A stretch of 35,494 nucleotides of DNA. Source: Deltaproteobacteria bacterium. GTDB taxonomy: Bacteria > Desulfobacterota > Binatia > Binatales > Binataceae. The notes beneath the pieces are model-generated. The model was given only the letters and a program-made list of their open reading frames with translations. It did no database searches and was not told where the DNA came from. The stretch's first letter is position 1. Each line of letters begins with the position of its first letter. Where the stretch lies: positions 1 to 35,494 of the forward strand of contig JAJZAI010000038.1 in the NCBI GenBank assembly GCA_021799495.1. Reading direction: 5' to 3'. Shown piece after piece: positions 1 to 35,494 of this stretch. A program made the translations under genes and the position numbers.

Positions 1-2301
1 CGCGGACGCCTCGATACTTCCGGCAAGTTCGCCCGGCCCATCCGGCGCGAGCATCGCGTCGAACTTGGCGCCGTTGGGCACCGTCACGACCGCGTTCAGC
101 GCGCGGTCCGCGGCGCCGGCGCCGGCGCTGTAATCGGTCAGGCGAATTTCGATGCGCCCGGCGCGATAGCCGAGCGCGACGCCGTAATCGCCGCGGCCCG
201 AGGTCCCCGGCGCGAGCCACGCCATCAGCTTGTCCCACAAGGGCGCGAAGACACCGTTCTCGATCCATCGCCCCGACCATCGGCCGCTCGCGTCCGTGGT
301 CACCGCCAGCGCCCGGCCCGATTCGTATTTCCAGCTCGCGACGATCGGCGCGCGCACGCCGTCGCTGTTGACGAACACGCTCAAATCGGCGCCCGGCTTG
401 AGCGAGGTCGAAACGAAACCCTTGAGCGCGGGCAGTTGGCGGCCCGCGAAGTTCTTCAAGATGGGATCCGGCGAAGTGGTATAAGGCGTGAAATCCTTTT
501 CCACCATCGTCGCGTTGCCGCCGAACTGGCGCACGTCGGCAAGGAAGAGCTGCGGCAAGTTCTGCGCGCTGTCGGTCTGGTAGAAACCGCCGCCGCCGTA
601 GCGGCTGATCGCCTGCAGCAGCCCGAGATTGGCCTCGCGCCCGATCGCTACCGTCGAAATCGTCACGCCGCCGTCGCGATGCATGCTCGAGACGAGGTCG
701 TAGTACATCGCGGCGGTGCCGCCGGTTTCGCCGTCGGTCAGGATCACAACGTGTTTGATCGCGGCGCGGCTGCCCGCGAGCATCCGGCCCGCCTCCTGCA
801 GGGCGGGCGCGAGATAGGTCGTGCCGCGTGCGATCAGCCGGTTCACCAGCTCGTTGAAATAAGGCCGGCTCTGGCTCAGCGGTTCGAGCGGAATCACGAC
901 GAACGGCTGCGAGTCGAAACCGATCACGCTCATCAGGTCGCTGTCCTTGAGCGTTTTGGTGACGGTCAGCGCGGCGGCCTTGGCGTATTCGAGTTTCTGG
1001 TCGCGGCCCATCGAGCCGGACTTGTCGATAATCAGCACCAGCGCGCGGGTGCGCTCATGATGCTCCGGCGGGGGCATCACGACCGGCATCACGCGCGCGA
1101 GCGGACTGTCCTGCCATCCGCCCAGCCCGAAGCCGCGGTCGCCGCCCACCATCGCCAGCGCGCCGCCCGCGCCGACGTATTGCGCGAGCGCGTTCTGCGC
1201 GGCGGGCGCGATTCGATCGCGCGCCACGTTGTTCAGAATCACGGCGTCGTAACCTTGCAGGCTGCCGTCCCACGCGCCGCCGACGACCTGCGTCGCGGGC
1301 TCCATCCCGAGCCGCCGCACCACTTGATCGAGGTAGCTCGCGTCGCGCGCCGAATCCGTCAGGATCAGCACCTTGCGCTGCGATCCGACTCCCACCCAGC
1401 CTTGCAACGAATCGTCTTCGGGATAGGTGTCCTGCGCCGGATCCGCGGGTTTGAAGACGGCGCGGTATGAGGCGAGGCCGCTGGTCTCCGCATGCACCGG
1501 AAAATCGATGCGGCTATGGCCCGGCGGCAGCACGACCTGCCGGCGATCGATCAGGCCGCCGTTGCGATAGAGTTCGACCGTCCCGGCCGCCGTTCCCGCG
1601 TTCATATTGAGCAGCGACACGCCCAGCGCAAACGGCTCGGCTTTGGCCAGCGCCGGCGGCAGCAGCATCTCGGTCATCGCGACGTTGGGCACGGCGCCCG
1701 CGCCGGGAGGCGTGAAAATATCGAGCGTGATTCCCGCGGCGCGAAGCGCATTCAGCGCCGCGGCCGCGTCGCCGCGGTTCTGCCAGCCGTCGGTCACCAG
1801 CACCACCGGTCCGCCGCGCGCGTCGGCGTCGGAAGCGATCCGCTCGAGCGCGGCCTGCAGATTGGTCGCGCCTGGCGCGCATTCGGCGCATCCCGATTTC
1901 TCCGCCAGCATCGTCTCGGCGCCGCCAAGCTCGGCCGTCACCGGCGCGCCGGCGAAAAGTATCGCGGGATCGCCCGCACGCAATTTTAATTGATCGCGCA
2001 ACACGCCTATCGTCCACGCGCGCATCGCCGGCGTGATGCTCGCGGAGGCGTCGATAATCACCGGGCGCGCCGCGCCTTCATGGCGCATCACGCTGCGCGG
2101 ATCGGCGAGCGCGATCACGAAGAGCGCCAGCACGATCGCGCGCAACACCGGCGCCAGCATGCGCAGCGGCGCGCGCGCGCGCCACAGCCACCATCCGAGC
2201 AGCGCCGCGACGACGGGCAGCAGATGGAGCGCCTGCGGCCGGCCGAGCGTGAGAGCGCCAAGCGGCAGGCGCAGCGCGTGGGCGAAGGCGGTCGCGTCCA
2301 T
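1..2301 (-). CDS. VWA-domain membrane protein with glutamine-amidotransferase-like region (3' end outside window)
   Basis: The minus frame is open from ATG at 2301 to the window edge (767 codons, C-terminus missing). The N-terminus has two hydrophobic segments (around LLPVVAALLGWWLW and VLALFVIALAD). It is followed by a first VWA-like domain (VIIDASASIT, then VVLVTDGWQNRG). Next comes a flavodoxin/GATase-like stretch (KVLILTDSARDASYLDQV, then GAGGALAMVGGDRGFGLGGW). A second VWA domain has a complete MIDAS motif, DKSGSMG, near residue 426, with HVVILTDGETGG downstream. This layout is typical of large VWA proteins beside MoxR ATPases. It starts 2 nt after the stop of the preceding VWA gene, so the two are almost certainly cotranscribed and probably coupled. 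A role as a surface or periplasmic partner of the MoxR/DUF58 machinery is inference; the substrate is unknown. Confidence 0.88.
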   Translation of the reverse strand, partial: MDATAFAHALRLPLGALTLGRPQALHLLPVVAALLGWWLWRARAPLRMLAPVLRAIVLALFVIALADPRSVMRHEGAARPVIIDASASITPAMRAWTIGVLRDQLKLRAGDPAILFAGAPVTAELGGAETMLAEKSGCAECAPGATNLQAALERIASDADARGGPVVLVTDGWQNRGDAAAALNALRAAGITLDIFTPPGAGAVPNVAMTEMLLPPALAKAEPFALGVSLLNMNAGTAAGTVELYRNGGLIDRRQVVLPPGHSRIDFPVHAETSGLASYRAVFKPADPAQDTYPEDDSLQGWVGVGSQRKVLILTDSARDASYLDQVVRRLGMEPATQVVGGAWDGSLQGYDAVILNNVARDRIAPAAQNALAQYVGAGGALAMVGGDRGFGLGGWQDSPLARVMPVVMPPPEHHERTRALVLIIDKSGSMGRDQKLEYAKAAALTVTKTLKDSDLMSVIGFDSQPFVVIPLEPLSQSRPYFNELVNRLIARGTTYLAPALQEAGRMLAGSRAAIKHVVILTDGETGGTAAMYYDLVSSMHRDGGVTISTVAIGREANLGLLQAISRYGGGGFYQTDSAQNLPQLFLADVRQFGGNATMVEKDFTPYTTSPDPILKNFAGRQLPALKGFVSTSLKPGADLSVFVNSDGVRAPIVASWKYESGRALAVTTDASGRWSGRWIENGVFAPLWDKLMAWLAPGTSGRGDYGVALGYRAGRIEIRLTDYSAGAGAADRALNAVVTVPNGAKFDAMLAPDGPGELAGSIEASA

Positions 2302-2303
2302 GG

Positions 2304-4115
2304 CTACGCCATCGCCCGCCGGCGCCGGTAAACGAACAGCGACTCGAACACGATCAGGCCAAGAATCGCCGCGAGCAGATACGGCGCGAGCGGCTGGTGG
2401 ACGGCCGATCCACCCGGCGCAGCGACCCTCGGCGCCGGCGCGATCGCGATCGGCGGCGCGTTCTGCAGGTCGGAAACGCTGAGATCGGAAAGATTCACCG
2501 CGCGCAGCACCGGCGCGCCCGACGCGCCGGCCAATTGATAGACGCCCTGCGCCGACGCGGTGTAAAGCGCGCCCGCCGTGACCGGCGCGCGGTCTCCGGC
2601 GGGAGTGACAATCCGCGTCACGCCGGCCGGAACGATCCACGCCTCGCCGGTGCGATAGCCGCCCGCATGGGCGCCGAGTCCAGCCAGCTCGCTGAGCAGA
2701 TTGAGCGTCAGTATCGACATCGGCAGGTTGCCGCGGCCGAGATAAGGGAACGGATTGAAGCCCGCGACGATATAGCGATGGCCGCCGCGGACGCCGCTCA
2801 ACAGCAAGCCTCCGCCGGGACCGCTGACCACCGGATCGAGCCACGGATGCACGCCGAAGTATTCGCCCGAGCGGATATTGAGCAGGCGGAAGTTAACGCC
2901 GTCGGTGAGCGGATTTACCGCCGGCCAGTTGGCGATTTCGACATGCGGCGCCGCCGCCGCGCTCAGCCCGAACACCGGATCGCCCGGCGGCGGCATCACC
3001 AGCAGCGCGTTGACCGCGGGCAATTCCTTCGGCGCCGCGTACTCGAAGATCGCGACGTCGCACGCGGCGACATCGCGCGGCGTGTATTGATCGGGCGTGC
3101 GCGCCGTCACCGCGATACCCGGAATTCCGGCGAGGCTCGCGCCGTCGGCGGGCGTCGGGCTGACGAACAGGAGCGCGACCGGCTTCACGGACGAGCCGGT
3201 CGCATAGGCGGCGTTGTCGAGCATGAAACCGTCGGCCGGCGCGAGTTCCGCGCGATAGACGTTCGCCGCCGGCAGCCGCGGAAAATCGAGCGTCGCGGTC
3301 GCCCCCGCCGCCGCCTGCGCCTGTTCGGTTCCGAGCGGCTTGCCGTCGCCCTCCAGCGCGACTTTCAGCGTCGCCGGCGCCGGGCTTAGATTCGCGACGG
3401 TGAGCGACGCGTGCAGCTCGGCCGCGCCGAAAGTTTCGCGGCTCAGCGTGAACCGGCCGATCGCATAGTTGGGAATCGGATCGGCGATCGCGATTTGCCG
3501 GAACCGCGCCGGCGCGGGCGCCGCGATCGGCCGATAGCCGGCGTAGATAATTCGCCCCAGGCGGCCGTCCGCGTTGAGCTGGCCGAGCAGCGTGGCGAGC
3601 GCCGCCGGATCGTCGGGCGCGTCCACCGGACGCGCATGGGCGATCGCGGCGCGCGCCGCGGCCGCGCCGTCGAGCGCGGCGCCGAGCGCGCGCGGTTGCG
3701 GCGCGGTCGTATAGACCGTGACCGCGCCGCCATCGCTTTCGCGCAGCGCGTCGTCAACCGCGCCAACCGCCGCCTCGAAGCGCGTCTTGCCGGCGGGGAT
3801 GAGCGCCTCCATCGCGGCTGAATTGTCGAGCACCACCGCAATCGGCGCGCCGCGGCTCAGCACATAGGGACCGGCGGTCGCGAGCGCCGCGATCGCGAGC
3901 GCCAGAAGTTCGAGAAAAAAAGTCCAGGCCAGGCGCGGCCGGCCGCCGAAGCGCTGACCGCGCATCACGTGCAACGCCCGCAGCGCGAGCACGCTGGAAA
4001 CCGTCGCCTGCCGCGGCCGTTCGCGCGCCAGATACGCGCCAAGCAGGGCGGGCAGAATCGCGAACGCCCACAGCGCGCCCGGCGACAGCAGTCCCAACCA
4101 ACCGAACAGGCTCAT
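2304..4115 (-). CDS. BatA-like membrane protein with degenerate VWA domain
   Basis: 603 aa from ATG 4115. The frame is open further upstream, but that region is the real DUF58 gene in another frame, and the protein begins sensibly with MSLFGWLGLLSPGALW. The N-terminal region resembles the aerotolerance BatA N-terminal domain: one membrane segment, a short basic stretch, then a second hydrophobic segment (FFLELLALAIAALATAG). A VWA-like domain follows at VVLDNSAAME. The MIDAS DxSxS is altered (D-N-S-A-A, second serine lost), so metal binding is doubtful. The C-terminus has a final membrane helix (LLAAILGLIVFESLFVY) and a basic tail. The start lies 8 nt after the DUF58 stop. Its position in the MoxR cluster suggests an envelope scaffold role; this is inference. 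Confidence 0.87.
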   Translation of the reverse strand: MSLFGWLGLLSPGALWAFAILPALLGAYLARERPRQATVSSVLALRALHVMRGQRFGGRPRLAWTFFLELLALAIAALATAGPYVLSRGAPIAVVLDNSAAMEALIPAGKTRFEAAVGAVDDALRESDGGAVTVYTTAPQPRALGAALDGAAAARAAIAHARPVDAPDDPAALATLLGQLNADGRLGRIIYAGYRPIAAPAPARFRQIAIADPIPNYAIGRFTLSRETFGAAELHASLTVANLSPAPATLKVALEGDGKPLGTEQAQAAAGATATLDFPRLPAANVYRAELAPADGFMLDNAAYATGSSVKPVALLFVSPTPADGASLAGIPGIAVTARTPDQYTPRDVAACDVAIFEYAAPKELPAVNALLVMPPPGDPVFGLSAAAAPHVEIANWPAVNPLTDGVNFRLLNIRSGEYFGVHPWLDPVVSGPGGGLLLSGVRGGHRYIVAGFNPFPYLGRGNLPMSILTLNLLSELAGLGAHAGGYRTGEAWIVPAGVTRIVTPAGDRAPVTAGALYTASAQGVYQLAGASGAPVLRAVNLSDLSVSDLQNAPPIAIAPAPRVAAPGGSAVHQPLAPYLLAAILGLIVFESLFVYRRRRAMA

Positions 4116-4123
4116 CGCGTCCG

Positions 4124-5023
4124 TCAATGCGCGAGTCCGAATTCGGACGCGGCGCGCAAAAAGAAATCCTGGAAGCTGGCGTCGGTCGTATAGAGCGCGT
4201 AATGCAGCCCATTGCGAAAACAGAAGACGCGAATTTCGCGCGAGAGCCTGAGCAGCGCTTCGCGATAGCGCGCCCGCTCCCGCGGCCCCATCGACAGGCG
4301 CACCCGCTCGCCGCTCTCCGCATCGACCGCCTCGACGTCGCCGTTGAGGCCCTGGCCGTCGAGCTCGCCGCCGCCCAGCACCTGCACGGCGGTAACGTCC
4401 ATGTTGGCGGCGTTGAACAGGCCCAGCGCGCGCTCCGCCGCGTTCGGCATCATCAGGAAATCGGAAATCACGAACACCTTTCCGGCGCGCCGGATCGAAA
4501 TCAGTTCGCGCGCGAGCGCCGCGGCTAAATCGAGTTCGCCGCCGGGCTTGACGCCGGCCAGGGTTTTGCCGAGTTCGACGATCCGATGCCGTCCGTAAAC
4601 GAAGGCCGGCGGCGGCATCGCGCCCTTGCCGGCCAGCACACGAATCATCACCCGATCGCCCGCCGCCAGCGCCACGTACGCGAGCGCCAGGGCGATCGCG
4701 ATCGCCGAAGCGAACTTGCGGTCGCGCTCCGGATAACCCATCGACGCGCTCGCGTCGATGAAGATATACGTCAGCAGGTCCTCTTCTTCCTTGAACAGCT
4801 TGATATAAAGCTTGTCGGTGCGGCCGTAGAGGCCCCAATCGATATAGCGGAAATCGTCGCCCTCGGAATAATGGCGGAAGTCGCTGAATTCGAGCGAGGA
4901 ACCGCGCCGGGGCGAAAGATGCGCGCCCTTGCCGACGCCGGCGTATTCGCGCCGCGTTTTGATCCGCAACTGCTCCAGCCGCGCGATAAAATCCGCGGTG
5001 AATTCTTCGGGCAATCCGAGCAT
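4124..5023 (-). CDS. DUF58 / VWA-like protein of MoxR cluster
   Basis: 299 aa from ATG 5023 (MLGLPEEFTAD). This start sits just past the TGA of the upstream MoxR gene; the longer open frame upstream is MoxR coding sequence in another phase. The DUF58 hallmark is clear: LEFSDFRHYSEGDDFRYIDW around residues 40-60, followed by IDASASMG, an intact VWA MIDAS-type motif near residue 90. The domain continues with VFVISDFLM and ends near AASEFGLAH. DUF58 proteins are regularly encoded beside MoxR AAA ATPases and are thought to be their cytosolic partners or adaptors. Two-nucleotide intergenic spacing supports one operon with its neighbours. The exact function is not established for the family. Confidence 0.92.
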   Translation of the reverse strand: MLGLPEEFTADFIARLEQLRIKTRREYAGVGKGAHLSPRRGSSLEFSDFRHYSEGDDFRYIDWGLYGRTDKLYIKLFKEEEDLLTYIFIDASASMGYPERDRKFASAIAIALALAYVALAAGDRVMIRVLAGKGAMPPPAFVYGRHRIVELGKTLAGVKPGGELDLAAALARELISIRRAGKVFVISDFLMMPNAAERALGLFNAANMDVTAVQVLGGGELDGQGLNGDVEAVDAESGERVRLSMGPRERARYREALLRLSREIRVFCFRNGLHYALYTTDASFQDFFLRAASEFGLAH

Positions 5024-5025
5024 GG

Positions 5026-6039
5026 TCAGCGCGGCCGCTTGAGCCGCTTGATCGCCTGTTCGAGAATCGCCTCCGCGCCGACGTTTTCCGCTTCCGCCTG
5101 GAAGTTGCGCAGCAGGCGATGGCGCAGCGCGGGAATGATCGCGTCGTCCACGTCCTCGTAACTCACGCTCACGCGCCCGTCGAGCAGCGCGTTCACCTTG
5201 GCGCAAAGGATCAGCGCCTGCGCGCCGCGCGGGCTCGGACCGAAGCGCAGATACTGGGAGACTTCGGGAATCGCGGCCGGACCGCCGGGCGTGCAGGCGC
5301 CGATAATCGAGATGATATAGCCCTCGAGCGGCTCGCCGACCATCACTTCGCGAACCAGCGCTTTCAATTCCTCGATTTTATGCGGCGCGCCGCCTGAATC
5401 GAAAACCGGCTGCGTATGGGCGGTCGTGGCCCCGGTGGTGCGCTTGAGAATTTCGCGCAACTCTTCCGGCTTCGGCGCGCCCATCACGACCTTGAACAGG
5501 AACCGGTCCATCTGCGCCTCGGGCAGCGGATAAGTGCCTTCGAGTTCGATCGGGTTCTGCGTCGCGAGCACGAAAAACGGCGGCTCCAGCGCATAGGTCT
5601 GGCCGAATACCGTCACCTGCCGCTCTTCCATCGCCTCGAGCACGGCCGATTGGGTCTTCGGCGTGGCGCGATTGATTTCGTCGCCGAGCACGATATGCGC
5701 GAAAATCGGACCGGCCTTGAAGGCGAACTCCCGATGGCCGTCGCGTTCGGTCAGCACCTGCGTGCCGACGATATCGGACGGCATCAGGTCGGGCGTGAAC
5801 TGAATACGCTTGAAGCTCAGCCCGAGCGCCTCCGCCGCGGTCTTGACCATCAGCGTCTTGCCCAGACCCGGAACGCCCTCGATCAATACATGGCCGCCGG
5901 CGAACAGCGCCGTCAGCAATTTGCGCACGACCTCGCGATGGCCGACAATCACACGGCCGACCTCGGCCTCGGCGCGCGCGAAGGTCTTGCGAAATTCCGC
6001 AACGCGCTCGTTGGGTGAAATCTGCGGAGCCGCTCCCAT
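5026..6039 (-). CDS. moxR: MoxR-family AAA+ ATPase
   Basis: 337 aa. ATG at 6039 is preceded by AAGGAG with 5 nt spacing. Walker A is GVPGLGKT (residues 55-62) and Walker B is IVLGDEIN (D120, E121). The MoxR-typical stretches FTPDLMPSDIVG and ATQNPIELEGTYPLPEAQ are present, with arginines of the sensor/finger region in QMDRFLFK. The C-terminal AAA lid includes RFGPSPRGAQAL, a strong family signature. MoxR ATPases act as chaperone-like assembly factors, often loading metals or maturing VWA-containing partners. Here it is the second gene of a cluster with DUF58 and two large VWA proteins, which are its likely clients. Length and motifs are complete. Confidence 0.97.
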   Translation of the reverse strand: MGAAPQISPNERVAEFRKTFARAEAEVGRVIVGHREVVRKLLTALFAGGHVLIEGVPGLGKTLMVKTAAEALGLSFKRIQFTPDLMPSDIVGTQVLTERDGHREFAFKAGPIFAHIVLGDEINRATPKTQSAVLEAMEERQVTVFGQTYALEPPFFVLATQNPIELEGTYPLPEAQMDRFLFKVVMGAPKPEELREILKRTTGATTAHTQPVFDSGGAPHKIEELKALVREVMVGEPLEGYIISIIGACTPGGPAAIPEVSQYLRFGPSPRGAQALILCAKVNALLDGRVSVSYEDVDDAIIPALRHRLLRNFQAEAENVGAEAILEQAIKRLKRPR

Positions 6040-6051
6040 TGACTCTCCTTC

Positions 6052-7572
6052 CTAGCGAATCAAGTCGCGATAACGCGGCGGCACCATCTGCCGCTCGTCG
6101 GGCGTGTCGGCCGCCTGATCGGCCTTGAGCGGGGCGTTGGTGTACGGCGTGGACGCCCTGGAACGTTCAGCGTCAGCCACCAGCCGTCCGCCCGACCCCC
6201 TGGTCATGGCCGACGGCGGCAGGCGGAACGTAACGTAGCGCGCGTCGCGGATGATCAGCGGCGGGCCTTCGCCCGGCTTGTAAAATCGTTCGAAATTGCC
6301 GGCCTTCGGGAATTCGCCCAGATGCGTATCGCCCTGCGTGCCGGCGTCGTTTTTGCGGCCGCTCGGCGTCGTGCCCGACGGCATCGGCAGATTGGTCTTG
6401 CCGGCCATGCCCGGCTGCGGAATCGCCGCGTTGGCGATCTGATTGGGTTTGTTCTCAGGTCCCGAAGCGTTCGGATTATCACCCTGCTTGGGGGCGGCGC
6501 CCGTGCCCGTGTTGCTCTTGCCCGAGCCGGGCTGCTTCGATTGCGCTCCGCTGCCGGTCTGAATCTGTTGTTGGGCCTTGCTCAAATCGTTGCTCAATTC
6601 GGCTATCTGCAGGTCGCCTTTGCCTTTCTTATTTCCCGATTCCGAACCGGAGCCTGAGCCAACGCCGGCGCCATGTCCCGAGCCTTTGCCAGCGCCCTGG
6701 CCAGTTTCCGAACCCGCGCCTTTCCCCGACCCGCCGCCCGCGCCGGCGCTTTGGCCTGAGCCGCTTCCAGATCCGCCGCCGGTCGTGCCCATTGTAAGGC
6801 TCGTTCCGCCCTGCTTTTGTTGCTCGCGTTGCTGTAACTGACGCTCCATCGCGGCCAATTCGGCAGATTTCCGCTGGGGCGGAAGCCCAGGATTATCGAG
6901 GTCGCGCGCCAAATCGCGCATCGCGCCCGCCAGCGCTTGGTCCTGCGCCGACGCTCCACGCACGTCGAGCGCTTTGGCCGCGACGCGCAAACGATGAGCC
7001 GCAAGCTCTTCGGGCGTGGGAATTTTGAGAAACACCGTCATCGCCAGCGCCATCGCGACGAGCGCAACCAGCGCCGCGAGCGCGGCGCCGCGGGCCGGCG
7101 CCAGCCAGTCAAAGGGAAATTCGCGGCTTGGCTCAAACAGATCAAGATAGGCGACCACGCGCCGCCATAACATCGGAAAGAGCGGCGTGCGGCGGACGCG
7201 CGACCCTTCGTCGCCGGGCGCGGCCAACGTCGCCAGGGTAAGAACTTCCTGATGCGCGCGGACATGATCGTCGATGCGGCGGGCCGTGCCGATAAAATCG
7301 TCGGCCGTGCGATAGGCGCGCCACGCCAGCAAGCCGGCGGCGGCAACTTCCAGCAACGTGGCGAGCAGCAAAAGCTCGCAGACGTGTTCCTCGGCGGTCT
7401 CGGTCAGAATATAGCCGAAACGTTCCCATGTGAGCGCGCCGACCATCTCGATATAAACGGCCATCAACAGCGTGAGCGCGAACGGCAGCGCGAGCCACAA
7501 CGCCGCGTCCAACGCCGCCATCCGCGCCAGACGGCGGCGCGCCAGACCGATCAACTCGACGGGATTAACCAC
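6052..7572 (-). CDS. Large membrane protein heading the MoxR cluster (DUF4175-like)
   Basis: 506 aa from GTG 7572. The N-terminal third has three hydrophobic helices: ALWLALPFALTLLMAVYI, LLLLATLLEVAAAGLLAW and ALAALVALVAMALAMTVFL. A charged helical stretch around residues 190-255 follows. Then comes a long low-complexity linker of Gly, Ser, Lys, Asn and Gln, roughly residues 255-390 (coding 6440-6840). The C-terminus is conserved-looking and ends with VPPRYRDLIR, a tail commonly seen in proteins beside MoxR operons. Assignment to the DUF4175-type group is by architecture, not by a firm motif. The linker suggests an extended periplasmic or cytosolic spacer. A weak GGAG lies about 13 nt before the GTG, so the start is less certain than the frame. 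Confidence 0.82.
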   Translation of the reverse strand: MVNPVELIGLARRRLARMAALDAALWLALPFALTLLMAVYIEMVGALTWERFGYILTETAEEHVCELLLLATLLEVAAAGLLAWRAYRTADDFIGTARRIDDHVRAHQEVLTLATLAAPGDEGSRVRRTPLFPMLWRRVVAYLDLFEPSREFPFDWLAPARGAALAALVALVAMALAMTVFLKIPTPEELAAHRLRVAAKALDVRGASAQDQALAGAMRDLARDLDNPGLPPQRKSAELAAMERQLQQREQQKQGGTSLTMGTTGGGSGSGSGQSAGAGGGSGKGAGSETGQGAGKGSGHGAGVGSGSGSESGNKKGKGDLQIAELSNDLSKAQQQIQTGSGAQSKQPGSGKSNTGTGAAPKQGDNPNASGPENKPNQIANAAIPQPGMAGKTNLPMPSGTTPSGRKNDAGTQGDTHLGEFPKAGNFERFYKPGEGPPLIIRDARYVTFRLPPSAMTRGSGGRLVADAERSRASTPYTNAPLKADQAADTPDERQMVPPRYRDLIR

Positions 7573-7603
7573 CTGCCGAACCGACTCCAGATGCGCCGCG
7601 CGC

Positions 7604-8623
7604 TCAGCCGCCGCGCCCGCGATTTGACGATGCGTTACTGCGCTTCACTTCCGCAATCGCTCGTTGATGCTCCGCAAAGGAACGCGAAAAGATATGCGTG
7701 CCGTCATCGCGTGCAACAAAATACAGGTAATCAGTATGGGCGGGATAGAGCGCCGCTTCGATCGAAGACAGCCCCGGATTCGCGATCGGCCCCGGCGGCA
7801 ATCCCGAAATCGAGTAGGTGTTAAAGGGCGACGCCCGATGCACCGCCAGCAGCGCCGGCGCGATTTCGCCTTGCGGACTGTATTGCGCGGTCGGATCCGA
7901 CTGCAACGGCATCCCCAGCCGCAGGCGGTTATAGAATACGCTCGCGATCAGCGGCCGTTCGCCGGGCGCTTTAGCCTCCTTTTCAACCATCGACGCGATT
8001 GTCACCAGTTCTGGCACGGTCAGCCCCATCGCAAAGACGCGCCGTTCGATCGGCGGCGTGAGATTGGCGAAAAACCGCGCGAGCATCGCCTCCAGTATAT
8101 CGTTGACGCCGGCGTCCGGCGGAAATTTATAGGTGGCCGGAAAAAGGTAGCCTTCGGCGCCAAGCGGCGCCAAACCGGCGGCCTTGACCAGCGCGCCGCG
8201 CCGCGCCTTCGCGTCGAATTGCGCGGCGCAGACCAACCCCGCAGCCTCCAATCGTTCGCCCATCTGATGGACCGTCAGACCCTCCGGAATGGCGACCGTT
8301 ATGACGACGAAATCACCGTTCACCAGATGGTCAAGCACCTGCGGCGCGTTCTCGCGCCCGTGAAATTCATAGAATCCCGGCTGGAGCCGGTTGGCACGCC
8401 CCGTCAGTTCCGCATAGACAATAAACGCCCATCGATTCCGCACCGCGCCGGCGTCGGCCAGCCGCCGCGCCGCGACCGCCATCGAATCGCCGGGCTCGAT
8501 CCGAACGGACCGCGGCGGCTGGAATTCGCGAGTCGGGGCAAAGAGCGTCCAGTAAGCCGCGAGCGCCGCGCCAAGCACCGCGACGGCAAACATTGCGACG
8601 CCGATGCGGACTCCGCGCGCCAT
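7604..8623 (-). CDS. mltG: Endolytic transglycosylase MltG (YceG family)
   Basis: 339 aa from ATG 8623. It has one N-terminal membrane helix (GVAMFAVAVLGAALAAYWTLF), then a LysM-like region (VRIEPGDSMAVAARRLADAGAV). The YceG catalytic domain contains ASMVEKEAK with the catalytic glutamate, then VFYNRLRLGMPLQSDPTAQY and YNTYSISGLPPGPIANPG-type segments (FNTYSISGLPPGPIANPG here), which are family signatures. MltG cleaves nascent glycan strands at the inner membrane and is thought to terminate glycan polymerisation. It lies downstream of ruvX on the same strand, a frequent pairing in bacteria. The coding end is 31 nt before the GTG of the MoxR-cluster membrane protein, so readthrough into that cluster is possible. 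Confidence 0.95.
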   Translation of the reverse strand: MARGVRIGVAMFAVAVLGAALAAYWTLFAPTREFQPPRSVRIEPGDSMAVAARRLADAGAVRNRWAFIVYAELTGRANRLQPGFYEFHGRENAPQVLDHLVNGDFVVITVAIPEGLTVHQMGERLEAAGLVCAAQFDAKARRGALVKAAGLAPLGAEGYLFPATYKFPPDAGVNDILEAMLARFFANLTPPIERRVFAMGLTVPELVTIASMVEKEAKAPGERPLIASVFYNRLRLGMPLQSDPTAQYSPQGEIAPALLAVHRASPFNTYSISGLPPGPIANPGLSSIEAALYPAHTDYLYFVARDDGTHIFSRSFAEHQRAIAEVKRSNASSNRGRGG

Positions 8624-8689
8624 CGCGTTCAGTCTATCAGAACCGGCGCGGGCGCTAATCCGAGACCCAAAAAGCGCGTGCGGCGCGGA

Positions 8690-8848
8690 TTAGAGAAGCT
8701 CTGCAAAAGGTCCATCTCGTCATTACTGAGCGCAGCGAAGAATCCCGGGATTCCCTTCGCGGGACTCAGGGCAGGCTTTCACTACGCAGACTCCGTTCAG
8801 GCGGACTCCGTTCAGAATGACAGTCTGACTTGCGCAGAGCTTCCTTAG
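8690..8848. repeat. Dispersed large-hairpin repeat, copy 1
   Basis: The arms GAAGCTCTGC (8695-8704) and GCAGAGCTTC (8834-8843) are perfect inverted repeats. An inner pair has GTCATT..CTGA at 8719-8729 and TCAGAATGAC at 8812-8821. A 14-nt palindrome GAATCCCGGGATTC sits at 8740-8753. A 15-nt near-exact tandem duplication (8786-8800 and 8801-8815) looks like local expansion. Copies 2-4 in this window share the core. The outer edge reaches the ruvX stop codon. Confidence 0.85.
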
Positions 8849-9258
8849 CGGCGGCGTTCGCGCAGCCAGCGCTCGAGGATAATCACCGCCGCCAACGCAT
8901 CGACTTTCGCTTTGGCGCGGCCGCGGCGGCCGGGCAACTCGCGCAAGCGTTCCTCCGCTTCCATGCTGCTGAGCCGTTCGTCGCACGTTTCGACCGGCAG
9001 GCCGCAGAACTCGCTCAATCTCGCGGCAAAATCTTCCGCAGCATGAGCCGCCGGTCCGGCGCTGCCGTCCATGTTGAGCGGCAGCCCAACGATAATCTTC
9101 GTAACGCCCAGATTTCCGAGCCGGCGCATGATCGCGGCCAAGTCCGCCTGACCGCCGCGCCGTGCGAGCGCGTCAAGCGGCAAGACGGCGGCGCCGTCGT
9201 CATCGCAGAGCGCGATACCGATTCGGCGCCGGCCGAGATCAAGCGCCGCAATCGCCAC
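8845..9258 (-). CDS. ruvX: RuvX/YqgF-family pre-16S rRNA nuclease (RNase H fold)
   Basis: 137 aa, the usual family length, from GTG 9258 (MAIAALDLGRRRIGIALCD). The family motifs are AALDLGRRRIGIA at the N-terminus with the first catalytic Asp, IVGLPLNMDGSAG in the middle, and CDERLSSMEAE with the second acidic pair. The C-terminus ends in a basic cluster (WLRERRR). Members process the 5' end of pre-16S rRNA and were first described as putative Holliday junction resolvases. The gene precedes mltG on the same strand, but a roughly 150-nt repeat separates them. The stop codon abuts that repeat. Confidence 0.95.
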   Translation of the reverse strand: MAIAALDLGRRRIGIALCDDDGAAVLPLDALARRGGQADLAAIMRRLGNLGVTKIIVGLPLNMDGSAGPAAHAAEDFAARLSEFCGLPVETCDERLSSMEAEERLRELPGRRGRAKAKVDALAAVIILERWLRERRR

Positions 9259-9404
9259 TTAACACCCCACTCAGGCGCATATCGCCCACCATCGCATCCG
9301 ATTGATATATCCGGTTGGCTCTTTTGCAAGTCCGCGATTTTATTGTGGAAATCCTCGCCGGACGGGGTTGATCGAGCCGCTTGCGTGGCATAGTCTCAGC
9401 CGCG

Positions 9405-10850
9405 ATGCGTTGGGGGAACCTGCATCGCACGTGGCCCCGGGTCATCATCGCCCTGACGGTCGCCTTGCTCGTCACCGCCGCCACGGTCAGGCTATTCGTG
9501 GCCGGCGTGCCTCACAATAGCGACGCCGAACTGGCCGCCAGCCGGTTGATCAGCCGGTCGGCTGGACAAATCAACCCGGACTACGCGCAGGAACCGGCGG
9601 AAATTCGGCCGGCGCCAGATCCGATCGCGATCAGCTTGACCATAGACCGGACGGGCCCGATCACCTCTTATCTGGAGGAGGCGGGGATAGCGCGTGCGGA
9701 TGCGGAGAGATGGGCGGCCGGCTTCGCCTCGGTCAGCTACAGCCGCTACCTGCGGCGCGGCCATACGCTTACCTTCTATAAAGACCCTGACGACGGTAGC
9801 CTGCGCGCCCTGAAATACAACTACGACGACCGCATCGCATTTAGCGAGCGCAGTTACGGCGACGGCGTAATCCGCGCTTCGCAGGAGTTGATCACCTACG
9901 TTGTCCGGCCGGTCGCGGTGTCGTTCCGGTTGAGCGGCGATTTCAGCCACGACGCGGCGCGGCACGATTTGCCCGCGCCGATCGTCGCGACGTTGCGCAA
10001 CGCGTTCGCCGATCACCATCCGCTGAATCGCCTGCCGCGCGGTTCGGACGTTAAGCTGATTTACCAGGAGCGGGTAAGCCGCGACGGACTCGACCGCCAG
10101 ATTACCGGGCTCGAGGCCGCGCAAATCCATTTCGGCGACAAGACGCTGAGCGCTTTCGCCTTCCGCGACGCCAACGGCGAGGCCCATCTGTACGACGCCA
10201 ACGGCGTGGCGCTGGAGCCTGAATCGCTCCGCTTCCCGTGCAAGTTCGACTACATTTCGTCCGGTTTCACTTTCCATCGCTATCATCCGATACTGCACGA
10301 ATACCGGCCGCACGTCGGCGTGGATTTGGCGACTCATTACGGCACGCCCGTGATGGCGATCGCCGACGGCACGGTCGAAGCGGCGGGATGGTGCGGTGAG
10401 TTGGGCCGATGCGTCCGTATTGACCATCATGACGGGCTGGTCAGCATTTACGGCCATCTGTCCGCGATTACTCCGGGCCTACGGCGCGGCGAATCGGTGC
10501 GGGTGGGCGAGATGATTGGCCGGGTCGGCTCGAGCGGTCTTTCAACCGGACCGCATCTTCATTTCGCGATCGAAGAGGACGGCCGTTTCGTCAATCCGCT
10601 GACCGCCCGGCTTGGCGCGCATAATCATGTGTCGCCGCGCATGGAGGCGATGTTCGATCGCTTCAAACGGGGCTATCTGGCCGCGCTGGATCGGCTTCCG
10701 GCGTTCGGCGGCCACTTCAACGTCGGGCATAACGGCGCGACGGCGCTGGCGAGCGCTTCAGCCGCAACCCGTCCGGTCGCGGACACCGCCGAAAAAGTCG
10801 CGCACGGCCCGGCGCTCGAATCGATCTCCGACCGCTCCATTTCACGCTGA
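9405..10850 (+). CDS. LytM/M23-family peptidoglycan peptidase, membrane anchored
   Basis: 481 aa from ATG 9405; TTG at 9381 in the same frame is an alternative. It starts with a short basic segment and one membrane helix (VIIALTVALLVTAATVRLFVAG). The middle region resembles the LysM-like/OapA-type domain found before M23 (SYLEEAGIARADAERWAAGF, GHTLTFYKD). The peptidase core has the zinc ligands HVGVD (H303, D307) and HLH (H384, H386), plus GVDLATHYGTPVMAIADG and GHLSAITPGLRRGESV. All M23 ligands are intact, so it is probably an active endopeptidase acting on periplasmic cell wall, like MepM or LytM enzymes. It is divergent from ruvX. The last 80 residues are low-conservation tail. Confidence 0.95.
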   Translation: MRWGNLHRTWPRVIIALTVALLVTAATVRLFVAGVPHNSDAELAASRLISRSAGQINPDYAQEPAEIRPAPDPIAISLTIDRTGPITSYLEEAGIARADAERWAAGFASVSYSRYLRRGHTLTFYKDPDDGSLRALKYNYDDRIAFSERSYGDGVIRASQELITYVVRPVAVSFRLSGDFSHDAARHDLPAPIVATLRNAFADHHPLNRLPRGSDVKLIYQERVSRDGLDRQITGLEAAQIHFGDKTLSAFAFRDANGEAHLYDANGVALEPESLRFPCKFDYISSGFTFHRYHPILHEYRPHVGVDLATHYGTPVMAIADGTVEAAGWCGELGRCVRIDHHDGLVSIYGHLSAITPGLRRGESVRVGEMIGRVGSSGLSTGPHLHFAIEEDGRFVNPLTARLGAHNHVSPRMEAMFDRFKRGYLAALDRLPAFGGHFNVGHNGATALASASAATRPVADTAEKVAHGPALESISDRSISR

Positions 10851-10868
10851 CCGCAAATCGCTCGCCGC

Positions 10869-10884
10869 TGGGCGGCTCCGCCCA
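10869..10884. terminator. Short GC hairpin between convergent genes
   Basis: TGGGCG and CGCCCA form a 6-bp stem with a 4-nt loop in the 42-nt gap between the M23 and amidase stops. There is no T-tract on either side, so intrinsic termination is only possible, not shown. Confidence 0.3.
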
Positions 10885-10892
10885 ACATCCTG

Positions 10893-12338
10893 TCACGCGC
10901 AGACCGGCGGACGGCGATCCTTCCAAGGACGCGCCTGTTCGAGTTGCGAGGCGACGCGAATCAGCAAATCTTCGCGGCCGAACGCCGCCACCAGATGCGC
11001 GCCGATCGGCAAGCCCCCGGCGTTCCAATAGAGCGGAAGCGAAATCGCGGGCTGACCGGTCGCGTTATACGGCGGGGTGAACTGAATCACGTCCATCAGT
11101 CGCGCCCATCCCGCCGCCGGATCCTCGCGATCGGCCACCAGCGTGCCCAAGGGCGGCGGCGGCGTGGCGATCGTCGGCGTGAGCAGAAGATCGAATCCGC
11201 CCGCCCACCAACTCGCGACCCGCCGCGCCCATGCGTGAATCCATCCGATCGCCGCCAGATATTGCATGGCGGACAATTGCGAGCCGCGCTCGGCGAGATT
11301 CCAGGTCCAGAGTTCGACATCGCCGCGCTCAATCTTACGCCCGACCAGCGCGCCGATTTGTTCGAGCGTCAGCGCGGTATGGCCGCAAACCACCTCGGTG
11401 AAGCGATCGATCAATTCGTGCTCGTCAAGCGCGGCGGGATGCGACTCCTCGACCTGATGGCCGAGCGACTCCAGCAGGCGGGCGGCGTCCTCGGCCGCCG
11501 CGACGCAATCGGGATGCAGCGGCGCGCCGCCCCGCGGCGAACGCTTCATCAGGCCGATCCGAAGCCGGCCCGGCGCCGCGCCGACCTCCTGCGCGTAGGG
11601 TCGAACGCGCGCCGGAGCGGCATACGGATCGCCCGGCATCGCGCCCGCGATCGCGTCGAGAACGGCGGCCGAATCGCGGACCGATCGAGTTACGACGTGC
11701 TCGATCGCCAGGCCGTGCCATGCGTCTCCAATATCCGGTCCGAGCGAAACGCGGCCGCGCGTGGGTTTAAGGCCGACCAGACCGCATTCGCTGGCGGGGA
11801 TGCGAATCGAGCCGCCGCCGTCGTTGGCGTGCCCGACGGCGACCATCCGGGCGGCAACCGCGGCGGCCGAGCCGCCGCTCGAACCGCCGGTCGAGTGGCC
11901 GACATTCCAGGGATTGCGGGCGGCGCCGAAGGCCTCGGGTTCGGTGGTGGCGTTCAGGCCGAGTTCGGGCGTGTTGGTTTTGCCGACGCAGATAAATCCC
12001 GCCGCTTTGAATTTCGCGGCAAGGTAGGTGTCGTACGGCGCGACGAAGCGCGCATCGCGCAAAAACCGCATCCCGTTGTAAATCGGATCGCCGCCCGAGG
12101 CGCATACGAGATCCTTGAGCAGGAACGGCACGCCGCGAAACGGCCCATCGCCGATCGTGCCGTTCTTCGCCGTCCTGCGCGCTTGATCGAACAGGGGCGT
12201 GATAACGGCGTTGAGCCGGGGATTGACCCGTTCGATCGCGGCGACCGCGGCGTCAACCAGATCGAGCGGCGAAGCCTGTCCGGCGCGTATCATTTCGGCC
12301 TGAGCGGTCGCGTCCATATTCGTGAATTCAGCCGCCAT
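10893..12338 (-). CDS. Amidase signature family hydrolase
   Basis: 481 aa from ATG 12338, chosen because AGGAGG lies 5 nt upstream; the open frame extends 19 codons further without support. The amidase catalytic triad is visible: Lys75 in GVPFLLKD, cis-Ser153 in [10 protein letters not shown], and nucleophile Ser177 in [12 protein letters not shown]. The C-terminal [16 protein letters not shown] segment is also typical. The family hydrolyses amides, including acylamides and nitrile-derived amides; GatA belongs here too. No gatB or gatC is adjacent, and the sequence reads as a stand-alone, non-GatA amidase. The substrate cannot be told. It is convergent with the M23 gene and divergent from tRNA-Pro. 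Confidence 0.93.
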
Positions 12339-12501
12339 CGTGAGCCTCCTCGGCCGCGATAATCCTCGTGCGCGCCAGCGCCAGAAATCGCACAACCGGG
12401 CGGGCGCGGCAAACTGGCGCGCTCGCGTTGGCCGAACGCCGATGGTATAAGATCGAGTTCCGCGCGGCGTCTGGAAGATTCCCGGCGCGGGGCGGATGGT
12501 T

Positions 12502-12579
12502 CGGGGTGTAGCTCAGCATGGCTAGAGCACTGCGTTCGGGACGCAGGGGTCGCTGGTTCAAATCCAGTCACCCCGACCA
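12502..12579 (+). tRNA. tRNA-Pro(CGG)
   Basis: A full cloverleaf is readable. The acceptor CGGGGTG (12502-12508) pairs with CACCCCG (12569-12575). The D-arm is GCTC/GAGC, the anticodon stem CTGCG/CGCAG with loop TTCGGGA (anticodon CGG), and the T-arm GCTGG/CCAGT with loop TTCAAAT. The discriminator A is followed by encoded CCA. C1:G72 is the pair expected for bacterial tRNA-Pro. A TATAAG at 12446-12451 could be a -10 element, without a good -35. Confidence 0.97.
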
Positions 12580-12606
12580 ACTTCCAAACGACAAACGGGC
12601 CCGCAT

Positions 12607-13206
12607 CTGCTTCCAATCCTGCTGATAGTCGCCGGCTACCTTTTCGGATCGATACCGGTGGGGATGATGGTGGGCCGGGCGCGCGGCTTCGATCCGCGCA
12701 AGGTTGGCTCGGGCAACGTCGGGATGACCAACATCGCGCGCGCGGGCGGACGATCCGCGGCGGCGATCACGTTTTCAGGCGATTTGCTGAAAGGGCTTCT
12801 TCCGGTCCTGATCGCCAGGGGCGCGGGATTGGCGCCGGTTGCGATCGCGGGCGTGGGATTCGCCGCGGTGGCCGGATCGGTCGCGTCGATTTTCATGGGG
12901 TTTGGCGGCGGACGCGGCGTTTCAACTTCGTTCGGCGTATGGCTTGGGCTGGCGCCGATCGCCGCCGGTATCGCGTTCGTCGTGTTTATCGTGATTGTCG
13001 CAGGCGCGCGAATCGTTTCGCTCGGCTCGATTGCCGCCGCGATCGCGCTTGTGCCGGCGGTCGCCGCGACCGGCTCGCCACGGCCGTATATCCTGTTGGC
13101 GATTGCGGTTTCAGCCGTGGTTCTGACGCGCCATCATGAGAACATTCGGCGGCTGCTCGCCGGCGAAGAGCCGAAAATCGGCGCGCGCGATAAATCATCG
13201 GCATGA
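12607..13206 (+). CDS. plsY: PlsY-like glycerol-3-phosphate acyltransferase, non-canonical start, divergent motif
   Basis: 199 aa if started at CTG 12607. PlsY uses acyl phosphate to acylate glycerol-3-phosphate, the first step of phospholipid synthesis, at the inner membrane. Family signatures are YLFGSIPVG, GSGNVGMTN, DLLKG and, at the end, RHHENIRRLLAGEE. Between an in-frame TAG (12523, inside tRNA-Pro) and GTG 12658 there is no ATG, GTG or TTG. GTG 12658 would delete the first helix and the GSIP motif. CTG 12607 gives the expected N-terminus MLPILLIVAGYLFGSIP, but no clear ribosome site is visible. Motif 2, usually GHxxPxFxxFKGGKG, reads GSVASIFMGFGGGRG, with His, Pro and both Lys replaced. 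It could be a diverged paralogue, a gene with altered initiation, or a decaying copy. Confidence 0.75.
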   Translation: MLPILLIVAGYLFGSIPVGMMVGRARGFDPRKVGSGNVGMTNIARAGGRSAAAITFSGDLLKGLLPVLIARGAGLAPVAIAGVGFAAVAGSVASIFMGFGGGRGVSTSFGVWLGLAPIAAGIAFVVFIVIVAGARIVSLGSIAAAIALVPAVAATGSPRPYILLAIAVSAVVLTRHHENIRRLLAGEEPKIGARDKSSA

Positions 13207-13282
13207 ACCAGGCCGGGGCGTACCGATGCCTGCCGCGAAGTCGTTAGCCTATTCGTTAATCATCGCGGGCGGCAGCAGCGCT

Positions 13283-13304
13283 GGCGCAAAGCCTGATTTG
13301 CGCC
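13283..13304. promoter_or_regulatory. Perfect 8-bp inverted repeat upstream of glnB
   Basis: GGCGCAAA and TTTGCGCC are separated by 6 nt. It follows the plsY stop by 76 nt and precedes the sigma-54-like element by 9 nt. It has no T-tract. It could be an operator, an activator site, or a weak end-of-operon hairpin. Confidence 0.45.
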
Positions 13305-13312
13305 CAATTAGC

Positions 13313-13328
13313 TGGCGCCGCGCTTGCG
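13313..13328 (+). promoter_or_regulatory. Sigma-54-type promoter candidate for the PII gene
   Basis: TGGCGC-N5-TTGC places GG (13314-13315) and GC (13326-13327) ten nt apart, the required -24/-12 geometry. It differs from the TGGCAC-N5-TTGCA consensus at two positions. It sits about 145 nt before the glnB start. Nitrogen-regulated PII genes are often sigma-54 dependent, so the context fits. Confidence 0.5.
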
Positions 13329-13428
13329 AACCGCCACCTTATGCCGCATCGTGCAGGTTTTGCGAGGGAGGGTCTTGCGATCAGTCGCCCGCCGTTGAAA
13401 GGTATAGGAGGCGCCATTGCGAGCTTGA

Positions 13429-13809
<381 letters not shown>

Positions 13810-13837
13810 CCCGAATTCGATCGGCCTGCGCGAATCG

Positions 13838-13874
13838 ACCCGCCCGATCTCGAGCCATGCGAGACCGGGTGGGT
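13838..13874 (+). terminator. Hairpin after glnB
   Basis: ACCCGCCCGATCTCG pairs imperfectly with CGAGACCGGGTGGGT across a 7-nt loop, 28 nt after the glnB stop, followed by TGAATTT. The stem is long but the T-run is weak. Confidence 0.5.
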
Positions 13875-14034
13875 TGAATTTCATTGGAGCCGGCACTTAT
13901 CTCGCGGCAAGCCTTCCGGTGAGCGGCGCATTGTTCCATCCCGCCCTGATTCCGAATAAATTTAAAACGAAATTATAAAAATTCTACGATGCTCCGTTTC
14001 CGTGTCTTGAGCGCATCAATCGTTGACGCGGGCA

Positions 14035-14060
14035 GGAAACCTATCGCGCGCCGCATCGTC
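14035..14060 (+). promoter_or_regulatory. ECF-sigma-type promoter upstream of the sigma factor gene
   Basis: GGAAAC (14035-14040), a 16-nt spacer and CGTC (14057-14060) match the usual GGAAC / CGTC pattern of ECF-dependent promoters. It ends 11 nt before the sigma gene start, which suggests autoregulation and a very short leader. Confidence 0.6.
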
Positions 14061-14071
14061 AAATAGGTGTG

Positions 14072-14641
14072 ATGGAACGAACGGCGACCCAACCGTCGAT
14101 CGAGTCCGAAATCGAGTTCGCACAGGCTGGCGGCGGCGCGCCGCCGGAACTGGACGAGATTTACCGGCAGCACCATCAGCGAATCGTGCGGCTGTGCCGG
14201 ATGATGCTGAGCGACGCGGATGAGGGCGACGAGGCGGCGCAGGAAGTGTTCGTGCGGATGCTGGCGCAGCGCCGCGGCGGGGTCGAACCCGCGCAGTGGG
14301 GCGCGTGGCTAACGCGGGTCGCGATTAACGCCTGTCATGATCGGCGGCGCTCGGGATGGTGGAAATGGTGGCGGCGCGACGGCCGCGAACTGGTCGATTC
14401 CGATCTGACCACCCATCGCGACGCCGAGGAAGAAGCGATCACGCATGAGCAGGGCGCGGCGATCTGGCGCGGCTTCAGCGCGCTGTCGCCGCGGCAGCGC
14501 GAGGTTTTCGTTCTGCGCCAGATCGAAGGATGGCCGACGCGCGAAGTCGGCGCCGCGCTGAACCTTACCGAACAAGCGGTCAAACTGCATCTGTTCCGGG
14601 CGGTGCGCCGCCTGCGCGAAATTTTGCGGAGCGAGCGATGA
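14072..14641 (+). CDS. ECF-family RNA polymerase sigma factor
   Basis: 189 aa from ATG 14072; GTG 14069 is directly adjacent and equally possible. Region 2 covers EIYRQHHQRIVRLCRMML through DEAAQEVFVRML. Region 4 covers LSPRQREVFVLRQIEGWPTREVGAALNLTEQAVKLHLFRAVRRLREIL with its helix-turn-helix. There is no region 1 or 3, as expected for group 4 factors. The stop overlaps the start of a zinc-finger anti-sigma gene (ATGA), and a Met-rich LTXXQ protein follows. This arrangement points to an envelope or metal stress response. A matching ECF promoter lies just upstream, so positive autoregulation is likely. Confidence 0.94.
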   Translation: MERTATQPSIESEIEFAQAGGGAPPELDEIYRQHHQRIVRLCRMMLSDADEGDEAAQEVFVRMLAQRRGGVEPAQWGAWLTRVAINACHDRRRSGWWKWWRRDGRELVDSDLTTHRDAEEEAITHEQGAAIWRGFSALSPRQREVFVLRQIEGWPTREVGAALNLTEQAVKLHLFRAVRRLREILRSER

Positions 14642-15222
14642 ACGCCTGTCTCAACGAAAAGGAACTGACGCGACTGTTCGTCAGCGACGCGGTGGAGATG
14701 CCTGCCGCGCGCGCCCATATCGCGGAATGTGCGGCGTGCGCCGCACGTTACGAAGAATTGGCGCGCGAGGCGCGGATGATCGCGGGAACGATCGCGTCAA
14801 CCGCGGCCAGCCGCGCGATGCTCAGGGAATATTCGACGGCGAAGCGCGCGGATGCCGGCCGGCGGATCGAGCGGGCGCCGGCAGGCGCGGCGGGATGGTT
14901 CGCCGGAGCGACGGCGTTCGGCGCGGCTGCGGCGATCGCCGCGATGCTGGCGCTGGGATGGCGCCCGGCGAAATCGATGCGGGTCGCGAGCGCGCGGCCG
15001 GCGGCGAAAACGGCGCCGGTGGCATACGCGCGGGACCAGGCCGAGCGGATGACTTTCGATCCGATCAGCGCGATCGCGTACGACGAAGGCGGGTCGGCCG
15101 CGATCGGCTCCGGCGACGCGATTTTCACATCGTACAGCGGCGGCGACGACGGAAATTTGTTGTTCTGCGCGCCGGACGACGAGAGCGGGATGTGCGCGCC
15201 GGCGGCGGGCAATCGCGGCTGA
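14638..15222 (+). CDS. Membrane-bound zinc-finger anti-sigma factor
   Basis: 194 aa from ATG 14638, which overlaps the sigma stop; the open frame extends upstream only into sigma coding sequence. The N-terminal ZAS-type motif is HIAECAACAARYEEL (H-x3-C-x2-C), within the first 45 residues, as in anti-sigma factors that bind region 2/4 of ECF factors. A single membrane helix (ATAFGAAAAIAAMLALGW) lies around residues 95-113. A roughly 80-residue periplasmic tail follows, with two cysteines (LLFCAPDD, GMCAPA). The tail could sense the inducing signal, and its cysteine pair may be redox or metal responsive (inference). Translational coupling to the sigma gene keeps the pair balanced. Confidence 0.88.
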   Translation: MNACLNEKELTRLFVSDAVEMPAARAHIAECAACAARYEELAREARMIAGTIASTAASRAMLREYSTAKRADAGRRIERAPAGAAGWFAGATAFGAAAAIAAMLALGWRPAKSMRVASARPAAKTAPVAYARDQAERMTFDPISAIAYDEGGSAAIGSGDAIFTSYSGGDDGNLLFCAPDDESGMCAPAAGNRG

Positions 15223-15242
15223 CGCCGAATTTCAGGATCAGC

Positions 15243-15258
15243 TCCGAATAGATTCGGA
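15243..15258 (+). promoter_or_regulatory. 16-nt palindrome before the LTXXQ gene
   Basis: TCCGAAT-AG-ATTCGGA is a perfect palindrome in the 74-nt gap between the anti-sigma and LTXXQ genes. It could be an operator or a small processing hairpin. There is no direct evidence for either. Confidence 0.35.
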
Positions 15259-15296
15259 TTCGATGCCGATCAGGCGATCCAAGGAGGATTTTTCAG

Positions 15297-15830
15297 TTGA
15301 AACGCGGATGGAAACTTGTAGTCGCGGCGGTTGCGATCATGGCGCTGCCGGCGCTCGCGGCCGCTCAGATGATGGGCGGACCAATGATGGGTCATGGCCC
15401 GGTGATGATGATGCATGGCGGAGGAATGCCGCCGTTCCCGATGTTCCTGCGGGCGGCGCGTTTGACGCCCGATCAGCGCAAACAGGTCGATAAGATCCTG
15501 AGCGAGAATCGCGAGACTTTCCACAAGCTGTTCCAGCAGATGCATCAGACGCGCGAGGAGATGGCGAACAAGCTGCTCTCGCCCGGCGACGTCACGGCCA
15601 AAGACCTTGAGCCGGAAACGCGGAAACTGGACCAATTGCATCAGCAGATGATGGCGAATTCGGTCAAAGTCGCGCTCGAAATCCGCGCCATCCTCAAGCC
15701 GGACCAGATCAAGCGCGTCGCTGAATTCCATCAGAAGATGAAGAGCCTGCACGAGCAGATGCACGACCTGATGAAGCAGATGGGGCCGGGGCCGGGTGAA
15801 GGACCGATGCCTCCTCCGCCGGCGGAATAA
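15297..15830 (+). CDS. Met/His-rich periplasmic LTXXQ (Spy/CpxP-type) protein
   Basis: 177 aa from TTG 15297. The TTG is chosen because AAGGAGG lies 9 nt upstream and it opens a clean signal peptide (MKRGWKLVVAAVAIMALPALAAAQ). The mature N-terminus is rich in Met, His and Gly (MMGGPMMGHGPVMMMHGGGM), a pattern seen in copper- or silver-binding segments. LTPDQRKQVDKIL is the LTXXQ-type helix. The rest is a long amphipathic helix rich in Gln, Met and Lys, ending in a proline tail. Related proteins act as periplasmic chaperones or as metal sensors in ECF systems such as CnrX. Its place after sigma and anti-sigma genes suggests a metal or envelope stress sensor-effector; this is inference. Confidence 0.88.
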   Translation: MKRGWKLVVAAVAIMALPALAAAQMMGGPMMGHGPVMMMHGGGMPPFPMFLRAARLTPDQRKQVDKILSENRETFHKLFQQMHQTREEMANKLLSPGDVTAKDLEPETRKLDQLHQQMMANSVKVALEIRAILKPDQIKRVAEFHQKMKSLHEQMHDLMKQMGPGPGEGPMPPPPAE

Positions 15831-15878
15831 ACCGGACTCGTGTGCCGGGCGCGTCGGCGGGATGTGTCCGGAACACCG

Positions 15879-15928
15879 GCGGGCGAAGCGGGATGGCCTT
15901 ACGGCCTCCGCTCCGCCCGCTATTTTTT
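15879..15928 (+). terminator. Strong intrinsic terminator of the ECF operon
   Basis: GCGGGCG (15879-15885) pairs with CGCCCGC (15914-15920). Inner pairings AGCGG/CCGCT and GGCC/GGCC complete the stem. It is followed by TATTTTTT. It ends 45 nt before the convergent selenoprotein stop. Confidence 0.85.
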
Positions 15929-15973
15929 ATCGGCGCAAATCGCGTTCCGGCGGAAGCGGCCGCGCCTGTCCGG

Positions 15974-17140
15974 CTAAAGCTTGGCGGGAGGATAATAGGG
16001 CCGATCGCCGAGCGCCTGCACGGCGGTCCAGAAATCGGGGCCTGAGGCCTTGCCGGCCTCCTCGATTTCCCAACTCTGCCGCGCGATCGCCCAACTATCT
16101 GGCCGCAGCCGGCGCGCCTCGCCAAGATATTGCAGCGCGTCCTCGCGATGCCCTTGCGCGAACAGGTACTGGCCCAGCCTGAATAGCGTATTGGCGCGGG
16201 CGTCCTGTTCGCTCAAACCCGCGACGCGGCCGCGCGCCTCATTATCGGGCAGAGCGTAAGCGCTTTTCCCGCCGTTGATCACCCAGTCGCGGATGGCGTC
16301 GAAATACGATGTCCGCGCCGCTTTGGCTTGCGCGGCGGCGTCGGGCGGAATCGAGAAATCGGCCAGATTCAGCTTGCGAAACGCGTCGCACGCGCCCGCC
16401 GATTCCGCCGGACGAACGATATGTCCCCGCTCGTCGATCCAGACCGCCATCGGCACGTTGACGATATTGTAAAGCTCGGCGACGACGTGCTTCTCGTCGA
16501 TGAGGCATGGATAGGTTGGCGCGCTGGCGGCGGCGCGCTCGCGTTCGCCCCATCCCATCAATTCGAGCATCGGCGGCGGCGGCGGCTCGGTCGCGCGAAT
16601 CCATTGGCGCACCGCATCCGCGCCGCATGAATCGAGCGCGATCGCGATGACCATGAAATTCCGGTCCTTCAGTTCCTGGTAGAGGCCCTGCCACACGGGC
16701 AGGTCAAAGCGGCATCCTCACCATGACGCCCAGGCCATCAGAATGCGTTTCATGCCGCGATAGCCGGCGAGCGAATGCATCCGGCCGTCCAGATCGGGCA
16801 GCGTGAAATCGGGCGCGTCGAGCGAACGGAGCGCCTGATTGCGCGCGGCGGGCGCTTCGCCGAACGCCCATACGCCGTGGCGATCGTCGTGCGCGATCGG
16901 ATTGCCGAGCAGGCGCGCGAACGCGGCCAGATTGAAGCGGCGGCCGCCGTCGCGCACGAACTCGGCGTCGCGTCCGGGCGGGATTGGCACGCATCGTTCG
17001 CCAAGGCAGGCGCCCTCTGACTTCAACTCCCATCCGGTCGCGGCGCGCAGGTCGCCAAGCCCGAGCCACAGATCGTCGCCCTCGCCACGCGCATCCGCCG
17101 CCGAATATTCGCCGCGCTCGTACAGTATCGTGACGCTCAT
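15974..17140 (-). CDS. Thioredoxin-fold selenoprotein candidate (in-frame TGA as Sec) with C-terminal TPR-like region
   Basis: 388 aa if TGA at 16720-16718 is read as selenocysteine (residue 141). ATG 17140 has GGAG 6 nt upstream. Both sides of the TGA are in one frame and make one redoxin domain: [21 protein letters not shown], then [25 protein letters not shown], then [17 protein letters not shown] and [32 protein letters not shown]. In TlpA/ResA/AhpC-type proteins WASW is followed directly by the catalytic Cys, which is exactly where the TGA falls, giving a U-G-C redox motif. A SECIS-like hairpin follows. The C-terminus ([29 protein letters not shown]) is TPR-like. No signal peptide is obvious. 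It is divergent from a YyaL gene. A plain nonsense mutation is the alternative. Confidence 0.85.
16687..16720 (-). promoter_or_regulatory. Bacterial SECIS-like element with its UGA
   Basis: In mRNA sense, UGA is followed by 14 nt, then a 6-bp stem CCUGCC/GGCAGG closing a 5-nt loop CGUGU. The loop starts 21 nt after the UGA, and G is its second base. That fits the known bacterial SECIS rules: a short loop with G in the first two positions, an upper stem of at least 4 bp, and loop distance of about 16-37 nt. SelB would bind here. Confidence 0.75.
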
Positions 17141-17345
17141 TGATCGCTCCGTCCAGACAAGTATGAAGTTGTTCCCGATTATCATTAGCTTCGGCAATTC
17201 GACCGAGGCAAGGCCTATTTTTTCGAGCGGCGCGGATTGCCGCCGGGACGGGTACGATGGCGCCGGAGAAACCCGGATGTTAGCCTCGATTCCGTCAATT
17301 CCGCGCAACGGCCAACGAAGCGCCCCGAACCGACAGCCGGCAACG

Positions 17346-19430
17346 ATGAGCGATCACGCCAAATCCGCAAGTTCCGACCGCAAGCCCAACCGCCTGATCA
17401 ACGAACAAAGCCCGTACCTCCGCCAGCACGCATACAATCCCGTCGATTGGCATCCGTGGAGCGACGAGGCGCTCGCGCGGGCGCGCCGGGAGGACAAGCC
17501 GATCCTGCTCTCGATCGGATATTCCGCATGCCACTGGTGCCATGTGATGGAGCGCGAATCGTTCGAGAACGAGGCGATCGCGCGGCTGATGAACGAACGG
17601 TTCATCCCGATCAAGGTGGATCGCGAAGAACGGCCAGACCTCGACCAAATCTATATGGACGCCGTGCAGCTTCTCACCGGCCGCGGCGGATGGCCGCTTA
17701 CGATGTTCCTGACGCCGGACGGCAAGCCGTTTTACGGCGGCACCTATTTTCCGCCTGTCGACAGGCACGGCTTGCCCGCATTTCCGCGCGTGCTCGCCGC
17801 GATCGCGCAAGCGTGGAGCGAGAAGCGCGATGACGTGAACCAGAACGTCGCGCGGATCGCGGCGGCGATGAACGCGCTTGGCGGCGAGAATCTGGCCGGT
17901 GGCGAACCTGCAGCCGATTTGCCCTTGCGCGGCGCGCATGAGCTGGCGCGCCACTACGACAGCGCCCACGGCGGGATTGGCGGCGCGCCCAAATTTCCCA
18001 ACACATTCATCTTTTCGCTGTTCCTGCGGATGTACGACGCCGACGGCGATCCGAGCTTCGCCGACATGACGCGCGACACTTTGACGCGGATGGCGAAAGG
18101 CGGGATTTACGACCAGCTCGGCGGCGGGTTCCATCGCTACAGCGTCGATGAGCGCTGGCTGACGCCGCATTTCGAAAAAATGCTGTACGACAACGCGCTG
18201 CTCGCGCGGCTCTATCTTGACGCGGGGCGCGCCCTAAACGAGCCCGATTTGATTCGCGTCGCGCGCGAGATCCTCGACTACGTGATGCGCGAGATGACCA
18301 GCCCGGAAGGCGGATTCTATTCGTCGCAGGACGCCGACAGCGAAGGCGAGGAAGGCAAATTTTTCATCTGGACGCCTGACGAATTCCGTTCCGCGCTCGG
18401 CGGCGAGCTGGCGGCGATCGCGCAGCGATGGTTCGACGTGAGCGAGGAGGGGAATTTCGAAGGCCGCAATATCCTGCATCGCACCATCCCGATCGCCGAC
18501 GCCGCGCGCCTGTTCGGCAAATCCGCAGACGCGGCCGCGGCCGCGATCGCCGAAATACGCGCCCGCCTGTTCGCCGCCCGCGAGTCGAGGGTTCGTCCGG
18601 GCCGCGACGACAAAATTCTCGCGGCGTGGAACGGCATGATGATCGGGGCCTTCGCGGAAGGCTATCGCGCGACCGGCGAAGCGCGTTATCTGCAAGCCGC
18701 ACTGCAAGCGATCGACTTCGTGATGAAGCGTATGTGGGACGGACGGCGCCTGAAGCGGTCTTACAAAGACGGCGTCGCGCGCTTCAACGCATATCTCGAA
18801 GATTACGCGCTGATGGCCGGCGCGCTGATCGACGTTTACGAGGCGACCCTGGACCGCCGCCATATCGAAGCGGCGCGCACGCTTGCGAACACGATCGTCG
18901 AGCATTTTTCCGACCCCGAGCAGGGGGGATTCTTTTTTACGTCGGACGATCACGAGGAGTTGATCGCGCGGACCAGGCCGGCCTTCGATGGCTCGACTCC
19001 GTCGGGCAACAGCGCGGCGGCGATGGCGCTGCTGCGGCTGGATTCTTATCTGGACGATTCGCGTTACGCCGAAGCGGCCGCGCGCGCCCTGCGATCGTTC
19101 GCGGGCGCGATGGAAAAGCAGCCGTTCGCTTTCGCGCATATGCTCGAGGCGCTGGATCGATATCATCGCGGCGCGACCGAGGTTGTGTTGGCCGGCGACC
19201 CGGCATGCGCGGAATTCGCGGAATGGCGCGACCGTCTGGGCCTGCTGTACGCGCCGAACCTCGCCTTACACGCGGCTGGCGCGAATCCAGACGGCGAAAA
19301 CTTTCTGCCCGAAGCGGCGCGCGGCAAGCGCGCGATCGACGGCCGGATCACCGCGTACGTATGCCGGAATCGAACCTGCTCGGCGCCCATAACTTCATTC
19401 GAAGAATTCGTCCGCGCCATCGCGGGATAA
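17346..19430 (+). CDS. DUF255/YyaL-family thioredoxin-domain protein
   Basis: 694 aa from ATG 17346; the frame is open further upstream across the divergent promoter region, but the family N-terminus ([24 protein letters not shown]) sits just after this ATG. The thioredoxin-like domain has [13 protein letters not shown] with a CxxC and [15 protein letters not shown]. The remainder is a six-hairpin glycosidase-like all-alpha domain ([48 protein letters not shown]). The C-terminus has [16 protein letters not shown], a typical ending. Homologues include mammalian SPATA20. The biochemical role is not settled: a redox-linked sugar epimerase/glycosidase has been suggested. It shares a 205-nt divergent intergenic region with the selenoprotein gene. 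Confidence 0.96.
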
Positions 19431-19468
19431 GACGGCGGTTTTTTCGAGCATTGGGCGATGGACGCGCG

Positions 19469-20398
19469 ATGACGATCCTGAAGGCTGAAGCGGCGGATTT
19501 CGATCAGGCGTTCGAGCCGATCGCGATAAACCGCGCCCCGCGAGTTCAGGACCGGACGATCAGAGTGGTCGTTTTCAATGCGCGCCTGAGCGTTCGCGCC
19601 GACGGAATCCTGAGTTGCATCCGCCGTCCGCCGCTGAGCCGGGCTGACGTAATTCTGCTGTGCGAGGCCGCCTGGAGAATCGACGGCGCGGGAAGCCGCG
19701 GGCTCGCGTCGAAGATCGCGGACGCGCTTCGGATGAGCTTCGTTTACGTTCCGGAATTCATCCGCCGCCAACCGCATCACGCCGGATGGTCCATCGGCAA
19801 CGCGATCGTCTGCGCGCAGCCGCTCGGGGAGATTCGCGACGTCGTTCTGCCCAGCTACAAATCGAACTGGCGGCGCGTCCCGTTGCACGGGGCGCCGCGC
19901 GGAATCGCCGCGACGGCGTCCTTCGGCGGACGCAAGCTCACGATCGGCGTGGCGCATCTCAACAGCCGCTGCGGCCCCGAATTGCGCGCGCGACAGATGG
20001 CGGTTTACATGGACGGCGTAGGCGGGGGAGAACCCGCAATTATCGGCGGCGACTGGAACACGACCACCGTGGCGCTCCCGGCGCGGCGATCGTTGGCCGG
20101 CGTGGCGGCGCGGATGGCGCTCCAGCCGCTGCGGTTCCGTTATCCGCAAGCCTACGAACCGCTCTTCGACGAAATCGCCCGGCGCGGTTTCGCGACCGAG
20201 GGCGCGAATCGCGCTGGCGCTCCGACCTTCACATTTTCACGCGCGCTCCCGCGGCTGATGCGGCCCAAGCTCGACTGGATCGCGGCGCGCGGCCTCTCTC
20301 CGGTGGAGCGCAGCGCCGCGGTGATTCCCGCGCGGCCGGCATGGCGCTTCGGCCGCGTTTCGGATCATGATTTCGTGATCTGCGATTTCTCCGTCTGA
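19469..20398 (+). CDS. Endonuclease/exonuclease/phosphatase (EEP) superfamily hydrolase
   Basis: 309 aa from ATG 19469, 38 nt after the YyaL stop. EEP motifs are readable in order: RVVVFNARL, VILLCEAAWR with the metal-binding Glu, IIGGDWNTTT with catalytic Asp and Asn, and VSDHDFVICDF with the Asp-His pair. No signal peptide is seen. These enzymes hydrolyse phosphodiester bonds in nucleic acids or phospholipids; the substrate cannot be told from sequence. The first 30 residues are not part of the domain. Cotranscription with the YyaL gene is likely from the short gap. Confidence 0.88.
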   Translation: MTILKAEAADFDQAFEPIAINRAPRVQDRTIRVVVFNARLSVRADGILSCIRRPPLSRADVILLCEAAWRIDGAGSRGLASKIADALRMSFVYVPEFIRRQPHHAGWSIGNAIVCAQPLGEIRDVVLPSYKSNWRRVPLHGAPRGIAATASFGGRKLTIGVAHLNSRCGPELRARQMAVYMDGVGGGEPAIIGGDWNTTTVALPARRSLAGVAARMALQPLRFRYPQAYEPLFDEIARRGFATEGANRAGAPTFTFSRALPRLMRPKLDWIAARGLSPVERSAAVIPARPAWRFGRVSDHDFVICDFSV

Positions 20399-20641
20399 TT
20401 CCGCGCGCCCTTCGCGCCGCCTGGCCGCACGCGGGATGCGCGGACGCGGCGCGCACGAATCAGCGTCGTCCCGCCGCGCGCGCTTGACGATCAGAATCAA
20501 ACAGCAAGATTCAAATAGGTAAAATTTCGATAAAAACCTGGTAATTCCCCGGCGCGATTTAGGGAACATTCAGGTTCTGCGATCTCCGCGCCCCGAATAG
20601 GCTCCGACAAGCCGCTTCGCGAGGGAGGATTCGGGAGCCTT
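20399..20641 (+). other. Gene-free leader before the thaumatin-like gene
   Basis: The middle (20484-20565) is clearly more AT-rich than its surroundings. TTGACG at 20484-20489 and TAAAAT at 20520-20525 look promoter-like but are spaced too far apart (30 nt) to be one element. A ribosome site GGGAG lies 5 nt before ATG 20642. Nothing else is recognised. Confidence 0.3.
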
Positions 20642-22387
20642 ATGCCGCACGCACGCTTGGAGAGACGCGCATCCGCTTCATTGCCCGCTCTATTCCATGA
20701 TGGTTCGTTCTCCCGGCGCATCCGGAACAAATTCGGACGGAGCGCAGCGCCGCCGCGGATCGCGGCATGCATTTTCGCCGCGATGCTCGCGCTTGCGGGA
20801 TGCGGCGGCGATCGCGGATCGGGCGGCGGTTCCGCGCCCACCAACAGTCCCACGGTCACGCAAACGCCCACTCCGTCACCCACGCCGACGCCAATCGCGT
20901 GCAATAGCGGCAGCTCTTTTGCGATCGTCAACGACAACTCCTATCCAGTCTGGCTTGCCGAGAGTTACCAGGGCGCGTCGAATACGGTCGTCGAACCACC
21001 CAGTAATAATTGGCAGATCGCCGCCAAGTCCAATGTCGAGCTTTGCATGCCTTCCGGCTGGAGCGGACGGTTCTGGCCGCGCACGGAATGCGATTTCTCC
21101 GGCACGTTCAGCAATGATAGCGGCTATCAAAGTTGCTCCACCAGCGCGGATTGCACCGTTAACAACTAGCCGACGAATCCGCATATCTGTTACGGCGGGA
21201 AATGCATGCTCACCTGCAATACTGGCGACACTCCATTCTGCCAGGGAAGCACCGGGCTCAACAACAACGCCGCCATTTGCGCACCAGTGACCCAATCCTC
21301 CACGTCGCCAACGCCGGAGGTCTGCACTTTTCCGACCGGCACGGTCTGCAAGACCGGCGATTGCCAGGGACTCTATCAATGCTATGGAACGTGGGACGGA
21401 ACGAATACCGCATTGGTCAGCGCGGCCGCTCCGGTATCGCTGTTCGAAGCGACATTCACTGGAACGTCAACGGTCAATTACGATACCAGCCAGGTCAACG
21501 GTTACAATACCCAGATCAGCGCTGAGCCTTCCGTTGCCGCGTCCGGCGCGACTTGTTATGCGCCGTCATGTCTGAACGATCTCAATTCGAGCTGCCCTTC
21601 CAATCTGGAAGATACTGAACCGCCGACATCGACGCCGTCGTCGATTCCGTGCGGCGGCGGCACGTATTGCCAAAGCGGCGAATGCGTCAGCGGAACCTGC
21701 GTAATCGGCTGCTGGCAGCCGGGCGATCTGTGCGCTCAGAATCCCAGCGCGCCAGGGTTGAATTGCAGCGGTACGCTGCCCAGCGGCGCAACTTATGACG
21801 ATATGTATCTTGCCAAAGATACCGGTTCCGGCGTCGCGATGAGTTCTGGGAATCAGGGCGACGCCACGTGCTGGGGAGACGTCGATTGCCCGCCCGGCGA
21901 GACCTGCGAAATGGCCGGACAGGCCGGAATACCGAGCAATTTTCCCGCTGGCGTGGGCGTATGTGGAACCAAAGGCTCATATGCCTCGCAAGTAAACTGT
22001 AGTACCCAGGCGGACGTCGGCAAAGGATGTGGCGGTTATTCCGGCGACGGTTATCCAAGCGCGTTAGGCTACGTCTGTATCAGCACCGGTACCGGAAGCT
22101 CCGATGTGGCTTGCGTTCCCGCCTACAACCCGCCGGTTTCCGGCCTCGGCAGTTCAGAAAGCGCATCAGGACAGCCCGACCTGCTCACCGGAGTCGGATC
22201 GTTCATCAATCCCGAGTGGCTCGAAGCCGCGACTCAGGCGGGCGGCGGCACGACGCCGTATTATGAGGCCTATGCGGCCGCCTGCCCGCATCATTACGGC
22301 TTTTCGTACGATGACATCGCAGGCGATTTCCAATGCTTCGCCAGCGGCTCGAACAGCGTCAACTTCACCGTCACGTTCGGGCCGTGA
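20642..22387 (+). CDS. Thaumatin-like lipoprotein gene interrupted by an in-frame TAG
   Basis: 581 codons from ATG 20642, with TAG at 21167-21169 (codon 176). Both sides are in the same frame and belong to one thaumatin-family domain. Before it: FAIVNDNSYPVW and SGWSGRFWPRTECDF. After it: VCKTGDCQGLYQC, VNGYNTQISAEPS, CLNDLNSSCPSNL and, at the end, CPHHYGFSYDDIAGDFQC. The signal peptide is lipoprotein type with lipobox LAGC (Cys54), followed by a Pro/Thr-rich linker. Two cysteine-rich insertions (CSTSADC..CYGGKC near the TAG, and CWGDVDCPPGETC) split the domain. Thaumatin-like proteins are best known from plants and fungi, as glucan-binding or membrane-permeabilising proteins. Either the gene is freshly inactivated or the amber codon is read through; base quality should be considered. 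Translation stopping at TAG would give a 175-aa fragment. Confidence 0.75.
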
Positions 22388-22504
22388 GCCGCATGGGGGC
22401 TGCGCGCAAGATGCGCGCAGCTCTCCGCATCGCGCTACGCGCCTCAATTCCGCGATTTCGTGCGGCGAACAAATTTTGCCGCATGAAATTTTCCCGGCCG
22501 CATT

Positions 22505-23617
22505 TTACGACAGGGCGTCGCCGCCGCGGCCAATTCCATTGAAGCCGTCCGCGCGCGTCATCGCCGCTTCCGCGCGCATTCTTGGAAGACAATGCGGATA
22601 CTGCCGCTGGATAAAGGCGATGAGCCGCTCCCGCACGGCGCAACGCAGATTCCACAGTTTTCCGGAATCGCTCGCGCTCACCAACGCCCGCAATTCAAGC
22701 GCGCGATCCGTCGCATGCGTCACTTGCAGCACACAGACATGGCCGTCCCAATCGGGCAATGTCTTTACAATGCGCGCCAGTTCGCTCCGTACCTCGTCCA
22801 CCGGCACGGAATAATCGGCGTAAACATGCGCGGAGCCCATCAGATTCGCCGAATTCCGCGTCCAGTTCTGAAAGGGATGCGAAATAAAATACGATAAAGG
22901 CAACACCAGCCGCCGCAAATCCCAGATCCGGACGACGACGTACGTAGTCGTTATCTCCTCGATCCAGCCCCATTCATTTTCCACGATCACCACGTCCTCG
23001 ATCCGGATCGGTTGCGTAATCGCGAGCTGAAACCCGGCGACCAGGTTCTCGATGGTCGGGCGCGCCGCCAGTCCGACCGCAAGCCCCGCGATTCCCGCGG
23101 AAGCCAGAACGCTTCCGCCCAGTTCTCGGCCCCATCTGAACGACATCAGGGCCACGCCGCACGCCAACACGGAAATTACCGCTAGAAGAATGCGGCGCAG
23201 CAGCCGGATTTGAGTGACTATACGCCGCGTTTTGAAGTCGTCGCCGCCTAACGCTTCGTAATGAATAACCAGACTCTCCGAAAGAACGAACGCCAGCTTT
23301 ATTGCAAGCCACGCTATCGCGATTATTTCCAGCAGGCCGAGCAGATGGCTCACTGGCGCGGCGAATGCGCCGGAAAGATGGAGCGCGGACGTGGCAATAT
23401 CAATTGCATATATCGGCAAAGCGAATCGTAGCGGAGCCCTGCATTCTCTGAATACCAATTGCGCGCGATCGCCCGGATTTTTGTCGATTTTTCCGTATAA
23501 AAAGAAAATCAGCCGATACGCCAGCAAGCCGCAGAAGACCGCGGCCAGCAACCAGGCGAGCGGGACAATCACGCCATGCCATTGCGAAATGAAAGGTCCA
23601 ATACTTGATTTCGGCAT
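22505..23617 (-). CDS. MscS-family mechanosensitive channel
   Basis: 370 aa from ATG 23617; AGGAGG lies 13-18 nt upstream, a longer spacing than usual. It has about five hydrophobic segments in the first 200 residues. Then comes the MscS pore-lining helix and beta domain: SVLASAGIAGLAVGLAARPTIENLVAGFQLAITQPIRIEDVVIVENEWGWIEEIT is split by the usual GLA/G-rich TM3. Downstream VVRIWDLRRLVLPLSYFISHPFQNWTR is typical. These channels release solutes during osmotic downshift at the inner membrane. The extra N-terminal helices make it longer than E. coli MscS, closer to YbdG-type proteins. It is convergent with the thaumatin-like gene, with 117 nt between them holding nothing recognisable. Confidence 0.94.
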   Translation of the reverse strand: MPKSSIGPFISQWHGVIVPLAWLLAAVFCGLLAYRLIFFLYGKIDKNPGDRAQLVFRECRAPLRFALPIYAIDIATSALHLSGAFAAPVSHLLGLLEIIAIAWLAIKLAFVLSESLVIHYEALGGDDFKTRRIVTQIRLLRRILLAVISVLACGVALMSFRWGRELGGSVLASAGIAGLAVGLAARPTIENLVAGFQLAITQPIRIEDVVIVENEWGWIEEITTTYVVVRIWDLRRLVLPLSYFISHPFQNWTRNSANLMGSAHVYADYSVPVDEVRSELARIVKTLPDWDGHVCVLQVTHATDRALELRALVSASDSGKLWNLRCAVRERLIAFIQRQYPHCLPRMRAEAAMTRADGFNGIGRGGDALS

Positions 23618-23749
23618 AGGTTTGCTTTCACCTCCTTGCAGCGATGCGGAAAGATTAATGCGCCGAGGGTTAATGCGTCATCGATATTCTGCTAAAATGG
23701 AAAAGTTCCCGCGATTCAGCCGGCGCTTCTCCAGCGCCGCGGAATGAAC

Positions 23750-23775
23750 GCCGGCGGCGCGCTGAAGCCGCCGGC
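23750..23775. repeat. 9-bp perfect hairpin in the intergenic region
   Basis: GCCGGCGGC and GCCGCCGGC are separated by 8 nt, between the divergent MscS and lipoprotein genes. A GCTGAAGCCG direct repeat (23761-23770 and 23792-23801) overlaps it. There is no T-tract. Confidence 0.4.
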
Positions 23776-23849
23776 ATCGGAATCAATAGTGGCTGAAGCC
23801 GATTTTGATCGGCGTGACCTATTTTTGCATATCTCCGAGGATTGAAAAA

Positions 23850-24392
23850 ATGCGCAAGAATTTTTTAGTTTCGCTCGCCTGCGTCACGCTCTTTAGCGGA
23901 TGCGCATTACTCGCGGCGCCTGGAATCGAAGAAGCCGGCTCGATCGCGGGCGTAGCCGTTCCGGGAGTATCCGGCGCGTTCGGTACTGAATCCACCGTGT
24001 CTGTGAATGATTCGTGGATTCATGCGAATGATGTCCAGGCTAAATATTCGCAGGCCGAACTTGCCAGCCTCAAGACCCAGCAAGTTAATAATGATCGATC
24101 ACGCGCCGCGACCGTTGGCATGCTCGAGAGCCTTTCAAAATCGGATGACGACCCGGAAATCGCGGATTTAGCCATGTGGGTCAAGCAGGGCGGCGACCCG
24201 CAATATGCCTTGGGCGCCGCGCTGGCGCGCGACAAAACGGATGCGTCGCGCGCGGCCGCCGTACGCATCCTCGAAAATATCTCCCAGCGCGGCGATGATC
24301 CGACAATATACGAACTGGCGCAGTGGGTTCGCGAAGGCGGCAACGAACAGTTCGCGCTGAATTATGCGTTCACCCATGAACCGCGCCAATAG
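23850..24392 (+). CDS. Small lipoprotein with a tandem helical repeat
   Basis: 180 aa from ATG 23850, with GAGG 10 nt upstream; the frame extends upstream without support. The signal peptide MRKNFLVSLACVTLFSGC ends in a lipobox (Cys18). After a 60-residue linker there are two tandem copies of a roughly 45-residue unit. The first is RAATVGMLESLSKSDDDPEI..LAMWVKQGGDPQYALGAALA. The second is RAAAVRILENISQRGDDPTI..LAQWVREGGNEQFALNYAFT. The units look like paired helices of the HEAT/TPR type, suggesting protein binding at the membrane. No known family is recognised and the function is unknown. Confidence 0.75.
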   Translation: MRKNFLVSLACVTLFSGCALLAAPGIEEAGSIAGVAVPGVSGAFGTESTVSVNDSWIHANDVQAKYSQAELASLKTQQVNNDRSRAATVGMLESLSKSDDDPEIADLAMWVKQGGDPQYALGAALARDKTDASRAAAVRILENISQRGDDPTIYELAQWVREGGNEQFALNYAFTHEPRQ

Positions 24393-24778
24393 ACTATTCA
24401 TGCGCAGGCCGGGGCTGACCGGTTAAATTTGCGCCGCGGTACTCTATCGCGCCTTGCGGCGGCCCGCGCGGCGATCGATTTCGACTTTTCGCGCCACAGC
24501 GCGCGATGGATTGAGAATCCATCCCTTGCGCATCCAGACGGCTCCAGCCTGCGGCTGAAGCCTGATTGTCCATAGGCGCCCGCTAAGTAAGCTCTGCAAA
24601 AGGTCCATCCCGTCATTCTGAGCGGAGCGAAGAATCCCGGGATTCTTCACTCCGCACGCTCCGTTCAGAATGACAACCTGGCTTGTGCGGAGCTTCCCTA
24701 AGTGTTTCCCAATCATTCACGCATCTGAAATGCTGGTTTACGACCAAGCCTTTTTCCGGATGTCGAACGCGGCCGCGG
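24393..24778. other. Gene-free stretch holding two hairpin repeats
   Basis: No supported gene. It contains a 10-bp near-perfect hairpin at 24540-24562 (GGCTCCAGCC / GGCTGAAGCC) and repeat copy 2 at 24586-24703. Open frames here run into the repeats and do not resemble proteins. Confidence 0.6.
24586..24703. repeat. Dispersed large-hairpin repeat, copy 2
   Basis: The outer arms are AAGCTCTGCA (24589-24598) against TGTGCGGAGCTT (24684-24695). The inner arms are GTCATTCTGA (24612-24621) and TCAGAATGAC (24665-24674), a perfect match. The palindrome GAATCCCGGGATTC is at 24632-24645. It is the most symmetric copy in the window and closely matches copy 1. Confidence 0.88.
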
Positions 24779-25693
24779 ATGATAACTGAAAACCGCAAGG
24801 CGTCGAAAAAGCGCGCCGTCTCAACCAGCGTATGCGCTTTTGCCGATAGTTTTACTTTCGCGCGGCGGCTGGCGGCCGAATTGGGCGCGACGCCGCGCCT
24901 CTTGAAACAGCATCGGTTTCCGGATGGCGAAGCGCTAGTGCGCGCCGAACCTCATCCGGAGCGGTACGCCCTCGTGGTGCGGGCGCTCGATCATCCCGAT
25001 CCCAAGCTGTTTGAAACGATGCTCGCCGCGGACGCGCTACGTCGCGGCGGCGCGCGGCGGGTCACGTTGGTCGCGCCATATTTGCCGTATATGCGACAGG
25101 ATGCGGTTTTCGAGCCGGGCGAACCCGTGTCGCAACGGGTGCTGGGCGCGATGCTTGCCCTGGTCTTCGACCAGGTCGTCACGGTCGAAGCGCACTTGCA
25201 CCGGGTGCGAACGCTTCGCGAAGCGATACCGTGCCGCGCGCTATCGCTGAGCGCGGCGCCCGTTCTGGCGCAGTGGATGAAATCGCGAGCGCCCGATGCG
25301 CTGGTGGTAGGCCCGGACCATGAATCGACGCCGTGGGTCCGGAAAATCGGACGCGCCGCCGGACTGAAATGGATCGCCGGTCGCAAGGAACGCATCGGGG
25401 ATCGCTCGGTCCGCGTCCACTTTGACGATGTTCCCTCTGTGCGGCGCGCCTTCGTTATCGACGATATCGCCAGCTCCGGCGCAACGCTCGCCGCCGCCGC
25501 GCGCGCGTTGCGTCAGCGGGGCGTCAAAGAGGTTGACGCGATTGTGGTTCATGCGTTGTTCGCGCCCGGCGCGATGACGCTGATCCGCCGGGCCGGCGTC
25601 CGGCGCGTGCTCTCGTGCGACACGATCGCGAACCGGACTAACGCAATCGGATGCGCGCCGCTGGTCGCACGCGCGCTCGAAGACATCGCATGA
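24779..25693 (+). CDS. Divergent ribose-phosphate pyrophosphokinase-like protein
   Basis: 304 aa from ATG 24779; an earlier frame-open start at 24683 lies inside a repeat and is rejected. PRPP synthetase landmarks are present: RFPDGEALVRAEP, the LVAPYLPYMRQD stretch (family VxPYFxYARQD) and the PRPP-binding loop FVIDDIASSGATLAAAA. The DLHxxQ motif is altered to VEAHLHRV, and the flexible-loop region is changed. Canonical enzymes pyrophosphorylate ribose-5-phosphate using ATP. The stop overlaps the start of a beta-CASP gene, and an AMP phosphorylase follows, so the operon links phosphorylated ribose with nucleotide salvage. Whether this enzyme makes PRPP from ribose-5-phosphate or uses another pentose phosphate is open. 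Confidence 0.88.
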   Translation: MITENRKASKKRAVSTSVCAFADSFTFARRLAAELGATPRLLKQHRFPDGEALVRAEPHPERYALVVRALDHPDPKLFETMLAADALRRGGARRVTLVAPYLPYMRQDAVFEPGEPVSQRVLGAMLALVFDQVVTVEAHLHRVRTLREAIPCRALSLSAAPVLAQWMKSRAPDALVVGPDHESTPWVRKIGRAAGLKWIAGRKERIGDRSVRVHFDDVPSVRRAFVIDDIASSGATLAAAARALRQRGVKEVDAIVVHALFAPGAMTLIRRAGVRRVLSCDTIANRTNAIGCAPLVARALEDIA

Positions 25694-27084
25694 AAAATTC
25701 CGCTCCCACGTTACGCTTCATGGGCGCCGCCGGGGTCGTAACCGGCAGCCGCTTCCTACTGACCGTGAACGGCGCGCGCACGCTTATCGATTGCGGCCTT
25801 TTTCAGGGACTGAAGGAACTGCGTCTGCGCAACTGGGACGCCTTCCCGATCGCGCCGGCGGCGATCGATCGCGTGATGCTGACGCATGCGCATCTCGACC
25901 ACAGCGGCTATCTGCCGGCGCTCTGCCGAGACGGATATCGCGGCAAAATCGCGGCCACCGGCGGAACACATGCGCTGTGCCGCATCCTGTTGCCCGACAG
26001 CGGACGTCTTCAGGAAGAAGAAGCCGGATATGCGAATCGCAAAGGCTACTCGAAGCACGCGCCGGCGCGGGCGCTCTATACCGAGGACGACGCGCTGAAG
26101 GCGCTGGAACAATTTGAACCGGTCGCGCATGGCTCGCCGATCGACGCGCCCGGCGGATTGCGCGTCAGTTTCAGATACGCCGGCCACATCCTCGGGTCCG
26201 CGTCGTTGCTGGTCGAATGCGATGGACCGAAACGGCGGCGCGTGCTCTTCAGCGGCGATCTCGGCCGGCCCTTTCATCCAATCCTGATTCCGCCGGCTCC
26301 GGCGCCTGAAGCCGACGTCATAGTGGTTGAATCGACTTACGGCGACCGCCGGCATGACGACGCGGCGTCGGTGAAACTTTTCGGCGAGACGATCGCGCGC
26401 GTCGCCGGGCGCGGAGGAGTCATCGTGATTCCCTCCTTCGCCGTGGATCGCACCGAAGTCATTTTATTTCATCTGCGCAAACTGATTCGCGAAGGAAGCG
26501 TTCCGTCGATTCCGGTTTACGTGGACAGCCCGATGGCGCTGGCGACTCTGAAAGTCTACCAGCGGGAGATCGCGTCCGCATGTCCCGAAATCCGCAACGG
26601 CGTAACGCCCGAGGATCTCGATCCCGGCAATCTCCACGAGATTCGCGGCGTGGACGAATCGATCGCGCTGAATTTCGAACAGGGGCCGATGATCATCATC
26701 TCGGCGTCGGGGATGGCGACCGGCGGGCGGGTATTGCACCATCTGGCGGCGCGCTTGGGCGATGAACGCAACGCGGTCATCCTCGTCGGCTATCAGGCGG
26801 AGGGCACGCGCGGCAGAAAACTGCTCGACGGCGAAGCGGCTATCAAGTTGCTCGGCCGGTATGTCGGCGTCCGCGCGCAAATCGTGAACGTGCCCGGGTT
26901 TTCGGTGCATTCCGATCAGGCCGAGACGCTGGCGTGGCTCGGGACGGCGCCGCGCGCTCCCGAAGTCTGTTACGTGGTGCATGGCGATCCGTCGGCCGCC
27001 GAAGCGCTGCGCAGCGCGATCGCGCGGGAGCTGCGATGGACCGCGGTCGTGCCGCGCCATCTCGAGCAAGTCCGAATCGATTGA
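25690..27084 (+). CDS. Beta-CASP metallo-beta-lactamase-fold protein (RNase/CPSF-type)
   Basis: 464 aa from ATG 25690, overlapping the previous stop by ATGA. The zinc-binding motif is THAHLDHSG (His66, His68, Asp70, His71), with YAGHILGSAS and LFSGDLGRP further on. The beta-CASP part has VIVESTYGDRRH, PSFAVDRTEVILFHL, ISASGMATGGRVLHHL and, at the end, VPGFSVHSDQAETLAWL, which are motifs A-C of the CPSF73-like RNA-processing nucleases. Bacterial proteins of this type are thought to be endo- or exoribonucleases. Placed between a PRPP-synthetase-like gene and a nucleoside-monophosphate phosphorylase, it may supply nucleotides from RNA to the salvage step (inference). Confidence 0.95.
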   Translation: MKNSAPTLRFMGAAGVVTGSRFLLTVNGARTLIDCGLFQGLKELRLRNWDAFPIAPAAIDRVMLTHAHLDHSGYLPALCRDGYRGKIAATGGTHALCRILLPDSGRLQEEEAGYANRKGYSKHAPARALYTEDDALKALEQFEPVAHGSPIDAPGGLRVSFRYAGHILGSASLLVECDGPKRRRVLFSGDLGRPFHPILIPPAPAPEADVIVVESTYGDRRHDDAASVKLFGETIARVAGRGGVIVIPSFAVDRTEVILFHLRKLIREGSVPSIPVYVDSPMALATLKVYQREIASACPEIRNGVTPEDLDPGNLHEIRGVDESIALNFEQGPMIIISASGMATGGRVLHHLAARLGDERNAVILVGYQAEGTRGRKLLDGEAAIKLLGRYVGVRAQIVNVPGFSVHSDQAETLAWLGTAPRAPEVCYVVHGDPSAAEALRSAIARELRWTAVVPRHLEQVRID

Positions 27085-27096
27085 CGAGGAGCCGCG

Positions 27097-28602
27097 ATGT
27101 TCCACGTAAAGCATTTTCCGCTCGACACGCTGCGCGAACACGTTATCGTGATTCATCAGCGCGCGGTTCGAGAGGGCAAGCTCGGATTCAACCCGCTCGA
27201 CCGCGCCTATGTCTTTGGCGACGATCCGGCCACCGGCGCGCGGCGCGAAGTCACGGGCGTGCTGAATTTTTGTAACGACACGTTGCTGGAACCGGACGAA
27301 ATCGGCCTTTCTGAAGAGGCGTTTCGCGATCTGGGATTGCCGGAGGGCGCGCAGGTGAACGCGACCCTGGCGGTCCCGCCGCGCAGCGTCGATCTGGTCC
27401 GCGGCAAGCTTGAAGGCCGCAAATTCGATCGCGCGGCGTTCCAGTCGATCCTGGCCGACGTCGTGCGTCGCCGTTACTCGCGCGTCGAGTTGTCGATGTT
27501 CGTGCTGGCCTGCGCACTGCGCGGTCTCGACAACACCGAGATCGCCGACTACACGCGCGCGATGATCGATACCGGTTCGCGCCTCGATTTCGGACCCGGA
27601 CCGATCGCCGACAAGCATTGTATCGGCGGAATTCCGGGCAATCGTACGACCATGATCGTCGTGCCGATCGTGGCCTCGCTCGGGATGAAAATGCCCAAGA
27701 CTTCATCGCGCGCGATCACCAGCCCGGCCGGCACCGCCGACACCATGGGCGTGCTCGCTGACGTCGGCCTGAGCGCGCAGCGCCTGTACGACGTCGTCAA
27801 GGAGGCGGGCGGATGTATCGCGTGGGGCGGCGCGCTTGAGCTTGCCCCGGCCGACGACATCCTGATTACGGTCGAGCGGCCGATGGAAGTCGATACCGAG
27901 GCGCAGATGGTCGCGTCGATCCTCGCCAAAAAGAAAACGGTCGGAGCCACCCACGTACTGATCGATATCCCTGTCGGCGCCAGCGCGAAGGTTCGCACCC
28001 TCGCCCGCGCCGAGCGCCTGTCCGCGCTCTTTCACAGCGTCGCGCGCGAAATCGACCTGCGCCTCGAAGTCGTCACCACCGAAGCGCGCGGTCCCGTTGG
28101 CCGCGGAATCGGTCCGCGGCTGGAGGCGCTGGACGTATTCGCCGTGCTTCGGGGCGCGCCCGACGCGCCCGCCGATCTGCGCGAGAAGTCGCTCTATCTC
28201 GCCGCTCGCCTGCTTGAGATGACCGGCGTGGCGCCTGCGGCCGGCGGGTATCGGGCAGCGCAGCACGCCCTCGATTCAGGGACAGCGTTGAAAATGTTTG
28301 AACGGATCATTGACGCGCAGGGACGCCGGGAATTTCCCGCCCAAGCGGCCTTCACTACGATCTTTCCGTCATACCAGGACGGCAGAATTCGCGAGATCGA
28401 TTGCTGGGAAATCGCGCGCGTCGCGAAACTGGCCGGCGCACCCGCCAATATAGCCGCCGGAGTGCGGATGCTGAAGGCGGTCGGTGAGGTCGCGGCTCGC
28501 GGCGAACCAATCTTTGAAATCCATGCCGAAAGCGCGGCGCAACTCGAATTCGCCCGCGCCTACGCCGAGTCGCATCCCCAAATCGTCCGCTACGGCTTCT
28601 AG
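27097..28602 (+). CDS. AMP/thymidine phosphorylase family protein (long form)
   Basis: 501 aa from ATG 27097, with GAGGAG 6 nt upstream and a 12-nt gap after the beta-CASP gene. It has the extra roughly 90-residue N-terminal domain typical of archaeal-type AMP phosphorylases, then the pyrimidine phosphorylase fold. DKHCIGGIPGNRTTMIVVPIVA replaces the thymidine phosphorylase KHSTGGVGDK loop, as in AMP phosphorylases. SSRAITSPAGTADTMGVLADV is the family signature. The C-terminal domain carries VGRGIGPRLEALDV. AMP phosphorylases convert NMPs and phosphate to base and ribose-1,5-bisphosphate. No RuBisCO or R15P isomerase is in the window, so the fate of the sugar is not evident, though the operon's PRPP-synthetase-like gene is suggestive. 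Confidence 0.94.
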   Translation: MFHVKHFPLDTLREHVIVIHQRAVREGKLGFNPLDRAYVFGDDPATGARREVTGVLNFCNDTLLEPDEIGLSEEAFRDLGLPEGAQVNATLAVPPRSVDLVRGKLEGRKFDRAAFQSILADVVRRRYSRVELSMFVLACALRGLDNTEIADYTRAMIDTGSRLDFGPGPIADKHCIGGIPGNRTTMIVVPIVASLGMKMPKTSSRAITSPAGTADTMGVLADVGLSAQRLYDVVKEAGGCIAWGGALELAPADDILITVERPMEVDTEAQMVASILAKKKTVGATHVLIDIPVGASAKVRTLARAERLSALFHSVAREIDLRLEVVTTEARGPVGRGIGPRLEALDVFAVLRGAPDAPADLREKSLYLAARLLEMTGVAPAAGGYRAAQHALDSGTALKMFERIIDAQGRREFPAQAAFTTIFPSYQDGRIREIDCWEIARVAKLAGAPANIAAGVRMLKAVGEVAARGEPIFEIHAESAAQLEFARAYAESHPQIVRYGF

Positions 28603-28653
28603 CGACGTCTTCCGCAATTAGCCTGGAAGGATTGCGCGCGCCCGGCGGCGCTC

Positions 28654-28681
28654 TTGACAGCCACGCCGATCAGAGTTAAAT
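28654..28681 (+). promoter_or_regulatory. Housekeeping-type promoter of the Rrf2 gene
   Basis: TTGACA (28654-28659), 16-nt spacer, TTAAAT (28676-28681). The -35 is a perfect match and the -10 matches 4 of 6. The -10 overlaps the inverted repeat described next, so binding there would block RNA polymerase. Confidence 0.6.
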
Positions 28682-28703
28682 CCTATAAAGTCTATAGATT
28701 TAA
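28676..28703 (+). promoter_or_regulatory. Inverted repeat at the Rrf2 start (autoregulatory operator candidate)
   Basis: TTAAATC (28676-28682) and GATTTAA (28697-28703) are exact inverted arms. CTATA/TATAG adds an inner dyad. It covers the -10 region to the start codon. The same half-sites recur 3' of the gene at 29183-29202. Rrf2 regulators commonly repress their own gene. Confidence 0.65.
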
Positions 28704-29161
28704 TGCTATCTCAAAAGGCGAAATACTCCCTGAAGGCGATGCTGGTTTTGGCGAAGGAGTTCGGCCATGGACCGATTTTAATCGCCGACATTGCGCAACG
28801 CGAACGGATGCCGCGGAAGTTTCTCGAAGTCATTTTGCTCGAACTGCGCAATCATGGCTTATTGCAAAGCCGCAAAGGCAAAGGCGGCGGATATTTTCTC
28901 TCGCGCCAGCCCGGTCAAATTACGATGGGCGAGGTCCTGCGCGTCGTCGAGGGTCCGCTGGCGCCCCTGCCCTGTGTCAGCAAGGTAGCGTACCGGCGAT
29001 GCGATGAATGTCACGACGAACGAACCTGCGCGATCCGGATGGTGATGAAGGACGTGCGCGAGGCCACCGCTCGCATCCTGGATTCAACGACCCTTGCCGA
29101 CGTTCTCAAGCGGGCCGAATCGACCCTCCACGGCCGCGATGCGCTCATTTACGCGATCTAA
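28703..29161 (+). CDS. Rrf2-family transcriptional regulator with cluster-type cysteines
   Basis: 152 aa from ATG 28703. A winged-helix domain spans the first 80 residues: QKAKYSLKAMLVLAKEF, IADIAQRERMPRKFLEVILLELRNHGLL, and the wing KGKGGGYFLSRQP. The effector region has Cys91, Cys100, Cys103 and Cys109 (PLPC..RRCDECHDERTC). That arrangement is typical of Rrf2 proteins linked to sulfur assimilation and could hold an Fe-S cluster. A DUF2292-type sequence and a TauE/SafE sulfite exporter follow, which agrees with a sulfur role. Matching inverted repeats flank the gene, suggesting it controls itself and the downstream genes. The last 40 residues are helical dimerisation sequence. Confidence 0.92.
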   Translation: MLSQKAKYSLKAMLVLAKEFGHGPILIADIAQRERMPRKFLEVILLELRNHGLLQSRKGKGGGYFLSRQPGQITMGEVLRVVEGPLAPLPCVSKVAYRRCDECHDERTCAIRMVMKDVREATARILDSTTLADVLKRAESTLHGRDALIYAI

Positions 29162-29182
29162 ATTTTTTGTGCCGAATAATCT

Positions 29183-29202
29183 ATTAAATCGATGGATTTA
29201 AT
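29183..29202 (+). promoter_or_regulatory. Second Rrf2-type operator candidate, downstream of the regulator gene
   Basis: ATTAAATC and GATTTAAT form a perfect 8-bp inverted repeat with a 4-nt spacer. The arms equal those at 28676-28703, with the spacer shorter by 10 nt (4 versus 14), one helical turn. It sits 22 nt after the regulator stop and just ahead of the DUF2292-like frame. Confidence 0.65.
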
Positions 29203-29205
29203 CAT

Positions 29206-29389
29206 ATGATGGTCGAACCCGCCTCGAGATGAGCATCTTCAAATTGATGACGGTGAGGCCGGACATGCGCTCCGGGAGATCATACGCGCCGTCAGGTCCG
29301 TAAATTTCGGTTCCGTCGAAATTGTCATTCACGACCCCCGCATCGTGCAGATCGAACGCAAGGAAAAATTCCGCCTCGATCGGCGCTAA
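29206..29389 (+). pseudogene. DUF2292 (YezD-like) small gene, frameshifted or without a normal start
   Basis: The frame ending in TAA 29387-29389 encodes EAGHALREIIRAVRSV, NFGSVEIVIHDPRIVQIERKEK and FRLDRR. This is the whole conserved part of the DUF2292 family, small proteins often encoded beside Rrf2 regulators and sulfur genes. The frame opens after TGA 29207-29209 and contains no ATG, GTG or TTG. ATG 29206 starts MMVEPASR in another frame and stops at once. One indel near 29221-29232 would join the two into a protein of about 60 aa, the normal size. Otherwise it may start at ATT 29243. It was likely a member of the Rrf2-controlled sulfur locus. Confidence 0.6.
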
Positions 29390-29500
29390 CTCGGGTCGAT
29401 CCGATTTGAACGCGCCGACCGGACTGCCGGAGGCGATTGCCTAACCACTCGCGGCTGACCGGACCACCGGAGGATGCGATGAAGCACAGTCAAAACTTGA

Positions 29501-29728
29501 ATGCGAATTCTCTATTTCCTGCCGCTGATGCTGGCCGGTGGATTCAACTTTGCCGCGCCGGTTTTCGCGCAATCCGCCGCTTCCAACGATGACCTGCGCA
29601 ATGAGATCGCGGAATTGAAAAGCGAAGTCGGGAAGTTGGAAAGCGAGAACTCGCGATTGCCCGCGCCCGGCGGCCGCGACCGTGGAGGCGAAAGCGCGGT
29701 TCTGAGCGAATTGCAGGTGGCGTTCTAA
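29501..29728 (+). CDS. Small secreted coiled-coil protein, possibly a truncated porin N-terminus
   Basis: 75 aa from ATG 29501. The signal peptide is MRILYFLPLMLAGGFNFAAPVFAQS. A heptad-like coiled coil follows: LRNEIAELKSEVGKLESEN. Then a short tail. Coiled coils just after the signal peptide are typical of phosphate-selective-type porins, but the barrel is missing here. A better ribosome site (GGAGG, 5 nt spacing) serves ATG 29479 in a different frame, whose product MKHSQNLN.. ends within 120 nt. This suggests a frame disruption near 29500. Real expression is uncertain. Confidence 0.45.
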   Translation: MRILYFLPLMLAGGFNFAAPVFAQSAASNDDLRNEIAELKSEVGKLESENSRLPAPGGRDRGGESAVLSELQVAF

Positions 29729-29782
29729 CCGGCTCGAGTGCTTCGATTTCATCGCGGCCGGCTGGAGTCAGGAGTATATTTA

Positions 29783-30676
29783 ATGCCGCATTTGGACATT
29801 GGCGAGTTGGTATTATTCTCGATCGCGCTCGTGGCGGCCGCCGTCAACGGCGCGATCGGCTACGGATTCTCGTCGCTCACGGTGCCGGTGGCGCTGCTTT
29901 ACTTTCCAAACCGGATGCTCGCTCCGGCGCTGGTCATGATCGAGCTGGCCATCAACGCCAGCGTGGTCTATCTGAATCGCGCAAGTTTCTTCGCCGCCCG
30001 CCGCCGCGCGGCCCCGATTCTGCTCGGCCTCGGCCCCGGGATCCTGATTGGCAGCCTGATGCTCTCGCGGGTCGATTCGGCCGCACTGAAAGCCTGTACC
30101 TACGCGGTCCTGCTGCCGATCGTCTTGCTTCAGACGGGCGGATTCCGCCGGCCGATTCAGGCGGAGACCACAGCCGGGTTTATGCTCGGCGCCGGCGTCG
30201 GCGCGCTCTACGCCACGACGACCATTTCCGGCCCGCCGCTTGCCATGATGCTGAAGAATCAGGGACTCGAAAAAGAGCATTTTCGCGGCACGATCGGCCT
30301 CGTTCGCGTCGCCGAAACCACGCTCACCGCCATATCTTACGGATGGCTGGGACTTTATAGCGCCGCCAGCTTCCATCTGCTGCTCTTTATCGCGCCGGCG
30401 GTGCTGATCGGCCTTCCGCTGGGCGCATTTATCATCAGATTCATGCCGGTCGAAACCTTCCGCCGCATCTGCATGAGCTTCGACGCGTGGGTAATCGGCT
30501 TCGGACTGGCGCGCGCGATTATCAGGCTCGATCTGCTCAGGCCGCGCAACGCCTATGGCCTCTGGATTGGAATTATCCTGTTCGACCTGTGCCTGCTCGT
30601 CCGTTATTTCGCCGCCCGCCGCGCCGCCGCGCCCGAATCCGAAACATTCCTCTATCGTAAAATCGTGAATGAATAG
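29783..30676 (+). CDS. TauE/SafE-family sulfite/organosulfonate exporter
   Basis: 297 aa from ATG 29783, with AGGAG 8 nt upstream; the 15-codon upstream extension has no support. About eight hydrophobic helices are seen. The family glycine-rich motifs occur twice, as expected for its internal duplication: AAVNGAIGYGFSSLTVPVALLYF and GFMLGAGVGALYATTTISGPPLAMML. The family exports sulfite or related anions across the inner membrane. Together with the Rrf2 regulator and the DUF2292 remnant it forms a sulfur-metabolism locus. The C-terminal tail (FAARRAAAPESETFLYRKIVNE) is likely cytosolic. Confidence 0.9.
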   Translation: MPHLDIGELVLFSIALVAAAVNGAIGYGFSSLTVPVALLYFPNRMLAPALVMIELAINASVVYLNRASFFAARRRAAPILLGLGPGILIGSLMLSRVDSAALKACTYAVLLPIVLLQTGGFRRPIQAETTAGFMLGAGVGALYATTTISGPPLAMMLKNQGLEKEHFRGTIGLVRVAETTLTAISYGWLGLYSAASFHLLLFIAPAVLIGLPLGAFIIRFMPVETFRRICMSFDAWVIGFGLARAIIRLDLLRPRNAYGLWIGIILFDLCLLVRYFAARRAAAPESETFLYRKIVNE

Positions 30677-30775
30677 CGGGACTCGGATTTCAACTAAGTA
30701 CCCTGTCAATCCCGTAACCGATCGGACTGGATTGCACGCCAGCCCAAACGCGCCACGAATCCGCACGATCGAGAC

Positions 30776-30807
30776 GCGGCCCGCTTTCTTTTTCGAAAGC
30801 GGGCCGC
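30776..30807. terminator. 13-bp perfect hairpin between convergent genes
   Basis: GCGGCCCGCTTTC and GAAAGCGGGCCGC are separated by TTTTTC. It lies between the tauE stop and the convergent lipoprotein stop. No T-run follows on either strand, but stability and position suggest a bidirectional transcription end. Confidence 0.65.
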
Positions 30808-30836
30808 TGGTCGAGTGACTGAAGTTTCAGACGCGA

Positions 30837-32195
30837 TTATGGCAGCGGTATCGCCGTGGCCGTCGGCGTCCAGAAGGTTTTGCCGTCGACTCCGCCGGTC
30901 GGACTCGCTCCCAATACCGGACTCGACAGATCGACCTGGATCAGAAACAGCGGAGTGGTTGAACCAGGGTCCCAGGAATGGAAAAACGGCTCGGTGTCCG
31001 CCAGCGCGTACATTAGATTATGTTTCGGGTCGATGCTCAATGAATTCGGATCGCCGACCATGCCGAGTTGCGTAGCCGTTTTGTCCACAGTTCCTTTCGG
31101 AATCAGAGCCGCCGCGATCGTGTATGCCGAATTCGCGTCCGCGGTGGTTCCGCTTCCGGGCTGTCCGTTGTTGTCGGGCGCGCCCGATATTGGCGCTGTC
31201 GGCAAGTGGATAAGCTTGAAGTTCTGCCCGAATTCATCGGCGATGGCGCCCTGATGAGTGGTGCAATTAATGACTGTCATGCCGCCCGGGCCTTCCCCGA
31301 GCGGAGCAAGTTCGCCCAACCCTGGAACCGCGACATTATCCGCGCTCGCGGGAGACGTCGCCGTCTGCAGAGTGGCGAAATTGAAGGCCCAGCTTCGATC
31401 GGCGCTAACCTCGTTGCTGAGCAGCATCATGTTGGTCGCCGGATCGAAAGCGGTGCCGTCAGTTGTGCCAAAGGAGCTCTCAAATGACTGCGGCGCCAGC
31501 GGAGTCTTGGTTGTGTCGATTATCGCGTTTCTCCCGTCGCCGGAAATGAACATGATTCCGGTCGCGATATTAACTGAAAACGAATCGAAGAAGCTTCCGG
31601 CCTTGGAAACGTCCACAACCGACGTTGCATCCCATTTCGGCGGATTGACTCCGGCATTGAGAATTCCCACCTGGTCGTCTCCCGCTACAAACGCGCGCTT
31701 TTTGCGGGAATCCATGACAATTCCGCCGAAGTTTGTGTATCCAGTAATCCCCGTAATCGGGATGGTGCTGGTGACCGTGTGGTTCTTCGTGCTGATGTCG
31801 TAAACGGTCAGGTTACTATTAGTGGTGTCCAACCCCAATGCGAGAACCGACCGATTGATTGAATCGTAGGTGGTCGCCATCGGCTGATCCGAGCCGGGCA
31901 ACGAGACTTCGCCCATAACCGGATTGGCCGCCCCCACCGTTAGATCCACGATCGTGAGCTGCGCGTTGCCGCTCGCGTCCAGGGTGTAGATCGGCGCATA
32001 GCCGACATTCGCCACCGGATCGATCGCTATCAGCCCTTGGCCCGAACAGGCGTTGCTCGGCGGCGGAGGAGGCGGCGGCGGAGTTTTGCCCCCACCGGAG
32101 TCAGGTCCGCAACCACTCACCCCTGCTAGCGCGAGCGTCACTCCGGCTACGGCGGCCAGAGTGATCCAACCCCCTCTCAGATTCCCGATCCTCAT
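30837..32195 (-). CDS. Large secreted lipoprotein, probably beta-propeller
   Basis: 452 aa from ATG 32195, with GGGAGGAG 9 nt upstream. The signal peptide is ITLAAVAGVTLALAGVSGC with lipobox VSGC, followed by GPDSGGGK and a run of eight prolines as a spacer. The body has recurring blade-like segments: IAIDPVANVGYAP, TTYDSINRSVLALG, IVMDSRKKRAFVAG, VNIATGIMFISG, TAFDPATNMMLLSN, LSIDPKHNLMYAL. This is the pattern of YVTN/NHL-like beta-propellers. No catalytic motif is seen. It is probably surface-exposed or periplasmic, perhaps ligand binding. Codon use is less GC-biased than its neighbours, and its upstream region is AT-rich, which may hint at acquisition (inference). Confidence 0.85.
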   Translation of the reverse strand: MRIGNLRGGWITLAAVAGVTLALAGVSGCGPDSGGGKTPPPPPPPPSNACSGQGLIAIDPVANVGYAPIYTLDASGNAQLTIVDLTVGAANPVMGEVSLPGSDQPMATTYDSINRSVLALGLDTTNSNLTVYDISTKNHTVTSTIPITGITGYTNFGGIVMDSRKKRAFVAGDDQVGILNAGVNPPKWDATSVVDVSKAGSFFDSFSVNIATGIMFISGDGRNAIIDTTKTPLAPQSFESSFGTTDGTAFDPATNMMLLSNEVSADRSWAFNFATLQTATSPASADNVAVPGLGELAPLGEGPGGMTVINCTTHQGAIADEFGQNFKLIHLPTAPISGAPDNNGQPGSGTTADANSAYTIAAALIPKGTVDKTATQLGMVGDPNSLSIDPKHNLMYALADTEPFFHSWDPGSTTPLFLIQVDLSSPVLGASPTGGVDGKTFWTPTATAIPLP

Positions 32196-32528
32196 GAATT
32201 GTCGCTCCTCCCAAGTCAGTCAAACAAATTATCGGCGATAGATTCAAAGCGTTGCCTTTCACCGCATAGAGAATGTCTCAATAACGTGCTTATGGCAAAT
32301 GAAAAAGCTCTTTGCCTTAATCTTCAAACCTTTGCCTGTTTCAACGCGTCTTTTGTGGCAGTTGACTATCAATTAATCAGCCAAATCTATCGTTTTCGGC
32401 TCTAAAACTATCTGAAACATAAAACCACGTGTGTACGTTTGTTAACACATAATAAATACCGCCGAATCTTTATCAGGAGAGGATGCCGAAAGTCGCATCT
32501 TGCGCATCGCACAGAAGCTAACGAACCT
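32196..32528. other. AT-rich gene-free region upstream of the lipoprotein
   Basis: No supported gene. The sequence from about 32221 to 32480 is markedly AT-rich against the rest of the window. It contains CTTTGCCT twice exactly 20 nt apart (32310-32317 and 32330-32337) and a related TTGCCTTTC near 32252. It may hold the lipoprotein promoter and binding sites. A 68-codon frame here shows no protein-like features. Confidence 0.5.
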
Positions 32529-32577
32529 TGCGCAAGTCAGATTGTCATTCTGGGCGAGGCTGCCGAGCGAAGAATCC
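32529..32577. repeat. Dispersed repeat, partial copy 4
   Basis: GCGCAAGTCAGATTGTCATTCTG (split: GCGCAAGTCAGA at 32530-32541, then TTGTCATTCTG to 32552) matches the reverse complement of the 3' end of copy 1 with one difference. It continues to the GCGAAGAATCC core. The second arm is absent. Confidence 0.65.
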
Positions 32578-32741
32578 TGTACCGCTCGATTGATTTGTAA
32601 AATCACGAGCGGGATGCCGTGTTGCCGGCGCGCCCATCAGATCGGTGTCGAAAGCGCGCGCGGGCGTGACGTTCGCGTGCGCGCGTCCGTGCCGGCCGGT
32701 TCCACTCCGGCTCAGCGATCGCGGCCGCGACTGCCACATCG

Positions 32742-32804
32742 TCATTCGCGGGCTTGACCCGCGAATCCATAGCGCTGGATGCCCGGGTCAAGCCCGGGCA
32801 TGAC
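32742..32804. repeat. Palindromic intergenic repeat of a second type
   Basis: GTCATTCGCGGG..GAATCCA on one side and TGGATGC..CCCGGGCATGAC on the other pair around AGCGC. Each arm itself contains an inverted GGG-CTTGA-CCC unit. This resembles intergenic repeats common in many proteobacterial genomes. Confidence 0.65.
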
Positions 32805-32835
32805 TAACAAGAGGGACTCGCAAATGTGCGCACTC

Positions 32836-32914
32836 TGGGAGAGGCGCGGCGAAAGCCTGCCCTGAGTCCCACGCAGGGAATTCCGGGATTCTTCGCCTCC
32901 GGCTCAGAATGGCA
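32836..32914. repeat. Dispersed large-hairpin repeat, copy 3 (inverted, partial)
   Basis: A 20-nt block at 32851-32870 is an exact reverse complement of 8761-8780 in copy 1. Flanking GGGAATTCCGGGATTCTTCGC-like sequence (up to 32900) and CTCAGAATGGC also align. It is in opposite orientation to copy 1 and lacks one outer arm. Confidence 0.75.
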
Positions 32915-33037
32915 GAAACATGCGACGTGCGAGCGGCGCTTCGCTCGATCTCGCGGCGGCGCGCACATCAATGAAATCAGGACGCGCCTCCAGCACTCGC
33001 CGAGGATTTCGCTGGAACAGATTTCAGAGGGAGGGGT

Positions 33038-33115
33038 TGGTGGACGCACCAGGACTTGAACCTGGGACCCCTTGCATGTGAGGCAAGTGCTCTAACCGGG
33101 CTGAGCTATGCGTCC
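33038..33115 (-). tRNA. tRNA-Val(CAC)
   Basis: Read on the minus strand. The acceptor GGACGCA pairs with TGCGTCC. The D-arm is GCTC/GAGC, the anticodon stem CTTGC/GCAAG with loop CTCACAT (anticodon CAC), and the T-arm CCAGG/CCTGG with loop TTCAAGT. The discriminator A is followed by encoded CCA. All stems are complete. Confidence 0.97.
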
Positions 33116-33326
33116 ACCGGAGCGCCAATTATTGCGCCCGGCCGCCCGCTCCCGCAAGAGCGGCGCGCGCCGCCGCCGCCAGCCGCCAATTGACCCTCAA
33201 GCCGCTTGCTGGTAGCTCCGATGGACGATGCGGCGGGCGCGCGCCCGCAACGTCGGCTATGCTTGAGCCGCGGCCGCGCCTGTCCGGCCGCATCAAAGGA
33301 ATTTTCAGCGTCTTGAGAACGACCGC

Positions 33327-34214
33327 ATGAGCACCTCGATCGCCCATCATCCGAGCGCCGCCGGCGCCGTGCATCATCCTGATCCAATTCAATACCGGGA
33401 ATACAAGCTGCTGCTGAAGGCTGAACATTTCCTCAAATCGCAAAGCTTCCATAAATTCTGGAAACTCACCCGCCGCGTCGCCAAAAACCTCGGCGTCGCG
33501 ATCAACAAGCGCGGCAAGCCGATGGAGACCCATCTGCGCGAGGTGATCTTTTTCGATACGCCGAAATTCCGCCTTTATAACAACGGCTTTATCCTGCGCC
33601 GGCGCACCTTCTACAAGAATGGCCTGCCTCAGCCCGAGCACGAACTGACGCTCAAGTTCCGCAGCCCCGACTACGAGGCCGCCGCCGCCGTCGATGTGCG
33701 TCCGCTCCTGCCGTGCCAGAACGTCGTCAAGTTCAAGGAAGAAATCCTGCTGCCATACGAGAAGCCGCAAGGGATGCGCACGATTTATTCCCACGGATGC
33801 GAGCTGGATACCCCCAACACGATCATGACGCAGAGCTTCGAGACCATCTGCCAGGTCTTTCCCGCCCTGCAAAAGACGGGCGCGAAGCCGAAGACCGCGC
33901 TCTCGGTGGTGAACGGCATCGCGATCGAGGAAATCCTCGTCAATTTCGGCGAAATCGATTTTGGCGGCAAGATGATGGCGAAAGCCAACGTCGCGATCTG
34001 GCGCAATCGCACGACGCAGGAGCACTTCGTCGGCGAATATTCCTACCAGTTGAAATTCCCGTCGCTCGGCGAATTCCATGGCAAGCCGCGCGAGCTTTCC
34101 GAGCAGTTTTATGTCGAGCTGCAACGCGAAGCCGCCGATTGGCTCAAGATCGAAACCACCAAAACTGCGATGATCTACCGGATGGGCCGCATGGCGGTCA
34201 CAAATCATGAATGA
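33327..34214 (+). CDS. CYTH/VTC-like (triphosphate tunnel fold) protein
   Basis: 295 aa from ATG 33327. The N-terminal REYKLLLK resembles the first acidic/basic strand of the triphosphate tunnel fold. LREVIFFDTPKFRLYNNGFILRRR is a good match to the family's FFDT..L...G..LRxR strand, followed by ELTLKFR. The C-terminal half has VNFGEIDFGGKMMAKANVAIW and FVGEYSYQLKF strands of the tunnel, then a helix. Such proteins bind or hydrolyse triphosphates or make polyphosphate (VTC). Which activity applies here cannot be decided. The stop overlaps the first chromate transporter gene by 8 nt, so the three genes form one operon. Confidence 0.7.
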   Translation: MSTSIAHHPSAAGAVHHPDPIQYREYKLLLKAEHFLKSQSFHKFWKLTRRVAKNLGVAINKRGKPMETHLREVIFFDTPKFRLYNNGFILRRRTFYKNGLPQPEHELTLKFRSPDYEAAAAVDVRPLLPCQNVVKFKEEILLPYEKPQGMRTIYSHGCELDTPNTIMTQSFETICQVFPALQKTGAKPKTALSVVNGIAIEEILVNFGEIDFGGKMMAKANVAIWRNRTTQEHFVGEYSYQLKFPSLGEFHGKPRELSEQFYVELQREAADWLKIETTKTAMIYRMGRMAVTNHE

Positions 34215-34833
34215 TGCGCCCGCCGCGTCCGGCCAACCCGGTTTCGGCGCAATCTTCACGGTCTTTCTCATGGCGGGCGGAGTCAGCTTTGGCGGTGGCG
34301 TGCTCGCCTACCTGCGCGATTACATCGTCAAGGGCCACGGATGGCTCGACGACGACGATTTCCTCGACGCGCTCGAGGTCAGCGAAACCCTGCCCGGCCT
34401 CAATTCGGTCAACATGGCGGTGATTATCGGCGATCGCCTGCGCGGCGTCGCCGGCGCCGCCATCGCGGTAATCGGCCTGATGCTGCCCGGCACGGCCGCG
34501 ATGATGACGCTCGGCGCGCTGTGGCTGCGTCAAAGCCAGAACCCGAACGTCAACGCATTTCTGGTCGGCGTCGCCGCCGCCGCGGTCGGCCTGCTCCTGA
34601 CCGTCACGCTGCAACTCGGCCACAAGCAGTTCGTGCATCCGCTCGACCTGGCGCTGATCGCGGCCACCTTCGTCGCCGTGAGCGTGCTGAAAATTTCGCT
34701 GCTCTGGGTGCTGCTGATCATCGGACCGATCGCCGTATGGTTCTATCGGCCGCGCGGCGGCGTGGCGGCCGCTGAACGGATGGCCCATCTGCGCGAGCGC
34801 CTGCATTCCCATCGCGCGCACTGGCGCCATTGA
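34207..34833 (+). CDS. chrA: Chromate transporter, first half-size subunit
   Basis: 208 aa from ATG 34207, overlapping the previous gene. Chromate-ion-transporter family features are IFTVFLMAGGVSFGGGVLAYLRDYIV and the conserved EVSETLPGLNSVNMAVIIGDRLRGVAGA, equivalent to the QxxPGP..N/G.R..G motif (here ETLPGLNSVN). About five to six helices are visible. The basic C-terminal tail (AERMAHLRERLHSHRAHWRH) is cytosolic. Half-size ChrA proteins work as pairs of opposite topology; the second subunit follows after 3 nt. Substrate may be chromate or another anion. Confidence 0.9.
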   Translation: MNDAPAASGQPGFGAIFTVFLMAGGVSFGGGVLAYLRDYIVKGHGWLDDDDFLDALEVSETLPGLNSVNMAVIIGDRLRGVAGAAIAVIGLMLPGTAAMMTLGALWLRQSQNPNVNAFLVGVAAAAVGLLLTVTLQLGHKQFVHPLDLALIAATFVAVSVLKISLLWVLLIIGPIAVWFYRPRGGVAAAERMAHLRERLHSHRAHWRH

Positions 34834-34836
34834 TTC

Positions 34837-35373
34837 GTGGGACACAAGCTTCTCAGCCTGGCGTGGGTCTTCGTGCTGCTCTCGTTGCTCGCGGTCGGCG
34901 GCGGCACGGCGGTGCTGCCCGAGATGCAGCACATGACCGTCCATCAGTTCCACTGGGTCACCGACCAGCAGTTCCGCGATATCTACAGCCTCGGCCAGGT
35001 GGCGCCCGGCCCGAACATGCTGATGGTGATGGTGATCGGCTATCGGATTGCGGGCGTCGCCGGCGCCGCCGTAGTCACGTTCGCCTTTTTCCTGCCCGAT
35101 TGCCTGTTGACGCTTTACGCCAACCGGATGTGGCGGCGGTATCAGGATTCGCCATGGCGGCAGGCGGTCCAGCGGAGCATGGCGCCGATCGCGATCGGCC
35201 TGATGCTGTCGGGAACTTTCGCGATCGCCAGGCTCTCCATTCACAACGCCGTCAGCTTCGCGATCGCGGCGGCAAGCCTCGGCATTCTGATGTGGCGGCG
35301 GATCAATCCGGTGATCCTGATCGCCGTCGGCGGAACGATTTACCTGATTTTCAAAAGCGGAATTCTCGCCTAG
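34837..35373 (+). CDS. chrA: Chromate transporter, second half-size subunit
   Basis: 178 aa from GTG 34837, 3 nt after the first subunit stop. Family motifs are VFVLLSLLAVGGGTAVLPEMQHM and FRDIYSLGQVAPGPNMLMVMVIGYRIAGVAGA, the classical QxAPGPN segment, fully conserved here. About five membrane helices follow, ending at IFKSGILA. It pairs with the upstream half-size protein to form the full transporter. The APGPN motif is intact in this half but replaced by LPGLN in the first, as is normal for short-chain CHR pairs. Confidence 0.93.
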   Translation: MGHKLLSLAWVFVLLSLLAVGGGTAVLPEMQHMTVHQFHWVTDQQFRDIYSLGQVAPGPNMLMVMVIGYRIAGVAGAAVVTFAFFLPDCLLTLYANRMWRRYQDSPWRQAVQRSMAPIAIGLMLSGTFAIARLSIHNAVSFAIAAASLGILMWRRINPVILIAVGGTIYLIFKSGILA

Positions 35374-35494
35374 CAGGCTGTTGACGAAAGCGTTTGATTA
35401 CTCAGTTTCATAGTTCTCGGCGGTGCGGCGGCGGCGGGTTCAGAGTTGCGGTTCGGCTGCCTTCGCCGACAGCGGTCGCGAACGGAGGTCCGCG
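35374..35494. other. Window-end non-coding sequence
   Basis: No gene is recognised. It begins right after the chromate transporter stop with GCAGGCTGTTGACGAAAGC, and the remainder is GC-rich. The window ends before any following gene can be seen. Confidence 0.3.

Follow-up and report, generated by a model that had tools for sequence, protein, structure and literature searches.

A very probable selenoprotein gene of the UGC-containing, ResA-like family NF041054 in a Binataceae-related bacterium

The 35,494-nucleotide stretch of DNA analysed here, referred to as the window throughout, carries on its minus strand (15974..17140) a gene that, judging from its sequence, is almost certainly functional and codes for a selenoprotein belonging to the known NF041054 / 'UGC-containing Prx-like (TlpA-like)' family, and its UGA codon 141 very probably places selenocysteine (Sec) in the active site of an enzyme resembling thioredoxin. 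Running from ATG to TAG, the frame 17140-15974 comprises 389 codons, i.e. 388 residues with Sec at 141 plus the TAG, and its sole internal stop is the TGA of codon 141 (16718..16720, minus strand) in the context WASW(U)GCRFDLP, at the nucleophile position of a redoxin fold and within a U-G-C motif. The initial annotation had described a 389-codon frame broken by TGA alone at 16720-16718, and both coordinates and context proved exact. A GGAG lies within 30 bases 5' of the ATG, at a spacing that by eye is normal for ribosome binding.

With the TGA read as Sec, the protein scores 305.9 bits with NCBIfam NF041054, "ResA-like WAxxUGC motif-containing protein" (WAxxUGC_long, equivalog), which is 5.9 bits above the cut-off of 300, and the WAxxUGC motif required by this model is present as WASWUGC with its in-frame TGA; the genome search for NF041054 gave 300 bits for the gene with its in-frame neighbours. 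All 37 aligned rows including the window match the model at E <= 0.001, the window branch being barely over the cut-off with a match that an insertion near residues 187-210 breaks into two stretches; the insertion is common to the window protein and loci L024-L032. The gene had been put forward as a new selenoprotein candidate, and here the initial annotation has to be revised: a new selenoprotein family is ruled out by the match to NF041054, a curated model of the family, and by UGC-containing Prx-like/TlpA selenoproteins published since 2008 (PMC2398784, PMC9312934, PMC13188914). Since the family is already catalogued, the gene counts as a further, well-supported case instead of a new type of selenoprotein; it comes from a bacterium that, by its nearest named records outside its own group, appears related to the Binataceae. 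In its accessible part, PMC2398784 (2008) counts 46 selenoprotein sequences under "Prx-like (UGC-containing)" (pfam00578, motif UGC) and, as its last column appears to read with the heading out of view, 855 Cys homologues. The available portions of two reviews hold the entries "UGC-containing Prx-like protein" (PMC9312934, 2022) and "UGC-containing TlpA disulfide reductase family protein" (PMC13188914, 2026), the former also stating that a clear function is absent for most predicted selenoproteins; none of the excerpts assigns this family a function. As far as these excerpts go, the UGC proteins of GOS 2008, PMC9312934 and PMC13188914 are, like the window protein, AhpC/TSA-type or TlpA-type redoxins with a UGC motif; identity with them rests on motif and domain, as the published sequences themselves were not aligned to the window gene. 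The string UGC was not found in the accessible main text of PMC5029168, PMC12013277 contained none of the terms looked for, and a literature search returned no paper with the name "WAxxUGC" and none on selenoproteins in Binatia or Binatota.

Conservation of the TGA codon was read in homologues found by scanning the genome_contigs database with six patterns, one of which had Cys in this position and would thus be biased towards Cys forms. TGA occupies the aligned codon in 80/80 of the loci kept (the best 80 of 82 relatives, with the window's own copies L017/L018 outside the 80), whose record titles name Binataceae, Deltaproteobacteria, Acidimicrobiia and other Actinomycetota, Chloroflexi, Acidobacteria and others. 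A further 29 loci with the codon read, which may share species with the set of 80, comprise 21 with TGA, one with TGC (family member L125) and seven CxxC ResA-like proteins outside the family; hence, counting family members only, this second set has TGA in 21 of 22 loci and TGC in the remaining one. Homologues were thus found to carry TGA or, in this one relative, Cys at the site, as the initial annotation had proposed to examine, and the refuting case that it had named, homologues with neither, was not observed. In the tree, the Cys form L125 is joined to the TGA member L121 at 100/91 support with TGA rows all around, so Cys looks derived, albeit on a long branch of unusual composition in a tree without outgroup, at a point where a meeting of long branches was flagged by the program. 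The L125 genome (100% complete) yielded no selB above the cut-off, the best tRNA-Sec model match there is a tRNA-Ser, and loop bases 1 and 4 of the hairpin described below are C and C, so that the loop pair is lost. Three records, L069, L103 and L097, are titled Bifidobacterium breve or Ferrithrix thermotolerans, and their copies are near-identical to other Acidimicrobiia-group rows of the tree; these record names may be wrong.

Downstream of the TGA, a bacterial SECIS-type hairpin of 6 bp (16687..16703, minus strand) is formed by the stem CCTGCC/GGCAGG, in which 16703-16698 pairs with 16692-16687 around the 5-nt loop CGTGT (16697-16693). The 6-bp stem and 5-nt loop had been described correctly, while the start had been misplaced: the 21st base after the TGA opens the loop, and the stem opens at the 15th. 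Alone, the window hairpin folds at -9.3 kcal/mol, and it is present in the minimum-energy fold when folding begins at base 13 (T of TGA = 1); in the 54-base fold including the TGA, another structure wins over it for the window. For comparison across the family, 109 loci were reduced first by 8 (the seven CxxC ResA-like proteins plus L125 as the Cys form) and next by 19 duplicate stretches, which left the window and 82 rows. Standard pairs fill 99.1% of the 574 cells of the 7-pair hairpin in the 82 distinct rows (shuffle mean 92.3%), and pairing falls to 32.6-72% once the partner is shifted by one to three columns. None of 500 shuffles reaches the observed value on any of five measures, a count not to be taken as a probability because the rows are related, many of them from Acidimicrobiia, and related rows can beat shuffles without structure. 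The pair between loop bases 1 and 4 is C-G in 64 rows, G-C in 12, A-U in 5 and other in 1; as these two are third bases of Pro and Val/Gly codons, their covariation is not explained by protein conservation. Similarly, pair 19-33 changes from C-G to U-A in four rows via synonymous Leu and Gln codons. Bacterial SECIS hairpins lie 3' of the UGA at a loop distance of 16-37 nt, and their first or second loop base is a G. Here, the loop begins at base 21 after the TGA and loop base 2 is an invariant G. The loop pattern N-G-K-N'-U looks similar to GGUCU, the loop in the fdhF SECIS from E. coli. No paper with the string GGUCU was found in the literature search; conserved loop guanosines are mentioned in the accessible part of PMC2398784.

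Selection on either side of the TGA was compared in four ungapped close pairs, giving dN/dS values of 0.185, 0.211, 0.117 and 0.208 on the 5' side and of 0.079, 0.086, 0.071 and 0.087 on the 3' side. With 0.07-0.09 after the TGA, the downstream part is coding and under strong constraint. These values bear on the notion that the TGA is a nonsense mutation, a pseudogene mark or a sequencing error in a Cys gene. TGA is only one base from TGC or TGT, a Cys form does exist in L125, and TGA is an ordinary stop in the window, ending 8 of the 11 other ORFs examined; against this stand the TGA in all 80 genome_contigs loci, the purifying selection downstream and the covarying hairpin, which together make an accidental stop exceedingly improbable. 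The same pairing statistics and the uniform TGA bear out the earlier argument that hairpin and codon together exceed chance. The UGA might also act mainly as a selenium-dependent stop, leaving a short 140-residue product, the N-terminal domain alone, with its own role when selenium is scarce. That domain (residues 1-95; 16856..17140, minus strand) is beta-rich, contains the invariant C45 and C50 and is predicted to fold alone with high confidence (pLDDT 94.6). Selection is nevertheless stronger downstream than upstream of the TGA (0.12-0.21), so that the full-length product is what is kept, and we regard a predominant stop function as highly unlikely.

Selenocysteine insertion as the preferred reading is further supported by the machinery of the window's own genome (98.19% complete, 89 contigs). 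All four components named for a check in the initial annotation are present, contrary to the absence that would have refuted its reading: the tRNA-Sec gene (selC) on contig C81 (72.2 bits; tRNA-SeC with anticodon tca by ARAGORN), selB on C62 (360 bits), selA on C37 (567 bits) and selD on C62 (C62:169962-170888; L022; 381.5 bits). The selD gene has its own in-frame TGA in AAG(U)AGK, at the presumed catalytic position, which probably brings the selenoprotein genes of this genome to two or more. The two other tRNA-Sec model matches over the cut-off are a tRNA-Ser and a tRNA-Leu by ARAGORN and were not counted as tRNA-Sec, and a second weak family match in the genome (C43:748-1071; one TGA, 23 bits) revealed no redoxin motif on reading. 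The frame open past the TGA would also be expected if UGA were recoded otherwise, be it as Trp genome-wide or by general read-through; yet the abundance of TGA-terminated ORFs in the window noted above, the complete Sec machinery and the sole type of substitution observed in the family, to Cys rather than Trp, render such recoding hardly credible.

Across 96 genomes searched, the window's own included, with a TGA copy counted above 100 bits, selB is found in 37 of the 41 genomes with such a copy vs 40 of the 55 others (Fisher p 0.04), an association which is only weak; 26 of the 96 exceed the NF041054 cut-off. In four of the 41, no selB exceeds the cut-off: G011 (53% complete; selA present, and at a contig end a short match to the selB tail), G040 (85% complete; selA present), G086 (80% complete; selA matched in part, at 114.5 bits) and G073. 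The selA genes or partial match in the first three suggest that these may be incomplete assemblies; in G073 (L116; 99% complete), neither a selA match nor selB over the cut-off was found. Five genomes (G025, G027, G040, G059, G066) hold two family matches each, with one TGA in each match and both over 200 bits. In a phylum-wide sample, 166 of 198 genomes match the family model at E <= 0.001, and the one over the cut-off is the window's own; 11 of 14 control genomes match, none over the cut-off. Within the same phylum, G113, G129, G150, G231 and G240 show ResA-like matches of about 52-63 bits with one TGA inside, which could be other Sec redoxins. On plasmids, 23 records match, none over 80% of the query, and among the ten matches listed the annotation reads ResA, TlpA-family or redoxin-domain protein for eight and is lacking for two.

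The encoded protein was modelled and compared using alignments of 37 rows (the window, 30 of the 80 genome_contigs loci and six others) and 25 rows. With Sec as Cys and the 37-row alignment, the AlphaFold model of the full protein reaches a mean pLDDT of 94.0. Its ResA/TlpA-like thioredoxin-fold domain (about residues 103-290; 16271..16834, minus strand), with Pfam AhpC-TSA at residues 108-242, matches DsbE/ResA/TlpA structures (3gl3, Z 14.5; ResA 1st9, Z 13.8, 2.3 A over 136 residues), and ResA is also the best Foldseek match (E 3.6e-9). Since peroxiredoxins follow at Z about 12, the fold is compatible with a peroxidase role as well. Sec is aligned to the first Cys of the CxxC in ResA-like proteins, in agreement with the original placement of the TGA at the redox Cys of a TlpA/ResA-like redoxin with a U-G-C motif. 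While ResA, TlpA and DsbE share the thioredoxin fold with the window protein, they have CxxC where the latter has U-G-C; moreover, the window protein has an extra N-terminal domain and a C-terminal TPR-like region, and no hydrophobic signal segment for export was seen by eye at its N-terminus. A ResA or TlpA proper was rejected, as the NCBIfam models are far under their cut-offs (51.3 vs 170 and 42.4 vs 230 bits, respectively). The TPR-like repeat has its best stretch at residues 316-348 (16097..16195, minus strand), where its 24.9 bits narrowly miss the Pfam threshold of 27. For the N-terminal domain, Foldseek gave nothing significant against the PDB (best E 0.3), a missing match that does not equal a new fold; the domain may resemble the N-terminal domain of copper amine oxidase. 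Of 101 TGA homologues, 100 combine C45, C50 and C143 with the TGA, and the exception is a match beginning after the N-terminal domain.

By analogy with established bacterial biology, SelB would bind the hairpin and deliver Sec-tRNA, whereby UGA 141 would be read as Sec. The predicted product is a cytoplasmic thiol/selenol oxidoreductase, in which Sec141 would attack a disulfide or peroxide and Cys143 would resolve it to a selenenylsulfide. The invariant C45/C50 pair may pass electrons to or from the Sec141 centre and is a putative second redox site, either relay or resolving pair. Combined, these elements hint at a two-centre selenoenzyme with a cytoplasmic ResA-fold U-G-C centre and C45/C50 of the N-terminal domain as internal electron relay; we offer this tentatively and consider it rather doubtful, but if true it would give selenium-based disulfide chemistry a new domain architecture. 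The function of the family could be approached concretely through the loop pair with its covariation, through C45 and C50, which are invariant, and through L125, where Cys naturally stands in for Sec and the genome shows no selB over the cut-off.

Regarding the gene neighbourhood, no conserved operon link of the selenoprotein gene was found in loci L001-L103, many of which have short flanks. A YyaL/DUF255 (Thioredox_DsbH) gene at 17346-19430 (+) is divergent from the selenoprotein gene; in these loci (E <= 1e-8) and apart from the window's own copies L017/L018, it lies beside the family gene only in L024-L027. Ten other window ORFs have matches almost only in L024-L027 as well, and some of the minus-strand ORFs among them are probably shadows of plus-strand genes. 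Farther along the window, a packed cluster at 24683-28602 (+) comprises PRPP-synthetase-like, beta-CASP/RMMBL metallohydrolase and pyrimidine-nucleoside/AMP-phosphorylase-like genes, and looks like an archaeal-type nucleotide salvage set.
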